A stretch of DNA of 64,000 nucleotides, from contig NZ_CP012719.1 of assembly GCF_001697145.1 (NCBI RefSeq), positions 282,501 through 346,500 of the forward strand, given 5' to 3'. Shown one piece after another: positions 1 to 64,000 of the stretch. How positions within the stretch are numbered: the stretch's first letter is position 1; each line of letters opens with the position of its first letter. The notes beneath the pieces were generated by a model. The model had not been told where the DNA came from. It saw only the letters and a program-made list of their open reading frames with translations, and made no database searches. Made by a program: the position numbers and the translations under genes. The DNA comes from Streptococcus anginosus (GTDB taxonomy: Bacteria > Bacillota > Bacilli > Lactobacillales > Streptococcaceae).

Positions 1-238
1 ATAGATTTCAGGGTGAGATAGGTGAGATGCCTATGTTTGCTGACGAGTTCACCTATAAATAATGCATTCTGGGGAGATTGCGCGTAGCAATCAATCAAAA
101 TTTGAAAATTTTTAGTTCGTATTCCTACCCTTACGCTATTGCCTTCATCATCAGCTACTACATCAAGATTTTGGGGTTAATATAATGCAAGTGGCTGAGC
201 AAAAACTCATTCATGGTCAAAGTGTAATAATCTCCCAT
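1..238 (-). pseudogene. frameshifted hypothetical ORF, runs off left edge
   Basis: Reading the minus strand from an ATG at 238 gives about 23 sensible codons (MGDYYTLTMNEF...). The frame then hits stops just after a CCCC run (GGGG at 173-176 on the plus strand). One extra base in that run would join it to a second open frame (NLDVVADDEGNSVRVG..., NFQILIDCY...) that stays open to position 1. The composition looks like real protein on both sides, so a one-base deletion in a homopolymer is the simplest reading. No ribosome site precedes the ATG, and the aspartate kinase terminator lies just upstream, so this may also be a 5'-truncated fragment. I do not recognise the family. Confidence 0.4.
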
Positions 239-242
239 AGCA

Positions 243-288
243 AAAAAGCTTAAAATCAAGTTAATAAAACGTTGCTTTTAAGCTTTTT
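243..288 (-). terminator. rho-independent terminator of aspartate kinase
   Basis: A perfect 13-bp inverted repeat (243-255 with 276-288, arms AAAAAGCTTAAAA / TTTTAAGCTTTTT) separated by 20 nt. It lies 37 nt beyond the stop of the minus-strand aspartate kinase gene and gives a T-rich tail on that strand. Confidence 0.7.
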
Positions 289-324
289 GACTATTTTATG
301 AATTTTTATCCAGACTCTCAATTT

Positions 325-1674
325 TTATTCAAAAAAAGCTTTGTACAGTGCTTTTATAGCTGCTTTTTCTTGTTCGGAATTGATAACAATCATGATTGAA
401 ACTTCACTAGATCCTTGCGAAATCATTTGGATATTAATATGATTATCTGATAATGCTTTTGTTGCAGTAGCGGTCAAACCAATATGACTTTTCATTTTTT
501 CACCGACAATCATAATGATTGAGAGATCATGTTCGATTTCTGCGTGGTCGACTTCTAACTTTTGTCTTAATTGACGAAGGATTTCTTCCTCTTTAATGGG
601 GGTTAATTCACGATCCCGAAGAATAATAGATAAGTCATCGATACCGGTAGGCATGTGCTCCCAGCGGATATTTAGATCTTCCAATATTTGCAGAACTTTT
701 CTACCAAAACCGATTTCACGGTTCATGAGGTATTTAGACATGTTGATACTGGTGAAATGGGCATCTGCAGCAATACCTACTACAGGGAAGTCCCTGTTGC
801 TGTGCTTTAAAACAATTTTTGTACCAGGATGAGTGGGGTTATTTGTATTTTTAATAACGAGTGGAATTTTTCCACGGTAAGCTGGAATGAGTGCTTCGTC
901 ATGTAATACAGTAAAACCTGCATAAGCTAATTCGCGCATTTCGCGATAAGTTAATTCTGGAATGGAGTGTGGCATGTGGATAATGCCAGGGTGTGCTGCA
1001 AAAATACCGTCAACATCTGTGAAATTTTCGTAAAGATCAGCTTTTACACCTGCCGCAATGATGGATCCAGTAATATCGGATCCACCACGAGAAAAGGTGC
1101 AAATTTGATCGTCTTTTGTTACTCCAAAGAATCCTGGGATAATCAATACTTCGTCAGCTTCATTTAGTTCTTCGATTTTATCATAACTGGAAGGGAGAAG
1201 TCGAGCATTTCCTGGTTCGCTGGATACAATGAGTCCTGCTTCTCTAGGGTGAACATAACGAGCATCTACGCCATTTTGGGCAAAATAAGCCGCAATGAGT
1301 TTCGCATTGTTATTTTCACCTGCAGCAAGAAAAGTATCGTACAAGAACTTATTATTTTCGATAGGAAGGCTTGCGAGCTTTTGGAAACTTTTTGAAATTC
1401 TCTCTAGAATATTTGGTTTGAGCTGCAGTTCTAACGCCATATCTCGATAACGCTGAATAATCCATTGTTGGTGTTTTGTTACGTCATTACCAGCAACATA
1501 GTCTCTATAGTATTTAATGAGGGCATCTGTTACCTTTGTATCCTGAGTGCTTCGCTTCCCAGGCGCAGAGACAATCACGAAGCGACGTTCAGGATCAGCT
1601 TTTATAATCTGTAATACTTTTTCTAATTGACCAGCGGAGGCAAGTGAACTTCCTCCAAATTTAACAACTTTCAT
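325..1674 (-). CDS. lysC: aspartate kinase
   Basis: Phosphorylates aspartate at the entry to the lysine, threonine, methionine and diaminopimelate pathway, so it also feeds peptidoglycan synthesis. The 449 residues are typical of a monofunctional streptococcal enzyme. The amino-acid kinase signature KFGGSS is at residues 5-10, GFFG at 181-184 and SRGGSD at 195-200. Two C-terminal ACT-type regulatory repeats occupy about 300-449, the usual seat of allosteric inhibition by end-product amino acids. The start has AGGAGAA just upstream. It is transcribed alone and divergently from fabM, ending in its own hairpin. Which amino acid inhibits it cannot be read from the sequence. Confidence 0.93.
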   Translation of the reverse strand: MKVVKFGGSSLASAGQLEKVLQIIKADPERRFVIVSAPGKRSTQDTKVTDALIKYYRDYVAGNDVTKHQQWIIQRYRDMALELQLKPNILERISKSFQKLASLPIENNKFLYDTFLAAGENNNAKLIAAYFAQNGVDARYVHPREAGLIVSSEPGNARLLPSSYDKIEELNEADEVLIIPGFFGVTKDDQICTFSRGGSDITGSIIAAGVKADLYENFTDVDGIFAAHPGIIHMPHSIPELTYREMRELAYAGFTVLHDEALIPAYRGKIPLVIKNTNNPTHPGTKIVLKHSNRDFPVVGIAADAHFTSINMSKYLMNREIGFGRKVLQILEDLNIRWEHMPTGIDDLSIILRDRELTPIKEEEILRQLRQKLEVDHAEIEHDLSIIMIVGEKMKSHIGLTATATKALSDNHINIQMISQGSSEVSIMIVINSEQEKAAIKALYKAFFE

Positions 1675-1701
1675 AAATTCTCCTATAGGCTGATTGTTTA
1701 A

Positions 1702-1730
1702 ATTATAGCAAAATTCTGAAATCTTTTCAA
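1702..1730 (-). promoter_or_regulatory. promoter of aspartate kinase gene
   Basis: On the minus strand, -35 TTGAAA (1725-1730) and -10 TATAAT (1702-1707) are 17 bp apart, with an extended TGC before the -10. The start point would be near 1695, about 20 nt before the ATG. Confidence 0.7.
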
Positions 1731-1746
1731 ATCTGCTTGTACTTAC

Positions 1747-1775
1747 TTGCTAAAGCAAATATTTTATGTTAGAAT
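1747..1775 (+). promoter_or_regulatory. promoter of fabM / fatty acid cluster
   Basis: -35 TTGCTA (1747-1752) and -10 TAGAAT (1770-1775) with a 17-bp spacer and an extended TG before the -10. The predicted start point near 1782 falls at the edge of the FabT-type operator, so repressor binding would block initiation. Confidence 0.7.
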
Positions 1776-1783
1776 GTAACCAT

Positions 1784-1804
1784 ATTATTTGATATTCAAA
1801 TAAT
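1784..1804 (+). promoter_or_regulatory. FabT operator upstream of fabM
   Basis: A perfect 21-bp palindrome: arms ATTATTTGA and TCAAATAAT around TAT. Its core TTTGA-N3-TCAAA matches the known streptococcal FabT box. FabT, encoded just downstream, represses fatty acid synthesis when bound to long-chain acyl-ACP. The position at +1 predicts strong repression of fabM. Confidence 0.75.
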
Positions 1805-1841
1805 TTAATTGGCAAAGAAAAGAATTGTTGGAGGCAATTTA

Positions 1842-2633
1842 ATGCAATTTGAAAATATTTTATATAGTGTCAATGACGGTGTTGCGACTTTAACATTGAA
1901 TCGCCCGGAGGTTTCCAATGGGTTTAATGTTCCCATGTGTGAGGAAATTTTAAAAGCCATTGAATTGGCTGCTGAGGATAAAGCTGTCCAAATATTGCTC
2001 ATCAATGCAAATGGAAAAGTATTTTCTGTTGGTGGTGATTTGGCAGAAATGCAACGAGCAGTGGAGGCAGATGATATTCAGTCTTTGGTGAAAATTGCTG
2101 AATTAGTCAATGAAATTTCTTACTCAATGAAACAACTATCTAAGCCGATCATTATGAGTGTAGATGGACCAGTTGCTGGTGCGGCAGCTAATATGGTGGT
2201 AGCTGCAGATTTCTGTATTGCAACGGAGCGTTCTCGTTTTATTCAAGCTTTTGTGGGGGTAGGTCTTGCTCCTGATGCGGGTGGTCTGTATTTACTTGCT
2301 AGAGCGATTGGTGTGACGAGAGCAACTCAATTAGCAATGACAGGTGAACCGTTAAACGCAGAAAAAGCTTTAAATTACGGTCTTTTGTATAAAGTTTGTG
2401 AAGTTGAAAAGTTAGAAACTACAACGAATCAAGTGATTAAGAAGTTGAAACGTCATTCACTTAATTCTTATCGTGCTATTAAAGAATTGGTATGGAAGAG
2501 TTTGTTTACTGGTTGGGATGAGTATGCAAAACTCGAACTACAGTTGCAGAAGACATTGGCTTTCACAGAAGATTTCAAAGAAGGGGTGCGAGCTTATGCT
2601 GAGAAGCGTCGACCAAAATTTTCTGGGAAGTAA
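1842..2633 (+). CDS. fabM: trans-2-decenoyl-ACP isomerase FabM
   Basis: Crotonase-fold enzyme that converts trans-2- to cis-3-decenoyl-ACP. This is the branch point that gives streptococci unsaturated fatty acids without FabA. The start is ATG 1842 (263 aa) rather than an upstream TTG at 1809, because GGAGG at 1828-1833 is spaced correctly for it and it matches the family length. An oxyanion-hole region is near residues 63-66 (VGGD) and the catalytic loop GLAPDAGG is at 141-148, with the acidic residue at 145. It is the first gene of the FASII cluster, controlled by the FabT operator just upstream. It resembles other enoyl-CoA hydratases, but the position before fabT settles the call. Confidence 0.93.
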
Positions 2634-2641
2634 AAAAGTAG

Positions 2642-2670
2642 TTGCAATTTAATTTGATATTTGATATACT
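2642..2670 (+). promoter_or_regulatory. internal promoter before fabT
   Basis: TTGCAA (2642-2647), 17 bp, TATACT (2665-2670), lying in the 92-bp gap between fabM and fabT. Downstream, TCAAA-TGT-TTTGA near 2678-2690 is an inverted repeat of the FabT half sites in the opposite order, so autoregulation here is possible but weakly supported. Confidence 0.6.
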
Positions 2671-2725
2671 TTTCTAGTCAAATGTTTTGATGTTGAAAGT
2701 TTTTTTGTTAGAGGAGGATAGATTT

Positions 2726-3160
2726 TTGGATTACCAATTGGTCAATGATTATTTAACATCTATTTTCAATAATGTATTGGTTATTGAAGAATCTAGTTTG
2801 AGAGGCAGTCGCTTCAAAGATATCTCTATCAAAGAAATGCACACGATTGATGTTGTTGGAAAAAATCCCAATGCGACTCCTAGTAGCGTAGCAAAGGAAT
2901 TGATGGTGACATTAGGAACCGTAACAACTAGTTTAAATAACCTTGAAAGAAAAGGCTATATTGAACGGACACGTTCAGAAGTTGATCGTCGTGTTGTTCA
3001 TCTGAATTTGACAAAAAATGGTCGCCTAATTTATCGCTTGCATAGAAGATTTCACAAGAGAATGGTTGAAAGAATCATTGAAGGAATGGATGCTGAAGAG
3101 ATGAAGGTCATGGGAAAAGGTCTGACTAATCTGTATCGTTTTCTAGAGGATTTGAAATAA
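2726..3160 (+). CDS. fabT: FabT, MarR-family repressor of fatty acid synthesis
   Basis: Winged-helix MarR-type regulator, 144 aa, that senses acyl-ACP and represses the fab/acc genes. The start is TTG 2726 ([10 protein letters not shown] as read), because GAGGAGG at 2711-2717 sits nine bases before it and the product then has the usual FabT length. An upstream ATG at 2687 has no such site. The helix-turn-helix region spans about residues 45-90 (MHTIDVVG... [23 protein letters not shown]), with the wing in the last part. The stop overlaps the fabH ATG by one base, indicating translational coupling. Matching operators lie at fabM and fabK. Confidence 0.93.
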
Positions 3161-4134
3161 TGAACTATGCGAAAATTAGTCAAGTCGCTCATTATGCTCC
3201 AAGTCAGGTGGTTACAAATGATGATTTGGCAAAAATAATGAATACGAGCGATGAATGGATTTCAAGTCGGACAGGAATAGAACGCCGTCATCTGTCACAA
3301 ACAGAATCAACGAGTGATTTGGCTACAAAGGTGGCAAGTCAATTGTTGAAAAAGGCGAATATCCATGCAGATGAGCTAGACTTTATCATTGTGGCAACTA
3401 TCACCCCAGACTCTATGATGCCTTCAACGGCTGCACGAGTTCAAGCAAATATTGGTGCAAATCATGCTTTTGCCTTTGATTTGACAGCGGCTTGCAGTGG
3501 CTTTATCTTCGCTCTGTCGACAGCTGAAAAGTTAATTTCTTCAGGTCATTACCAGAAGGGCTTTGTTATAGGAAGTGAAACCTTATCAAAAGTTCTTGAC
3601 TGGTCTGATCGTTCAACTGCGGTTCTTTTCGGTGATGGTGCTGGTGGTGTTTTGCTAGAGAGCTCAGAGCAGCAGCATTTTTTAGCTGAAAGTCAATATA
3701 CAGACGGTTCGCGTGGGGAAAGCTTGACTTGTGGTAAAGTTGGTTTATCTTCACCTTATTCTGAAAAGGGAGAAGTAGCGCCTTACTTGACAATGGATGG
3801 TCGAAAAATTTTTGATTTTGCTATTCGAGATGTGGCAAAATCTATAAAAAATACGATTGAATCCAGTGATATTCAAGTAGAGGATATTGACTATTTATTA
3901 TTACATCAGGCCAATATTCGTATTTTAGATAAAATGGCGAAAAAGATTGGTGCAGCGAGGGAAAAACTTCCTGCAAATATGATGGAATATGGGAATACGA
4001 GTGCAGCGAGCATTCCAATTCTTTTATCTGAGTGTGTTGAAAAAGGACTCATTCACCTTGATGGCAGTCAAACAGTTTTGCTGTCAGGATTTGGTGGAGG
4101 TTTGACATGGGGCACACTTATTGTTACAATTTAG
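3160..4134 (+). CDS. fabH: beta-ketoacyl-ACP synthase III FabH
   Basis: Starts fatty acid chains by condensing acetyl-CoA (or a branched starter) with malonyl-ACP. At 324 aa it has the family's usual length. The full catalytic triad is visible: Cys112 in TAACSGF, His250 in LLHQAN and Asn280 in YGNTSAAS. The C-terminal GFGGGLTWG motif is also present. The gene overlaps the end of fabT by one base and is followed by a short gap and acpP, in the standard streptococcal order. Confidence 0.96.
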
Positions 4135-4187
4135 TTATTATGTGGTAAACACATGAATATAAATATTTATTTTTAAAGGAGTCTATC

Positions 4188-4412
4188 ATGGCAGTATTTG
4201 AAAAAGTACAAGAAATTATTGTGGAAGAACTTGGTAAGGAACCTTCAGAAGTTACTCTTGAGTCAACTTTTGATGATCTTGATGCAGATTCATTGGATTT
4301 GTTCCAAGTTATTTCAGAAATCGAAGATGCATTCGATATTCAAATTGAAACTGAAGAAGGATTGAACACAGTTGGTGACTTGGTCGCTTATGTGGAAGAA
4401 AAAACAAAATAA
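4188..4412 (+). CDS. acpP: acyl carrier protein
   Basis: A 74-aa acidic helical carrier of growing acyl chains. The phosphopantetheine attachment site is Ser35 in the DADSLDL motif. AAGGAG lies nine bases before the ATG. It lies between fabH and fabK and is followed by a hairpin, so it can be expressed at a different level from the genes below it. Confidence 0.96.
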
Positions 4413-4422
4413 AAAATGAAAC

Positions 4423-4456
4423 GGGGCTGAGAGAGGATTCTCGCCCTCTTTTAAAA
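4423..4456 (+). terminator. attenuating hairpin after acpP
   Basis: GGGGCTGAGA (4423-4432 region) can pair with TCTCGCCC, followed by TCTTTT. It would end or reduce transcription after acpP, consistent with a new promoter before fabK. Confidence 0.5.
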
Positions 4457-4486
4457 AAGGTATTGAGGTAGACAGTCAATTTTGCT

Positions 4487-4531
4487 GGGGTGGAACGATA
4501 AAATCAATTTAAAGATGATAGGTTCCACTCC
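4487..4531 (+). repeat. streptococcal intergenic hairpin element
   Basis: GGGGTGGAAC at 4487-4496 pairs with GTTCCACTCC at 4522-4531. The same design (GAGTGGGAC ... GTCCCAC) recurs at 21555 in this window, marking a dispersed intergenic repeat family. Confidence 0.5.
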
Positions 4532-4545
4532 CTCTTGTTTAGGTA

Positions 4546-4580
4546 ATAGTTTGATTTTCAAATTATACAAAGGGTATAAT
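4546..4580 (+). promoter_or_regulatory. fabK promoter with overlapping FabT operator
   Basis: -35 TTGATT (4551-4556), 18 bp, -10 TATAAT (4575-4580). The FabT-type palindrome at 4546-4566 (arms ATAGTTTGA and TCAAATTAT, one mismatch, core TTTGA-TTT-TCAAA) covers the -35 box, so binding should exclude RNA polymerase from the fabK-accA genes. Confidence 0.75.
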
Positions 4581-4624
4581 TGAAATGATTGAGCTATTAC
4601 TTAAGCAATATAAAGGAAGGTATT

Positions 4625-5599
4625 ATGCAAACACGTGTTACAGAATTGTTAAATATTAAATATCCTATTTTCCAGGGAGGAATGGCCTGGGTTGCTGATG
4701 GTGACTTGGCTGGTGCAGTTTCTAAAGCGGGAGGTCTTGGCATTATCGGTGGTGGTAATGCACCGAAAGAAGTTGTCAAAGCTAATATTGATAAAATTAA
4801 GTCATTGACAGACAAACCTTTTGGCGTGAATATCATGCTGTTGTCACCGTTTGTGGAAGATATTGTTGACTTAGTGATTGAAGAAGGTGTCAAGGTTGTG
4901 ACAACTGGTGCAGGAAATCCAAGTAAATATATGCAACGATTTCATGACGCTGGGATTACAGTCATTCCAGTGGTACCAAGTGTAGCATTGGCTAAGCGAA
5001 TGAAAAAAATTGGTGCAGATGCAGTCATTGCTGAAGGAATGGAAGCAGGTGGGCATATTGGAAAATTAACCACCATGACTTTGGTTCGTCAGGTAGTTGA
5101 AGCAGTTGATATTCCTGTGATTGCAGCGGGTGGAATAGCAGATGGTCGCGGTGCAGCTGCAGGCTTTATGCTTGGTGCAGAGGCTGTTCAAGTGGGAACA
5201 CGTTTCGTCGTTGCAAAAGAGTCAAATGCGCACCAAAATTATAAAAATATGATTTTAAAGGCTCGGGATATTGATACCACTATTTCTGCTCAACATTTTG
5301 GTCATGCGGTACGAGCTTTGAAAAATAAACTAACTAGAGAATTTGACCAAGCAGAAAAGGATGCTTTTAAGCAAGAAAATCCTGATTTAACTGTTTTTGA
5401 GAATTTAGGAGCTGGCGCTCTTGCAAATGCAGTTGTTCGCGGTGATGTTGAACATGGTTCTGTCATGTCAGGACAAATTGCGGGGCTTGTCAGCAAAGAA
5501 GAAACAGTTGAAGAAATTTTAAAAGATATTTACTACGGTGCAGCAGAGGTAATCCAAAAAGAAGCTAGCCGTTGGGCAGGAGTAACTAGAAATGACTAA
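4625..5599 (+). CDS. fabK: enoyl-ACP reductase FabK (FMN-dependent)
   Basis: Performs the last reduction of each elongation cycle with a flavin, replacing the triclosan-sensitive FabI. The start is ATG 4625 (324 aa, the usual FabK length), preceded by AAGGAAGG. An in-frame ATG at 4589 lies in the promoter leader. It is a TIM-barrel of the nitronate-monooxygenase/2-NPD type: FQGGMAWV at the N-terminus, GGLGIIGGGN near 36-45, and an FMN phosphate loop (AAGGIADGRG, then GAEAVQVGTRF) in the second half. It overlaps fabD by 8 bp. Confidence 0.95.
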   Translation: MQTRVTELLNIKYPIFQGGMAWVADGDLAGAVSKAGGLGIIGGGNAPKEVVKANIDKIKSLTDKPFGVNIMLLSPFVEDIVDLVIEEGVKVVTTGAGNPSKYMQRFHDAGITVIPVVPSVALAKRMKKIGADAVIAEGMEAGGHIGKLTTMTLVRQVVEAVDIPVIAAGGIADGRGAAAGFMLGAEAVQVGTRFVVAKESNAHQNYKNMILKARDIDTTISAQHFGHAVRALKNKLTREFDQAEKDAFKQENPDLTVFENLGAGALANAVVRGDVEHGSVMSGQIAGLVSKEETVEEILKDIYYGAAEVIQKEASRWAGVTRND

Positions 5600-6518
5600 A
5601 ACAGCCTTTCTATTTGCAGGTCAGGGTGCTCAGTATCTGGGAATGGCTCGTGACCTTTACGATCAGTTTGATGTAGTGAGGGCAACCTATGATGAAGCAA
5701 GTCAAGTATTGGGCTATGATCTACGATATCTGATAGATAATGAGGAAGAAAAGCTCAATCAGACACGCTATACTCAGCCAGTAATTTTAACCACTTCGGT
5801 TGCTATTTACCGATTATTGCAAGAAAAAGGAATGCAAGCTGATATGGTAGCAGGCCTTTCTCTTGGGGAATACTCTGCCATGGTAGCAGCAGGTGCTTTG
5901 AAGTTTACAACGGCGGTTGATTTGGTGGCAAAGCGTGGTGCTTTTATGGAAGAAGCAGCTCCTGCTGGCTCTGGTAAAATGGTTGCGGTTTTAAATGCCG
6001 ATTTAGCTACAATTGAAGTAGCTTGTCAAAAGGCAAGCCAGCTGGGAATTGTATCACCAGCAAACTACAATACACCTAGCCAGATTGTTATTGGCGGTGA
6101 AGTTGAAGCGGTTGACAAAGCAGTGGAATTGTTAAAAGAAGCTGGCGTTAAGCGTCTCATCCCTTTGAATGTTTCCGGTCCATTTCATACAGCTTTGCTA
6201 AAACCTGCAAGTGATAAATTGGCAAAAGTTTTGGAAACAGTTGAATTTGCTGATTTCAAACTTCCTTTGGTAGGAAATACAGAAGCAACTGTCATGGAAC
6301 AAGGACGAATTAAGGAACTCTTGACTCGTCAAGTTATGGAACCAGTTCGTTTTTATGATAGTATTGCAACGATGCAAAAAGTTGGTGTAACTAATTTTAT
6401 TGAAATTGGTCCAGGTAAGGTTCTTTCTGGTTTTGTTAAAAAAATTGATAAATCAGCAAAGGTTGCTCACGTTGAAGATGTTAGAAGTTTATCTACTCTT
6501 CTAGAAAATAAGGAATAG
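5592..6518 (+). CDS. fabD: malonyl-CoA:ACP transacylase FabD
   Basis: Loads malonate from CoA onto ACP. At 308 aa it has the normal length. The nucleophile is Ser90 in GLSLGEYSA and the catalytic His is 199 in GPFHT. The N-terminal LFAGQGAQ motif is at 7-14. The start overlaps the fabK 3' end by 8 bp, implying coupling. Two bases separate its stop from fabG. Confidence 0.96.
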   Translation: MTKTAFLFAGQGAQYLGMARDLYDQFDVVRATYDEASQVLGYDLRYLIDNEEEKLNQTRYTQPVILTTSVAIYRLLQEKGMQADMVAGLSLGEYSAMVAAGALKFTTAVDLVAKRGAFMEEAAPAGSGKMVAVLNADLATIEVACQKASQLGIVSPANYNTPSQIVIGGEVEAVDKAVELLKEAGVKRLIPLNVSGPFHTALLKPASDKLAKVLETVEFADFKLPLVGNTEATVMEQGRIKELLTRQVMEPVRFYDSIATMQKVGVTNFIEIGPGKVLSGFVKKIDKSAKVAHVEDVRSLSTLLENKE

Positions 6519-6520
6519 GT

Positions 6521-7255
6521 ATGGAACTTAAAGGTAAAAATGTTTTTATAACTGGTTCAACACGTGGAATTGGTCTTGCAATGGCACATAAGTTTGCGAG
6601 TCTAGGTGCCAACATTGTTTTAAACGGTCGCCGTGAGATTGATGAGGAGCTCGTTTCTGAATTTTCAGATTATGGTGTACAAGTGGTTTCTATCTCTGGT
6701 GATGTGTCAGACAGCACGGATGCCAAGCGGATGGTAGAAGAAACTATCGAAAAACTTGGAAGCGTGGATATTCTGGTTAATAATGCAGGAATTACAAAAG
6801 ATAAACTCATGCTAAAATTGACAGAGGAAGATTTTGAGCAGGTCTTGAAAGTAAATCTTGTTGGTGCTTTTAATATGACTCAAGCGGTTTTGAAGCCAAT
6901 GTCGAAAGCTCGTCAAGGTGCTGTTATCAATGTATCAAGTGTGGTTGGTTTGATTGGCAATGTCGGTCAAGCAAACTATGCGGCTTCTAAGGCTGGACTG
7001 ATCGGATTTACTAAGTCTGTAGCGCGTGAAGTAGCAGCCCGCAATGTACGAGTGAATGCTATTGCACCAGGTATGATTGAGTCAGATATGACCGATATTT
7101 TGTCTGATAAAGTGAAAGAAGCTACGTTAGCACAAATTCCGATGAAACGTTTTGGAAATACCAGCGAAGTAGCAGAAGTGGCAGTCTTTCTAGCTCGTCA
7201 AGAGTATTTAACTGGGCAAGTCATTGCTATTGATGGCGGGTTAACCATGAGGTAG
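6521..7255 (+). CDS. fabG: 3-oxoacyl-ACP reductase FabG
   Basis: NADPH-dependent short-chain dehydrogenase that reduces beta-ketoacyl-ACP, 244 aa. The cofactor glycine motif TGSTRGIG is at 11-18 and NNAG at 87-90. The catalytic residues Ser140, Tyr153 and Lys157 (YAASK) are intact. A small hairpin (AAAACT/AGTTTT, 7264-7279) and a 62-bp gap separate it from fabF. Confidence 0.96.
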   Translation: MELKGKNVFITGSTRGIGLAMAHKFASLGANIVLNGRREIDEELVSEFSDYGVQVVSISGDVSDSTDAKRMVEETIEKLGSVDILVNNAGITKDKLMLKLTEEDFEQVLKVNLVGAFNMTQAVLKPMSKARQGAVINVSSVVGLIGNVGQANYAASKAGLIGFTKSVAREVAARNVRVNAIAPGMIESDMTDILSDKVKEATLAQIPMKRFGNTSEVAEVAVFLARQEYLTGQVIAIDGGLTMR

Positions 7256-7317
7256 AAGATGACTAAAACTTATGAGTTTTAAGCATGTGATATATTTTCT
7301 TAATAAAGGAGTTCGAA

Positions 7318-8550
7318 ATGAAACTAAATCGAGTTGTTGTAACAGGATATGGAGTAACTTCACCTATTGGAAACACACCCGAAGAGTTTTGGGATAGTCT
7401 AAAAGAAGGGAAGATTGGTATTGGTCCAATTACGAATTTTGATCCTAGTGTGATTGGTGTACATAATGCAGCAGAAATTAAAGATTTCCCGCTAGAAAAA
7501 CATTTTGTTAAAAAAGACAAAAATCGTATGGATATGTATTCCATTTATGCCATTCATGCAGCTTTAGAAGCGTTAGAAAATGCTCATCTAGATACCGAGA
7601 CAGTTGACCATGATCGATTTGGTGTCATTGTATCTAGTGGGATTGGTGGCTTAAAAGAATTGCAAGATCAAATTATCCGAATGCATGAAAGAGGAGCCAA
7701 TCGTATCCAACCGCTCTTCATTCCTAAAGCACTTTCAAATATGGGAGCCGGAAATATCGCTATTCGTGTGGGAGCTCATGGGGTGTGTAAATCTATTACA
7801 ACTGCTTGTGCGTCTTCTAATGATGCTATTGGAGAGGCATTCCGTGAAATTAAATTTGGTTTTCAAGATGTTATTTTAGCAGGTGGTTCTGAATGCTCTA
7901 TCAACGAAATTGGCATCGGCGGTTTTGCAGCTCTTACAGCTCTTTCCACAAATGAAGATCCAAAACGTTCGTCTATTCCATTTGATAAAGATCGAAATGG
8001 ATTTGTAATGGGAGAAGGGGCAGGTGTTTTAGTAATTGAAAGTCTAGAACATGCTGAAAAACGTGGGGCAACGATTTTAGCAGAAATTGTGGGGTATGGA
8101 AATACTTGTGACGCATATCACATGACAACACCATCACCAGCTGGTACAGGGGCTGCTAAAGCTATGAAACTAGCCATTGAAGAAGCAGGGTTACAACCTT
8201 CAGACATTGCCTATGTGAATGCTCATGGAACTTCTACACAAGCCAATGAAAAAGGTGAAAGTCAAGCGATTGTTAGTGTTCTTGGAAAAGAAGTACCAGT
8301 TTCTTCTACGAAATCTTTCACAGGTCACCTTCTTGGTGCAGCTGGTGCAGTAGAAGCTATTGCAACGATTGAGGCAATGCGTCATAACTTTGTACCGATG
8401 ACTGCAGGAACGCAAGAACTTTCAGATGATATCGAGGCGAATGTCATCTATGGTCAAGGGCAAGAACATGATATTCCGTATGCGATTTCAAATACCTTTG
8501 GCTTTGGTGGGCACAATGCTGTACTTGCATTCAAGCGCTGGGAGGCTTAA
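7318..8550 (+). CDS. fabF: beta-ketoacyl-ACP synthase II FabF
   Basis: Main elongation condensing enzyme, 410 aa, essential in streptococci and the target of platensimycin-type inhibitors. The catalytic Cys164 (TTACASS), His303 (NAHGTST) and His337 (TGHLLGA) are all present. AAAGGAG precedes the start. The stop codon is immediately followed by the accB ATG, so the two genes are translated together. Confidence 0.96.
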   Translation: MKLNRVVVTGYGVTSPIGNTPEEFWDSLKEGKIGIGPITNFDPSVIGVHNAAEIKDFPLEKHFVKKDKNRMDMYSIYAIHAALEALENAHLDTETVDHDRFGVIVSSGIGGLKELQDQIIRMHERGANRIQPLFIPKALSNMGAGNIAIRVGAHGVCKSITTACASSNDAIGEAFREIKFGFQDVILAGGSECSINEIGIGGFAALTALSTNEDPKRSSIPFDKDRNGFVMGEGAGVLVIESLEHAEKRGATILAEIVGYGNTCDAYHMTTPSPAGTGAAKAMKLAIEEAGLQPSDIAYVNAHGTSTQANEKGESQAIVSVLGKEVPVSSTKSFTGHLLGAAGAVEAIATIEAMRHNFVPMTAGTQELSDDIEANVIYGQGQEHDIPYAISNTFGFGGHNAVLAFKRWEA

Positions 8551-9030
8551 ATGAATATCAATGAAATCAAAGATTTGATGGCTCAATTTGACCAATCAAG
8601 TCTGCGTGAATTTTCTTATAAAAATCAAAGTGATGAATTAACGTTCAGTAAAAATGAAAGAACAGTTGAATCAATTGCTCCTTCTGCAGAGGATTCAACA
8701 GTGAACACCAATCTTGTTTCACAAGTAGAAGTTCCCCAGCCAACTGTTCCTCCAATTGTGGAGGAAACGATGAGTCCAGAAACACCTACAGCTGAAGGCG
8801 ATGTAGTAGAAAGTCCCTTGGTTGGAGTTGCTTATCTTGCTTCTGGGCCTGATAAACCTTCTTTTGTTTCCGTTGGCGACCAAGTAAAGAAAGGGCAAAC
8901 CTTGATGATTATTGAGGCCATGAAAGTGATGAATGAAGTTCCGTCACCTAAGGACGGTATTGTGACGGAAATCCTTGTCCAAAATGAAGAAATGGTCGAA
9001 TTTGGGAAAGGTTTGGTGCGGATTAAATGA
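8551..9030 (+). CDS. accB: biotin carboxyl carrier protein of acetyl-CoA carboxylase
   Basis: 159 aa. A short N-terminal helical domain is followed by a Pro/Thr/Val/Glu-rich linker (about 50-85) and a C-terminal biotinyl domain with EAMKVMNEV. Lys125 carries the biotin. It passes carboxyl groups from AccC to AccAD to make malonyl-CoA. It directly abuts fabF and overlaps fabZ by 4 bp (ATGA). Confidence 0.96.
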
Positions 9031-9449
9031 TTGATATCAATGCGATAAAAGAAGCTCTTCCACATCGTTACCCTATGCTGTTGGTTGATCGTGTGTTGGA
9101 AGTGAAAGAAGATGAGATTGTAGCGCTTAAAAATGTTACAATCAATGAGCCTTTTTTCAACGGACATTTCCCTGAATATCCTGTTATGCCGGGAGTTCTC
9201 ATTATGGAGGCTTTGGCTCAAACAGCCGGTGTTTTGGAATTATCCAAAGAAGAAAATAAAGGGAAATTGGTCTTTTATGCCGGAATGGACAAGGTGAAAT
9301 TTAAAAAACAAGTTGTTCCTGGTGATCAGCTCATCATGACAGCGAAGTTTGTGAAGCGTCGTAGCACCATTGCGGTTGTGGAAGCGAAAGCAGAAGTTGA
9401 CGGGAAGTTGGCAGCGAGTGGTACTTTAACTTTTGCCCTCGGACAATAA
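9027..9449 (+). CDS. fabZ: 3-hydroxyacyl-ACP dehydratase FabZ
   Basis: Hot-dog fold dehydratase, 140 aa, forming trans-2-enoyl-ACP, the substrate shared by FabK and FabM. The catalytic His47 is in [12 protein letters not shown] and Glu61 in MEALAQ. The start overlaps the accB stop by 4 bp. Because FabM and FabK compete for its product, its position in the same operon fixes the saturated/unsaturated balance. Confidence 0.96.
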
Positions 9450-9465
9450 AAAAGGAGATTTCACC

Positions 9466-10833
9466 ATGTTTCGTAAGATTTTAATTGCCAACCGTGGGGA
9501 AATTGCGGTCAGAATTATTCGTGCAGCTAGAGAATTAGGGATTGCGACAGTCGCAGTCTATTCTACTGCTGACAAAGAAGCTCTCCATACTTTACTGGCA
9601 GATGAAGCGGTTTGTATAGGTCCGGCAAAGTCGACAGAATCCTACCTCAATATGAATGCGGTTCTTTCTACCGCAGTTTTGACTGGAGCAGAGGCGATTC
9701 ATCCAGGCTTTGGTTTTTTGAGTGAGAATTCTAAGTTTGCGACGATGTGCGAGGAAGTTGGTATTAAATTTATCGGTCCTTCGGGAGCGGTAATGGATTT
9801 AATGGGTGATAAAATCAATGCGCGTGCTCAGATGATTAAGGCTAATGTGCCTGTAATCCCAGGTTCTGATGGCGAAGTTCATACTTCAGACGAAGCACTT
9901 GCGATTGCAGAAAAAATTGGTTATCCAGTCATGCTGAAAGCTTCTGCTGGCGGTGGTGGCAAAGGTATTCGGAAGGTTGAAAAAGCAGAGGATTTAGTAG
10001 CTGCTTTTGAGTCAGCTTCTAGTGAAGCCAAGGCGGCTTTCGGAAATGGTGCCATGTATATGGAGCGGGTCATTTATCCAGCCCGGCATATTGAAGTCCA
10101 AATTTTGGCTGACCAACACGGGCATGTCGTCCACTTAGGCGAGCGCGATTGTTCACTTCAAAGAAATAATCAAAAAGTGCTGGAAGAAAGTCCGTCGGTT
10201 GCGATTGGCAAGACCCTTCGTCGTAAAATTGGGGAAGCTGCTGTACGAGCTGCCCAATCTGTCGGATATGAAAACGCTGGAACGATTGAATTCTTATTTA
10301 ATGAAGGCAAAAGAGAATTTTATTTCATGGAAATGAATACTCGTGTACAAGTGGAGCATCCGATAACGGAATTTGTAACGGGGGTGGACATTGTTAAGGA
10401 GCAAATCAAAATTGCTGCGGGGCAAGAGCTGCCTTTTAACCAAGAAGATATTCATATAACAGGTCACGCGATTGAGTGTCGAATCAATGCGGAAAATCCT
10501 GCATTTAACTTTGCACCAAGTCCGGGAAAGATTTCCAATCTCTATCTACCGAGTGGTGGGGTGGGGTTGCGTGTGGATTCTGCAGTTTATCCTGGCTACA
10601 CGATTCCGCCGTATTATGACAGCATGATTGCCAAGATTATTGTTCATGGTGAAAATCGCTTTGATGCATTAATGAAAATGCAGCGTGCGCTCTATGAGTT
10701 AGAAATCGACGGCGTTGTGACAAATAGCGGTTTTCAGTTAGATTTGATTTCAGACCCACATGTCATTGCTGGCGATTATGATACAGCTTTTCTTATGGAG
10801 AAATTTTTACCAGCTTATCAAAAGAAAAAGTAG
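9466..10833 (+). CDS. accC: acetyl-CoA carboxylase, biotin carboxylase subunit
   Basis: ATP-grasp enzyme that carboxylates the biotin on AccB. The start is ATG 9466 (455 aa) with AAAAAGGAG upstream. A GTG-type codon at 9433 inside fabZ is not needed. The N-terminal domain begins with ANRGEIAVRI (8-17), the glycine-rich ATP loop AGGGGKGI is at 161-168, and the ERDCSLQRRNQK-like motif and EMNTRVQVEHP follow. It is fully intact. Confidence 0.96.
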   Translation: MFRKILIANRGEIAVRIIRAARELGIATVAVYSTADKEALHTLLADEAVCIGPAKSTESYLNMNAVLSTAVLTGAEAIHPGFGFLSENSKFATMCEEVGIKFIGPSGAVMDLMGDKINARAQMIKANVPVIPGSDGEVHTSDEALAIAEKIGYPVMLKASAGGGGKGIRKVEKAEDLVAAFESASSEAKAAFGNGAMYMERVIYPARHIEVQILADQHGHVVHLGERDCSLQRNNQKVLEESPSVAIGKTLRRKIGEAAVRAAQSVGYENAGTIEFLFNEGKREFYFMEMNTRVQVEHPITEFVTGVDIVKEQIKIAAGQELPFNQEDIHITGHAIECRINAENPAFNFAPSPGKISNLYLPSGGVGLRVDSAVYPGYTIPPYYDSMIAKIIVHGENRFDALMKMQRALYELEIDGVVTNSGFQLDLISDPHVIAGDYDTAFLMEKFLPAYQKKK

Positions 10834-10853
10834 AGGAGTAAAGGATATAAGTC

Positions 10854-11717
10854 ATGGCTTTGTTTTCCAAAAAGGATAAGTATATTCGGATCAATCCAAA
10901 CCGTTCCAGTCGTGAGAAACCTCAAGTGAAACCAGAGTTTCCGGATGAATTGTTTTCAAAATGTCCAGGATGTAAGCATATCATTTACCAAAAAGATTTG
11001 GGAAGTGAACGGATTTGCCCGCAATGTGGCTATACGTTTCGTATTTCAGCTTTTGAACGCCTCAATTTAACGGTAGATGCCAATAGTTTTGAGGAATTAT
11101 TTACAGGAATTGAAACATCAGACCCCTTGAAGTTTCCTAAATATCGTGAAAAATTAAGGACTGTCCGTGAAAAAACAGGTTTGGATGAAGCGGTATTGAC
11201 AGGAATTGCGACAATCGGTGGTCAAAAAACTGCACTGGGGATCATGGATTCCAACTTTATCATGGCTTCTATGGGAACGGTCGTTGGAGAAAAAATTACT
11301 CGTCTTTTTGAATATGCTACAGAACATCAGTTGCCAATCACTTTGTTTACAGCTTCTGGTGGCGCTCGCATGCAAGAAGGAATTATGAGTTTGATGCAAA
11401 TGGCTAAAGTATCCGCAGCGGTGAAACGTCATTCTAATGCTGGCTTGTTTTATTTGACGATCTTAACAGACCCGACCACGGGTGGGGTGACGGCTTCATT
11501 TGCCATGGAAGGAGACATCATTTTGGCTGAAACGCAAGCGCTTGTTGGCTTTGCAGGTCGCCGAGTAATTGAAACAACCGTTCGTGAAAAATTGCCAGAT
11601 GACTTCCAAAAGGCAGAATTTTTGCTTGAACATGGTTTTGTTGATGCCATTATCAAACGCTTGGAATTGCGCTCTACCATTGCAATGTTATTGGCTTTCC
11701 ATGGAGGTGAACAATGA
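10854..11717 (+). CDS. accD: acetyl-CoA carboxylase carboxyltransferase beta subunit
   Basis: 287 aa. It pairs with AccA to transfer carboxyl from biotin to acetyl-CoA. The four-cysteine zinc ribbon is at Cys37, Cys40, Cys55 and Cys58, followed by the crotonase-like carboxyltransferase domain ([19 protein letters not shown]). The end overlaps accA by 4 bp, a usual arrangement for keeping the two subunits equal. Confidence 0.96.
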
Positions 11718-12484
11718 CAAAGATTACCCGAATTATTAAAGAAGCACGAGATCAGGCACGATTGACAGCTTTGGATTTTGCGCAAGGAATTTGCGAGAAT
11801 TTTATTGAATTACATGGCGATCGTTCTTTTCGAGATGACGGAGCGGTTATCGGTGGAATCGGAACTTTAGATGGTCAGCCCATCACCGTTGTTGGGATTC
11901 AAAAAGGACGCAATCTACAGGATAATTTGCAACGGAATTTTGGACAACCTCATCCAGAAGGTTATCGAAAAGCACTTCGCTTGATGAAGCAGGCAGAGAA
12001 ATTTGGTCGTCCTATCGTTACGTTTATCAATACAGCCGGTGCTTATCCGGGAGTTGGGGCTGAAGAGCGCGGTCAAGGAGAAGCTATTGCGCGTAATTTG
12101 CTCGAGATGAGCGATTTAAAGGTGCCGATTATCGCTATTATTATCGGTGAAGGCGGATCTGGAGGAGCGCTAGCTTTAGCTGTTGCAGACAAGGTCTGGA
12201 TGCTAGAAAATTCAATTTACGCGGTGCTTAGTCCCGAAGGTTTTGCTTCTATCTTGTGGAAAGACGGCAGTCGTGCTATGGAAGCTGCAGAACTCATGAA
12301 AATCACTTCTCATGAGCTTCTTGATATGGGAGTAGTGGACAAGGTGATTCCAGAAGCAAGGCTTAGCAATCAGGATTTATTGTATGCTGTGAAGCAAGAA
12401 ATAGTTGCTGAATTAGCAAATTTGTCTCAGCTACCACTTGAACAACTTTTAGAAGCACGTTACCAACGATTTCGAAAATACTAA
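11714..12484 (+). CDS. accA: acetyl-CoA carboxylase carboxyltransferase alpha subunit
   Basis: 256 aa, the last gene of the lipid cluster. Typical alpha-subunit motifs are present: [34 protein letters not shown] and [10 protein letters not shown]. The streptococcal form lacks the longer N-terminus of the enterobacterial protein. It is followed by a strong terminator. Confidence 0.96.
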
Positions 12485-12491
12485 TAAAAAT

Positions 12492-12531
12492 CAGAAGTGG
12501 ATTGGCTTGTACCGTTCACTTCTGTTTTTTT
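12492..12531 (+). terminator. terminator of the fab/acc cluster
   Basis: CAGAAGTG (12492-12499) pairs perfectly with CACTTCTG (12517-12524), followed by seven T residues. Confidence 0.8.
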
Positions 12532-12563
12532 ATTTTTAAAATACGCTTTTCTGTAATATTTTC

Positions 12564-12572
12564 TGCTATAAT
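12564..12572 (+). promoter_or_regulatory. extended -10 promoter of dedA-like gene
   Basis: TGCTATAAT at 12564-12572. No good -35 lies 17 bp upstream, so the extended TGn element probably carries recognition. Confidence 0.55.
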
Positions 12573-12596
12573 AGAGAATGGACAAAAGGAGAAGAG

Positions 12597-13256
12597 ATGT
12601 TTATTATTGATTTTATCTTGCATATTGATGCACACATTTATAATATTGCTCATGCTGTAGGTGGCTGGACATATTTGATTTTGTTTTTGGTAATTTTTAT
12701 TGAGACAGCTGCGGTAGTATTTCCATTCCTGCCGGGAGACAGCTTACTTTTTGCTGCAGGCGCTCTATCAGCTAATCCAGCAATGCATTTTAATGTTCTA
12801 CTTTTTATGCTTCTATTTTTTGTGGGAGCTTTTGTTGGCGATACCTGTAATTTCTTCATTGGCAGAACCTTGGGTTATCGTTTTGTACATTATAAATTTT
12901 TCAGTAAATTGATAAAAGAAGAAAATATCAAAGAAGCAGAAGTGTATTTTGAAAAACATGGCTCTACTTCTATTATTTTAGGACGCTATATTCCCATTAT
13001 TCGTACCTTTGTACCATTTGTAGCAGGCATTAGCCAATTCCCAGTTCAGTCTTTTCTGAAACGAGCTTTTATCGCAGCTTTGTCTTGGTCTTTGATTGCG
13101 ACAGGGGCAGGCTATCTTTTTGGGAATATCCCCTTTGTGAAAACTCATTTTTCAGCGATTATTTTGGGAATTGTCATTGTCACCTTACTCCCAACTGTGA
13201 TAAGTGTGGTTCGAAGTGCAATGATTAAAAAGCGAAACAATCAAATGAAGAGATAA
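12597..13256 (+). CDS. DedA / SNARE-associated family membrane protein
   Basis: 219 aa with several hydrophobic segments and the DedA signature FPFLPGDSLLFAAGAL near residues 41-57, followed by GDTCNFFIGRTLGYR and the motif GRYIPIIRTFVPFVAG near 129-144. Members act as undecaprenyl-phosphate or phosphatidylethanolamine flippases and affect envelope stress. AAAGGAG lies before the ATG. It is a single-gene unit between accA and serS. The substrate in this organism is inferred, not shown. Confidence 0.85.
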   Translation: MFIIDFILHIDAHIYNIAHAVGGWTYLILFLVIFIETAAVVFPFLPGDSLLFAAGALSANPAMHFNVLLFMLLFFVGAFVGDTCNFFIGRTLGYRFVHYKFFSKLIKEENIKEAEVYFEKHGSTSIILGRYIPIIRTFVPFVAGISQFPVQSFLKRAFIAALSWSLIATGAGYLFGNIPFVKTHFSAIILGIVIVTLLPTVISVVRSAMIKKRNNQMKR

Positions 13257-13257
13257 G

Positions 13258-13292
13258 AAAACTCTGAGATGATTTGAAAATCTCAGAGTTTT
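13258..13292. terminator. bidirectional terminator between dedA-like gene and serS
   Basis: A perfect 13-bp inverted repeat (13258-13270 / 13280-13292, AAAACTCTGAGAT arms) between two convergent genes. A-tracts and T-tracts on both sides make it usable from either direction. Confidence 0.85.
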
Positions 13293-13296
13293 TATG

Positions 13297-14574
13297 TTAT
13301 TTTGGAGCAATCATTTTCACACCGCCCATGTATGGACGAAGTACTTCTGGAATAGTGACGGAGCCGTCTTCATTTTGATAATTTTCAAGAATAGCTGCAA
13401 CGGTACGACCAACTGCAAGACCGGATCCATTCAAAGTGTGTAGGAGTTTGACCTTGCCATCTGCTTCGTCACGGTAACGGATTTGGGCACGACGAGCTTG
13501 GAAATCTTCGGTATTGGAACAGCTAGAAATTTCACGGTAGGTATTCTGTGCTGGAATCCAGACTTCCAAGTCGTAGGTCTTCGCTGCAGAGAAGCCCATA
13601 TCCCCTGTAGAAAGTGCAACAACGCGGTAAGGAAGATTTAATTTCTGAAGGATATTTTCGGCGTTAGCGGTCATTTTTTCTAATTCTTCATAAGAATGCT
13701 CTGGTTTGGCAAATTTGACCATTTCCACTTTGTGGAATTGATGCAAACGAATCAAACCACGGGTGTCACGACCGGCAGAACCAGCTTCAGAACGGAAAGA
13801 CGGACTCATGGCTGTGAAGTAGATTGGCAAGTCTTTTCCGTCTAAAATTTCCCCACGGTAGTAGTTTGTCAAAGGAACTTCAGCAGTTGGAATGAGAACG
13901 TAATTTGTATCGCTCAATTCAAACGTATCTTCTTTGAATTTTGGATATTGACCAGTCCCAAACATAGAATCGTGATTAACCATGTAAGGAGGAATGACTT
14001 CTGTGTAGCCCTCTTTTTGATGCTCGTCTAACATGAAATTATAAATAGCGCGTTCTAGACGAGCTCCTAATCCTTTGTAAAAGAGGAAGCGAGCGCCAGT
14101 TACTTTTGCCCCGCGTTCCCAGTCGAGAATATCAAGATTTTCCCCAAGATCCCAGTGAGCTTTTACATCAAAGTCAAACACACGTGGCGTCCCCCAACGG
14201 CGAACTTCTACATTATCGTCTTCGTCAGCACCTACCGGCACACTATCGTGAGGAATATTTGGCAAAGTCGTTGTAAACTCGGTTAATGTAGCGTCAATTT
14301 CTGCTAACTCTGCGTCTAATGCTTTAACTTCAGCAGATAATGTTTGCATGGCAGCAATTTTATCATCAGCATTTTCTTTATTACGTTTTGCTTGGGCAAT
14401 TTCTGCTGACACCGTATTTCGTTCTGCTTTTAAATTTTCGACTTTAACCAAGAGTTCACGGCGTTTGCTATCAAACTCTTTCATTTTATCAAGTGTTACA
14501 GCATCAACGCCACGAGTTGCTAGTTTTTGTGCAATAGTATCAAAATCTGTGCGAATGCGTTTAATATCTAACAT
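13297..14574 (-). CDS. serS: seryl-tRNA synthetase
   Basis: Class II synthetase charging tRNA-Ser, 425 aa from ATG 14574 (MLDIKRIR), preceded by AGGAGG. An in-frame upstream ATG at 14697 lies inside the T-box leader and is not the start. The N-terminal coiled-coil arm (about 30-100) binds the long variable arm of tRNA-Ser. Motif 2 ([13 protein letters not shown]) and motif 3 (GSGLAVGRT) are intact near the C-terminus. Expression is controlled by the leader described separately. Confidence 0.96.
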
Positions 14575-14766
14575 AAGACCTCCTAGAGAATAAAAGTGCA
14601 CCTGTGAAACTGTTGGAGTGGCAGGGCCACGGTTCCATCCAACTTCACATAAGTGCACTTGATTATTTATGAAATTAGTATTACGGTAGAATTTCAAGCT
14701 AGCTCTCTATCTGCTCACAGCTGCCGCAGACTTTCTGAAAGAGATACTAGATTTACTTATCCGTTT
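14575..14766 (-). promoter_or_regulatory. T-box riboswitch of serS
   Basis: The minus-strand leader of about 190 nt carries the T-box sequence TGGAACCGTGG (plus coordinates 14627-14637). It lies in a long nested hairpin: AAGTGCAC/GTGCACTT, TGTGAA/TTCACA, GTTGGA/TCCAAC, spanning 14592-14660. Uncharged tRNA-Ser pairing with the T-box would open it. The last base pair of the usual ACCGCG is changed to ACCGUG. The U-run after the hairpin is short (TTTTATT). Confidence 0.85.
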
Positions 14767-14772
14767 CTTACG

Positions 14773-14801
14773 ATTATACAAAAATTCTTATTTTTTTGCA
14801 A
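14773..14801 (-). promoter_or_regulatory. serS promoter
   Basis: Minus strand -35 TTGCAA (14796-14801), 17 bp, -10 TATAAT (14773-14778). The -35 overlaps the last codons of the DUF956 gene. Confidence 0.75.
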
Positions 14802-15159
14802 ATAGATTTTTAAAAAATTGACCAATTGTTTGAATCAGTGTCGGTAATTTAATAACCTTTTCATTGCCGATATGATTTCGAGCATGTTTCAAAATAGTTC
14901 CAGCATCTTTTGAAGCGAAAAGGAATTTTCCTTTATTGGTAAAGACTTCAAAATGACGACTAATTCGTTTGCCAGACACATTGGCACCGATTTGATGGAT
15001 AGTATCCCAAGGGATTTGAATATAGTCTTCGACATTGGCATCTGCATAAAATTCGAGCGCTTTATCTCCAACTAAGAATTTTCCAACTTTCCCTCCAATT
15101 CCCAGATAAGAAGTTCCTGTTGTTTGAAAATCAATTTTTGTATTTTGTGACTGTGCCAT
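14788..15159 (-). CDS. manO: DUF956 family protein (ManO)
   Basis: A 123-aa cytoplasmic protein of the DUF956 family, regularly encoded after mannose-family PTS operons and assumed to tune or assist the transporter. The start is ATG 15159, with GAGG seven bases upstream. A TTG two codons earlier has no better site. No catalytic motif is visible. A hairpin separates it from manN, so it is probably read partly by leakage through that terminator. Function is inferred from context only. Confidence 0.8.
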   Translation of the reverse strand: MAQSQNTKIDFQTTGTSYLGIGGKVGKFLVGDKALEFYADANVEDYIQIPWDTIHQIGANVSGKRISRHFEVFTNKGKFLFASKDAGTILKHARNHIGNEKVIKLPTLIQTIGQFFKNLFAKK

Positions 15160-15214
15160 GTTCAATCCTCGTTTATCTATTATCCTCCCTATTATAGCAC
15201 ATTTATTGTCAATA

Positions 15215-15240
15215 AAAAAGAAGGCCGAAACCTTCTTTTT
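15215..15240 (-). terminator. terminator after manN
   Basis: AAAAAGAAGG (15215-15224) pairs perfectly with CCTTCTTTTT (15231-15240) around a 6-nt loop. On the minus strand it ends manLMN before the DUF956 gene. Confidence 0.75.
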
Positions 15241-15245
15241 GTTAT

Positions 15246-16157
15246 TTACATGATTCCGAAGAAGCGTGCCACAATACCAACGATGAAGAGACCGATGATA
15301 ATTGTGATTGGAGAAACTTTCTTCTTAAGCAACCACATACATAGGAATGTAAGAAGAAGCCCCATCAAGCCAGGAATTAAAGCATCTAACTGTCCTTGAA
15401 GTGTTTGAGCTTGTATTTTATCAAGTCCAAGACCACTATTTACTTGACCAAGGATATCATGTAATTGTTGACCAGTAACATTTCCTTTAGGGAATTCAAT
15501 GTAAGCACCTTTAGACAAAGTCTTAGAAGGAAGTCCTACCGTAAAGGCAATATTTACCCAACGTTCAACAAGAACGGCGATGATGAACATACCAAGGATT
15601 GAAGCTCCTTTGGTGATGTCTTGAAGGATACCACCTGACATGTCTTTTGTAATTTCAGAACCAGCTTTGTAGCCAAGTTCTTGAGTGTACCATAAGAAGG
15701 CCATACGGATAAGATTCCAAAGTACGAAGAAGAGGATTGGCCCCATCACGTTACCTGCCATAGCAAGTGAGGCACCAAGAGCACCGAGGATAGGACGAAC
15801 GGTAAACCAGAAGACTGGGTCACCGATACCAGCAAGAGGTCCCATCATACCGATTTTAACCCCTTGGATAGCAGTGTTGTCAATTTCAGCCCCGTTAGCC
15901 TTTTCTTCTTCAAGGGCGAGTGTCACACCAATGATAGGAGCAGCTACGTATGGGTGAGTATTAAAGAATTCCAAGTGACGTTCAAGAGCCGCAGCACGGT
16001 CTTCTTTAGAAGTGTAAAGTTTTTTGATAGCTGGGATAAGTGCGTACGCCCAACCTAAGTTTTGCATCCGTTCATAGTTCCAAGAACCTTGCAAGAAAGT
16101 TGAACGCCACCAAACTTTTTGACGATCTGATTTTGATAATTGAATTTTTTCTGTCAT
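15246..16157 (-). CDS. manN: PTS mannose/glucose family transporter subunit IID
   Basis: 303 aa membrane component of the ManLMN sugar permease. The IID motif GMMGPLAGIGDPVFW is near residues 102-116, with several C-terminal hydrophobic segments. Together with IIC it forms the channel for glucose, mannose, glucosamine and related sugars, and in many Firmicutes also the docking site for class IIa bacteriocins. It lies 19 bp downstream of manM. Confidence 0.94.
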   Translation of the reverse strand: MTEKIQLSKSDRQKVWWRSTFLQGSWNYERMQNLGWAYALIPAIKKLYTSKEDRAAALERHLEFFNTHPYVAAPIIGVTLALEEEKANGAEIDNTAIQGVKIGMMGPLAGIGDPVFWFTVRPILGALGASLAMAGNVMGPILFFVLWNLIRMAFLWYTQELGYKAGSEITKDMSGGILQDITKGASILGMFIIAVLVERWVNIAFTVGLPSKTLSKGAYIEFPKGNVTGQQLHDILGQVNSGLGLDKIQAQTLQGQLDALIPGLMGLLLTFLCMWLLKKKVSPITIIIGLFIVGIVARFFGIM

Positions 16158-16176
16158 GGTATTAGTAGCTCCTTTC

Positions 16177-16980
16177 TTAGTAGTCTTCTAAAATATCACC
16201 AATTGGGTCATTTGATGTAGCAGAACCGCCGCCACCATTTCCGCCTTTTTTAGAAAGGTTGATGTAAATCAAGGCAATTGCGACACCAATAGTACCCATA
16301 GCAATAAGAGTAAGGTTTGATAAAGCTGCAAGTGCAAAACCGATAGCAAAGAATGGCCATACTTCGCGAGTTGCCATCATGTTGATAACCATCGCGTAAC
16401 CAACGGCAACGACCATACCACCACCGACAGCCATACCACCTGACAACCAAGCAGGCATAGCATTCAAGACACCTTGAACGACTGATGTTGGAACTGCAAG
16501 AAGAAGAGCAGCAGGAATAGCAATACGAAGACCTTGAAGAAGAAGTGCAACTAAGTGAGTACGTTCTACAGCACCGATGTTACCTTCTTTAGCAGCAGCA
16601 TCAGCACCGTGAACAAGACCTACTGAAATTGTACGAACAATCATTGTAAGGAAGAGACCTGCAACTGCAAGAGGGATAGCAGTTGTATAAGCGAAACTGA
16701 TACCTTTATCAGTGAAGTCGCCACCTTGTACCATGATGATTGCAGATGCTACAGAAGCAAGTGCAGCATCAGGAGCAACGGCAGCACCAATGTTTGCCCA
16801 ACCAAGAGCAATCATTTGAAGTGTACCACCAAGGATGACACCTGCTTCCAAGTGTCCTGTTACTAGACCGATAAGGGTACAAGCAACAAGTGGTTGGTGG
16901 AATTGAAATTGGTCCAAGATTCCTTCGAGTCCAGCAAGAAAGGCAACGAAGACCACTAAAATCATAGAAATAATTGACAT
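16177..16980 (-). CDS. manM: PTS mannose/glucose family transporter subunit IIC
   Basis: 267 aa, strongly hydrophobic, with the IIC signature GLVTGHLEAGVILGGTLQMIALGW near residues 38-61. The C-terminal tail is glycine-rich (GGNGGGGS) and ends in an acidic stretch. It makes the sugar-translocating pore with IID. It is second in the manLMN operon, 17 bp after manL. Confidence 0.94.
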   Translation of the reverse strand: MSIISMILVVFVAFLAGLEGILDQFQFHQPLVACTLIGLVTGHLEAGVILGGTLQMIALGWANIGAAVAPDAALASVASAIIMVQGGDFTDKGISFAYTTAIPLAVAGLFLTMIVRTISVGLVHGADAAAKEGNIGAVERTHLVALLLQGLRIAIPAALLLAVPTSVVQGVLNAMPAWLSGGMAVGGGMVVAVGYAMVINMMATREVWPFFAIGFALAALSNLTLIAMGTIGVAIALIYINLSKKGGNGGGGSATSNDPIGDILEDY

Positions 16981-16997
16981 ATTCTAAATCCTTTCCA

Positions 16998-17987
16998 TTA
17001 TTGAACGTTGGCTTTTTTAATTAAGTCAAACAAATCTTTTTTGGAGTCATTTGGCACTTTACGTACGTCAAATTCCACTCCGAGGTCACGCAATTTTTCA
17101 AAGGTTGCAACATCATCTTTGTCCATTGACAAAACGTTATTGACCATTGTTTTACCAGTTGAGTGAGCCATTGAGCCAACATTAAGTGTTTTGATTTCAA
17201 CACCGCCTTCAACAGCACGGAGTGCATCTTGAGGAGTTTCAAAAAGAATCAGTGCATGTGTGTTACCAAAACGAGGGTCTTTTGCTACCGCAATCAATTT
17301 GTCAATTGGGACAACATTTGCTTTGACATTACCAGGAGCAGCTTGTTTGATCAACTCTTTACGAAGTTTATCAGCTGATACGGAGTCAGAAGCAACGATG
17401 ATACGGTCTGCTTTAGAATCTGGTGTCCAAGCAGTTGCAACTTGACCGTGGAGAAGACGTGTATCAATACGAGCAAGATTGATTTTCAACTTGCCATCGC
17501 CGATAACGGTTCCTTCTGGAATAGCAGCTTGAGCAGTTGGTGCAGCTGGTGCACTTGTTACCTCAGCTACAGGATTTAGTTCTTCAGGAAGAGCTTTCAC
17601 TCCATCCTTTGCTTCTTTGATGATGTTTGCGACAACAGCGTCAACGCCAGCATTGGCATCCATCATTCGTTCAGTATAAGCTTGAATCAACATTGGCAGA
17701 TTCAAACCTGTAATGATCGCGAACTTACGGTCAGGATTTTCACCCATTACGCGGCTAGCTTGGTTAAATGGAGAACCACTCCACAGGTCAGCCAAAACTA
17801 GAACTTCATCGTTCGCGTCAAAAGCAGCCACAGCATCATTGAACTTAGCATACAAATCATCAGGACCTTCGTTTGGCATAAAAGTTACAACTTGAACTTT
17901 TTCTTGCTCACCAAAAATCATAGAACCTGATTGATGAATACCAGCAGCAAATTCACCATGGCTTGCAATAATGATTCCGATACTCAT
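16998..17987 (-). CDS. manL: PTS mannose/glucose family transporter subunit IIAB
   Basis: 329-aa fused IIA-IIB energy-coupling protein. The IIA domain (about 1-135) takes phosphate from HPr on His10 (IASHGEF). A Pro/Ala linker (about 140-158) leads to the IIB domain (about 165-329), phosphorylated on His180 in RLLHGQV. In streptococci ManL also takes part in catabolite control. It is the first gene of the operon, under the promoter with a cre-like site. Confidence 0.95.
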
Positions 17988-18048
17988 TATTGTCTTTCCT
18001 CCTTATAAAATGTTTGACTTAAGTTTAAGAAAAATTTAAGACTACTTA

Positions 18049-18077
18049 AGTATAAAACGTTTTCATGAAAAATGCAA
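18049..18077 (-). promoter_or_regulatory. manLMN promoter with cre-like site
   Basis: Minus-strand -35 TTGCAT (18072-18077), 17 bp, -10 TATACT (18049-18054). Within the spacer, TGAAAACGTTTTAT (18053-18066) fits the CcpA cre consensus apart from the last two bases, so CcpA binding would sit over the promoter. The 5' leader is about 55 nt. Confidence 0.65.
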
Positions 18078-18430
18078 TAGTTTGAGCTAAAAAAATCAAA
18101 ATCTTTCATATTTTTGACAGATTGTAAACGGACAAAACTAGCCATTTAAACAATATATTAACCTTGAAAAGCACTTGGAAAAATAATGAAAATTTTGAAA
18201 AAATAATTCTATCTACACGAATTATTAAATAAGAAAGAGGAAAATCAATAAAAAATCTAGGAACATTTTAAATTTAAAAAAACAAAATTTATAATATTCA
18301 ATTTATAGCATAAATAAACTGATAGAAAATAATTGAAAATCAATAGCTGATGAGACTGCCCCCATGATTGCTAGTGCACAATCAGTTGCAGAAAAATGAA
18401 ATCTGGGAAGATGACGTGTAAATATTAAAA
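18078..18430. other. AT-rich intergenic region, no gene seen
   Basis: About 350 bp of very AT-rich sequence between the manL promoter and the terminator of the HAD gene. I found no reading frame of more than a few dozen codons with a ribosome site and no structured RNA motif that I recognise. Confidence 0.5.
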
Positions 18431-18455
18431 AGTCGGACAGAAAACCTATCCAACT
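18431..18455 (-). terminator. terminator of HAD phosphatase gene
   Basis: On the minus strand AGTTGGATAG pairs with CTGTCCGACT (all ten positions, three G-U) around GTTTT, followed by TTTTT. Confidence 0.7.
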
Positions 18456-18465
18456 CTAAGTCTTA

Positions 18466-19278
18466 TTATAAAAATAGTTTCAATAATTGATGAGCGACTC
18501 CGTCTTGATCATTGGTCAGTGGCAGTTGTTCATCTGCGTAAGGAAGAAGTGTTGGGCTAGCGTTTTTCATGGCATAGCCAGTACCGGCAAAAGCTAACAT
18601 CTCTGTATCATTGTGCTCGTCACCAAAAGCAATCAAATCTTTCCGATCCACGTTCAGAACCTCTAATAAATATTTCAAAGCAAAAGCTTTATTGACGCCT
18701 TTTGGAGTGCATTCGAGGATATTGAGCGGGCCGCCCCAAGTATTGATAGATAATTGTTGTTGATAAAATTGATTCAATTCATCTGCCAAAGCATATTTAT
18801 CATTGGCATGCGTTTGCAAAAGGATACAGTTGGGATTTTTGGTAACTAATTCTGGATTAAATTGATTTTCAGGTTGAAAAGATTCTACACCAAATAATTT
18901 CGGGTCGGCAATCGTTTCATTGGGGGCTGTGATATAAAATTTCTTCCGATATTCTCCAGCAATGAAGTCTGCTTCAATCTCTTCCTTCCTTTTGACAATG
19001 TCTAATAGATATTCTTTATCTAAGGTGATACATCTTTCCTGTTGCCACTTTTTCTCCGGGATATGGGTCAAAGAGCCATTAAAGTTGATCATTGGAGTGT
19101 GCAGTTCCAATTCTTTATAAAATTCCCGAGCCATTCGATAAGGGCGTCCGGTTGTGATGACAACATGATGTCCTTTTTTAGAAATTTTTTTAATGGTTTC
19201 TTTTGTAAATTCAGATAGTTTGCTGTCAGAATTGAGCAAGGTTCCGTCTAAATCTACTGCAATTACTTTTTTTGTCAT
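18466..19278 (-). CDS. Cof-type HAD-IIB family phosphatase
   Basis: 270 aa. The N-terminal HAD motif I DLDGTLLNSD (8-17) has the nucleophile Asp8 and acid/base Asp10. TTGRP (motif II) is near 42-46, with a Lys in the cap region and GDEHNDTEMLAFAG (motif IV) near the C-terminus. These soluble enzymes dephosphorylate sugar phosphates, flavin or pyridoxal precursors. The exact substrate is not readable. It stands alone between a terminator and the divergent DUF1361 gene. Confidence 0.88.
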   Translation of the reverse strand: MTKKVIAVDLDGTLLNSDSKLSEFTKETIKKISKKGHHVVITTGRPYRMAREFYKELELHTPMINFNGSLTHIPEKKWQQERCITLDKEYLLDIVKRKEEIEADFIAGEYRKKFYITAPNETIADPKLFGVESFQPENQFNPELVTKNPNCILLQTHANDKYALADELNQFYQQQLSINTWGGPLNILECTPKGVNKAFALKYLLEVLNVDRKDLIAFGDEHNDTEMLAFAGTGYAMKNASPTLLPYADEQLPLTNDQDGVAHQLLKLFL

Positions 19279-19346
19279 AGTCTACTCTTTCATTTGTGCT
19301 GTTTTCTATTATAGCAGATTTTAAGATGAAAGTGCAGAATTTGTGA

Positions 19347-19352
19347 TATAAT
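19347..19352 (+). promoter_or_regulatory. -10 box of DUF1361 gene
   Basis: TGATATAAT (extended -10, TATAAT at 19347-19352), 33 bp before the ATG, with AAGGAGG in the leader. Confidence 0.5.
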
Positions 19353-19384
19353 GTTTTCTTATATAACGAAGGAGGAAATCGAGT

Positions 19385-19984
19385 ATGCGTAAAACAATTA
19401 TCATTCATATTTTCTTTGCGATTATTTCTGCAATCGTTTATGCTGAAGGAATTTTGACAAAAGGTCCAGATTTGATTTGGAATATGTTTCTAGCTTTGGT
19501 TGCCTATGATGTAGCTTTTATAGCCATTCAATTTAAGAAAAAATGGTTTTTCTTACCTGTAGCAATTCTTTGGCTAGTGTTTTATCCCAATACGTTCTAT
19601 ATGATTACGGACTTGGTACACATGCACTGGGTGAGTGACACCTTGTGGAACCGAGAAAGTCTGCATCTTTTTATGGCCTTTGTTCCAAGTATTTTCTTTG
19701 GGGTTCTATGCGGAATAGAGAGCTGGAATTTGATTTCGGGCTATTTGAAGCTCAAATGGTGGCTGGAATATTTGGCTATTGGAACCGTCTCATTTTTATC
19801 GAGTCTCGCAATTTACATTGGTCGCTATGATCGGCTCAATTCTTGGGATCTAGTCAGCCATCCTACGTTAGTCTTTGAGCGGTTGGCAGCTGCTTTGCAG
19901 AGGGAGCGCCTGTTATTCATTTTAGGGTTTACCTTTATTCAAATCATGTCCTTGGTCTTTTTGAGTAAAAGTCAGTCTAAATAA
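19385..19984 (+). CDS. DUF1361 domain membrane protein
   Basis: 199 aa with about six hydrophobic segments and the DUF1361 landmarks WLVFYPNTFYMITDLVH (near 60-76) and SSLAIYIGRYDRLNSWD (near 138-154). AAGGAGG lies eight bases before the ATG. No biochemical role is established for this family. The conserved polar motif between membrane helices suggests a binding or catalytic site. It is monocistronic, upstream of the purine-type permease. Confidence 0.8.
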   Translation: MRKTIIIHIFFAIISAIVYAEGILTKGPDLIWNMFLALVAYDVAFIAIQFKKKWFFLPVAILWLVFYPNTFYMITDLVHMHWVSDTLWNRESLHLFMAFVPSIFFGVLCGIESWNLISGYLKLKWWLEYLAIGTVSFLSSLAIYIGRYDRLNSWDLVSHPTLVFERLAAALQRERLLFILGFTFIQIMSLVFLSKSQSK

Positions 19985-20102
19985 AGATTTTATGTATAAA
20001 ACATTGAATTAATTTGTTTGTTTTTAAAACTTCTGTTGAAATCATGAATATTTTGTGGTATTATATCTATTATCGTTCGTAAATTTTAAGGAGATTTTAA
20101 AA

Positions 20103-21542
20103 ATGGACAAGTTTTTTAAACTAAAAGAAAACGGTACGACTGTTCGTACAGAAGTTCTTGCTGGTTTAACCACTTTCTTTGCAATGAGTTATATCCTCTT
20201 TGTCAACCCTGAAATGCTCAGTCAAACAGGCATGCCAGCACAAGGTGTTTTCTTAGCGACTATCATTGGGACTGTTGCAGGGACGCTGATGATGGCTTTA
20301 TATGCCAACATTCCTTACGCTCAGGCGCCTGGTATGGGACTGAATGCTTTCTTTACTTATACCGTTGTTTTTGCGCTTGGTTATACTTGGCAAGAAGCAC
20401 TGGCGATGGTTTTTCTTTGTGGGATTATTAGTATTATTGTCACGCTGACTAGGGTTCGTACAATTATTATTCACGCAATTCCAGAGAGTTTAAAATATGC
20501 GATTTCTGGTGGAATTGGGATTTTTCTAGCTTATATTGGAGTTAAAAAAGCTGGACTTTTAAAATTCTCAATTGATCCAGGAACCTATACTGTTGCAGGA
20601 AAAGGTGCTGATAAGGCACAAGCAGCTATTACGGCTAATGGAATGGCAACACCGGGCTTGGTAGATTTTAACAATCCAGCTGTTCTTGTCGCTTTGTTTG
20701 GAATTTTCATCACCATTTTCTTTGTCTTGAAACGTGTGCGCGGAGGTATTGTGTTATCTATTGCGGCAACCACAATCGTAGCCATTTTGGTGGGAGTTGT
20801 AGATCTTTCAAAAATCAATTTTGCTTCCAATAATATCGGTGCTGCTGTTCAGGATTTAGGAAAGATTTTTGGTGCGGCACTAGGTAAAGATGGCTTGTTG
20901 GCTTTGTTTGCAAAACCAGCTCGCATTCCAGAAGTACTTCTTGCCATTTTGGCCTTTTCATTAACAGATATTTTTGATAATATTGGAACTTTGATTAGTA
21001 CAGGGCGTAAAGCAGGTATCTTTAATATTGCAGATGAAGAAGCTGCTAAAGATTCGTCTGGGCTTCAGACTAAAATGGACAAGGCGCTGTTTTCAGACAT
21101 GGTTGGGACAACGATTGGCGCGATTGCAGGGACTTCAAATGTTACGACTTATGTAGAAAGTGCAGCTGGAATTGAAGCGGGCGGTCGTACTGGCTTGACA
21201 GCGCTTGTCGTTGCAGCTTTGTTTGCTGTGTCAAGTTTCTTTAGTCCACTTCTTGCTATTGTACCAACAGTAGCGGTAGCACCTATTCTTATCATTGTGG
21301 GAATTATGATGCTCTCTAGCATGAAAGATATTGAATGGGACGATTTATCAGAAGCAGTACCAGCATTCTTTACATCCGTTTTCATGGGCTTTACTTATAG
21401 TATTACTCATGGTATTGCCGCAGGATTCATCATGTATGCTTTTGTGAAAATCATCAAAGGTGAAGCCAAGGAAGTTCATCCAATTATCTGGGTGTTGGAT
21501 GCTTTGTTTATCCTAAATTTTATCAGTCTAGCTTTGGCTTAA
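20103..21542 (+). CDS. NCS2 family nucleobase permease (AzgA/PbuG type)
   Basis: 479 aa from ATG 20103 (MDKFFKLKENG), with AAGGAG upstream. A 16-codon extension to 20055 has no ribosome site. There are many transmembrane helices, the N-terminal motif TEVLAGLTTFFAMSYILFVNP typical of the COG2252 branch, and the C-terminal GFTYSITHGIAAGF. Members import hypoxanthine, guanine or adenine by proton symport. Between the -10 region and the start, minus-strand TTTACGAACGAT weakly resembles a PurR box, but its position is unusual. Confidence 0.85.
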   Translation: MDKFFKLKENGTTVRTEVLAGLTTFFAMSYILFVNPEMLSQTGMPAQGVFLATIIGTVAGTLMMALYANIPYAQAPGMGLNAFFTYTVVFALGYTWQEALAMVFLCGIISIIVTLTRVRTIIIHAIPESLKYAISGGIGIFLAYIGVKKAGLLKFSIDPGTYTVAGKGADKAQAAITANGMATPGLVDFNNPAVLVALFGIFITIFFVLKRVRGGIVLSIAATTIVAILVGVVDLSKINFASNNIGAAVQDLGKIFGAALGKDGLLALFAKPARIPEVLLAILAFSLTDIFDNIGTLISTGRKAGIFNIADEEAAKDSSGLQTKMDKALFSDMVGTTIGAIAGTSNVTTYVESAAGIEAGGRTGLTALVVAALFAVSSFFSPLLAIVPTVAVAPILIIVGIMMLSSMKDIEWDDLSEAVPAFFTSVFMGFTYSITHGIAAGFIMYAFVKIIKGEAKEVHPIIWVLDALFILNFISLALA

Positions 21543-21554
21543 TGATTGAAAAAT

Positions 21555-21733
21555 CGGGAGTGGGACAAAAATCGGTAATTTCGAAGAAATTTGATTTTGT
21601 CGTCCCACCCCCGCACAGTTGAGTAGGGATGTAAAGGTTTATTTATCAACCGAATAGAACCCACTCAACCACTGCGACTTGCAAGAAACTCATAAAAATC
21701 TGACGAGGTTAAGGACTTTTGCCCCAGCCTCTT
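21555..21733. repeat. dispersed intergenic repeat (GAGTGGGAC...CCCAGCCTC type)
   Basis: Begins with a long hairpin (GGGAGTGGGACAAAAATC paired with GATTTTGTCGTCCCACCCCC, 21555-21613). It continues with a second imperfect stem (CAGTTGAGT...ACTCAACCACTG) and ends in GACTTTTGCCCCAGCCTC. Related pieces occur near 4487, 27957-28302 and 55756. It separates the permease from tsaE and may also act as terminator. Confidence 0.7.
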
Positions 21734-21772
21734 TTCTTTTGTTAAATTTCAGCAGAAAATGAAAACTTCTGG

Positions 21773-21778
21773 TATAAT
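21773..21778 (+). promoter_or_regulatory. tsaE -10 box, leaderless arrangement
   Basis: TGGTATAAT with the -10 at 21773-21778. The ATG of tsaE starts at 21785, which is where the transcript itself should start. Confidence 0.6.
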
Positions 21779-21784
21779 AAAAGA

Positions 21785-22225
21785 ATGTTTAGCCATAATG
21801 AAGATGAGTTGATGGCGTGGGGCGAGAAATTAGGCGCTTTACTCCGAAAACAAGATGTTTTGATTTTAACGGGTGACTTGGGTGCTGGGAAAACAACCTT
21901 CACCAAAGGTTTAGCGCGTGGACTGGGTATCAAACAAATGATTAAAAGTCCGACCTACACTATTGTACGAGAATATGACGGACGCCTGCCGCTTTATCAT
22001 TTGGACGTTTATCGCATTGGGGAAGATCCAGATTCTATTGATTTAGACGATTTTCTCTTTGGAGATGGAGTGACGGTTATTGAATGGGGCGAATTGTTGG
22101 GAGATAGTTTGCCAAGTGACTATCTCAAATTGACAATTTTAAGAAAAAGTGATGGTCGAGAATTGGTCTTTGACGCAAAAGGACATCGAGCTGAGAAACT
22201 GCTTGAGGAATTTGTCAATGGCTGA
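21785..22225 (+). CDS. tsaE: tRNA threonylcarbamoyladenosine biosynthesis ATPase TsaE
   Basis: 146-aa P-loop ATPase working with TsaB and TsaD to make t6A37 in ANN-decoding tRNAs. The Walker A GDLGAGKTT is at 30-38, the SPTYTIVREYDG motif near 57-68 and YHLDVYRI near 74-81. No Shine-Dalgarno sequence precedes the ATG, and the promoter -10 ends only six bases upstream. It overlaps the next gene by 8 bp in the conserved tsaE-GNAT-LCP order of streptococci. Confidence 0.92.
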   Translation: MFSHNEDELMAWGEKLGALLRKQDVLILTGDLGAGKTTFTKGLARGLGIKQMIKSPTYTIVREYDGRLPLYHLDVYRIGEDPDSIDLDDFLFGDGVTVIEWGELLGDSLPSDYLKLTILRKSDGRELVFDAKGHRAEKLLEEFVNG

Positions 22226-22739
22226 GTTAGAGCTAGTTATAAGAGAAGCAGAACCTCAAGATGCCAAATCTTTAATTGATTTTCTTAATCAGGTTGGGCA
22301 AGAGTCAGATTACATGACATTAGATGACGCAGGGATTTTGATGACAGAAGAGCAGATGAGCTCTTTCATTCAACATCAAGCTGCGTCAGATAATCAGATT
22401 TATCTAATTGCACTATTAGAAAATGAAATTGCTGGGCTTGTGAGCATTACAGCTGATTTTCATGAGCGAATTCGTCATATCGGGCAGGTCTTTATCGTGG
22501 TTAAAAGAGCATTTTGGAATCAAGGCTTAGGAAAGTTTCTTTTAGAAGAGGCGATAAATTGGGTAGAGAATTCTGGAGTGATTCGGCGATTAGAATTGAC
22601 TGTACAAGCAAGAAATGAACGTGCTGTTCATTTGTATCAGGCATTTGGATTTGAGATTGAGGGCGTTCAAAAAAGAGGGGCCTATCTTGCAGAAGGGAAA
22701 TTTCTTGATGTTTACCTAATGGGAAAACTGATAGATTAG
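22218..22739 (+). CDS. GNAT family N-acetyltransferase
   Basis: 173 aa from ATG 22218, with GAGG nine bases upstream inside tsaE. The longer frame starting at 22149 lies deep in tsaE and is not needed. The acetyl-CoA binding motif is in the region VVKRAFWNQGLGKFLLEEA (near 94-112), followed by VQARNERAVHLYQAFGF typical of RimJ/RimL-like enzymes. The substrate is unknown. It is co-transcribed between tsaE and the LCP gene. Confidence 0.85.
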   Translation: MAELELVIREAEPQDAKSLIDFLNQVGQESDYMTLDDAGILMTEEQMSSFIQHQAASDNQIYLIALLENEIAGLVSITADFHERIRHIGQVFIVVKRAFWNQGLGKFLLEEAINWVENSGVIRRLELTVQARNERAVHLYQAFGFEIEGVQKRGAYLAEGKFLDVYLMGKLID

Positions 22740-22745
22740 AATAAT

Positions 22746-23861
22746 ATGTTAAAAAAAATTATCTTAATGTTTTTAAGCTTGTGTCTTGTAACGGTTGCAG
22801 GACTAGGCGTTTATGGATTTACGATTTATAACCAATCAACGGATGTATTGTCTAAGACTTACAAGAGCTTTGGGAAAGATACAGATGTTATTGCAGCTAC
22901 CAAACCGCTTACCTTGCTCTTAATGGGGGTGGATACGGGTAGTGGTTCACGCTCAGATCGGTGGGCTGGAAATAGTGACTCCATGATTCTCATGACGGTC
23001 AATCCTAAGACGAAAAAGACTACGATGATGAGTTTGGAGCGGGATATTCTCACCAAAATTAAAACCGCTGATGGGACAACGCAAGCAAAGCTCAATGCGG
23101 CTTATGCAAATGGTGGAGCTGAGCTAGCTATTTCCACAGTGCAAAAGATGATGAATATTCACATTGACCGCTATGTGCTTATCAATATGAAAGGTCTGGT
23201 ACAATTGGTTGATGCTGTTGGCGGTATCACGGTCAATAACACACTTGGTTTCCCTATTTCGATTGAAGAAAATGAACCAGAATACAAAGCAGTTGTTGAA
23301 TCAGGTAAGCAACACATCAACGGAGATCAGGCGTTGGTTTATTCTCGCATGCGTTATCAAGATCCAGAAGGGGATTATGGCCGTCAAAAGCGTCAACGAG
23401 AAGTCATTCAAAAAGTAGTCCAAAAAGTGCTGAGTTTAAATAGTGTCAGCCATTATCAGGCTATTTTAAAAGCTGTTAGCAACAATATGCAGACCAATGT
23501 AGAGTTGTCTTCTGGCAGTATTCCGCAATTATTAGGTTACCAAGATGCTTTCAAAAAGATTGAAAGCAAGCAATTAAAAGGTGAAGATGCCACCTTAGCA
23601 GATGGGGGTTCTTACCAAATCGTCACTTCGGAGCATATGTTGGAAATGCAAAATGTTCTGAGAAAATCGCTTGGCTTGGACGAAGTGACTGAATTGGAAA
23701 CCAATGTGGTTTTATATGAAGAATTGTATGGCAGTGCTGCTCCTAGTTCCAGTCAGTCAGGAAATGGCACAACAACTGGTGCTGCTGATTCTTCTGCGTA
23801 TTCAAGCAATTCTTATGGAACAGATCAAAATGGACAGTATTACGGTCAATACGGACAATGA
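22746..23861 (+). CDS. LytR-CpsA-Psr (LCP) family wall-polymer ligase
   Basis: 371 aa with one N-terminal membrane helix (about 4-26) and an extracellular LCP domain (about 55-235). The domain contains LLMGVDTG, SDSMILMTVNP, MMSLERDILTKI and DRYVLINMKGLVQLVDAVGG. LCP enzymes move teichoic acids or capsule from lipid carrier to peptidoglycan. The tsaE-GNAT-LCP context matches LytR/BrpA of other streptococci. The C-terminal tail (about 330-371) is low-complexity Ser, Gly, Tyr and Gln. No strong ribosome site precedes the ATG, so coupling is likely. Confidence 0.9.
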   Translation: MLKKIILMFLSLCLVTVAGLGVYGFTIYNQSTDVLSKTYKSFGKDTDVIAATKPLTLLLMGVDTGSGSRSDRWAGNSDSMILMTVNPKTKKTTMMSLERDILTKIKTADGTTQAKLNAAYANGGAELAISTVQKMMNIHIDRYVLINMKGLVQLVDAVGGITVNNTLGFPISIEENEPEYKAVVESGKQHINGDQALVYSRMRYQDPEGDYGRQKRQREVIQKVVQKVLSLNSVSHYQAILKAVSNNMQTNVELSSGSIPQLLGYQDAFKKIESKQLKGEDATLADGGSYQIVTSEHMLEMQNVLRKSLGLDEVTELETNVVLYEELYGSAAPSSSQSGNGTTTGAADSSAYSSNSYGTDQNGQYYGQYGQ

Positions 23862-23867
23862 CATGAT

Positions 23868-23902
23868 AAAAAAGAATTTAGCGTGTGTCTAAATTCTTTT
23901 TT
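23868..23902. terminator. bidirectional terminator after LCP gene
   Basis: A 14-bp perfect repeat (AAAAAAGAATTTAG 23868-23881 with CTAAATTCTTTTTT 23889-23902), serving the LCP gene and the convergent 95-aa gene. Confidence 0.8.
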
Positions 23903-23907
23903 ATTTC

Positions 23908-24195
23908 TTAGTTGATGCGAGTGTTCCAGATGTCTTGAATTTGCTGAAGTCGAGCAGTAGTATCTTGCTCAAAAAGTTTGAATTGGTAAGTCAAATCCTG
24001 TGAAATTGTTTGTAGATTGTCTTTTTGCTCTTGAACAACTTGGAGATTTCGTTGAATATTTTGTAGATTGTCTTGAATTCTGTCCATTAGCTCATAACTT
24101 TCAACAGCCTCGTTCATGAGTTTTTCTCTATTTTTAACAAGGCAAAAGCTGGCTGCAGCTGCACCGGTGAATAACAATAGATTACTAAGTTTCAT
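23908..24195 (-). CDS. small membrane-anchored coiled-coil protein
   Basis: 95 aa. The N-terminal hydrophobic stretch (about 4-20, LLLFTGAAAASFCLV) could be a single membrane anchor. Residues 30-90 are polar with regular hydrophobic spacing (IQDNLQNIQRNLQVVQEQ...), predicting a coiled coil. It ends nine bases before the convergent HIT-side reading begins and shares the HIT transcript (same strand, 9-bp gap). No function is known to me. The fixed place behind HIT suggests a conserved streptococcal gene. Confidence 0.7.
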   Translation of the reverse strand: MKLSNLLLFTGAAAASFCLVKNREKLMNEAVESYELMDRIQDNLQNIQRNLQVVQEQKDNLQTISQDLTYQFKLFEQDTTARLQQIQDIWNTRIN

Positions 24196-24204
24196 GGTTT
24201 CTCC

Positions 24205-24615
24205 TTATGCTTTTGAAATTTTTTCGGCTAATTCTGCAAGAGCAGGGAAGTTTGGTTCGTGCGCCACGAAAGTCAGTTTTAAATCATCATTTTCTGTATA
24301 GCGTGGTGCTAAATGGACATGTGTATGGAAGACAGATTGACCGGCAATTTCTTCGTTGTTATTGATGATATTCATTCCCTTTGCACCAGTCGCCTTCATC
24401 ACTTTACGAGCAATATCTGGAATGCGTGCAAAAAGTTGACTGGCAGCTTCACCGTCCATTTCAAGCATGTTGCGGAAATGTTTTTTAGGGACAACCAAGG
24501 TATGTCCGAGCGTTACTTGTGAGATGTCTAAAAATGCTAGAATTTCATCGTCTTCATATACTTTAGAAGCTGGAATTTCTCCTGCAATAATCTTACAAAA
24601 AATGCAATCTGCCAT
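24205..24615 (-). CDS. HIT family nucleotide hydrolase
   Basis: 136 aa from ATG 24615 (preceded by GAGG with eight bases spacing). The N-terminal CIFC zinc-type pair is at residues 4-7 and the histidine triad HTHVHLAP near residues 96-103. HIT proteins hydrolyse dinucleoside polyphosphates or AMP conjugates. It is divergent from ecsA, which begins 68 bp away, a pairing common in Firmicutes. Confidence 0.92.
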   Translation of the reverse strand: MADCIFCKIIAGEIPASKVYEDDEILAFLDISQVTLGHTLVVPKKHFRNMLEMDGEAASQLFARIPDIARKVMKATGAKGMNIINNNEEIAGQSVFHTHVHLAPRYTENDDLKLTFVAHEPNFPALAELAEKISKA

Positions 24616-24683
24616 CAAATTTACCTCTACTTTGCTAGATTTTGTTATAATATAAGAACATTATACCAGAATTTGGAGAAAAT

Positions 24684-25415
24684 ATGTTAGAAATAAAAGG
24701 GCTTACAGGGGGCTATGTGAATATCCCTGTTTTAAAAGACATCAGTTTCACAGTAGGAAATGGGGAACTGGTGGGGTTGATTGGCTTGAATGGTGCGGGT
24801 AAATCCACTACAATCAATGAAATTATCGGACTTTTAACTCCTTATAAGGGTAAAATTTTAATTGACGGTGCCAAACTGCAAGATAGTCCTACGGCCTATC
24901 GTGAGAAAATTGGTTTTATTCCGGAAACACCTAGTTTGTACGAAGAATTGACTTTAAGAGAACATATTGAAACGGTTGCTATGGCCTATGATGTGGAGCA
25001 AAAGGTGGCTTTTGCGCGCGTGGAGAAATTATTGACCATGTTTCGCTTGAAAGAAAAATTAGATTGGTTTCCGGTGCATTTTTCTAAAGGAATGAAGCAA
25101 AAAGTCATGATTATCTGTGCATTTGTGGTTGACCCCAGCCTTTTTATCGTTGATGAACCATTTTTGGGACTTGATCCAGTTGCCATTGCTGACTTGATAG
25201 AGCTTTTGGAGGATGAAAAGGCAAAAGGCAAGTCAATTCTCATGAGCACGCACGTGCTGGATTCGGCAGAAAAGATGTGTGATTCATTCGTGATATTGCA
25301 TAAGGGAGAAATCCGAGCTAAAGGCAATTTAGCAGAATTACGAGCAGAATTTGCCATGCCAGAAGCTAGTCTCAATGACATTTATCTAGCTTTGACAGAA
25401 GAGGCGAGCCTATGA
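24684..25415 (+). CDS. ecsA: ABC transporter ATP-binding protein EcsA
   Basis: 243 aa. Walker A GLNGAGKST at 34-42, signature region HFSKGMKQKV near 132-141, and Walker B LFIVDEPFLGLDP following. EcsAB is a Firmicute ABC system linked to regulated proteolysis, secretion and, in streptococci, peptide signalling. The gene overlaps the permease gene by 4 bp and is divergent from HIT, the standard order. Confidence 0.9.
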   Translation: MLEIKGLTGGYVNIPVLKDISFTVGNGELVGLIGLNGAGKSTTINEIIGLLTPYKGKILIDGAKLQDSPTAYREKIGFIPETPSLYEELTLREHIETVAMAYDVEQKVAFARVEKLLTMFRLKEKLDWFPVHFSKGMKQKVMIICAFVVDPSLFIVDEPFLGLDPVAIADLIELLEDEKAKGKSILMSTHVLDSAEKMCDSFVILHKGEIRAKGNLAELRAEFAMPEASLNDIYLALTEEASL

Positions 25416-26458
25416 GAGAACTGTTTCAAAAGCGCAAACAAGTATTTCGCAATCAATGTTTGAAGTATTCGCGCTATGTTTTTAACGACCATTTTGTCCT
25501 CTTTTTATTAGTTTTTACTGGCTTTTTAGCGGTTCAATACAGTCAGTTGTTGCGAAATTTACCTTCAAATCACCTGCCAATCATTCTTGCTTTAGCAGTT
25601 CTTTTGATTTTATTGTTGCCTCTGGGACGAATCGCGACATATATGGAAAAACCAGATAGTCTATTTTTATTGGTCAAAGAAGAGGAACTAAACAGCTACT
25701 TACAAGAACAAATGCGTTCATCTTATCGATTATGGGCCTTGCTTCAAACGGCTATTCTATTGCTAGCTGCGCCACTTTTTCTTGCTTTAGGTCTGCCATT
25801 TTTGGGATGGCTTATTCTTGTATTTCTTATGTTGCTAGCAAAATGGTTCGTATTTTTGCAGAAAAGTCAAAAATTTTACCAAGGTGCAGGGGTGAATTGG
25901 AGCTATCTCATTGCTTACGAAGAAAGACGAAAACAGACAATCCTGCGTTTCTTTGCTCTCTTTACCAATGTTAAGGGAATTTCCAATAGCGTAAAACGCC
26001 GAGCATATCTTGATGGTTTGACGAATATTCTACCAAAAAGACAGTCAACTACTTGGCAAAATATGTATTTGCGTTCTTATTTGCGCAATGGTGATTTTCT
26101 TGCCTTGACTATACGGTTGCTGTTTCTGTCTCTTTTGGGAATTGGTTTTATCAGTCAATCGTGGATTGCTGCCATATTTGTGGCATTGTTAAATTATCTC
26201 CTGCTATTTCAGTTGACAGCCTTGTACCATGCCTTTGATTACCAATATTTGACGTTCTTATTCCCTTTAGAAATCAACTCAAAGTTAAAAGGAGTGAAAC
26301 AAGTGATTGTTCTTATTGGCTACAGCGTGCTTTTTGTGGAAACAATGATGGCTTTGCTGTTTTTCCAAGATAGAGTAGCTTTGCTTTTTATGATAGGAAT
26401 CACATTGCTACTCTATGTCATTTATTTACCATTCAAATTAAGAAGTTTGGTTGACTAA
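25412..26458 (+). CDS. ecsB: ABC transporter permease EcsB
   Basis: 348 aa with about six to eight hydrophobic segments, a basic N-terminus (RELFQKRKQVFRNQCLKYSRYV) typical of EcsB, and a polar central loop. It pairs with EcsA to form the transporter. It overlaps ecsA by 4 bp and is followed after 50 bp by ccrZ with its own ribosome site. Confidence 0.9.
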   Translation: MRELFQKRKQVFRNQCLKYSRYVFNDHFVLFLLVFTGFLAVQYSQLLRNLPSNHLPIILALAVLLILLLPLGRIATYMEKPDSLFLLVKEEELNSYLQEQMRSSYRLWALLQTAILLLAAPLFLALGLPFLGWLILVFLMLLAKWFVFLQKSQKFYQGAGVNWSYLIAYEERRKQTILRFFALFTNVKGISNSVKRRAYLDGLTNILPKRQSTTWQNMYLRSYLRNGDFLALTIRLLFLSLLGIGFISQSWIAAIFVALLNYLLLFQLTALYHAFDYQYLTFLFPLEINSKLKGVKQVIVLIGYSVLFVETMMALLFFQDRVALLFMIGITLLLYVIYLPFKLRSLVD

Positions 26459-26508
26459 AGGAAGTAAAATTAGTAAAATAGATAGGAAACTTTTTACGGA
26501 GGGGAACA

Positions 26509-27306
26509 ATGGACTTGGTTGATAATGAGCTAACTCTGACACCAATTGCAGGCAAGAGTGGAAAAGCCTACATGGGCACCTATCCAGATGGGGCGCGCGT
26601 TTTCGTCAAGATGAATACAACCCCAATCTTAGTAGGTTTAGCTAGAGAACAAATCGCACCGCAACTATTGTGGAGTCGTCGCATGGCAGATGGCAACGTT
26701 ATGAGTGCGCAAGAGTGGCTGTCAGGAAAGATTTTGACACCAGCTGAAATGGACAAAAAGCAAATTGTAAATATTTTGACGCGTTTGCATCGCTCACGTC
26801 CCTTGATGACACAACTGCGCCGGCTGGGTTATGCTTTGGAGACGCCAGCAGATTTATTGGAATCTTGGTTAGAACATGCACCATTGGCAATTGGAAATAA
26901 TCATTACTTGCGGTCGGTTTTAAATGATATGCGTAGTCATTTACCACAATTTCGCGAGGATCATGCAACAATTGTGCATGGCGATGTGCGTCATAGTAAC
27001 TGGATTGAGACAGATAGTGGATTGGTGTATTTAGTAGATTGGGATTCTGTTCGATTGACAGATCGTATGTTTGATGTGGCTCATATATTAAGCCATTATA
27101 TTCCAGAGGTGCGTTGGAAAGAATGGTTGACCTACTATGGCTATCGGTATAATGAAACGGTATTGAAAAAATTGTACTGGTATGGTCAGTATGCTTACCT
27201 ATGTCAGATTGCTAAGTATTATGAAAATGCAGACTTGGAAAATGTGAATCGGGAGATTTATGCACTACGTAACTTCCGTTCAAAATACGGGAAAAAGGTG
27301 TCATGA
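26509..27306 (+). CDS. ccrZ: cell cycle regulator CcrZ (phosphotransferase fold)
   Basis: 265 aa related to choline/aminoglycoside kinases: HGDVRHSNW (near 161-169) is the catalytic loop and LVDWDSVRL (near 178-186) carries the metal-binding Asp. In pneumococcus the orthologue, encoded between ecsB and trmB as here, couples FtsZ-ring assembly with DnaA-dependent replication start and phosphorylates ribosides. GGAGGGG precedes the ATG. The 3' end overlaps trmB by 4 bp. Confidence 0.9.
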
Positions 27307-27938
27307 GAGTTAGAAATCGTAAAGGGGCGACGGAATTACTAGAAGCAAACCCACAATATGTAATTTTAAATCCTGCTGAAGCAAAGGGCAAGTGGCATGA
27401 GATTTTTGGGAATAAGCACCCCATTCATATTGAAGTGGGAAGTGGAAAGGGTGCGTTTGTTTCAGAAATGGCAAAAGCTCATCCAGAAATTAACTATATC
27501 GGAATTGATATTCAAAAATCCGTTTTGAGTTACGCTTTGGATAAGGTTTTAGCAACTGATGTTCCCAATATCAAGCTCCTTTGGGTAGATGGTTCTGATT
27601 TGACCAACTACTTTGAAAATGGAGAGATTGATCGTTTGTATCTGAATTTTTCTGATCCTTGGCCCAAGAAACGCCATGAAAAACGGCGCTTGACCTACAA
27701 ATCTTTTCTCGATACCTTTAAGCAAATTTTACCAGAACATGGTGAGATTCATTTCAAAACAGATAATCGTGGTCTTTTTGAATATAGCTTAGTGAGCTTT
27801 TCTCAATACGGGATGAAACTAAATGGTGTTTGGTTAGATTTACACGCGAGCGACTTTGAAGATAATGTGCTGACAGAGTACGAGAAAAAATTTGTCAACA
27901 AAGGTCAAGTCATCTATCGGGTCGAGGCGGAGTTTTAA
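27303..27938 (+). CDS. trmB: tRNA (guanine-N7-)-methyltransferase
   Basis: 211 aa class I methyltransferase that makes m7G46 in tRNA. The SAM-binding motif EVGSGKGAF is near 42-50, YIGIDIQKS near 63-71, and the family motif [16 protein letters not shown] near 115-130. It overlaps ccrZ by 4 bp. In related genomes rimP follows soon after. Here 1.7 kb of extra DNA separates them. Confidence 0.94.
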
Positions 27939-27956
27939 GGTGAAATAGATAATTGA

Positions 27957-28302
27957 AAGAGGCTGGGCAAAAAGTGTCCCAGCTTCTATCAGATTTAGTA
28001 ATAAACGAATAACGCAGTAGGTGATTGGGCTCTTTATTCGCTGTTTAAGCTCGGAAGAGCACCTTTGACGAAAACTTCGTTTTCTTCATCTGCAACCTTA
28101 AACAGCTTGATAACTGTTTAAGCACCCTTGCGGGGGTGAGTTTGGGACAAAAAGATTTCAATTTTTAAAAATCTTAATTATTAAGCCCTTCTAATCTATA
28201 ATTAAATGCGAAAAGCGAATAAAGCAGAATTCTGATTACCAGAAAACTAGTTTTGTTCGCTTTTTATATTTGAGGTCGGACTTTTGTCCCAGCCTCCACT
28301 CC
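27957..28302. repeat. composite intergenic repeat array
   Basis: Starts GAGGCTGGGCAAAAAGTGTCCCAGCTTC and ends GGACTTTTGTCCCAGCCTCCACTCCC. In between are nested hairpins: GCTGTTTAAGC/GCTTAAACAG copies, GACGAAAACTTCGTT (also at 55795), and a stem AAAGCGAATAAA...TTTGTTCGCTTT near 28208-28265. No open frame of note. It looks like one repeat inserted in, or fused with, another. Confidence 0.65.
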
Positions 28303-28354
28303 CTTTTCTGATTTTCAGGAGAAAAGATTGCTAAAAAACAAGAGGAGCAAAAGA

Positions 28355-28584
28355 ATGTCTCAAGCGACAAAATGAACTTTAGAAGTTTCATTTAAACATT
28401 TTGTTATAAAAGCTATTAACAAAATTTACGATTCAGGACATTGTAGAAGATTGTGGTATCAATCGGATGATCTTTTATCATAAATATATATGTGTGCGAT
28501 TTGGTAGAATGGTCTTGTTTTGAGTTTACTAAAAAGTAAAACGTTGCTGTCCAAGTAGATGTTCAAGAAATTTTATTAAAATAG
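28355..28584 (+). pseudogene. decayed TetR-family regulator
   Basis: An ATG after AGAGGAGC opens MSQATK, then TGA. Other frames continue with recognisable TetR helix-turn-helix text: TIQDIVEDCGINRMIFYH, then DLVEWSCFEFTKK in a third frame. At least one stop and two frameshifts in 230 bp make it non-functional. The C-terminal ligand domain is missing. It resembles DhaS-like regulators. It precedes the VIT-type gene, which it may once have controlled. Confidence 0.75.
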
Positions 28585-28613
28585 TAGAACTTTTCTCATT
28601 TTGTTCTTTTCTC

Positions 28614-28642
28614 TTGTGCTTGATTAAGCTTTTATTTATAAT
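28614..28642 (+). promoter_or_regulatory. promoter of VIT-family gene
   Basis: TTGTGC (28614-28619), 17 bp, TATAAT (28637-28642). Confidence 0.55.
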
Positions 28643-28675
28643 AATTCTAAATAAAGAGGAAAGAGAAGGTTGACG

Positions 28676-29368
28676 ATGATGAGAGAACAAGAGATTGATA
28701 AGAATTTTAGCGGTCGGCTTAATATTTTGCGAGCTGGAGTATTGGGGGCCAATGATGGTATTATTTCTATCGCGGGTGTGGTAATAGGGGTAGCAAGTGC
28801 AACAGAAAGTATTTGGATTATCTTTCTTTCTGGGTTAGCAGCAGTCTTTGCGGGAGCTTTTTCCATGGCAGGTGGTGAATATGTATCTGTCTCCACTCAA
28901 AAGGATACGGAGGAGGCCGCAGTTGTCAGAGAGCGAGATCTTTTAATGAAAAATCCAGATATTGCTAGGCAGTCGCTCTATGCAGCTTATATCCAGAATG
29001 GCGAGTGTGAGACTTCTGCCCAGCTTTTAACCAATCGAGCTTTTTTAAAGTATCCTCTCAAAGCTTTGGTAGCGGAAAAGTATGGTATTGAAGTGGAAGA
29101 ATTTACTAATCCTTGGCATGCAGCAATCTCCAGCTTTATCGCTTTTGTAACAGGAGCTATCTTTCCCATGCTGAGCATTGTCTTCTTTTCTGCTAGTTAT
29201 AGAATTCCGGCGACAGTAGTCATCGTTGCTTTATCGCTATTGGGAACGGGATACACCAGCGCCAAGTTAGGAAAAGCACCGATAAAAAATGCCATGATTC
29301 GAAACTTAGTCATTGGACTTTTGACTATGACAGTAACTTATCTTGTAGGTCAATTATTTGCGATTTAA
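28676..29368 (+). CDS. VIT1/CCC1 family metal (Fe/Mn) transporter
   Basis: 230 aa from ATG 28676, with GAGAAGG upstream (an in-frame TTG two codons earlier is less likely). The N-terminal signature ILRAGVLGANDGIISIAGVVIGVA is near 17-40 and the GGEYVSVSTQKD motif near 66-77, followed by an acidic cytoplasmic stretch with Glu/Asp metal-binding residues and three C-terminal helices. Family members export or store ferrous iron or manganese. It lies between a dead regulator and the rimP operon, so it is probably an insertion relative to the conserved order. Confidence 0.87.
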   Translation: MMREQEIDKNFSGRLNILRAGVLGANDGIISIAGVVIGVASATESIWIIFLSGLAAVFAGAFSMAGGEYVSVSTQKDTEEAAVVRERDLLMKNPDIARQSLYAAYIQNGECETSAQLLTNRAFLKYPLKALVAEKYGIEVEEFTNPWHAAISSFIAFVTGAIFPMLSIVFFSASYRIPATVVIVALSLLGTGYTSAKLGKAPIKNAMIRNLVIGLLTMTVTYLVGQLFAI

Positions 29369-29421
29369 TTTCGAAATAAAAAACCTTTATGAGGAGTGAT
29401 TTTGATTGTAGGTTATTCTAT

Positions 29422-29451
29422 TTGACTTTATAGTCAATTCTTTTTAGAATT
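29422..29451. other. nested palindromes after VIT gene
   Basis: TTGACT-TTAT-AGTCAA (29422-29437) overlaps AATTCT-TTTT-AGAATT (29436-29451). They may serve as a weak terminator for the VIT gene or as a protein site. No promoter is positioned at them. Confidence 0.35.
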
Positions 29452-29535
29452 ATTTGTCAACCACAATGCTGAAATCAATCAATTTTCTTACGATTGATAA
29501 GTATAGCATCAAATAAAATACAGGAATATATTTTC

Positions 29536-29564
29536 TTGCATTTTATTTTTTCTTATGCTATAAT
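29536..29564 (+). promoter_or_regulatory. promoter of rimP-nusA-infB operon
   Basis: TTGCAT (29536-29541), 17 bp, TATAAT (29559-29564) with an extended TGC. The start point is expected near 29571. Confidence 0.8.
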
Positions 29565-29584
29565 ACAAGTAATGAATATGAAAG

Positions 29585-29610
29585 AGAGGCGAGGAAGTAT
29601 CTTCGCCTCT
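29585..29610 (+). promoter_or_regulatory. 5' leader hairpin upstream of rimP
   Basis: AGAGGCGA (29585-29592) pairs perfectly with TCGCCTCT (29603-29610) around a 10-nt loop, about 15 nt into the transcript and just before the rimP ribosome site. There is no T-run, so it is more likely an RNA-stability or translation element than a terminator. Confidence 0.6.
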
Positions 29611-29633
29611 TATCTGTGAGGAGGTGTAGTCTT

Positions 29634-30104
29634 ATCGCAACGATTGTAGAATTGGTAAAAGAGGTTGTCGAGCCAGTCATCCAAGAGCCGTATGAATTAG
29701 TGAATATTGAGTATGGTAAGATGGGGAGCGACCATGTTCTCAGTATTTTTGTAGATAAGCCGGGAGGGATTACCGTAAATGATACGGCAGATTTGACGGA
29801 CATCATCAGTCCGCTTTTGGACACGATTAAGCCGGATCCTTTTCCTGAGCAGTATTTCCTTGAGGTGACGAGCCCAGGGTTGGAACGTCCGCTGAAAACG
29901 AAAGAACAACTAGCAGCTGCAGTTGGGGAATATATCCATGTTAGTCTGTATCAAGCACTTGATAAAAGTAAAGTCTTTGAAGGGACACTGCTTTCTTTCG
30001 AGGAAGATCATTTAACAATGGAATATATGGATAAGACTCGTAAGAAAGTTGTTCAAATTCCTTACCAGCTAGTATCCAAAGCAAGATTAGCAGTCAAATT
30101 TTAG
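29634..30104 (+). CDS. rimP: ribosome maturation factor RimP
   Basis: Needed for 30S subunit assembly. The body (about 156 aa) is normal: [34 protein letters not shown] and [13 protein letters not shown] are family hallmarks. The start is odd. The strong GAGGAGGTG (29618-29626) is followed at good spacing only by ATC (29634-29636). The nearest in-frame GTG (29616) overlaps the Shine-Dalgarno itself, and the next in-frame TTG (29652) is 27 nt away and would trim a conserved helix. I therefore place the start at ATC, with reservation. The first gene of the NusA/IF2 operon. Confidence 0.85.
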
Positions 30105-30157
30105 CAAGAATATAATAAAGAAAGGATTGCTTTTGTTTCCACAAAAGCTGAAAAAAC

Positions 30158-31351
30158 ATGAGTAAAGAAATGCTAGAGGCCTTCCGTATTTTGGAAGAAG
30201 ACAAAGGGATCAAAAAAGAAGATATTATCGAAGCGGTGACGGAGTCACTTCGTTCGGCTTATCGTCGTCGCTATGGTCAAGCAGATAGTGCAGCCATTGA
30301 ATTCAACGAAAAAACAGGAGATTTTCGTGTTTATACCGTTCGTGAAGTGGTAGACGAAGTTTTTGATAGCCGTTTAGAAATCAGTTTAAAAGATGCTCTT
30401 GCTATTAGCTCGGCTTATGAACTTGGTGATAAAATAAAATTTGAAGAGGCACCAACTGAATTTGGACGGGTAGCAGCTCAGTCTGCTAAGCAAACGATTA
30501 TGGAAAAAATGCGCAAGCAGACACGCGCAATCACTTACAATAAGTATAAAGAACATGAAAATGAAATCATGTCAGGAACAGTCGAGCGCTTTGACAATCG
30601 TTTTATCTATGTCAATCTAGGTAGCATTGAAGCACAGTTGTCGAAGCAAGACCAGATTCCTGGTGAAGTATTTGCTTCTCATGACCGCATCGAAGTCTTT
30701 GTCTATAAGGTAGAAGACAATCCTCGCGGTGTCAATGTTTTTGTCAGCCGCAGCCATCCAGAAATGATTAAACGCTTAATGGAGCAGGAAATTCCAGAAG
30801 TTTATGACGGAACAGTTGAAATCATGAGTGTTTCTCGTGAAGCAGGTGATCGGACTAAGGTTGCTGTACGCAGTCACAATCCCAATGTAGATGCAATCGG
30901 TACAATTGTTGGTCGTGGTGGTGCAAATATTAAGAAAATTACCAGCAAATTTCATCCGGCTAAATATGATGCCAAATCTGGCCGTATGATTCCTGTAGAG
31001 GAAAATATTGATGTCATTGAGTGGGTGGCAGATCCTGCAGAATTTATCTACAATGCGATTGCTCCTGCAGAAGTCGATCAAGTTATCTTTGATAGTGAGG
31101 ATAGCAAGCATGCTCTTGTTGTTGTACCAGATAATAAGCTATCACTTGCTATTGGGCGTCGAGGGCAAAATGTGCGCTTAGCAGCTCATTTGACAGGTTA
31201 TAGAATTGATATCAAATCTGCAAGTGAATTTGAAGCTATGGAAGAAGCAGGTGAGCTTGGTGGATTTGCTGAAGAAGCAGATGAATTTGCAACAATTGAA
31301 AGTCCTGTGGAAACAGAATTTTTAGAAAGTGAAGTTGAAGCAGAAGACTAA
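30158..31351 (+). CDS. nusA: transcription elongation/termination factor NusA
   Basis: 397 aa, the short Gram-positive form without C-terminal acidic repeats. An N-terminal RNA polymerase-binding domain (1-125) is followed by S1 (about 135-200; SGTVERFDNRFIYVNLG) and two KH domains (GTIVGRGGANIKKI near 247-260; SLAIGRRGQNVRLAAHLTGYRIDI near 328-351) and an acidic tail. It modulates pausing, termination and antitermination. Confidence 0.96.
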   Translation: MSKEMLEAFRILEEDKGIKKEDIIEAVTESLRSAYRRRYGQADSAAIEFNEKTGDFRVYTVREVVDEVFDSRLEISLKDALAISSAYELGDKIKFEEAPTEFGRVAAQSAKQTIMEKMRKQTRAITYNKYKEHENEIMSGTVERFDNRFIYVNLGSIEAQLSKQDQIPGEVFASHDRIEVFVYKVEDNPRGVNVFVSRSHPEMIKRLMEQEIPEVYDGTVEIMSVSREAGDRTKVAVRSHNPNVDAIGTIVGRGGANIKKITSKFHPAKYDAKSGRMIPVEENIDVIEWVADPAEFIYNAIAPAEVDQVIFDSEDSKHALVVVPDNKLSLAIGRRGQNVRLAAHLTGYRIDIKSASEFEAMEEAGELGGFAEEADEFATIESPVETEFLESEVEAED

Positions 31352-31361
31352 GGAGGGGGAA

Positions 31362-31658
31362 ATGGCAAAAACAAGAAAAATCCCTTTACGAAAATCAGTA
31401 GTTTCTAATGAAGTTATTGACAAGCGTGATTTGCTTCGGATTGTCAAAAATAAAGAAGGCCAAATTTTTATTGACCCGACAGGAAAGGCCAATGGACGAG
31501 GAGCTTATATCAAGCTTGATAATGAAGAAGCGCTTCAAGCTAAGCAAAAACGAGTCTTTAATCGCAGTTTCAATATGGAAGTGGAAGACGATTTTTACGA
31601 TGAGCTGATTGCTTATGTGGATCACAAGGTCAAAAGAAGAGAGTTAGGTCTTGAATAA
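31362..31658 (+). CDS. ylxR: YlxR / RnpM family RNA-binding protein
   Basis: 98 aa from ATG 31362, with AAGGAGGGGG directly upstream. The conserved motif PTGKANGRGAYI is near 44-55. Members bind RNA and, in Bacillus, the RNase P RNA. It is always found between nusA and the L7Ae-like gene. The 3' end overlaps the next gene by 8 bp. Confidence 0.9.
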   Translation: MAKTRKIPLRKSVVSNEVIDKRDLLRIVKNKEGQIFIDPTGKANGRGAYIKLDNEEALQAKQKRVFNRSFNMEVEDDFYDELIAYVDHKVKRRELGLE

Positions 31659-31950
31659 GCAAAAACTAGCAAATTTACTTGGCTTAGCACAACGAGCAGG
31701 TCGCATCATATCGGGTGAAGAATTGGTTGTTAAGGCAATACAAGATAAGAAAGCAAAGTTAGTCTTTTTAGCCAATGATGCTGCTCCAAATTTGACCAAG
31801 AAAATTACTGATAAAAGTCATTATTACAAAGTAGAAGTATCAACCGTGTTTTCAACACTGGAATTAAGCACCGCAGTAGGCAAGGCAAGAAAAGTGCTTG
31901 CCATCACTGATGCTGGATTTACAAAGAAAATGAGGTCTCTTATGGAATAG
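31651..31950 (+). CDS. ylxQ: YlxQ, L7Ae-family kink-turn RNA-binding protein
   Basis: 99 aa starting at TTG 31651 inside the ylxR 3' end, probably by coupling. It has the L7Ae/L30e signature [22 protein letters not shown] (near 8-29) and [11 protein letters not shown]. Family members bind kink-turn RNA. The cellular role of this small paralogue is unsettled. Sixteen bases separate it from infB. Confidence 0.9.
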
Positions 31951-31966
31951 AAGAGGAGGACAAGAT

Positions 31967-34804
31967 TTGTCTAAAGTAAGATTGTACGAAATCGCGAAAG
32001 AACTGGGAAAAGAAAGCAAGGAAATTGTGGCGCGTGCAAAAGAGCTTGGTATTGAGGTGAAAAGTCATGCCAGCAGCGTGGAAAGTGAAATAGCAACACG
32101 TATCACAGCTAGCTTTTCTCAAGCAGCAGTTCCTAAAAAAGAAACGACTCAAAAGCCGACTCAATCGTTGCCTAAAGAGCAACCGTCAGCTTTAACGGCA
32201 GTAAAAGAAACGACCGAGGCTGAGAAGAAAGCAGAGCCGAAGGCAGTAGCTCCGAAGCAAAAGTCGGAAGTGGAAATGAAGTCGGCGCCTGCAAAACCAA
32301 AAAGTCGTAATTTTAAGGCTGAACGAGAGGCAAGAGCAAAAGAGCAAGCAGAACGACGGAATAAACAGCAAGACAATCGTCCGCAAAAACAACAAAATGG
32401 CGATAAACGAAATCGAGATGAGCGTAATCAGCGTAATAATCGAAGCAATCAAAATCGCAATGACCGAGGAAATCGCAACGAACAACGCGACAACCGCAAT
32501 CATCGAAACCAAGACAATCGTCGTCAAGAACAAAATCGTTCAAATATTGCAAATCAGAATCGCCCTCAAACAAATCAAGGACCACGCATTGATTTCAAGG
32601 CGCGTGCAGCGGCTCTGAAAGCAGAACAGAATGCCGAATATGCTCGTGGAAGTGAGGAGCGTTTCAAGCAAGCTCAAGCCGCAAAGGCAGCTCAACGTGA
32701 GCAGAAGAAACGGAAAGAACCGGTAGAAGAATTATTCAAAGCAGCAGCGCCTATCGTGGAGGCTACGAAGCCGGCTCCACAGTCTCAAGTTGCCCCTGAG
32801 GCGGTTCCAACTCCTGCAGTTGATACTCGTCGGAAAAAACAAGCTCGACCAGACAAGAAACGTGATGACTTTGATCGCGAAGAAGATGGTCCAAGAAAAC
32901 AACAAAAGAATCGAAGCAGTCAAAATCAAGTGAGAAATCAAAAGAATAGTAATTGGAATCATAACAAAAAAAATAAAAAAGGCAAGAACAATCGGAATAA
33001 CACTCCAACTCCAAAACCAGTTACAGAACGCAAGTTCCATGAATTGCCTAAAGAATTTGAATACACAGAAGGTATGACCGTTGCAGAAATTGCAAAACGG
33101 ATTAAACGTGAACCAGCCGAAATTGTCAAGAAACTCTTTATGATGGGGGTTATGGCAACGCAGAATCAATCGTTGGACGGCGATACTATTGAACTTCTGA
33201 TGGTAGATTATGGCATTGAAGCACATGCTAAAGTTGAAGTCGATAATGCAGATATCGAACGCTTCTTTGTGGATGAAGATTATCTTGATCCAGATGCTTT
33301 AGTAGAACGTCCGCCAGTTGTGACCATCATGGGACACGTTGACCATGGGAAAACAACACTTTTGGATACCTTGCGTAATTCTCGTGTTGCTACAGGTGAA
33401 GCAGGTGGGATTACACAACATATTGGTGCTTACCAGATTGAAGAAAATGGTAAGAAAATTACCTTCCTTGATACACCAGGGCATGCCGCTTTCACCTCTA
33501 TGCGGGCGCGCGGTGCTTCTGTCACAGATATTACGATTCTTGTCGTAGCAGCAGATGATGGAGTCATGCCTCAAACAATTGAAGCGATTAACCATTCAAA
33601 AGCAGCCAATGTGCCAATTATTGTAGCGATTAACAAGATTGATAAGCCAGGTGCTAATCCTGAACGTGTCATCGGTGAATTAGCTGAATATGGAGTTATG
33701 TCTACAGCATGGGGCGGTGATTCTGAATTTGTTGAAATCTCAGCTAAGTTCAACCAAAATATTGAGGAGTTGCTCGAAACAGTTCTCCTTGTAGCCGAAA
33801 TTCAAGAATTAAAAGCCGATCCAAATGTTCGCGCAATTGGTACAGTAATCGAAGCGCGCTTGGATAAAGGAAAAGGTGCAGTTGCAACCTTGCTCGTTCA
33901 ACAAGGTACTTTGAATGTGCAGGATCCAATCGTTGTCGGAAATACCTTTGGACGTGTACGTGCCATGACCAATGACCGTGGACGCCGAGTGAAAGTTGCT
34001 GGACCGTCTACACCAGTATCTATCACAGGTCTAAATGAAACACCGATGGCTGGTGATCATTTTGCAGTATATGAAGATGAAAAAGCAGCGCGTGCAGCTG
34101 GTGAAGAACGTGCAAAACGTGCTCTCATGAAGCAACGTCAAGCAACTCACCGTGTTAGTCTTGAAAATCTCTTTGATACCCTTAAAGCAGGCGAAGTCAA
34201 GTCTGTCAATGTTATTATCAAAGCAGATGTGCAAGGTTCTGCCGAAGCCTTGACAGCTTCCCTTCAAAAGATTGAAGTGGAAGGTGTTAAAGTCACGATT
34301 GTTCACTCAGCAGTTGGTGCGATTAACGAATCAGATGTTACTCTTGCGGAAGCTTCCAATGCCTTTATCATTGGTTTCAATGTTCGTCCTACTCCACAAG
34401 CTCGTCAACAAGCTGAAGCGGATGACGTCGAAATGCGTCTTCACAGTATCATTTATAAAGTGATTGAAGAAGTAGAAGATGCCATGAAAGGGATGTTGGA
34501 TCCAGAATACGAAGAAAAAATTATCGGTGAAGCTGTTATCCGTGAAACCTTTAAGGTTTCTAAAGTCGGTACCATCGGCGGATTTATGGTGGTTAGCGGT
34601 AAAGTAACTCGTGATTCTAAGGTTCGTGTCATTCGTGATGGTGTTGTCATCTTTGATGGTGCCCTTGCCAGCCTTAAACATTATAAAGATGATGTGAAAG
34701 AAGTCGGAAATGGACAAGAAGGCGGTCTCATGGTTGAGAATTACAATGACATCAAAGTGGATGACATGATTGAAGCTTACATTATGGAAGAAATCGCAAA
34801 ATAA
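31967..34804 (+). CDS. infB: translation initiation factor IF-2
   Basis: 945 aa from TTG 31967, with AGAGGAGGA six bases upstream. The N-terminal region carries IF2N segments and a long Arg/Asn/Gln/Lys-rich disordered linker (about 100-350). The GTPase domain has GHVDHGKTT near 455, [15 protein letters not shown], and then domains II-IV. It brings fMet-tRNA to the 30S subunit. Upstream long minus-strand frames in the linker are artefacts of its biased composition. Confidence 0.96.
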
Positions 34805-34812
34805 TATAAATG

Positions 34813-34858
34813 AAAGGGAGACAGACTGTGATATATTGAAGTCTGCCTCAACCTTTTT
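34813..34858 (+). terminator. hairpin between infB and rbfA
   Basis: AAAGG-GAG-CAGACT pairs with AGTCTG-CTC-CCTTT (one A-C mismatch, small bulge), followed by TTTTT. It should lower rbfA expression relative to infB. Confidence 0.65.
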
Positions 34859-34882
34859 CTAAAATAAGTGAAAGGAGACATC

Positions 34883-35233
34883 ATGGCAAATCAATTTCGT
34901 GTGGATCGTGTGGGGATGGAAATCAAACGCGAAGTCAATGAAATTTTGCAAAAAAAAGTTCGTGATCCACGTGTTCAAGGAATTACCATTACAGATGTGC
35001 AAATGTTGGGCGACTTGTCAATGGCAAAAGTATACTACACGCTGATGAGCAACCTTGCTTCTGAGCAAGAAAAAGCTCAAATTGGTTTAGAAAAAGCCAA
35101 AGGAACGATCAAACGTGAATTGGGTCACAACTTGAAGATGTATAAAATTCCTGATTTGACATTTATCAAAGATGAATCGATTGAATATGGGAACAAAATT
35201 GATCAAATGCTCCGTGATTTAGATCAAAAATAA
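34883..35233 (+). CDS. rbfA: 30S ribosome-binding factor RbfA
   Basis: 116 aa from ATG 34883 (GAAAGGAG upstream). KH-like fold with [25 protein letters not shown] near the N-terminus. It assists late 16S rRNA 5'-end maturation and cold adaptation. Last gene of the rimP operon. Confidence 0.95.
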
Positions 35234-35262
35234 GACGTGATTTTAGCTATATCAATATATTT

Positions 35263-35296
35263 AAAAAGAAAGGAAATTCTATTTTTCTTTCTTTTT
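35263..35296 (+). terminator. terminator of rimP-rbfA operon
   Basis: AAAAAGAAAG (35263-35272) pairs with CTTTCTTTTT (35287-35296), with the T-run extending to 35298. Confidence 0.75.
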
Positions 35297-35319
35297 TTGA
35301 TAAAAATGCTAAAAAAGGC

Positions 35320-35348
35320 TTGTTACTTTTACACTTATCCTTTAAAAT
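35320..35348 (+). promoter_or_regulatory. promoter of Na/Pi-type transporter
   Basis: TTGTTA (35320-35325), 17 bp, TAAAAT (35343-35348). Confidence 0.6.
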
Positions 35349-35391
35349 AGAAAAGGAGATAATCCGCTACAGATTTTTCGGAGGAGAAAAG

Positions 35392-37023
35392 ATGTCCATC
35401 AATTGGCAGCAAATTATATTTAGCTTTTTAGGCGGTTTAGGACTTTTTCTATATAGTATTCGAATGATGGGAGATGGCTTGCAGCAAGCTGCGGGTGATC
35501 GGCTTCGTTATTTCATTGACAAATATACCAGCAATCCATTTTTTGGTGTTCTAGTTGGAATTGGTCTAACAGCCTTGATTCAGTCAAGTTCAGGTGTGAC
35601 AGTTATTACGGTTGGACTGGTAAGCGCTGGACTATTGACTTTGAAGCAAGCGATTGGGATTGTTATGGGAGCCAATATCGGAACGACAGTGACCTCCTTT
35701 ATTATTGGTTTTAAGCTAGGTGATTATGCCTTACCCATTCTCTTTTTAGGAGCAGTCTGTCTCTTCTTTACCAAAAAGCGCTCTATCAATAATATTGGTC
35801 GTGTCTTATTTGGGGTCGGTGGGATTTTCTTTGCTTTAAATCTGATGAGTGGCGCTATGGAGCCATTGAAAGATTTAGACGCTTTCCGTGAATATATGAT
35901 AAAGTTAAGTGGAAATCCAGTCCTTGGTGTGTTTGTAGGAACAGGGATTACATTGCTCATTCAAGCTTCGTCTGCTACCATTGGGATTTTGCAGAATCTA
36001 TATGCGAGCGGCTTGATTGAGCTAAAAGGAGCTTTGCCAGTTCTTTTTGGGGATAATATCGGGACAACGATTACAGCGATTATTGCATCTTTAGGTGCCA
36101 ATATTGCAGCAAAACGTGTGGCAAGTGCTCATGTAATGTTTAACGTGGTTGGTACCATTTTGTGTTTGATTGTGTTAGGACCATTTACAAGCTTGATTCA
36201 GTGGTTTCAAACAGCTCTCCATTTAAGCCCAGAAATGACTATTGCCTTTGCTCACGGAACTTTTAATGTTACTAATACCATTATTCAATTTCCATTTATT
36301 GGCTTGTTAGCTACCTTGGTAACAAAACTGATTCCAGGTGAAGATGAAGTTGTGAAATATGAACCGCTTTATTTAGATCCGATTTTAATCAAACAAGCTC
36401 CGTCTTTGGCGCTTGGAAATGCCAAAAAAGAATTGCTGCATTTAGGACGTTATGCGATGCGTTCATTTGAGTTGGCTTATGATTATATTGTGAACAATAC
36501 TGAAAAGTCAGCAGACAAGGGACACAAGGTAGAAGAAGCAATCAATAAGATTGATGAAGATCTCACACGTTACCTCATTGATTTATCTAGTGAGCCTCTT
36601 AGCCAAAAAGAAAGTGAAGTGCTGACAAATATTTTGGATTCATCTCGAGATTTAGAAAGAATCGGGGACCATGGTGAAGCGCTGATTAACTTGACTGATT
36701 ATATCCGTCGGAAAAAGGTGGAATTTTCTCCAGCAGCTTTGCAAGAGTTGGAATTGATTTACAATATGACGCTCAGCTTCATAAAAGAATCATTGAAGTC
36801 TGTAGAAGATAATGATATTGAATTGGCCAATAGTTTGGTGGCTAAGCATGAAGCGATTGATAAAATGGAACGAAAGCTACGGAAAACGCACATTCATCGT
36901 CTGAACAGAGGTGAATGCTCTACGCAAGCTGGGGTGAACTTTATTGATATCATCTCTCACTATACGAGAGTAGCGGATCACGCCATGAACTTAGCGGAAA
37001 AGGTCCAAGCGGAACAAATTTAA
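35392..37023 (+). CDS. Na/Pi cotransporter family protein with PhoU-like tail
   Basis: 543 aa from ATG 35392 (GGAGGAG upstream). The membrane part has two inverted Na_Pi_cotrans repeats with the hallmark QSSSG (64-68) and QASSA (near 190). The C-terminal third (about 350-543) is soluble and helical, with PhoU-like sequence (DSSRDLERIGDHGEALINLTDY). It probably moves phosphate with sodium and is tuned by the PhoU-like domain. Single-gene unit with its own promoter and terminator. Confidence 0.88.
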   Translation: MSINWQQIIFSFLGGLGLFLYSIRMMGDGLQQAAGDRLRYFIDKYTSNPFFGVLVGIGLTALIQSSSGVTVITVGLVSAGLLTLKQAIGIVMGANIGTTVTSFIIGFKLGDYALPILFLGAVCLFFTKKRSINNIGRVLFGVGGIFFALNLMSGAMEPLKDLDAFREYMIKLSGNPVLGVFVGTGITLLIQASSATIGILQNLYASGLIELKGALPVLFGDNIGTTITAIIASLGANIAAKRVASAHVMFNVVGTILCLIVLGPFTSLIQWFQTALHLSPEMTIAFAHGTFNVTNTIIQFPFIGLLATLVTKLIPGEDEVVKYEPLYLDPILIKQAPSLALGNAKKELLHLGRYAMRSFELAYDYIVNNTEKSADKGHKVEEAINKIDEDLTRYLIDLSSEPLSQKESEVLTNILDSSRDLERIGDHGEALINLTDYIRRKKVEFSPAALQELELIYNMTLSFIKESLKSVEDNDIELANSLVAKHEAIDKMERKLRKTHIHRLNRGECSTQAGVNFIDIISHYTRVADHAMNLAEKVQAEQI

Positions 37024-37032
37024 GATTGAGAG

Positions 37033-37060
37033 ACAAACTGCTGAGGTGGTTTGTTTTTTT
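37033..37060 (+). terminator. terminator of Na/Pi-type transporter
   Basis: ACAAAC (37033-37038) pairs with GTTTGT (37049-37054), followed by six more T residues. Confidence 0.6.
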
Positions 37061-37520
37061 GTACCCTACTTATCTTTTATGATCAAGTAGAAAGTTTATT
37101 AATAATGACTCTGTGAGATCAAGTTGGGTACACAAGAAAAAGTGGAACATCTGTGCTGTAATACTGGCTTGACTCTGTTATCAATCCAATGTGATAGAGC
37201 AAATAGAGGTAGAGTAGAACTTGAAAGATGTCACAGTTTATCTTTATCAAAACTTACAAACTCTAAACCAGTTCATCAAGGAGAAAAATATAAATTTCGA
37301 AATATACTTTTTACTTTTGATTAAATCTTTCTTGTAAAGTTGCATTTGTTAAACTATTCGAACCTCTTATTGCTAGTTATCAGTGGATTGTGGATATTGG
37401 TTTAGAAAAGTTTTTGGTATGTTTTGTAAGATAAACTTATGTTTTTGATGAAAACATCACTGTGATGAGGGCTTGTCATAACTAGTGGTAACGAAATCTG
37501 CTCTGAAACTAGTCATATAA
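37061..37520. other. intergenic region without recognised gene
   Basis: About 460 bp. An open frame of 66 codons (37124-37324, plus) has no convincing ribosome site or family resemblance and is not called. No structured RNA recognised. Confidence 0.45.
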
Positions 37521-37523
37521 AAA

Positions 37524-37548
37524 CCAGTCCTCATTAAGCGAGGACTGG
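37524..37548 (-). terminator. terminator of lipoprotein gene
   Basis: CCAGTCCTC (37524-37532) pairs perfectly with GAGGACTGG (37540-37548). On the minus strand TTTTTAT follows. It lies about 110 bp past the lipoprotein stop. Confidence 0.7.
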
Positions 37549-37659
37549 CTAGTTGTTTAGTTTGTTATTAGAACAATATATCAAAAGTTAGTTTAACCAC
37601 TGTGTGCTGAATGGTATACATAAATAATGTAAGAAAACCTATAAATTAGCCCTACTGCA

Positions 37660-38187
37660 TTATTCAAAAGTTACCTTAATTGGTATTTTGGCAACAGTTT
37701 CTGTAATATCATAAATGACTTCTAAATTGCATTCTAAAACTTTTGGTTTGGTAATACTAGCTGCTTCTAAAGCATTTATTGGTAATTTAATACTACCTTC
37801 AGAAGTAGCAGAAGCTTTTAAGGTATCAGAGCAAATGATAATTTTGTGGTCATCATTATTGGAAATATTATTGACTTTACCATTACGAGTTTGCACTTCA
37901 TATTCTTTATTGGAAGTATTTTTATATGCTAACTTAAGGGTATATTCGTAATCATCTTTTTCTAGCCCTTTATAGGTAAGTGTGACACCTTTGCCTTCGT
38001 AAATAACTGTGTCAATAGCTGTGGTAGAAAATTCAATGGTTTTTGAGCTTTGTTCTGCTTTTTGACTAGAACTGGTCTTGGGTATTTCAGAAGATGATGT
38101 GTCTGTTGATTTCTTATTATTACCGCAAGCAACTAAAAGCAGAATGGTAAGTAAGGAGACAGCGACTGTAAAGACTTTCTTTTTCAT
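37660..38187 (-). CDS. hypothetical surface lipoprotein
   Basis: 175 aa. A type II signal peptide (KKKVFTVAVSLLTILLLVAC) has lipobox LVAC and lipidated Cys21. A Ser/Thr/Lys-rich linker follows (about 25-55) and then a beta-rich domain of about 115 residues (VTLTYKGLEKDDYEYTLKL...), reminiscent of DUF4352/DUF5067-like immunoprotective folds, though I cannot name the family with confidence. AGGTG and a 120-nt leader precede it. Monocistronic. Confidence 0.8.
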   Translation of the reverse strand: MKKKVFTVAVSLLTILLLVACGNNKKSTDTSSSEIPKTSSSQKAEQSSKTIEFSTTAIDTVIYEGKGVTLTYKGLEKDDYEYTLKLAYKNTSNKEYEVQTRNGKVNNISNNDDHKIIICSDTLKASATSEGSIKLPINALEAASITKPKVLECNLEVIYDITETVAKIPIKVTFE

Positions 38188-38311
38188 GATACACCTCCAA
38201 AGATAAGTGTGCTAGGCGCAGACTAAAGTCGTTTAAAGCCGATTTGTCTCTTTTAAATTGGGAATCAGCTCCTTGCGACAAAAATCAACACAAAATACTT
38301 TTTCCATATTT

Positions 38312-38340
38312 ATTATAACACAATACAGACAATTATTCAA
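38312..38340 (-). promoter_or_regulatory. promoter of lipoprotein gene
   Basis: Minus-strand -35 TTGAAT (38335-38340), 17 bp, -10 TATAAT (38312-38317), giving a leader of about 120 nt. Confidence 0.6.
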
Positions 38341-38720
38341 ATAAAAGATAGAACATAAAGACTTAAATAAGGTAGTAACCGGAAAGTCGAATATAAACTT
38401 GATGGTTTAGGTTGAGTGCCTTAATTGATTCATTTGACAGAAATTATCTATTTAGTACTAAAAATATGAAAACAACAAGAAAAAACAAGACGACTATAAG
38501 GTTGGTCTGAATTTAATATCGAAAAATATCTAGCAAACAAGACTTGCAAATGGAATGAGTACTAGTATTTGTCCTAAAATAAGCAGCATCAAAGTCAGCT
38601 CCTGCCAATATGGAATTTAGATCACTCTTTTAAACGAAGTGTACTACAAGTTTGTTAAATGGACAGTATAGAAAATAGTATAAACAGTAGTGTTTATACA
38701 ATCACTTAAAATCTAGCAAG
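38341..38720. other. AT-rich intergenic region with one palindrome
   Basis: No coding frame seen. A perfect 9-bp inverted repeat GTATAAACA-GTAG-TGTTTATAC lies at 38678-38699, 25 bp before the nagA operator. It could be a further regulator site or a small hairpin. Confidence 0.45.
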
Positions 38721-38723
38721 ATA

Positions 38724-38763
38724 GGTCTATACCATTTACAAAAAGAAAAGAAAGCGATATAAT
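38724..38763 (+). promoter_or_regulatory. nagA promoter with NagR-like operator
   Basis: The palindrome GGTCTATACC (38724-38733) resembles the GntR-type NagR boxes of streptococci. It lies directly before -35 TTTACA (38735-38740), 17 bp, -10 TATAAT (38758-38763). The segment TACCATTTACA is repeated near 38802-38812. Glucosamine-6-phosphate would relieve NagR repression. Confidence 0.65.
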
Positions 38764-38866
38764 GAAAGAGACATAATGAACAATGCGAGAGTGATTTAAA
38801 ATACCATTTACAGTTGTCTAAAGTGACAGCTTATATAAACTCTCACTGAAAGAAGGAGGTTTTATT

Positions 38867-40021
38867 ATGCCTAAATATATTCAAGCAGATCGATTTTTCT
38901 ATCCCCATGGTATCCGTCAAGGTGGCTACTTGGAAATCACAGATGGTAAATTTGGCAAATGGACGAAAGCTATTCCGGCAGGTGCGGATGTGATAGATTA
39001 TACAGGTTATTCTATCGCACCGGGACTGGTGGATACCCATATTCATGGTTTTGGCGGTGTCGATGTCATGGATAACAATATTGAGGGCACCCTTCATACG
39101 ATGAGTGAAGGTCTCTTGACGACGGGGGTGACTAGTTTTCTGCCAACGACTTTGACTTCAAGCTATGAACAACTCTTGGCTGTGACAGAAAATATCGGTG
39201 CTCATTATCAGGAAGCGACAGGTGCTAAGATTCGTGGCTTATATTTTGAAGGTCCGTATTTCACAGAAAAATATAAAGGAGCCCAAAATCCAATTTACAT
39301 GAAAAATCCTCGAATGGATGAATTTCGTGCTTGGAAAAAAGCATCGAATGGTTTGCTCAATAAAATCGCTCTAGCTCCAGAACGAGAAGGTGTGGAAGAT
39401 TTTGTTCGAACTATTACTGATGAAGGGGTTACGGTTGCACTTGGGCACTCAAATGCAACGTTTGAAGAAGCAAAGGCTGCGGTAGATGCAGGTGCCAGTG
39501 TCTGGGTGCATGCTTATAATGGTATGCGCGGCTTAACCCACCGTGAGTTGGGGATGGTTGGCGCTATGTATGAATTGCCACACACTTATGCTGAATTAAT
39601 CTGTGATGGACACCATGTGGATCCAAAGGCTTGTGACATCTTGATGAAGCAAAAAGGGCATGAAAATGTTGCGCTCATCACAGACTGTATGACTGCAGGA
39701 GGCTTGGAAGACGGTGACTATATGTTGGGAGAATTTCCAGTAGTAGTCGCAAATGGAACTGCTCGACTCAAATCAACAGGTAACCTAGCCGGTTCTATCT
39801 TGAAATTGAAAGACGGGTTAAAGAACGTTGTCAAATGGGGGATTGCTAACCCACACGAAGCAGTTATGATGGCAACCCTCAATCCGGCTAAATCCGTTCA
39901 TATTGAGGATGTTTGTGGTCAAATCAAGGAAGGACATGATGCAGACTTCATTGTGTTGGACAAGGATTTGGAACTGGTTGCGACCTACTTGGATGGCGAA
40001 AAGAGATACGAAGCTAAATAG
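38867..40021 (+). CDS. nagA: N-acetylglucosamine-6-phosphate deacetylase
   Basis: 384 aa amidohydrolase that removes acetate from GlcNAc-6-P, feeding amino sugars into glycolysis or wall synthesis. The metal motif is DTHIHGFGG (His58, His60), followed by FEGPYF, LGHSNATFEEA, HAYNGMRGL and the catalytic Asp in ITDCM. AAGGAGG lies eight bases before the ATG. It is monocistronic, with a terminator after it. Confidence 0.95.
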   Translation: MPKYIQADRFFYPHGIRQGGYLEITDGKFGKWTKAIPAGADVIDYTGYSIAPGLVDTHIHGFGGVDVMDNNIEGTLHTMSEGLLTTGVTSFLPTTLTSSYEQLLAVTENIGAHYQEATGAKIRGLYFEGPYFTEKYKGAQNPIYMKNPRMDEFRAWKKASNGLLNKIALAPEREGVEDFVRTITDEGVTVALGHSNATFEEAKAAVDAGASVWVHAYNGMRGLTHRELGMVGAMYELPHTYAELICDGHHVDPKACDILMKQKGHENVALITDCMTAGGLEDGDYMLGEFPVVVANGTARLKSTGNLAGSILKLKDGLKNVVKWGIANPHEAVMMATLNPAKSVHIEDVCGQIKEGHDADFIVLDKDLELVATYLDGEKRYEAK

Positions 40022-40036
40022 AATCTTTTTATCTTG

Positions 40037-40064
40037 AAAGAGTTGGGAAACCGACTCTTTTCAT
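40037..40064 (+). terminator. nagA terminator
   Basis: AAAGAGTTGG (40037-40046) pairs with CCGACTCTTT (40051-40060, one G-U) around GAAA, then TTCATTTT. Confidence 0.75.
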
Positions 40065-40109
40065 TTTACTTTTTAAAATACATGTAGTTAAGAAAAGGTT
40101 TTTAAGGAT

Positions 40110-40138
40110 TTGAATTGCAATAAGGGGCGTGATATAAT
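40110..40138 (+). promoter_or_regulatory. strong promoter upstream of aldo/keto reductase
   Basis: TTGAAT (40110-40115), 17 bp, TATAAT (40133-40138) with an extended TGA. The predicted start near 40145 leaves only about 11 nt before the small ORF at 40156. Confidence 0.65.
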
Positions 40139-40155
40139 GAGGTTATCTGAGTCGT

Positions 40156-40275
40156 ATGCTCATGATTGTAGTTGGCATAACTTTTATTACTTATAGTTTT
40201 CTCGGCAGGGGAATGGCACCAACCAAGGAGAATGTCTTTAAACCCAAATCCTTGAAAAAGAAAGCTAAGAAATAG
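40156..40275 (+). CDS. possible 39-aa membrane peptide
   Basis: ATG 40156 to TAG 40275. Residues 1-17 are hydrophobic (MLMIVVGITFITYSFLG), followed by a strongly basic tail (KPKSLKKKAKK), a single-span topology with a cytoplasmic tail. It lies just behind a near-consensus promoter. The only ribosome-like site (GAGG, 40139-40142) is 13 nt away and partly upstream of the expected transcript start, so translation is uncertain. Not recognised. Confidence 0.4.
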   Translation: MLMIVVGITFITYSFLGRGMAPTKENVFKPKSLKKKAKK

Positions 40276-40335
40276 ATTTTTTGTTGGAAGGGGTAGTTGA
40301 CTGGGCTGCCTGCTTGCTTAATAAAGGAGACGGAG

Positions 40336-41181
40336 ATGGAACGTTATCAATTAAACAATGGTGTAGAGATTCCGGTTTTGGGCTTTGGAACTTGGAAGGC
40401 TCAAGATGGTGAAGAGGCCTATCAGGCGGTGCTAACAGCACTTGAAGCAGGCTACCGACACATTGATACTGCGGCTGTTTATAAGAATGAGGGAAGTGTG
40501 GGTAGTGCAATCAAAGACAGTGGTATACCGCGAGAAGAGCTCTTTATTACGACCAAGCTCTGGAATGGTAATCATACTTATGAGGAGACTCAAGGAGCTT
40601 TTGCCCGCTCCTTAGAGCGTTTGGGGCTGGACTATCTGGACCTCTATCTTATCCACTGGCCCAATCCAAAACCTCTGCGAGAGCAGGAAGCTTGGAAGGA
40701 GCGCAATCGGGAGGTTTGGCGGGCTATGGAAGACCTCTATCGGGAGGGGAAAATCCGAGCTATCGGTGTCAGCAATTTCCTGCCTCACCACCTAGAGCCT
40801 CTGCTTGAGACAGCGCGTATTTTGCCTGCGGTCAATCAAATTCGTCTGGCGCCTGGTGTCTATCAAGCTGAAACAGTGGACTATTGTCGTAAGCATGATA
40901 TTCTCCTAGAGGCTTGGGGTCCCTTCGGTCAAGGGGAACTTTTCCGCAATGAAGAAGTCAAGGCTGTGGCCGATAAATACGGCAAATCTGTCGCCCAAAT
41001 CGCTCTGGCTTGGAGCCTGCAAGAGGGCTTCCTGCCCCTGCCCAAGTCGGTTACGCCTGAGCGAATCAAGAGCAATCTGGACTGCTTTGACATTACCCTC
41101 AGTCCAGCAGACCTAGAAGTGTTGAAAAACATTCAAGGTCTTGAAGGCGGCGCTCCAGATCCAGATAAGATGGATTTTTAG
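40336..41181 (+). CDS. aldo/keto reductase
   Basis: 281 aa from ATG 40336 (AAAGGAGACGGAG upstream). A frame extension to 40297 is not needed. NADPH-dependent TIM barrel: GFGTW near 15-19, the catalytic Asp and Tyr in HIDTAAVYKNE, Lys in TTKLW and His in LIHWP, with the cofactor loop LPLPKSVTPERIKSN at the C-terminus. Substrate unknown (2,5-diketogluconate/methylglyoxal reductase-like). The base composition is clearly richer in G+C than the neighbours (CTGGAC, CTGCCC, CGGGAG codons), suggesting transfer from a relative with higher GC. Confidence 0.9.
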   Translation: MERYQLNNGVEIPVLGFGTWKAQDGEEAYQAVLTALEAGYRHIDTAAVYKNEGSVGSAIKDSGIPREELFITTKLWNGNHTYEETQGAFARSLERLGLDYLDLYLIHWPNPKPLREQEAWKERNREVWRAMEDLYREGKIRAIGVSNFLPHHLEPLLETARILPAVNQIRLAPGVYQAETVDYCRKHDILLEAWGPFGQGELFRNEEVKAVADKYGKSVAQIALAWSLQEGFLPLPKSVTPERIKSNLDCFDITLSPADLEVLKNIQGLEGGAPDPDKMDF

Positions 41182-41334
41182 ATGATGATTGACTGAAACT
41201 GTAATCAAAACTTTCTCTTCTGTGCGATAAAGAAATCAAAGGGCTGATTGAGGAGGTTATTGAGCTACTGGGAGTGGGAAGATAAGGAAGAAAAGAAGCA
41301 GTCAAGGCTTCAGTCAATATCATTTATCAACGTC

Positions 41335-41544
41335 CTACTCCAATCTAGGAGTCGAATCGTCTTCCTTACTAAAATTTGGAGGGAATCTAGCTTTCAGATA
41401 GTCCTATTTATGAAAATTTCCAAATAATCTATCCCTCGAATGACAGGATTTACTAAAATTGATTGGCATTCTATGTCTAGGATGACACTAATCACTAAAG
41501 TTTCTAGGTATTCTAAGTCTTGAATGATCGGATGATTCGTTTTT
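41335..41544. repeat. degenerate 42-bp tandem repeat, five units
   Basis: Units at about 41335-41377, 41378-41419, 41420-41460, 41461-41502 and 41503-41544 share the pattern ATTCTA-n-GTCT-n-GAATGA-n-GGAT followed by TTACTAAAATTT. Each differs at many positions, so it is old. The length is 14 codons, but no frame is open through it on either strand. Confidence 0.6.
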
Positions 41545-41555
41545 TATAGACAAAT

Positions 41556-41598
41556 AGTCCCCGTCGGAAGGTTTACTAGCAATCAGATGGGGATTTTT
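41556..41598 (+). terminator. hairpin with T-run upstream of DUF6261 gene
   Basis: AGTCCCCGTC (41556-41565) pairs with GATGGGGATT (41586-41595, two G-U), followed by TTT. It probably ends transcription entering from the aldo/keto reductase side. Confidence 0.55.
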
Positions 41599-41728
41599 GC
41601 TGCCTTTTTTCTTTGAAAAAGAGAAAAATGCCTTTTCGGAGCTTAAAAACAACATTTCAGAGTAGCCTTGCCAAAGATTTATCACCACATGCTATACTTG
41701 TTTTATCATATTTGTGGAAAGGATTATT

Positions 41729-42481
41729 ATGACAAAAACCTACACCATTCGCCCCCTGCCTTACAGCAACTTTACTAACCGTGAGTTTGAGAGCTTGATG
41801 ACGGACTCTCATCAGGTTCTTACTAGCTTTGCCAAGTCCTACAAGGATGAGGCTATGTATGATGATCATCTTGAAGTCTTTGACAGTAAGCTGGAGCAAT
41901 TCCAAGCCCAGTTGGCCAGCGTAGAAAATAAACAAACCTTGAGTCTAGCAGAAGTGGATAAGGAGCGGGACAGTGCCCTAGTCGGACTGTTTACCTTGCA
42001 TAGGGGCTTTGCCAAAATCAAGGAGCCCAATCTCAAAGCTGCCCACGAAACCCTAACGCCAGTCCTTGCGAAGTATAAGGACATCACCAAGCATACCAAC
42101 GATGTCGCAACTGCTGAAATCAAGAGTCTCCTCAAAACCCTCAAGGAGGAACCTTATGATGCAGCAGTGACTACCTTGGGTCTTCTGCCGATGCTTACCG
42201 CCGTGGCAACAGCTCAGGAAGACTATGACCGGGCAGAAACTCTGGCGCGTGCAGCCAAGTCCAGCAAAGAAGTCGGCAAAACCAAGCAGTTGCGTACCGA
42301 GCTCTCCCGTATCTATGACCTCTTTATGCGCTATACCGCAGCCTCCGCAGAAGCCTATCCCGAAAAACTCCACTTTGCTAAACTCCTCAAAGACCTCAAC
42401 ACCATCCGCGACAGCAAGCGCCGCCTATCCAGTCCAAGCAAGAAAGCAAAAACGGAACAAGTGGCAGAGATGGCAGGGTAA
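41729..42481 (+). CDS. DUF6261 family protein
   Basis: 250 aa from ATG 41729 (GGAAAGG seven bases upstream; the in-frame GTG at 41714 overlaps that site). It starts TKTYTIRPLPYSNFTNREFESLMTD, as in DUF6261. It is all-helical in appearance, has no signal peptide or membrane segment, and ends in a basic tail (SKKAKTEQ). The function of the family is unknown. Like the aldo/keto reductase it is GC-richer than its surroundings, and it has its own terminator, so it looks acquired. Confidence 0.7.
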   Translation: MTKTYTIRPLPYSNFTNREFESLMTDSHQVLTSFAKSYKDEAMYDDHLEVFDSKLEQFQAQLASVENKQTLSLAEVDKERDSALVGLFTLHRGFAKIKEPNLKAAHETLTPVLAKYKDITKHTNDVATAEIKSLLKTLKEEPYDAAVTTLGLLPMLTAVATAQEDYDRAETLARAAKSSKEVGKTKQLRTELSRIYDLFMRYTAASAEAYPEKLHFAKLLKDLNTIRDSKRRLSSPSKKAKTEQVAEMAG

Positions 42482-42485
42482 AGTC

Positions 42486-42516
42486 AATCCCTTAGAATGA
42501 TTTCTAGGGGATTTTT
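42486..42516 (+). terminator. terminator of DUF6261 gene
   Basis: AATCCCTTAGAA pairs with TTCTAGGGGATT (one G-U), followed by TTT, starting five bases past the stop. Confidence 0.75.
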
Positions 42517-42603
42517 GGTGGTTTCGTGGTATAATTCTATCAAAAGAAACCTACACAAACTTGATGAAACTGCAGGTGAGTGAAAAATGGGAAGCGAATT
42601 ATT

Positions 42604-43731
42604 ATGAACGAAGAAAAATTATTGGGAAATATATCATTTATACTTTCTATTACAAGAAACGATGGAAGCAAAGCAAATTTTATATATAATAACTAATTTT
42701 ACCGACAATTTTGATAATTCTGAGATATTCATACCACTTTTCCCGTTTTTATCATCAATTTGTTTAGGCTGGATTGAGAAGTTTCAAGAACAAGGAATCA
42801 TTTTAGAATTACCAAACATCAGAGATGTAAACCTTGTAACCATGATGAAAAAAATTAGAATTGGCGTGAAGCTCTATTCTGATAATAAATTTGCAAAAGC
42901 TTGTAATAAGTTAAGTAATAGTGCGGTTGAAAGAAAGCGCCTATTAGAGTCGAACTATAATTTTTATCAAAAATTTTTTGTTTATTGCTTTGTGCAGCAC
43001 GATTTGGGAGTTTTACTATTGATGATATTCCTTATGGAAACATTAGTCAAATGAGTATATATTTTGAGGTTAAATAAATTTACAACTATAGAAAAGTGGG
43101 AACAAGAAATAGAACCAATTTTTATTGATTATTCTCGTGATCTGTCTGCTTTTATCAATTCGGTCACTTCAAATTTTGAAAAAGATTTTAATTTAGATCC
43201 AGCAATGAAACTGGATATTTCAAGTTGTAAATTAAGACATATTGATAAGTTTTTAATGGATAACAGAAGGCAAGATATTTTACTAGGGAATCTGCCACTT
43301 GAAGTTCAATTACAGTTATTCAATATTCTATGTCAGAACAATTTTCTAAATAGCTTATTCCCGAAAGTATTCTAAAATAAAGGTAATATATTCTATCGTT
43401 CAAAAATCCAATCTTATCTAGTTAGCGTCAATTCTTTAGCAAAAATTTTAAGTAAATATTCCAAAAGTATTAATTCTGGTTTAGCAGAAAAAATACAAAC
43501 TACTATTTACGTAAAAGGTAATATTTTCTTAGAGATAGTCAATTTAGAAATAATATTTTTCATTATTCTATTAAAGAAATTCCTTATTCCCAGTTTTCAA
43601 CTCCGGACAATTATTTTAGGGATTTTATTGAGTATTATGTAGATATTAATTTTGACAATTTCATGAAAATAGTTGATGAAGAGATAGATAAAATTAATGA
43701 AGTTGTTGAGGAATTAATAAAATATAGATAA
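42604..43731 (+). pseudogene. decayed gene of about 375 codons
   Basis: A promoter-like TGGTATAAT (42527-42535) precedes ATG 42604. The coding text moves between frames: MNEEKLLGNISFILSITRND to about 42690, then a second frame (DNSEIFIPLFPFLSS..., IRIGVKLYSDNKF...) to about 42990. A third follows (FGSFTIDDIPYGNISQ, ending 43075), then the second again (TTIEKWEQEIEPIFIDYS...) to a TAA at 43373. It continues in-frame past that stop (NIFYRSKIQSYLVS...) and ends in a new frame (IFHYSIKEIPYSQF..., EELIKYR) at 43731. At least three frameshifts and one nonsense codon. Very AT-rich. Family not recognised. Confidence 0.75.
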
Positions 43732-43743
43732 AGGAGAATTATT

Positions 43744-43845
43744 GTGGTTGATACTATTTGGATTTTGGGAATGGTTTTGATATTGTGATGGTACGAAAAA
43801 CGTCTTTTCTTTATGTGTGCTAAACGAAAGAATGCTAGAAGATAA
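43744..43845 (+). pseudogene. small membrane ORF with in-frame TGA
   Basis: GTG 43744 lies eight bases after AAAGGAG, a good start. It reads a hydrophobic stretch (VDTIWILGMVLIL), then TGA (43786-43788), then continues in the same frame with WYEKRLFFMCAKRKNARR to TAA 43845. A 33-residue single-span protein interrupted by one stop, or simply a 14-residue peptide. Confidence 0.5.
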
Positions 43846-43866
43846 TTGAAAAGTTAGGGAGAAGAG

Positions 43867-44079
43867 ATGAATTTATTGACTATTAGAGGATTTATTGGTA
43901 CAATTTTACTATTTTGTATGTATTATTTTCTAAAAAAGATTCGGATGAAAATAATTTAAGGCTTTATTTGTCCTGATATACAACATAAATCTCAGGATAT
44001 ATTGAATATTTTAAACGATGAATATTCTTCAAAATTTAATAAACTATTAGATGAAAAGGGTATATCAATTGATAATTAA
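43867..44079 (+). pseudogene. small membrane protein interrupted by TAA
   Basis: ATG 43867 after GGGAGAAG. Thirty residues with one hydrophobic segment (FIGTILLFCMYYFL) end at TAA 43957-43959. The same frame then stays open with plausible protein (CPDIQHKSQDILNILNDEYSS...) to 44079. The full frame would be 70 codons. Not recognised. Confidence 0.5.
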
Positions 44080-44097
44080 ATGAAATTTGGAGTATAG

Positions 44098-44868
44098 GTG
44101 ATAGAAATTATTATGGATAAGGTAGATATTTGTCAAAACTTGGGTAATTTTTTAAATTCACAGTTTATCAGTTCAACGCTTGGAGCATTGGTTGGTGGTG
44201 GGATAGCTGTGTATGTCGCACATATCCAGAATAAACAACAAACAAAGCAATTACAAGAAGAACATAAGCTACAACGAGAATATTTTGATAAACAAGAGGA
44301 AAACGAACGAGAACGCATCTTCTTACAATTTACGATTGAACGAGCTGAAAGATCTTATCAAATTTTGAATGAGTTGAAAAAGGCTGAGACAATGTTTCGT
44401 GATGAGGGGATATGGTTTGTCGAAAATGTTGCAAAGAAATTGGATTTCAAAACTGAGTTCGTTAAATATTATTATAAACACTTAATTAATAAATATTATC
44501 ACTATATAGATTTAAGAGATGATTTGTTATTAAGTATCGTCATTCAAGATGATGTCAAACTTTCTCAGTTAAAAACAGCAGTTAATGAGGAAGTTGTCCT
44601 ATTTAGTAATTTTTTTGAAAAAATTTCTAAGGTAAATAACTTTGATGAATATACAAAAATTGCCGATGAATTCTCGGAGAAAACGAGATTAATTGAAAAA
44701 TGTGATGAATTTAAAACCTACTTAACTAAATATATTAGGGATAGTACATTTAGATTAGTAACCCCAGAAAAAATGGCTGAAAAGATATTAAAACAAACAA
44801 CGGGAAATTCAAAAATTCAATTTGAAATTGTGAGAAAGCAAGAAATGAATGAACAAGGTAAAAAATAG
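44098..44868 (+). CDS. membrane-anchored coiled-coil hypothetical protein
   Basis: 256 aa from GTG 44098 (TTGGAG five bases upstream; ATG 44113 is the alternative). One hydrophobic segment near residues 27-45 (STLGALVGGGIAVYVAH) is followed at once by a charged coiled-coil stretch (NKQQTKQLQEEHKLQREYFDKQEENERER, about 47-75) and a helical, AT-biased C-terminus. The topology resembles small effector or immunity-type membrane proteins of accessory loci, but no domain can be named. It is the only intact gene of its AT-rich block. Confidence 0.65.
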   Translation: MIEIIMDKVDICQNLGNFLNSQFISSTLGALVGGGIAVYVAHIQNKQQTKQLQEEHKLQREYFDKQEENERERIFLQFTIERAERSYQILNELKKAETMFRDEGIWFVENVAKKLDFKTEFVKYYYKHLINKYYHYIDLRDDLLLSIVIQDDVKLSQLKTAVNEEVVLFSNFFEKISKVNNFDEYTKIADEFSEKTRLIEKCDEFKTYLTKYIRDSTFRLVTPEKMAEKILKQTTGNSKIQFEIVRKQEMNEQGKK

Positions 44869-44960
44869 ATTTGAAAACTTTAGTGAAGAGTGCAAGAAAG
44901 AAAAATTAGACACTTTTGTTGACTTTTTTTGATACCCAATGTAAAATAAAATATTTTCCT

Positions 44961-44989
44961 TTTACAAATTTCCTATTTCTTGCTATAAT
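44961..44989 (+). promoter_or_regulatory. glyQS promoter
   Basis: TTTACA (44961-44966), 17 bp, TATAAT (44984-44989) with an extended TGC, directly before the T-box leader. Confidence 0.8.
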
Positions 44990-44995
44990 GTTTTG

Positions 44996-45215
44996 TATGA
45001 AAGAAGTCTCATGCAATTACTTGCTAGCGAGTCTGGGATGGTGGAAGCCAGATAAGAGCTAAATGAAGATGGAGCTTTCGGTAAATTTTAGTCCTTGATG
45101 TTATCTTAAGGCTATATTAACAATGAAGTAATAAACTAGGGTGGAACCGCGTTTTGACGCCCCTATACAAATCTGTATAGGTATCGTGTCAAGTGCAGTT
45201 CTGCTTTTTGTTTTG
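44996..45215 (+). promoter_or_regulatory. T-box riboswitch of glyQS
   Basis: The leader contains the AG-box region GAGTCTGGGATGGTGGAAGCCAG (split over 45030-45054), the canonical T-box GGGTGGAACCGCG (45139-45151), a stem CCTATACA/TGTATAGG (45162-45181), and a final GCAG/CTGC hairpin followed by TTTTTGTTTT (about 45195-45215). Uncharged tRNA-Gly should stabilise the antiterminator. Confidence 0.88.
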
Positions 45216-45308
45216 TCAGTCAAATTGATTCACTTGTTGACGCTAGTGTTATTTCTACTATAAACTCAGGTTAGTAAGAATATTATCATAAAAAGAATGG
45301 AGTATCTT

Positions 45309-46223
45309 ATGTCAAAGAAGTTGACTTTTCAAGAAATTATTTTAACGTTGCAGCAATTCTGGAATGATCAGGGCTGTATGCTTATGCAGGCTTACGATAA
45401 TGAAAAAGGTGCTGGTACCATGAGTCCTTATACTTTCTTGCGTGCCATTGGTCCTGAGCCGTGGAATGCAGCTTATGTAGAGCCTTCACGTCGTCCAGCA
45501 GATGGACGTTACGGTGAAAATCCGAATCGCCTTTACCAACACCACCAGTTTCAAGTTGTGATGAAACCAAGTCCAAGTAATATTCAAGAGCTGTATTTGC
45601 AGTCTTTGGAGTTATTGGGAATTAATCCGTTGGAACATGATATTCGCTTTGTAGAGGACAATTGGGAAAATCCTTCAACAGGTTCTGCAGGTCTAGGATG
45701 GGAAGTATGGCTTGACGGTATGGAAATCACGCAGTTTACTTATTTCCAACAGGTCGGTGGTTTGCCTACCAACCCAGTGACATCTGAAGTTACCTATGGT
45801 TTGGAGCGCTTGGCATCTTATATCCAAGAGGTGGATTCTGTTTATGATATTGAATGGGCTGATGGCGTAAAATACGGAGAAATCTTCCGCCAACCAGAAT
45901 TTGAACATTCAAAATACAGTTTTGAAGTGAGCGACCAAGCTTTGCTTTTAGCAAATTTTGATCATTTTGAAGCAGAGGCGAAGCGCTGTTTAGAATACAA
46001 TCTCGTTCATCCTGCTTATGATTATGTATTGAAATGTTCTCATACTTTTAATTTATTGGATGCTCGTGGAGCTGTTTCGGTGACGGAGCGGGCAGGTTAC
46101 ATTGCTCGGATTCGCAATTTGGCACGTATTGTTGCTAAAACTTTTGTGGCAGAGCGCAGACGACTAGGCTATCCATTATTAGATGAAGCAACACGTGAGA
46201 AATTATTGGCTGAGGAGGAATAA
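45309..46223 (+). CDS. glyQ: glycyl-tRNA synthetase alpha subunit
   Basis: 304 aa from ATG 45309, with GGAG upstream (an ATG four codons earlier is poorer). Bacterial-type class II alpha chain with [17 protein letters not shown], the motif-2 region [17 protein letters not shown], and [12 protein letters not shown]-like sequence near 125-137. It forms an alpha2beta2 enzyme with GlyS. Two bases separate the genes. Controlled by the T-box. Confidence 0.96.
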
Positions 46224-46225
46224 AA

Positions 46226-48265
46226 ATGACAAAGAATTTATTGGTTGAGTTAGGGCTGGAAGAAATGCCGGCCTATGTCGTAACACCAAGTATGAAGCAA
46301 TTACGTGATAAAATGGCAGCCTTTTTAACAGACAATCGTTTAACTTTTGATAAGATTGAAATGTTTTCAACTCCTCGTCGCTTGGCTGTGCGCGTGTCCA
46401 ATTTAAGTGAGAAGCAAACGGACTTAACAGAAGATTTTAAAGGTCCAAGCAAGAAGATTGCTTTGGATGCAGAGGGAAATTTCACCAAAGCCGCGCAAGG
46501 TTTTGTTCGTGGAAAAGGCTTGACGGTTGAAGATATCACATTTCGTGACATCAAAGGCGAAGAATATGTCTATGTGACCAAGCAAGAAATCGGAAAACCT
46601 GTTGAAGAATTGATTGACGGAGTTGTTGATGTGCTGACTTCACTAAGCTTTCCGGTCAATATGCACTGGGGGAGCAATACATTTGAATATATCCGTCCCG
46701 TTCATACCCTAACTGTGTTGTTGGACGATGAGTCCTTTTTGATGAATTTGTTCGATATTGAAAGCGGACGGACAAGTCGGGGTCATCGTTTTCTCGGTCA
46801 TGAAGTGAAGATTCAGTCAGCAGATTCTTATGAAGAGGACTTGCGCAAAGTTTTTGTCATTGCCAGCCCAATGGAACGCGAAAACATGATTTTGGATCAA
46901 ATCAAAGAAATCGAGAAAATGCACAATGTTCATGTGGAGATTGACGAAGATTTGCTGGATGAAGTGCTGAATTTGATTGAATACCCAACCGCTTTTATCG
47001 GACGTTTTGACGAGCGTTACCTAGATGTACCTGAGGAAGTCCTTGTGACTTCCATGAAAGTCAATCAACGCTACTTTGTTGTTCGTAACGAAAATGGCAA
47101 GCTACTTCCATATTTTGTATCGGTACGTAACGGAAATGCAGAACATCTCGAAAATGTGGTCAAAGGGAATCAGAAAGTGTTGGTAGCTCGTTTGGAAGAT
47201 GCAGAATTTTTCTGGCGCGAAGACCAACGATTGGTTATTTCTGATTTGGTTGAAAAGTTGAAAAATGTGACCTTCCATGAAAAAATCGGCTCTCTAGCAG
47301 AGCACATGGAGCGAACAGCAAAAATTGCAGCCCTTTTAGCAGAAAAAGCTCAGTTATCTAAGCAAGAAATGAAAGACGTAGCGCGAGCTGCAGCTATTTA
47401 CAAGTTTGATTTGTTGACTGGTATGGTTGGTGAGTTTGATGAGCTGCAAGGTATCATGGGGGAAAAATATGCCCTGCTTGCAGGAGAAAACACAGCAGTA
47501 GCTAAAGCCATTCGGGAGCATTATTTGCCAACTGCCAGTGATGGTGAATTGCCAGACACGAAAATTGGTGCCATTTTAGCCATTGCAGACAAGATGGATA
47601 CGATTCTTTCTTTTTTCTCAGTCGGACTCATTCCAAGCGGTTCAAATGACCCTTATGCTCTTCGTAGAGCAACGCAAGGTGTCGTGCGCATTTTGGATAA
47701 ATTTGGTTGGCACATTGCTTTAGATGAATTGATAGAAGAGATTTATGCGCTGCAATTTGACAGTCTCACATATAGCAATAAAGAACAAGTGCTTGATTTC
47801 TTCCGTGCACGTATTGAAAAAATGATGGACAGCGATGTTCCAAAAGATATCGTGTCTTCTGTTTTAAATAGTTCAACGTTTGTTGTGCGGGACTTGGTTG
47901 AAGCAGCAAGTCTTTTGGCAGAAAAAGCACAAGAAGATTCTTTCAAATCGTCGGTCGAAAGTTTAGCACGTGTCTTTAACTTGGCAGAAAAAGCAGAAAC
48001 GGCTGGTGTTGTGGACGAGAGCCTCTTTGAAAATGCCGAAGAAAAAGCTCTTCATGCAGCAGTAGAAAACTTAACGTTATCTGATGACTTAGCAGATAAT
48101 ATTGAGCAACTCTTCGCTTTAAGTCCAGTGATTGACGCTTTCTTTGACAATACTATGGTTATGGCTGAAGATGAAGCAATCCGAGCAAATCGTTTGGCAC
48201 TCTTAGCTGCCTTAATGACGAAAGCCAAAAAAGTGGCACAATTTAACCAAATCAATACAAAATAA
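46226..48265 (+). CDS. glyS: glycyl-tRNA synthetase beta subunit
   Basis: 679 aa, the normal length. The N-terminal [15 protein letters not shown] signature, [11 protein letters not shown] and a central HD-type region ([14 protein letters not shown]) precede a C-terminal anticodon-binding domain. It binds tRNA-Gly and supports GlyQ catalysis. Same operon as glyQ. Confidence 0.96.
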
Positions 48266-48280
48266 TCCAAGGAGGGAAAA

Positions 48281-48538
48281 ATGGAACCAAAGAAAATCGA
48301 ACGTATCAACGAACTTGCCAAAAAGAAAAAAACAGTTGGCCTAACGCCAGAAGAAAAAGTAGAGCAAGCTAAATTGCGTGAAGAATACATTGAAGGCTAT
48401 CGTCGTAGCGTTCGCCACCACATTGAAGGGATTAAAATTGTGGATGAAGAGGGTAATGACATCACACCGGAAAAGCTCCGTCAAGTCCAACGTGAAAAAG
48501 GCTTGCACGGTCGAAGTTTGGATGATCCAAATTCGTAA
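48281..48538 (+). CDS. DUF896 family protein (YnzC-like)
   Basis: 85 aa. The DUF896 core [33 protein letters not shown] occupies 4-37, forming a two-helix bundle, followed by [21 protein letters not shown] lies before the ATG. Members are small cytoplasmic Firmicute proteins, some in the SOS regulon. The role here is unknown. It probably shares the glyQS transcript (15-bp gap). Confidence 0.88.
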
Positions 48539-48548
48539 TAAAGGTAAC

Positions 48549-48583
48549 AAAACATCGCTGAGAAAAATTCTCAGCGATGTTTT
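48549..48583. terminator. bidirectional terminator between DUF896 gene and ktrA
   Basis: A perfect 15-bp repeat AAAACATCGCTGAGA / TCTCAGCGATGTTTT (48549-48563, 48569-48583) around five bases, between convergent genes. Confidence 0.88.
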
Positions 48584-48586
48584 CAT

Positions 48587-49252
48587 CTATTTTGTAATAT
48601 CTTCAAAGTGGTCAAATGTTTGACTGTCAATAACCGCCATCAACAGTTCGTCCTTTTTAAAGGTATAGTCAGGTGATGTATCAATGTTGAGAACACCGTC
48701 GGGTGTTTCTCGAAAACCAATGATATTGAGGTTGTGGTTTTGACGAAGTTTTAATTGGGCTAAATTTTTACCAATCCAAGACTGAGGTGGATAAAATTCA
48801 ATAATAGATACATTTTTATCTAGTTCAATGACGTCAGTCGTAGCTTGATGCAGGATATTTTTTGCAAGTGAAATCCCTGTTTCACGCTCAGGGGAGATGC
48901 AGCGGTCTGCTCCGACCTTTAGCAAGACTTCTCTGGTTGTTTTACTTTTCACCTTGGCAATTACTTTTTCAACGCCTAACGATTTGCAGTGCATAACAGC
49001 AAGGACACTCGATTCTAGATTGTCTCCAGTAGCGACCACTACCGTATCACAGGTATCAATCCCTGCCGCCTGAAGCAAATCATGGTCTGTAATATCGCCG
49101 ACCACACCTCGCGCTAAAATAGGTTCAAAATGATTGATGACATCTTCATGGTCATCGACAGCTATAATATCGCAGTTGTATTTGCGAAGTGTGTTAATGA
49201 TACTGCGACCGAAAACTCCCAGCCCCAGTATACCGATTGTTCGTTTATCCAT
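48587..49252 (-). CDS. ktrA: KtrA-type potassium uptake regulatory protein
   Basis: 221 aa with an N-terminal Rossmann RCK-N domain (ILGLGVFGRSI near 8-18; acidic DDHEDV at the end of beta-2) and a C-terminal RCK-C domain from about residue 140. The cytoplasmic ring gates the KtrB channel in response to ATP/ADP. Streptococcal homologues also bind c-di-AMP through RCK-C. Encoded 11 bp downstream of the membrane subunit. Confidence 0.9.
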   Translation of the reverse strand: MDKRTIGILGLGVFGRSIINTLRKYNCDIIAVDDHEDVINHFEPILARGVVGDITDHDLLQAAGIDTCDTVVVATGDNLESSVLAVMHCKSLGVEKVIAKVKSKTTREVLLKVGADRCISPERETGISLAKNILHQATTDVIELDKNVSIIEFYPPQSWIGKNLAQLKLRQNHNLNIIGFRETPDGVLNIDTSPDYTFKKDELLMAVIDSQTFDHFEDITK

Positions 49253-49263
49253 AAAATTCCTTC

Positions 49264-50619
49264 CTATCCAATAATAATATTTGCATTGGCAAATTTAATT
49301 GTGTCTTTTTTCTTCGGTTTTCGATTGGAAAGACTGACAATTAAGGTCAATGGTCCGATACGTCCGATAAACATCAAAAACATAATCACCGTTAAGGCGG
49401 CATGGTTTAAAGTAGGTGTTAGATTTGCCGTTACGCCCACCGTTCCAAGAGCAGACATGGCTTCAAACATTAAGTAAATAAAACGATGTCCATTATCAGC
49501 GACCATAGTCAAAAAAGTCAAGCCAATGATAAAGGTTGTTGTAAAGACAATCAAGACACTAAAGGCTTTTTGAATGGTAGAGGGAGAAAACGTATGGTGG
49601 CCAAAATTAGTATGAGGCAAGCCAAGGATTTCCGTTCGGGCGAAGGCTAATACGACCAAAAAAGTAGTGATTTTCAGTCCCCCTGCCGTTCCTCCGGGAG
49701 CACCTCCTAGAAACATCTGAATGATGTAAAGGAGCAATGTAACTGGGCGAGCTTGTGTATAGTCAATTGTTGCAAATCCAGCCGTCCGCATGGTGACGGT
49801 TTGAAAGAAGCTGACTAAAAGTTTCTTTTCAAAGGGAAGTCGACCAATCGTAGCTGTATTTTGGTATTCTGTTAGAAATGTCAAGCAGGTTCCGCTGATT
49901 AAGATGAGAGCTGTTAAAGCAAGGACCAATTTTGTGTGAAAGCGCAATTTTCGCTTATGTCCTTTTGTCTGGATATTTGTTTTTAAGTCAAACCAAACTG
50001 AAAAACCCAAGCCTCCCATGATAATCAAGGCAGCAATGGTCAAATTGACCAAGGCATCTGTTTTATATGCCAATAAGCTAGTGCTTCCTAAGTTGTCAAA
50101 TCCAGCATTACAAAATGCAGAGATAGCAAGGAAAATGGAGGTTAGAAGTCCTTTTCCCCATCCTAAAAGGGGGACAAAGCGAAAACTGAGGATAAATGCT
50201 CCAAGAGCTTCAATGCTGAAAGTAATAAGAAAAATGGAGCGAAGAAAGTCGCGAATAGAATTTGTCTCATCTCGACTAAGACTTTCTTGTAAAGTAGTAC
50301 GATTGGAAAAACTGAGCTTTTGATTGGAACGTACATAAATCAGCCCAATAAAGCTAATCAGCCCCAATCCGCCAATCTGAATGAGGAGCATGCAGATGAT
50401 TTGCCCCCAAATATTGTAAGTATCTGCAACAGACTGCGTAAAAAGCCCCGTCACACAAACCATTGAAACTGATGTAAAGAGGTGGTCAAAATAATTAGCT
50501 TTAGAGGTCGCTGTCTGCATAATAGGCAGATTTAAAAGAAGAGAGCCTACCACAATCACAAGGGCAAAGCTCAATAAAATGCGCCTAGCAGGAGATAATC
50601 TGGATAAGAAACGTGACAT
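49264..50619 (-). CDS. ktrB: KtrB-type potassium transporter membrane subunit
   Basis: 451 aa TrkH/KtrB superfamily channel with repeated M1-P-M2 units. Selectivity-filter glycines are visible in VCVTGLF, FCNAGFDN, MRTAGFATID and ALGTVGVTAN. It takes up K+ driven by sodium or the membrane potential and is gated by KtrA. Same operon, first gene. Confidence 0.92.
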   Translation of the reverse strand: MSRFLSRLSPARRILLSFALVIVVGSLLLNLPIMQTATSKANYFDHLFTSVSMVCVTGLFTQSVADTYNIWGQIICMLLIQIGGLGLISFIGLIYVRSNQKLSFSNRTTLQESLSRDETNSIRDFLRSIFLITFSIEALGAFILSFRFVPLLGWGKGLLTSIFLAISAFCNAGFDNLGSTSLLAYKTDALVNLTIAALIIMGGLGFSVWFDLKTNIQTKGHKRKLRFHTKLVLALTALILISGTCLTFLTEYQNTATIGRLPFEKKLLVSFFQTVTMRTAGFATIDYTQARPVTLLLYIIQMFLGGAPGGTAGGLKITTFLVVLAFARTEILGLPHTNFGHHTFSPSTIQKAFSVLIVFTTTFIIGLTFLTMVADNGHRFIYLMFEAMSALGTVGVTANLTPTLNHAALTVIMFLMFIGRIGPLTLIVSLSNRKPKKKDTIKFANANIIIG

Positions 50620-50697
50620 TTGTAATTTCCTTCATAGAATAATGACTTTATTTTACCACAAAGCAGCTTAAAAGACGAGAAGGAAGGCGTAAGAAGT

Positions 50698-50865
50698 CTA
50701 GTCCTTTTTTAAAAGTTTTCGACCGAAAAATATGCAACCAGCAATCACTGCCACATCTACCCAGAACAAGATTGGATCTGTCAAGGTGAAGAAAAAGTAG
50801 AAGGAAATGATAAGGAGAATAGCTAGAAGAGGTAAGATAATTTTTTTGTATTGTTGAAGATTCAT
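50698..50865 (-). CDS. 55-aa membrane peptide, partner of XRE regulator
   Basis: ATG 50865 to TAG at 50698-50700. Two hydrophobic segments (about 9-27 IILPLLAILLIISFYFFF and 32-47 ILFWVDVAVIAGCIFF) are followed by a basic end (GRKLLKKD). It begins 23 bp after the XRE stop and is clearly in the same operon. Such XRE-plus-small-membrane-protein pairs are common in Firmicutes, but the function is not known to me. Confidence 0.7.
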   Translation of the reverse strand: MNLQQYKKIILPLLAILLIISFYFFFTLTDPILFWVDVAVIAGCIFFGRKLLKKD

Positions 50866-50887
50866 TTGAATTTAGTCTTTCTATTTT

Positions 50888-51076
50888 TTACTTGTTCCAA
50901 AAAAGTGTGTTTAGGTCTGTCTTCAAAGCTAGTGCTAGGTTAATGCAAAGTTCTAGTGTGGGATTATATTTGTTGTTTTCAATCATGTTAATTGTCTGCC
51001 GCGAAACGCCGGTCTTTTTAGCAAGTTCTAATTGTGATAGCCCAAGACTATTTCGGAATTCTCTCACATGATTCAT
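50888..51076 (-). CDS. small XRE-family transcriptional regulator
   Basis: 62 aa, essentially a lone helix-turn-helix of the YozG type: LGLSQLELAKKTGVSRQTINMIEN (11-34), then LCINLALALKTDLNTLFW. AGGGGGA precedes the ATG. The promoter carries two copies of one dyad, so it probably represses its own two-gene operon. Confidence 0.88.
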   Translation of the reverse strand: MNHVREFRNSLGLSQLELAKKTGVSRQTINMIENNKYNPTLELCINLALALKTDLNTLFWNK

Positions 51077-51095
51077 GCATTCCCCCTTATTTTGA

Positions 51096-51165
51096 TGTCA
51101 AATATAACTGACGTTTGTGATTTTATTATAAAAATCCTTGGTTGATATGTCAAGTATAATTGACA
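51096..51165 (-). promoter_or_regulatory. XRE operon promoter with two operators
   Basis: Minus strand: consensus -35 TTGACA (51148-51153), 17 bp, consensus -10 TATAAT (51125-51130). The palindrome TGTCAAGTATAATTGACA (51148-51165) covers the -35. A near copy, TGTCAAATATAACTGACG (51096-51113), lies just past the start point. The two centres are 52 bp apart, about five helical turns, so two bound dimers could lie on the same face. Confidence 0.75.
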
Positions 51166-51207
51166 AAAAACTTTACATGATTCTAAAATTCTTTTTTTAA
51201 ATCTTTG

Positions 51208-51216
51208 TGGTATAAT
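51208..51216 (+). promoter_or_regulatory. rsmH extended -10, leaderless arrangement
   Basis: TGGTATAAT (-10 at 51211-51216) with a weak -35. The ATG of rsmH is at 51226, only about two or three bases after the expected start point. Confidence 0.6.
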
Positions 51217-51225
51217 AGTAAAGAT

Positions 51226-52176
51226 ATGACAAATGAATTTCATCATGTGACAGTTCTTCTGCACGAAACCATTGATCAACTTGATATAAAACCAAATGGA
51301 GTCTATGTTGATGCAACATTAGGTGGGGCAGGACATAGTGAATATTTATTGAGTAAATTAGGGGAAAACGGTCGTCTATATGCTTTTGATCAAGATCAGA
51401 CTGCTATTGAGCATGCTCAAAAACGCTTAGCGTCGTATGTTGAACAAGGAATGGTGACTTTTATCAATGATAATTTTCGTCATTTAAAAGCTCGCTTGAA
51501 TGAGCTGGGTGTTGAAGAAATTGATGGTATTTGTTATGATTTAGGAGTTTCGAGTCCGCAACTTGATGAGCGTGAGCGTGGCTTTTCCTATAAACAAGAT
51601 GCTCCGCTTGATATGCGAATGAATCGTGAGGCAAAGCTAACAGCATATGAAGTAGTTAATCAATATAGCTATCATGATTTAGTGCGGATTTTTTTTAAGT
51701 ATGGAGAAGATAAATTTTCAAAACAAATTGCTCGTAAAATTGAGCAAATGCGTGAAAAGAAACCGATTGAAACCACTACGGAGTTGGCGGAGATTATTAA
51801 ATCTGCTAAGCCTGCCAAGGAATTAAAGAAAAAAGGTCATCCAGCTAAACAGATTTTTCAAGCTATTCGTATTGAGGTCAATGATGAATTGGGCGCAGCA
51901 GATGAGTCCATTCAACAGGCGATGGATTTGTTAGCAGTTGATGGGCGGATTTCTGTGATTACCTTTCATTCGTTAGAAGACCGCTTGACCAAGCAGCTTT
52001 TTAAAGAAGCTTCAACAGTGGAGGTCCCGAAAGGTTTACCATTTATTCCAGAGGATTTACAACCTAAAATGAAATTGGTTACTCGGAAACCTATTTTACC
52101 AAGTAAAGAAGAACTAGATAACAATAATCGCGCGCATTCAGCCAAACTGCGTGTGGCACAAAAAGTACATAAGTGA
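51226..52176 (+). CDS. rsmH: 16S rRNA (cytosine(1402)-N(4))-methyltransferase RsmH
   Basis: 316 aa from ATG 51226 ([14 protein letters not shown]). A TTG at 51205 is in frame but contains the -10 box. SAM-binding [12 protein letters not shown] near 29-40, [11 protein letters not shown], and the family's [18 protein letters not shown] near 107-124 and FHSLEDR near 247-253. No Shine-Dalgarno is present. First gene of the division/wall operon with ftsL, pbpX and mraY. Confidence 0.94.
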
Positions 52177-52184
52177 GGATTGAG

Positions 52185-52505
52185 ATGGCAAATAATAGAC
52201 CAAGAACGACTAGTCAGATACTTCAGGCGCGTATTCAAAGATTTTCTCGTGTTGAAAAGGCATTTTATGGCGCTATAGTCTTGACGGCAGTTATCTTAGC
52301 GACAAGTGTCGTATTTATGCAGACAAAATTATTGCAAGTGCAGCGTGATTTAACAACTGTCAATTCAAAAATCGAGGCGAAGCGAACAGAGTTAGATGAT
52401 GCCAAGCAAGAGGTTAATGAATTGATCCGTAGTGAACGTTTGTCAAAATTAGCGAGTTCGCAAGAAATGACTCAGAATAATGAAAATATCAGAACGGCGG
52501 AGTAG
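52185..52505 (+). CDS. ftsL: cell division protein FtsL
   Basis: 106 aa from ATG 52185, with GAGG eight bases upstream (the in-frame GTG 52173 overlaps that site). A short basic cytoplasmic tail, one membrane helix (about 30-50) and an extracellular leucine-zipper coiled coil (VQRDLTTVNSKIEAKRTELDDAKQEVNELIR, split motif). It works with DivIB and DivIC to activate septal synthesis. Three bases separate it from pbpX. Confidence 0.92.
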   Translation: MANNRPRTTSQILQARIQRFSRVEKAFYGAIVLTAVILATSVVFMQTKLLQVQRDLTTVNSKIEAKRTELDDAKQEVNELIRSERLSKLASSQEMTQNNENIRTAE

Positions 52506-52508
52506 AGC

Positions 52509-54764
52509 ATGAATGGACTCAGAAGACGAATTTTAAACCATGCTTTGAAAAATCGTAGGAATCCTAGTTACAACCGTAGACGAGTAGGGAAAAATCTAAG
52601 CGTTTTGACGGTTTTTGTCTTTTTTGTTTTCCTAATCAATTTTGCAATTATCATTGGAACGGGAAAGAAATTTGGCGTGAATTTAGCTGAACAGGCAAGT
52701 CAAGTGCATCAAATCACAAAGATTGTCCCAGCTAAACGTGGAACTATTTATGACCGTAATGGTTTGCCAATAGCTGAAGATGCAACTTCCTATAATGTTT
52801 ATGCTGTTATTGATAAAAGTTATAAGTCAGCAACAGGAGAAATTCTCTATGTAGAAGAATCTCAATACGATAAGGTAGCTGATGTATTTAACAAGTATCT
52901 TGGTATGGATAAGGACTACGTCAAAAAACAACTATCTCGAAAAAAATTACAACAAGTTTCGTTTGGTGCTCAAGGGAATGGTATCAGTTATAGCAATATG
53001 AATACCATTCGTGAGGAATTGAAAAAAGCAAAAGTAAAGGGAGTTGATTTCACAACTAGTCCAAATAGAAGCTATAAAAATGGGAATTTTGCTTCTGTTT
53101 TTATTGGATTGGCTCAGTTACAAGAAAATAAAGATGGTAGTAAAACACTTGCTGGAACAACAGGTTTAGAAGCTGCTTTAAACAAGACGTTAGCCGGAAC
53201 AAATGGTGTCATCACCTATGAAAAAGATAAAAACGGAAATATAGTACCGGGATCAGACAAGGTTTCAAGGCAAACACAAGATGGAAAAGATGTTTATACA
53301 ACATTATCCTCAGACTTACAGTCTTTCCTTGAAACGCGGATGAATGCTTTTGTGGAAAAAGCTAAGGGAACTTATGCCAGTGCCACATTAGTCAGTGCAC
53401 AAACTGGAGAAATCCTTGCAACGACGCAGCGTCCAAGTTTTGATGCTGATACAAAGCAAGATCTGACAAAAGACTTTGCTTGGTCTAGTGCTCTCTATCA
53501 AAATCAGTATGAACCTGGCTCAACGATGAAGGTCATGACACTAGCTGCAGCTATAGACAATAACACTTTCCCAGAAAATGAAACGTATAATAATAGTGGC
53601 TTACAAATTGCGGATGTAACGATTCGAGACTGGAATGTCAACATGGGACTTTCTGAAGGACAGACATTAACCTATGCTCAAGGTTTTGCTCTTTCTAGTA
53701 ATGTGGGAATGGCTTCTCTTGAGAAAAAGATGGGTGACGAAAAATGGCTAGACTATCTTAGCAAGTTTAAATTTGGATTACCTACACGCTTTGGAATGAA
53801 TTATGAAGATTACGGCGGTCTTCCAGCAGATAATATCGTTACGTATGCAATGAGTGCTTTTGGTCAAGGAATTTCGGTTACTCAAATACAGATGTTACGT
53901 GCTTTTTCTTCTATCGCCAATGATGGTGTAATGGTTGAACCAAAATTCATCAGTGCCATTTATGATTCCAAAAGCGGGAGTGCGCGTAAGGCTTCTACAG
54001 AAATTGTCGGGCACCCCGTTTCCAAAGATGCCGCTAAGTCAACGAGAGACCATATGGTGACTGTCGGTACAGATCCTATTTACGGAACATTATATAGCAA
54101 GGCAGAAGGTCCGATTATCAAAGTGCCTAATCAAAATGTGGCAGTTAAATCCGGTACAGCACAAATTGCCGGAGAAAATGGCAGTGGTTATCTGACAGGG
54201 GCAAATGATTACATCTATTCTGTTGTGGCAATGACACCAGCAGAAAATCCTGATTTTATCATGTATGTAACTCTGAAACAGCCCTCAGAATCTTTCCAAC
54301 CAATCTTCTGGAAAGAGGTAGTCAATCCGGTGTTAGAAGAAGCTGCAGCGATGAAGGATACGTTGAACTTGACGACGCAATCACCTGTTTTAAAGTCAGT
54401 TTCAAAAGAAATAACTTATAAAATGCCATCTACTAAAAATACCAGCCCTGGTGATTTAGCAGATGAGTTACGGCGCAATCTTGTACAACCTATTATCCTA
54501 GGTACTGGTAAAAATATTAAGAAAGTTTCTGTAAGAACAGGTGAAGCACTGAAATCCAATCAGCAAATCCTTGTCTTAACAGATCACTTTACTGAAATGC
54601 CGGATATGTACAGTTGGACCAAGAAAAATGCTGAAACATTCGGTGAATGGTTGGGCATAAAAGTGCATGTTAAGGGTAAAGGCTCTAAGGTCGTTGCCCA
54701 AAGTGTCAAAACCAACGCATCACTCAAGAAAATAAAAGAAATAACAATTACATTAGGAGATTAG
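52509..54764 (+). CDS. pbpX: penicillin-binding protein 2X
   Basis: 751 aa class B transpeptidase of the septum. Short cytoplasmic tail, membrane helix near 33-50, dimerisation domain, then the transpeptidase with Ser338-Thr-Met-Lys341, SSN at 396-398 and KSG at 547-549, the last in the form KSGTAQ seen in penicillin-sensitive enzymes. Two C-terminal PASTA domains (about 630-751). The next gene, mraY, starts after one base. Confidence 0.95.
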
Positions 54765-54765
54765 C

Positions 54766-55749
54766 ATGTTACAAGCTATCGTTGCAGGTGTTGTGACCTT
54801 TATTCTAACTCTGGTTGGAATACCTGCTTTTATTCGTTTTTATCATAAAGCTCATATTTCTGGGCAACAAATGCACGAGGATGTGAAGCAGCACCAAGCA
54901 AAAGCGGGAACTCCAACCATGGGTGGGACTGTTTTCTTGGTAGCTTCCGTTTTGTCCAGTTTTGTGATTGCACTTATATCAAGAGAACTCTCAAGCGCTG
55001 CTTTGATGATATTGTTTATTCTTGTTTTGTACGGTATTGTTGGTTTCTTGGATGACTTTTTAAAGATTTTTCGCAAAATAAATGAAGGCTTAAATCCCAA
55101 ACAAAAATTAGTTCTTCAAATTATTGGTGGTATTGTTTTTTACTTTTTCTTTGATACTCATGGTGGCGGTGACTTACTCAATGTTTTTGGTTTCCCAGTT
55201 CATTTAGGTTATCTTTATATCGCTTTTGCACTCTTTTGGCTGGTCGGTTTTTCCAACGCAGTCAATTTAACAGATGGTATTGATGGGTTAGCTAGCATTT
55301 CTGTTACAATCAGCTTAGCAGCTTATGCAGTTATTGCGACTGTTCAGCATCGTTTTGATATTTTAATTGTCATTTTGAGTATGATTGGCGGTCTGCTTGC
55401 CTTCTTCATTTTCAATCATAAACCAGCTAAAATTTTTATGGGTGATGTAGGAAGTTTAGCTCTCGGTGGTATGTTGGCAGCCATTTCGATGGCGCTTCAT
55501 CAAGAATGGACGCTTCTCATCATTGGAATTGTCTATGTCTTTGAGACAACTTCGGTTATGATGCAGGTTTCTTATTTCAAATTGACCGGTGGTAAAAGGA
55601 TTTTCCGGATGACACCAGTTCATCATCATTTTGAATTAGGTGGTTTGTCAGGACATGGTAAAGCTTGGAGCGAATGGAAGGTCGATTTCTTTTTCTGGGG
55701 AATTGGTCTTGTAGCTAGCTTACTAACACTTGCAATTTTATATTTATAA
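54766..55749 (+). CDS. mraY: phospho-N-acetylmuramoyl-pentapeptide transferase
   Basis: 327 aa membrane enzyme making lipid I from UDP-MurNAc-pentapeptide and undecaprenyl phosphate. About ten helices. Conserved loops [43 protein letters not shown] and [10 protein letters not shown] contain the catalytic aspartates and the HHH motif. Last gene of the cluster. Confidence 0.96.
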
Positions 55750-55755
55750 GAGAAA

Positions 55756-55815
55756 CGAGGCGGGGACAATATTATTTCTGCCTCGCTTTTTTATGACGAA
55801 AACTTCGTCCCTACC
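55756..55815 (+). terminator. terminator/repeat after mraY
   Basis: CGAGGC (55756-55761) pairs with GCCTCG (55780-55785), followed by CTTTTTT. A second small hairpin GACGAA-AAC-TTCGTC follows at 55795-55809, then CCTACCTC. These motifs belong to the same intergenic repeat family as 27957-28302. Confidence 0.65.
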
Positions 55816-55900
55816 TCACTAGTCTTCTAGATTGCTGAATAACCACCCCTCTGAGAGATGAGGTTAGAAACTAAAAAATGCAAATTTTATCTTGAACTGG

Positions 55901-55940
55901 ACCCCAAAAGTTAGACAGAAAAAAATCTAACTTTTGGGGT
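55901..55940 (+). terminator. hairpin at left end of the IS
   Basis: ACCCCAAAAGTTAGA (55901-55915) pairs perfectly with TCTAACTTTTGGGGT (55926-55940), followed by GTTTTTATT. The left arm is part of the terminal repeat. Reading from mraY, it would stop outside transcription before orfA. Confidence 0.75.
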
Positions 55941-55949
55941 GTTTTTATT

Positions 55950-56465
55950 ATGAAATTAACTTATAAAGATAAAGTTCAGATCTATGAACTTAGAAAACAA
56001 GGGCGCAGCTTCAAAGAGCTTTCAAATATATTTGGGATAAAAATTACCAATCTTCAGTACATGATTAAATTGATTGATCGTTATGGAATGGAAATCGTCA
56101 AAAAAGGAAAGAATTGTTACTATTCACCTGAACTAAAACAAGAGATCATTGATGAAGTTCTACTTGAAGGTCGTTCACAAATAAGGGTCTCTCTAGATTA
56201 TGCTCTTCCAAGTGTTGGAATGTTGCCTAATTGGATAGCACAATATAAGAAAAACGGGTATATTATTGTTGAGAAAACAAGAGGGAGACCGCCTAAAATG
56301 GGACGTAAACCAAAGAAGAAACCCGAAGAGATGACAGAGCTAGAGCGACTTCAGGAAGAATTAGACTATTTAAGAGCGGAGAATGCCATTCTAAAAAAGT
56401 TGAGAGAACTCCGATTGAGGGACGAAAAGGATCAAGAAGAAAAGCAGAAATTGTTCAAGGATTAG
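55950..56465 (+). CDS. IS3-family transposase OrfA
   Basis: 171 aa. Two helix-turn-helix units (about 1-60, [25 protein letters not shown], split; and 65-110) bind the terminal repeats. A basic linker ([15 protein letters not shown]) leads to a leucine-zipper coiled coil ([22 protein letters not shown], about 128-150). The heptamer A-AAA-AAG at 56393-56399 lies in frame in the codons CTA AAA AAG, the classic -1 slippage signal. Confidence 0.88.
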
Positions 56466-57289
56466 TGACAGAGTTTGCCTTAGAGATTCTTCTAAAGATT
56501 ATTAAGCTAGCTCGTTCAACCTATTATTACCAGCTAAAGCAACTAGATAAAAGCGATAAAAATCATGATATTAAAGCTGAAATTCAAGCTATTTTTACTG
56601 AGCATAAAGGAAATTATGGTTATCGCCGAATAACACTCGAATTAAGGAATCGTGGTTTTGTAGTGAACCATAAAAAGGTCCAACGTCTGATGAAGGCTCT
56701 TGGTTTAAGTGCTCGAATTCGTCGTAAACGTAAGTATTCTTCCTATCAAGGAGAAGTTGGCAAGAAAGCAGATAACCTTATTCAACGCCAGTTTGAAGCA
56801 TCCAAACCAATGAAAAAGTGCTACACAGATGTGACAGAGTTTGCCATTCCAGCAAGCAGTCAAAAGCTCTACTTATCGCCAATCTTAGATGGCTTTAATA
56901 TCGCCTATAATCTTTCTACGTCACCGAATTTGATACAAGTGAAAGATATGCTAGAACAAGCCTTCACAGAGGAACATTACGAGAATACCATTCTTCATAG
57001 TGATCAAGGATGGCAGTATCAACATCAGTATTATCATCGTTTTTTAGAGGATAAAGGAATCCAACCGTCCATGTCACGTAAAGGAAACAGTCCAGATAAC
57101 GGTATGATGGAGTCCTTCTTTGGTATTCTTAAGTCTGAGATGTTTTATGGTTATGAGAAGACGTTTCACTCACTTGAGCAATTGGAACAAGCTATTGTAG
57201 ACTATATTGATTATTACAACAACAAACGGATTAAGGTAAAACTAAAAGGACTTAGCCCTGTGCAATACAGAACTAAATCCTTTGGATAA
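56465..57289 (+). CDS. IS3-family transposase OrfB (DDE catalytic part)
   Basis: 274 aa as a separate frame from GTG 56465. In the -1 frame it is open back to the slippery heptamer at 56393, so an OrfAB fusion can be made. HTH_21-type N-terminus (GNYGYRRITLELRNRGF), then an RNase H-like rve domain: first Asp in CYTDVTEF, second in LHSDQGWQYQ, Glu in GMMESFFGILKSE. The C-terminus YNNKRIKVKLKGLSPVQYR is typical. Confidence 0.88.
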   Translation: MTEFALEILLKIIKLARSTYYYQLKQLDKSDKNHDIKAEIQAIFTEHKGNYGYRRITLELRNRGFVVNHKKVQRLMKALGLSARIRRKRKYSSYQGEVGKKADNLIQRQFEASKPMKKCYTDVTEFAIPASSQKLYLSPILDGFNIAYNLSTSPNLIQVKDMLEQAFTEEHYENTILHSDQGWQYQHQYYHRFLEDKGIQPSMSRKGNSPDNGMMESFFGILKSEMFYGYEKTFHSLEQLEQAIVDYIDYYNNKRIKVKLKGLSPVQYRTKSFG

Positions 57290-57323
57290 ATTAATTGTCT
57301 AACTTTTCGGGGTCAGTACATCT

Positions 57324-57704
57324 CTGGATGTCTCTTTTTTTGTTTTTAAATAGCAGAAAATCCGAAAAATATATTAAAAAATCATGATTTTTCTTGTACT
57401 TATACGAAAAAAGTGTATAATAGGTTCAATATTTAGTTGAAGGAGGGGAGTAGTTGCTATCTTCATAAAGTAGAATGGCTTATTTTTTAACTTTAAAAGA
57501 ATGTTTATTCAATTTGAGTCAAAAGATAAATTTATTATTTTTGCTTCTTTATGTATTTTGCGGCTTATTTTAATCATATTATGCAGTGAATAACTAGTAT
57601 TTTGAATAAATAATATTTTCTGTCAAAAACAGCTCTTTACTTTTTGAGAATATTTCGGTATAATATTCAATGTAATAAGATGTGACATTAGAGGAGGTTT
57701 ATCT
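57324..57704 (+). promoter_or_regulatory. intergenic region with two promoters upstream of the oligopeptide-binding gene
   Basis: Distal promoter: TTGTAC (57394-57399), 16 bp, TATAAT (57416-57421), followed by a strong AAGGAGGGG (57440-57448) with no proper gene behind it. A 32-codon hydrophobic frame starts at 57475. Proximal promoter: TTTACT (57636-57641), 17 bp, TATAAT (57659-57664), with AGAGGAGG before the lipoprotein ATG. Confidence 0.55.
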
Positions 57705-59663
57705 ATGAAATCATCAAAATGGATTATTGCAACAGGAGTTGTGCTAAGTGCTGGAATCCTATTATCAGGCTGTGGCAAGTCAGCTTCTAGCACATCAACT
57801 TATTCATACGTGTATACACAAGATCCAGATACGCTAAATTATCTGATGGCGAACCGTGCGACAACTTCAGATGTTGTGACTAACTTAGTTGATGGATTAT
57901 TGGAAAATGACCAGTACGGAAATTTAGTTCCGGCGCTTGCTAAGTCATGGACAGTCTCCAAAGATGGCTTGACATATACGTATAAATTACGTAAAGATGC
58001 TAAATGGTACACATCAGAAGGTGAAGAGTACGCAAGTGTAAAAGCGCAAGACTTTGTAACTGGCTTGAAATACGCCGCAGATAATAAATCAGAAGCCCTT
58101 TACCTCGTTCAAGATTCTGTCAAAGGTTTAGATGCTTACATCAAGGGTGAAACGAAAGATTTTTCAACGGTTGGAGTAAAAGCTTTAGATGACTATACAG
58201 TACAGTATACACCCAGCCGTGCAGAGACTTATTGGAATTCAAAAACGACCAATAATATCCTCTTCCCAGTTAATGCAGATTTCTTGAAATCACAAGGAAA
58301 AAATTTTGGTTCTGTAAAACCAACCAGCATTCTATACAATGGTCCTTATCTATTGAAGTCTCTGACAGCCAAGTCTTCTATGGAATTTGCTAAAAATCCT
58401 CATTACTATGATAAAAAGAATGTTCATTTGGATAACATTAAATTGACATATTATGACGGCTCTGACCAAGAAGCTCTTATCCGTAACTTCACAGATGGTG
58501 CCTATAGTGCAGCTCGTCTTTATCCAAATAGCTCTAGTTTTGCTTCTGTTAAGAAACAATATGCTAACAATATCATCTATAGTTTGCAAGATGCGACCAG
58601 CTACTATTATAACTTTAATTTAAATCGTCAGTCTTACAACCATACATCTAAGAAAACAGATGCTCAAAAGGCTGCGACACAAGAAGCGGTGCTAAATAAA
58701 GCTTTCCGCCAAGCTATCAACTTTGCCTATAATCGTACTGCTTATGGTGCACAAAGTAATGGGAAAGACGGAGCGACAAAGGTATTGCGGAACACACTCG
58801 TGCCACCAACATTTGTTTCTATCGGTGATAAAACGTTTGGTGATGTTGTGTCTTCTAAATTGGTAAACTATGGTTCAGAATGGTCAAATATGAATTTGGC
58901 CGATGCACAAGATGCTTATTACAATCCAGAAAAAGCCAAGGCGAAGTTTGCTCAAGCTAAAGCAGAATTGCAAGCAAAAGGTGTTCAGTTCCCTATTCAC
59001 TTAGATGTACCGACTGATCAGACAAGCAAAATTGGTGTTCAATCGGAAAGTTCCATGAAGCAATCTGTTGAGTCTGTCTTGGGCACAGAAAATGTTGTCA
59101 TTGATATTCAACAAATGAGTTCAGATGAATTAAATAATATCAGTTATTTTGCTAATACAGCTGCTCAAAAGGACTATGATCTGTATAATGGTGGCTGGTC
59201 TGGTGACTATCAAGACCCATCTACTTATTTAGATACTTTGAATACAAAAAATGGTGGTAGTTTACAAAACTTTGGTCTGGAGCCAGGTCAAGAAAATGAT
59301 AAGATTAAGGCAGTTGGACTGGACACGTATACAGAGATGTTAGCAGAAGCAAATGCCGAAACCAATGAAACGAAGCGCTATGAAAAATATGCCGAAGCAC
59401 AAGCGTGGTTAATTGATAGTGGCTTGACAATGCCAAACCTGTCTCTTGGGGGAACACCATCCGTGACGAAAACAGTTCCATTTAGCCGTTCTTATTCATT
59501 AGTTGGAATCAAAGGTGCTTCAAGCAGTTATTTCAAATATGTCAAACTGCAAGACAAAATTGTAACAACAAAAGAATACGAAAGTGCTAAAAAGAAATGG
59601 CTAAAAGAAAAAGAAACCTCTAATAAAAAAGCGCAAGATGACTACGAAAATCATGTGAAATAA
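57705..59663 (+). CDS. oligopeptide ABC transporter substrate-binding lipoprotein (AmiA/AliB type)
   Basis: 652 aa family 5 solute-binding protein. Signal peptide with lipobox LSGC (lipidated Cys23), then SBP_bac_5 (about 35-570) with GLLENDQYGNLVPALAKSW and the extended C-terminus of streptococcal AliA/AliB/Hpp proteins. Such orphan binding proteins feed peptides to the AmiCDEF permease and in several species sense peptides of other bacteria. No permease genes are adjacent, so it is an orphan receptor. AGAGGAGG precedes the ATG. Confidence 0.92.
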   Translation: MKSSKWIIATGVVLSAGILLSGCGKSASSTSTYSYVYTQDPDTLNYLMANRATTSDVVTNLVDGLLENDQYGNLVPALAKSWTVSKDGLTYTYKLRKDAKWYTSEGEEYASVKAQDFVTGLKYAADNKSEALYLVQDSVKGLDAYIKGETKDFSTVGVKALDDYTVQYTPSRAETYWNSKTTNNILFPVNADFLKSQGKNFGSVKPTSILYNGPYLLKSLTAKSSMEFAKNPHYYDKKNVHLDNIKLTYYDGSDQEALIRNFTDGAYSAARLYPNSSSFASVKKQYANNIIYSLQDATSYYYNFNLNRQSYNHTSKKTDAQKAATQEAVLNKAFRQAINFAYNRTAYGAQSNGKDGATKVLRNTLVPPTFVSIGDKTFGDVVSSKLVNYGSEWSNMNLADAQDAYYNPEKAKAKFAQAKAELQAKGVQFPIHLDVPTDQTSKIGVQSESSMKQSVESVLGTENVVIDIQQMSSDELNNISYFANTAAQKDYDLYNGGWSGDYQDPSTYLDTLNTKNGGSLQNFGLEPGQENDKIKAVGLDTYTEMLAEANAETNETKRYEKYAEAQAWLIDSGLTMPNLSLGGTPSVTKTVPFSRSYSLVGIKGASSSYFKYVKLQDKIVTTKEYESAKKKWLKEKETSNKKAQDDYENHVK

Positions 59664-59672
59664 AACAAATGT

Positions 59673-59715
59673 AAGAAACTTCTATGAACGATAAGCTTCG
59701 TAGGAGTTTCTTTTT
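59673..59715 (+). terminator. terminator of oligopeptide-binding gene
   Basis: AAGAAACT-CTA-GAA pairs with TTC-TAG-AGTTTCTT (G-U pairs between), followed by a T-run. Confidence 0.7.
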
Positions 59716-59818
59716 GTTGTTCCTATCTAAAGAACCTATATCGAAGAAGTCTCAAATAAGAGTTGGCTTTAGGGAGTGATTTTAAGTGCTGACAGATACA
59801 TTTTTTCAAAAAAATTTC

Positions 59819-59847
59819 TTGACAAGGAGTTTCTATCCTGTTATACT
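59819..59847 (+). promoter_or_regulatory. promoter of tRNA-Leu
   Basis: Consensus -35 TTGACA (59819-59824), 17 bp, TATACT (59842-59847). The mature tRNA starts 17 bp downstream. Confidence 0.8.
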
Positions 59848-59863
59848 AATAAGGTACCCAATC

Positions 59864-59949
59864 GCGGGGATGGCGGAATTGGCAGACGCGCAGGACTAAG
59901 GATCCTGTGACCGCTTTAGGTCGTGAGGGTTCAAGTCCCTCTCTCCGCA
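59864..59949 (+). tRNA. tRNA-Leu (anticodon AAG)
   Basis: 86 nt with acceptor GCGGGGA/TCTCCGC (one G-U), D arm with GGAATTGGCAGACGC, anticodon stem CAGGA/TCCTG with loop CTAAGGA (anticodon AAG), a long class II variable arm (GTGACCGCTTTAGGTCGT) and T arm GAGGGTTCAAGTCCCTC. The CCA end is not encoded. Reads CUU/CUC leucine codons, A34 presumably modified to inosine or used as such. Confidence 0.93.
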
Positions 59950-59955
59950 TCAGAC

Positions 59956-59980
59956 AAGCTGGCTTTTGCCGGCTTTTTTG
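59956..59980 (+). terminator. terminator of tRNA-Leu
   Basis: AAGCTGGC pairs with GCCGGCTT (one G-U) around TTTT, followed by TTTT. Confidence 0.8.
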
Positions 59981-60152
59981 TTACTATAGTTATATTTTGT
60001 TTTGTCATTTTTGAAATATGAAGCAGGAAAAACAGTTTTATAAGAGAAAACGCTTAAAAGATTAGGAAATGCTGGTATTTTTTCCTAAAAAGTGATAAAA
60101 TAAACAATGTAAATGGGAAAACCCATAAAAATAAATAGGAGGCCTAATACTA

Positions 60153-61034
60153 ATGGCAATCGTTTCAGCAGAAAAATTTGTCCAAGCAGCTCGTGACAAT
60201 GGTTATGCAGTTGGTGGATTTAATACAAACAACCTTGAGTGGACTCAAGCTATCTTGCGTGCAGCAGAAGCTAAAAAAGCTCCAGTTCTTATCCAAACTT
60301 CTATGGGTGCTGCTAAATATATGGGTGGTTACAAAGTATGTAAACTTCTCATCGAAAACCTTGTAGAATCAATGGGAATTACTGTACCAGTTGCTATTCA
60401 CCTTGACCATGGTCATTATGAAGATGCACTTGAATGTATCAAAGTTGGTTACACTTCAGTTATGTTTGATGGTTCTCATCTTCCAGTTGAAGAAAATCTT
60501 GAAAAAGCTCGCAAAGTTGTTGAATTTGCGCATGCAAATGGCGTGTCAGTAGAAGCTGAAGTTGGTACAATCGGTGGTGAAGAAGATGGTATCATCGGTG
60601 ATGGTGAATTGGCTCCAATTGAAGATGCAAAAGCAATGGTTGAAACTGGAATTGACTTCCTTGCAGCAGGTATTGGTAACATTCATGGACCATATCCAGC
60701 TAACTGGAAAGGTCTTCACCTTGACCACTTGCAAAAATTGACAGAAGCTGTTCCTGGATTCCCAATCGTACTTCACGGTGGTTCAGGTATTCCTGACGAC
60801 CAAATCCAAGCAGCAATTAAACTTGGTGTTGCTAAGGTAAATGTAAACACTGAATGTCAAATTGCCTTTGCAAAAGCTACTCGTAAATTCGTTGCTGAAT
60901 ACGAAGCAAACGAAGCAGAATACGATAAGAAGAAACTCTTTGACCCACGTAAATTCTTGAAACCAGGTTTCGAAGCAATTACAGAAGCTGTTGAAGAACG
61001 TATCGACGTATTCGGTTCAGAAGGTAAAGCTTAA
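60153..61034 (+). CDS. fba: class II fructose-1,6-bisphosphate aldolase
   Basis: 293 aa zinc-dependent glycolytic enzyme. Catalytic Asp and zinc His in AIHLDHGHYEDAL (about 77-89), Glu in EAEVGTIGGEEDG, His in GIGNIHGPYP and LHGGSGIP, and NVNTECQIAFA for phosphate binding. Codon use is the strongly biased kind of highly expressed genes. An extended -10 (TGATAAAAT, 60093-60101) and AGGAGG precede it. Confidence 0.96.
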   Translation: MAIVSAEKFVQAARDNGYAVGGFNTNNLEWTQAILRAAEAKKAPVLIQTSMGAAKYMGGYKVCKLLIENLVESMGITVPVAIHLDHGHYEDALECIKVGYTSVMFDGSHLPVEENLEKARKVVEFAHANGVSVEAEVGTIGGEEDGIIGDGELAPIEDAKAMVETGIDFLAAGIGNIHGPYPANWKGLHLDHLQKLTEAVPGFPIVLHGGSGIPDDQIQAAIKLGVAKVNVNTECQIAFAKATRKFVAEYEANEAEYDKKKLFDPRKFLKPGFEAITEAVEERIDVFGSEGKA

Positions 61035-61056
61035 TTGCGCTTACCAAATAAACAGG

Positions 61057-61085
61057 AAAATCTCGCCTTGTGCGGGATTTTTGTT
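61057..61085 (+). terminator. fba terminator
   Basis: AAAATCTCGC (61057-61066) pairs with GCGGGATTTT (61072-61081, one G-U), followed by TTG. Confidence 0.75.
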
Positions 61086-61144
61086 GATTGTTGAATACAT
61101 AAACATAAAAGATAAAAATTTGTTGGCAGGAATGGGAGAGAGGA

Positions 61145-61606
61145 ATGGCTCAGATTAAAGAAATCAAGAAAGAGGAGCAGAAGTTAGCGATTGCAGCTGA
61201 GATTTTGGCTGATTTACCAGAGTGGTTTGGTATTCCAGATAGTACTCAAGCCTATATTGAGGCGGCTGGGAAACTTCGTGTCTGGGGAGCTTATGAAGGT
61301 GATGATCCGCTTGGTTTTATTAGTTTGTCCTATTCCAGTGAAGACTGTGCAGAGATTGACTGCCTAGCTATCAAGAAAGACTATCATAGACAAGGGATTG
61401 GATCAAAGTTAGTGAATATCTTGGAAATGGCAGCAAGACAACAGGTTGACTATTTACAAGTCAAAACAGTGGCACCGGGTCATTATCCAACCTACGATAG
61501 AACGAATGCTTTCTATCAGGCTCAAGGTTTTAAAAAATTAGAAATCTTCCCTCGGCTGTGGGATTCACATAATCCCTGCATGGTTTTAATCAAGAAAATT
61601 TCCTAA
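61145..61606 (+). CDS. GNAT family N-acetyltransferase
   Basis: 153 aa with GGGAGAGGA before the ATG. Conserved GNAT region CAEIDCLAIKKDYHRQGIGSKLV (about 75-97; Q/RxxGxG as HRQGIGSKL) and a C-terminal AFYQAQGFKKLE. Substrate unknown. It lies between fba and tRNA-Thr. Confidence 0.85.
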   Translation: MAQIKEIKKEEQKLAIAAEILADLPEWFGIPDSTQAYIEAAGKLRVWGAYEGDDPLGFISLSYSSEDCAEIDCLAIKKDYHRQGIGSKLVNILEMAARQQVDYLQVKTVAPGHYPTYDRTNAFYQAQGFKKLEIFPRLWDSHNPCMVLIKKIS

Positions 61607-61613
61607 AAACTTC

Positions 61614-61641
61614 TTGACAAAAAAATTTGACGTGTTAGAAT
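61614..61641 (+). promoter_or_regulatory. promoter of tRNA-Thr
   Basis: TTGACA (61614-61619), 16 bp, TAGAAT (61636-61641), with the tRNA starting 15 bp later. Confidence 0.7.
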
Positions 61642-61656
61642 AAGAATGTGTTGAAT

Positions 61657-61729
61657 GCCGATTTAGCTCAGTTGGTAGAGCAACGCACTCGTAACGCGTA
61701 GGTCGTAGGTTCAAGCCCTATAATCGGCA
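61657..61729 (+). tRNA. tRNA-Thr (anticodon CGT)
   Basis: 73 nt: acceptor GCCGATT/AATCGGC, D arm GCTC/GAGC, anticodon stem ACGCA/CGCGT with loop CTCGTAA (anticodon CGT, reads ACG), T arm GTAGG TTCAAGC CCTAT with one G-U. The last pair of the anticodon stem (27-43 numbering 31-39) is an A-C mismatch. No encoded CCA. Its 3' end borders an integrated element. Confidence 0.92.
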
Positions 61730-61741
61730 TATTTGTGTGCT

Positions 61742-61775
61742 AGAAACCTTGTTAAATCAAGGTTTCTTTTGTTTT
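61742..61775 (+). terminator. terminator of tRNA-Thr
   Basis: AGAAACCTTG (61742-61751) pairs perfectly with CAAGGTTTCT (61758-61767), followed by TTTGTTTTT. Confidence 0.8.
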
Positions 61776-61794
61776 TGGTCAACTTTTGGTCAAC
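61773..61794. repeat. tandem 11-bp repeats, likely integrase arm sites
   Basis: TTTTGGTCAAC occurs twice back to back (61773-61783 and 61784-61794) between the tRNA-Thr and the integrase stop. Short direct repeats next to the core are typical arm-type binding sites of tyrosine integrases. The attL core is presumably the tRNA 3' end. Confidence 0.5.
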
Positions 61795-61810
61795 CAGTAA
61801 TCCACACTTT

Positions 61811-62956
61811 TTAAGCTATTGAAACGCCCTCTCCTGCTAGAAACTCTCTAACTTTGTCATTTTCTCTATCTGCTTTCTCTTTAATAAGATGACCGTAAGT
61901 CTCTGTGATTTGCTTAATGTCCTTGTGTCCCATATTCTTAGCTATGACCCAAATATCAATTCCTTGTCCTAACAGAACACTTGCATAGGTATGACGTAAG
62001 CCTGTTGAAGTCAAGTCGTAGGGTTGAATTTGGATTTTTCGTAATAGTGCTCGTAGGTACTTATTAACTGCGGTATTGCTCGGAACTCCGTAATGCGGAT
62101 TGATGAAGATGAAGTTCTCATCATTTGAAAAATTAATTCTCTTAAAATACCGTTCTTGTTCATTCTTCACTGCGCAAAGAATGTGGAGTGTCTCATCATC
62201 TACAGGAATTTCACGAACGGATGTATCAGTTTTAGGAGGGCGCCATTGATATTTGGTACTATCGTAACGCCTATAAGTATAAATAACTTTTTCTTCCCAT
62301 TTGATACAATCCCAAGTTAATCCAACAACTTCACCAAAGCGCATTCCCGTTTTAGATTGAATATATAATAAATAGGGAACTACACCTTTAGAATTAAATT
62401 TATTTTTAACTGCAATTAAAAAAGTACGATAATCACTTAGACTAGATAAGTAATTTTTGTTAGCTAGTTTACCTGGGGCTTTTCCTGTAATGATAACCCC
62501 TTTTGTAAAATCGTCTATTTTAATTTTATCTTGTCTTGCAAACTGAATGACCTTCCGCACTTCCGCATTTAAACGGCGAATGGTATCTTTTGTAACCTGC
62601 TTAGCATAGTCATTGATTGCAGCCTGATAATCACTGGATTTAATTGAGCTGGCTGGTTGATTTCCAAAATAACGCTTGATTACTTTTCCTCTTAGTTCAT
62701 GTTTTAGCATAGTTGATTCACTTTTATTAAGTGGTTTTACACGTAGTTCAAACCATTTTTTCCAAAGTTCATACAAGGGGGTTAGCTTGTCTATCGTAAC
62801 TCCTCTCATCAGCCTCAACTCAATTTCTAGTGCTTCAATTTCCGCTTCCCTTTTGGTACGAAATCCTGAATTGCTAGCGACAACTTGCTTATGTTTGTCA
62901 AAGACGCGATAGTCCCAAAGATTTTTCTTTCCTCTTTTTCTATATGATACTGCCAT
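61811..62956 (-). CDS. int: site-specific tyrosine recombinase / integrase
   Basis: 381 aa. N-terminal AP2-like DNA-binding region (KRGKKNLWDYRVFDKHK, about 7-23), SAM-like core-binding domain (about 60-160), and a catalytic domain with Arg in KTGMRFGEV, then GLRHTYASVLLGQGIDI (HxxR type), GHKDI and the nucleophile Tyr in ETYGHL. It is transcribed toward tRNA-Thr, the usual layout for an element integrated in a tRNA 3' end. AGAGG precedes the ATG. Confidence 0.93.
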   Translation of the reverse strand: MAVSYRKRGKKNLWDYRVFDKHKQVVASNSGFRTKREAEIEALEIELRLMRGVTIDKLTPLYELWKKWFELRVKPLNKSESTMLKHELRGKVIKRYFGNQPASSIKSSDYQAAINDYAKQVTKDTIRRLNAEVRKVIQFARQDKIKIDDFTKGVIITGKAPGKLANKNYLSSLSDYRTFLIAVKNKFNSKGVVPYLLYIQSKTGMRFGEVVGLTWDCIKWEEKVIYTYRRYDSTKYQWRPPKTDTSVREIPVDDETLHILCAVKNEQERYFKRINFSNDENFIFINPHYGVPSNTAVNKYLRALLRKIQIQPYDLTSTGLRHTYASVLLGQGIDIWVIAKNMGHKDIKQITETYGHLIKEKADRENDKVREFLAGEGVSIA

Positions 62957-62990
62957 TTGATTACCTCTTTCTATGATAAAAAAGCGATAA

Positions 62991-63007
62991 CCAAGATTTT
63001 GTCTTGG
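62991..63007 (-). terminator. small hairpin between DUF771 gene and int
   Basis: CCAAGA/TCTTGG around TTTTG. On the minus strand a T-rich tail (CGCTTTTTT) follows. It may attenuate read-through into int. Confidence 0.45.
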
Positions 63008-63015
63008 TCATTATA

Positions 63016-63363
63016 TCACTTTTCTTTAAAAATTTCTGTAAAATTTTTTTCAAAAAATACTTTTGTTTTGCTGGCAAGGAAGAAATAACGTCCACCTTGA
63101 TTTTCTGGATACTTGACAAAACCATTCGGATTTTGTTCAATATCAATTTTTTTGCGGATAGCGGGCTTATAGAGGACGTTCTCAAGTAGCCAAGGACGAC
63201 TAACTGAAAGTAGGTTCAAAACCTCTGATAAGGTCATATAACGCCCTAAATCAGCCTGTTCTTTTAGTTCATGATATTTTTCTTTATTGACGACAATCAT
63301 CGTCTCTGGAAGAGAAATATGAATGTGTTCCAAGTTTACAATTAATTCAGTTGTTTCTGTCAT
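63016..63363 (-). CDS. DUF771 domain protein (excisionase-like)
   Basis: 115 aa. The central part YMTLSEVLNLLSVSRPWLLENVLYKPAIRKKID (split around 40-72) is a helix-turn-helix of the DUF771 type seen in phages and integrative elements beside the integrase. The C-terminus contains the FVKYPENQGGRYFFLASKT segment common to the family. It overlaps the Rep gene by 4 bp. A role in excision or element regulation is inferred. Confidence 0.75.
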   Translation of the reverse strand: MTETTELIVNLEHIHISLPETMIVVNKEKYHELKEQADLGRYMTLSEVLNLLSVSRPWLLENVLYKPAIRKKIDIEQNPNGFVKYPENQGGRYFFLASKTKVFFEKNFTEIFKEK

Positions 63364-64000
63364 TGGTTAGTCTCCAGTTCTTTATTTTTTGTTAGTCTTG
63401 TAGTCTTTTCTGAAAAAATCAGAGCTTTCTCATGAGGGACGTTCTCGCTTGTTTGTACAGCTAGTTTCTTAATGTCATTTTGTGCCCATTTCTTAAATTG
63501 CTCTGTAGAAAAACTTAAGGTCGCATAATCATTAGAGGCATTTACAAAATGATAGACTACGGTTGAAATTCGTCTATAAAGCTGTTCAATTGGATCGCGC
63601 TGACGGTCTTCTAATCGTACCATTTTATTATATGCTTCTTCTGGTGAGAAAATAGAGGTGATATGTACTTCTGTCCACAAAGCATAGATGTTGGTATATC
63701 GTGCATGGATTTGTTGAGGGTATTTATCAAGTATTGTCAAAAGTTGCTTAAAACTCAATTCTCCTTTAAATTCATCTAAGAACAGAATCTGCTCCCCTTG
63801 GTAGTGGTCAAAACCACCATTTTGAAAATCAGATAAAACATATACTTCATCACGCCCATGTTCTTGTTGGAGTTGAATTTGTGCGTAGCTTTTGCCCGTA
63901 CCAGATTCTCCATAATGCCAATAGACTGTCATCTGTTTTTCTGTAGGAACAGCTTTTAATCTCGTCTGATAAAAATGTTCTTTGATAAGTTTAGAGTAAC
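63360..64000 (-). CDS. Rep-like protein with SF3-type ATPase, partial (5' end beyond window)
   Basis: The frame is open from the stop at 63360 through the right edge, and at least 22 codons lie upstream of the ATG at 63932. Walker A is in YGESGTGKSYAQ, the Walker B-like ILFLDEFKGE follows about 40 residues later, and then a conserved TSIFSPEEAY. This is the C-terminal helicase half of rolling-circle/CRESS-like Rep proteins found on small plasmids and chromosomal islands. The N-terminal HUH endonuclease should lie outside the window. It marks an element with its own replication. Confidence 0.8.
   Translation of the reverse strand, partial: YSKLIKEHFYQTRLKAVPTEKQMTVYWHYGESGTGKSYAQIQLQQEHGRDEVYVLSDFQNGGFDHYQGEQILFLDEFKGELSFKQLLTILDKYPQQIHARYTNIYALWTEVHITSIFSPEEAYNKMVRLEDRQRDPIEQLYRRISTVVYHFVNASNDYATLSFSTEQFKKWAQNDIKKLAVQTSENVPHEKALIFSEKTTRLTKNKELETNQ

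Follow-up and report, generated by a model that had tools for sequence, protein, structure and literature searches.

A putative AUC start codon of rimP in Streptococcus anginosus and its conservation in most of the genus

Organization of the rimP locus

The stretch of DNA analysed here, referred to as the window, comprises 64,000 nucleotides from Streptococcus anginosus. It carries the operon of rimP, nusA and infB, in which the ribosome maturation factor RimP is encoded ahead of NusA and the initiation factor IF2 (Table 1). The two frames between nusA and infB are presumably ylxR and ylxQ, the former on account of operon order. By phmmer, residues 1-155 of the window RimP match the S. pneumoniae RimP structure 1ib8. 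The closest RimP among the named loci, which are the best 80 of 154 confirmed in the protein search, is that of S. intermedius, with 96% identity.

The beginning of the rimP frame is marked by an extended Shine-Dalgarno sequence (SD) and, 9 nt from its GGAGG, by an ATC codon. It was observed that no in-frame ATG, GTG or TTG of the window rimP stands at an SD-compatible distance, and ATC is the sole start-like codon there. Two canonical codons occur nearby in the rimP frame, GTG at 29616-29618 and TTG at 29652-29654 (letters and coordinates checked). An earlier sequence-only reading of the window had proposed that rimP starts at the ATC, and the positions that it gave for the SD, the ATC, the GTG and the TTG proved exact, in coordinates and in letters, on re-reading. 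Translation from the ATC would yield a RimP that begins with Met-Ala-Thr-Ile-Val.

Table 1. Features of the rimP operon in the window, with the evidence on which each is placed.
Feature	Position	Strand	Basis
Likely promoter: TTGCAT, 17-nt spacer, TATAAT after TGC (extended -10)	29536-29564	+	by eye, letters checked
12-bp leader hairpin GAGAGGCGAGGA-agta-TCTTCGCCTCTT, candidate rimP-nusA-infB attenuator	29584-29611	+	minimum free energy (MFE) fold and covariation
Extended Shine-Dalgarno sequence GAGGAGGTG	29618-29626	+	complementary to the 16S tail over 8 contiguous letters, AGGAGGTG
ATC (AUC), probable rimP start codon	29634-29636	+	homologous-codon comparison, tree, no canonical codon with SD upstream
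rimP coding sequence, ribosome maturation factor	29634-30104	+	156 codons from ATC, stop 30102-30104
nusA, ATG start	30158-31351	+	name from sequence and operon order
ylxR (presumed), ATG start	31362-31658	+	reading frame
ylxQ (presumed), TTG start	31651-31950	+	TTG in 63/80 named loci, other 17 missed by the search pattern
infB (IF2), TTG start	31967-34804	+	TTG in 72/80 named loci, other 8 missed by the search pattern
rbfA, ATG start	34883-35233	+	name from sequence and operon order

The homologous codon in Streptococcus and its relatives

Throughout the S. anginosus genome, the pattern AGGAGG-N5..9-ATC occurs at 32 sites, against 40 for the reversed control pattern; with ATG as the last codon, the same genome has 208 sites against 44. 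The combination of an SD with ATC is thus no commoner than chance in a single genome, and the case for an AUC start depends on the comparison with relatives. Among the 31 other AGGAGG-N5..9-ATC sites of this genome, no second convincing ATC start was seen. One AGGAGG-ATC site (L286, G000:C1:1141993-1143010) has a 77-codon frame, with a canonical codon absent upstream and for 114 nt downstream.

The rimP start site was read in 126 of the 227 Streptococcus genomes found. At the homologous position, 90 of the 126 have ATC, 35 have ATG and one (G177) has ATA. Similarly, ATC is present in 80/80 of the named loci, the best 80 of 154 confirmed, a set that partly overlaps the 126 genomes. The leader alignment with streptococcal rimP genes, which the sequence-only reading had put forward as a check, therefore upholds the ATC. 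A sequencing error as the source of this codon is ruled out, since ATC recurs across so many genomes and loci. At the same time, AUC is not indispensable, because ATG is used in 35 of the genomes. The homology of the codons can be followed letter by letter, with ATG GCA ACA ATT GTT at one locus (L129) and ATC GCA ACA ATT GTT at another (L111).

The distance between GGAGG and the start codon is 7-9 nt for ATC and 4-8 nt for ATG. With both sets pooled, the spacer of the ATC loci is 8 nt at 113 loci, 9 nt at 51 and 7 nt at 6, and SD complementarity runs to 6-10 letters among the ATC genomes listed. In G177 (L199), rimP is apparently ATA-started after AAAAGGGGGG, without an extended SD match, and a hairpin ends 63 nt upstream.

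For the other genera of the Streptococcaceae, 51 genomes were searched, 49 gave a match and 21 start sites were read, out of which 20 are ATG and one is TTG. In other families of the Lactobacillales, the rimP start, read by eye, is TTG in 7 of 12 genomes, ATG in 4 and GTG in 1.

Alternative start sites

Two other positions for the start have to be weighed, one on either side of the ATC. The first is an upstream in-frame GTG, namely that at 29616 in the window or, for the mitis group, one that lies within the SD, with ATC as an internal codon. The frame of the window is indeed open upstream, and among the 90 ATC genomes an in-frame GTG lies 9 nt upstream of the ATC in 37 and 18 nt upstream in 29. 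In the S. pneumoniae structure 1ib8, moreover, six residues precede the aligned IATIVEL, which means that the construct whose structure was solved began upstream of the ATC. However, the GTG of the window overlaps the SD, and at the -18 position a canonical codon (GTG in 29 genomes, ATG in 3) is found in only 32/90. Upstream in-frame canonical codons were screened for any of eight SD-like 5-mers at a distance of 4-16 nt ahead of them, and such a 5-mer is present in 0/91 ATC/ATA genomes. In 17/91, there is no canonical codon at all between the last in-frame stop and the ATC or ATA.

Some individual genomes leave still less room upstream. An in-frame TGA stands at -6 in G005, with the next canonical codon at +90, and at -9 in G089, with the next one at +72. 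The sequence between SD and ATC also differs between the mitis and the anginosus group, in length by 1 nt, so the upstream GTGs shift in and out of frame from one group to the other. Besides, if the codon were an internal isoleucine, it should have drifted like the other isoleucine columns, and in 35 genomes ATG substitutes for exactly this codon. Hence a start at the upstream GTG is improbable. G069 (L136) looks like a genome whose start is moving, in that the ATC is preceded at 6 nt by an in-frame TAG and followed two codons later by an in-frame ATG.

The second position is the TTG at 29652, or a later codon, which would give a shorter RimP. In the window genome, this TTG shares the rimP frame and follows the ATC by 18 nt. 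Against it, 75 of the ATC rows have leucine at this codon, written TTA in 59 and TTG in 14, and the spacing from the SD would be long. As the first downstream canonical codon is at least 30 nt away in 67/90 ATC genomes, there is no common downstream start. Such a start is the least probable of all the readings considered.

Initiation at AUC is what this comparison favours, and it would very probably hold for rimP: the position of the codon, its conservation and the lack of usable canonical alternatives were computed directly, and its role as the start is drawn from the comparison. It is highly likely that rimP is translated from AUC 29634 by fMet-tRNA, in S. anginosus as in most of the genus. 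The start codon of the sequence-only reading is thus most likely right, as ATC is kept across relatives and neither GTG 29616 nor TTG 29652 is conserved.

Constancy and history of the start codon

A quick maximum-likelihood tree of 147 rows was made from the rimP codons after removal of the start codon; it is the tree of one short gene and has many weak forks. The 91 rows with an isoleucine-type start comprise 90 ATC, one ATA and no ATT, which amounts to 1 change on the tree. By comparison, each of 88 conserved columns shows at least 3 changes, with a mean of 12.8, and the six isoleucine columns of rimP show 5, 7, 10, 12, 13 and 17. Inside the 90 ATC-started genes, isoleucine is written as ATT 634 times, as ATC 448 times and as ATA 38 times. 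The rimP start codon is therefore better conserved between species than its place in a reading frame would demand. The second codon is as fixed as the first, with GCA in 76 and GCT in one of the 77 alanine rows, and likewise 1 change. This equal constancy implies that it is the start region that is marked, and not the start codon alone; the start context would account for the constancy of both.

The four start states (ATC, ATG, ATA and TTG) need 7 changes on the rimP tree, of which the well-supported branches alone force only 3 for ATC. Rows with ATC are present in every one of the six basal Streptococcus branches, and ATG, which is also the state of the outgroups, makes up one clade of 31 rows and three small groups. 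Most simply, such a distribution would be read as one change from ATG to ATC near the base of the genus, followed by about four returns. It had been suggested in the sequence-only reading that a short deletion removed an ancestral TTG start. This is not supported: the ATC stands exactly where other streptococci and 20/21 genomes of other Streptococcaceae genera have their ATG, which makes a third-base substitution the simplest origin, with no need for a deletion. The origin by deletion was rejected on this ground, though TTG is common in the other Lactobacillales families.

The same data bear on whether the codon matters to the cell. AUC may be the start but nearly neutral, with the strong SD compensating for it and the codon persisting because change is rare and unimportant. 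That ATG has replaced ATC several times, once at the base of the 31-row clade, agrees with such neutrality, as does the constancy of codon 2, which may reflect the initiation region in general. It is less easily reconciled with the single change to another isoleucine-type codon in 91 rows, when conserved columns have at least three, or with the small number of changes to ATG across the genus. In addition, S. aureus reporters with AUU or AUA starts and extended SDs are described as still losing most of their output (PMC13009471). Near-neutrality is, on balance, unlikely, though it has more in its favour than a start elsewhere in the frame.

Promoter and leader hairpin

The likely rimP promoter is absent from the listing of a consensus scan, and its -35 element fits at only 3/6 positions. 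By eye, tataat or tatact is seen at the same place in many relatives. Downstream of it, the 12-bp hairpin forms part of the MFE structure of the 100-nt leader (z = -2.99), and 2 of 200 shuffled sequences were as stable.

Covariation was followed in 42 of 59 distinct Streptococcus leaders, chosen for having the hairpin nearby, which favours the result; the remaining 17 were dropped, their hairpin being further upstream, weak or absent. In these 42 leaders, 86.5% of the cells are paired, against 79.0% in shuffles and 70.8 in the best slid version, and the covariation score is 0.376 against 0.269; on both measures none of 500 shuffles was as high. Cells with double changes number 35 against 18.2 in shuffles, and on these measures the stem is kept by compensatory change. 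A weaker measure, the number of pairs with double changes, gives 8 against 5.7 (24/500 as high), and further pair types are not above the shuffles (18 against 16.5; 94/500 as high). From this alignment, RNAalifold recovered no more than half of the stem (6 of 12 pairs), a shortfall that we think comes from pyogenic-type 5' arms shifted in the MAFFT alignment.

A T run is not present after the 12-bp stem in the window; the tail is a weak, mixed ATCTGTGA, and the terminator scan made no call there. Stems of pyogenic-type leaders end in CCCTTT. Without a clear T tract and a terminator call, attenuation in the species of the window is a lead and not a result. Rfam gave 7 matches, all below the cut-offs, the best at 20.5 bits against a family gathering cut-off of 55, and a described RNA family was accordingly rejected for the leader, no match being near its gathering cut-off. 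An MFE stem around the ATC that would sequester the SD was also set aside, as the mitis-group sequence, judged by eye, seems not to keep it.

The operon has also been discussed in other streptococci. In S. agalactiae, the leader RNA of the same operon is reported to end 31 nt after the transcription start, and feedback by NusA has been proposed (PMC4448216). For S. pneumoniae, a link of the rimP operon to CiaR has been offered as speculation (PMC6560143).

Downstream genes and feedback by IF2

The presence of rimP and infB in one operon invites the proposal, made in the sequence-only reading, that an AUC at its head mediates feedback of IF2 on its own operon. Such feedback did not find support. 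The discrimination of start codons is mainly the work of IF3, which is absent from the operon. In vitro, IF3 is reported to favour Watson-Crick and G/U third-base pairs and to oppose weaker ones, including AUC with two non-cognate anticodons (PMC10158994). The 53-nt gap from rimP to nusA contains a hairpin and an SD-like GAAAGGA distinct from the SD of rimP, and infB has its own TTG start. Rho was not found in the window genome by a search in which 9/14 control genomes were positive. With this gap, and with Rho not found, weak translation of rimP has no obvious route to IF2. Feedback through polarity was rejected for the same reason, nusA having a separate SD-like sequence. On these grounds, control of the operon by IF2 through the AUC is very improbable, if slightly less so than a downstream start.

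The nusA leader has a feature of its own. Its SD-like GAAAGGA (30120-30126) and the ATG at 30158 flank a 20-nt stem-loop GCTTTTGT-ttcc-ACAAAAGC (30129-30148). With the stem-loop looped out, the gap between SD and ATG falls from 31 to 11 nt, which makes it a candidate hairpin-bridged Shine-Dalgarno. Out of 97 different rimP-nusA spacers, other genera included, 70 keep a stem of at least 7 bp between AAGGA and the nusA ATG, often with changed sequence.

Proposed role of the AUC start

The explanation that we favour, with a probability of roughly two in three, is that the AUC start and the extended SD together give a low, IF3-sensitive output that keeps RimP scarce, with possible attenuation at the leader hairpin. 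The extended SD would seat the 30S subunit on the site and partly offset a start codon that is mispaired at its third base. IF3 would oppose such a start pair, so that RimP would be made at a low rate, which a shortage of IF3 with respect to 30S subunits would increase. The probable purpose is that RimP, a 30S-assembly factor, be kept scarce relative to the NusA and IF2 of the same operon, which have their own ATG and TTG starts. Apart from this, the hairpin ahead of the SD may attenuate the transcription of all the operon's genes, in line with the NusA feedback proposed by others.

The same logic is known for infC. Read by eye, its start is ATA in 18/18 Streptococcus loci, from 19 genomes of which one gave no match; the 12 loci read from other Lactobacillales have ATA in 10, ATC in 1 and ATT in 1. 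In Streptococcus, then, a gene that is likely to respond to IF3 is present in the same genomes as the AUC-started rimP. The infC of the window genome (L241, G000:C1 near 767400) has ATA after GAGGTG, and a canonical start was not seen there. In our reading, RimP would be held at a low level, and rimP would follow the supply of IF3 jointly with infC.

A wider proposal can be built on this, which we regard as possible rather than probable. Since about the origin of Streptococcus, AUC would have been retained to sense how stringent initiation is. With too little IF3 for the 30S subunits, the AUA-started infC and the AUC-started rimP would rise together, matching assembly to the supply of IF3, NusA would attenuate the operon, and one large lineage would have lost the sensor by way of AUG.

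Significance

Among the bacterial genes described to date, AUC is a very rare natural start. No account of rimP starting at AUC was found in the literature searched, which left out most subscription papers and all supplements. A pneumococcal Ribo-RET study screened only AUG, GUG, CUG and UUG for small open reading frames, and rimP goes unmentioned in the available portions of its main text (PMC9426450). The same is true of the main texts, as far as available, of the papers on the D39V annotation (PMC6212727, PMC11701578).

Deletion of rimP has been reported as lethal in S. pneumoniae (PMC9032327). If the present reading is true, an AUC start is thus kept, over most of a genus, on a gene with a reported lethal deletion, and a 30S-assembly factor would be linked to the control of initiation stringency by IF3 for which infC is known. 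The conservation of so weak a start suggests that the cell uses AUC to keep RimP levels down and perhaps also to adjust them. Gene callers limited to AUG, GUG and UUG would misplace the N-terminus of RimP in the AUC species. The AUC and the AUG species also provide a natural contrast for what an inefficient start codon is for.

Comparison with known systems

The best-known gene of this kind is infC of E. coli, which has a start of the AUU/AUA/AUC type and is autoregulated through the discrimination exerted by IF3. Like infC, rimP has an AUH start, an SD at a usable distance, no canonical alternative seen and conservation across species. Unlike it, rimP encodes RimP and not IF3, its codon is AUC, and ATG stands at the site in 35/126 Streptococcus genomes. 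As the product is not IF3, control would be exerted by the supply of IF3 and would not be true autoregulation. In E. coli pcnB, too, an AUU start that Binns and Masters are said to have described in 2002 is reportedly inefficient and limits output; both the gene and the codon are unrelated to those of rimP.

Ribo-Ret and reporters have shown conserved AUU and AUA starts with extended SDs in S. aureus, with about 10% of the output of AUG in poor medium and, for one of them, up to 30% in rich medium (PMC13009471). As far as that report describes them, cvfC1 (AUU) and ccpN (AUA) share with rimP a conserved AUH codon, an extended SD and a fitting spacer; they differ in being other genes, mapped by Ribo-Ret and reporters, and the start of rimP is deduced from comparison only.

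The hairpin has its nearest counterpart in the leader of gbs0413-gbs0418 of S. agalactiae, where a 5'-leader hairpin of the corresponding operon likewise lies close behind the probable start of transcription (PMC4448216). In contrast to that leader, the tail of the window hairpin is weak and mixed and was not called a terminator. As for the start codon itself, the rimP of the window agrees with the AUH-start class in its spacing, its lack of a usable canonical alternative, its conservation and its extended SD.
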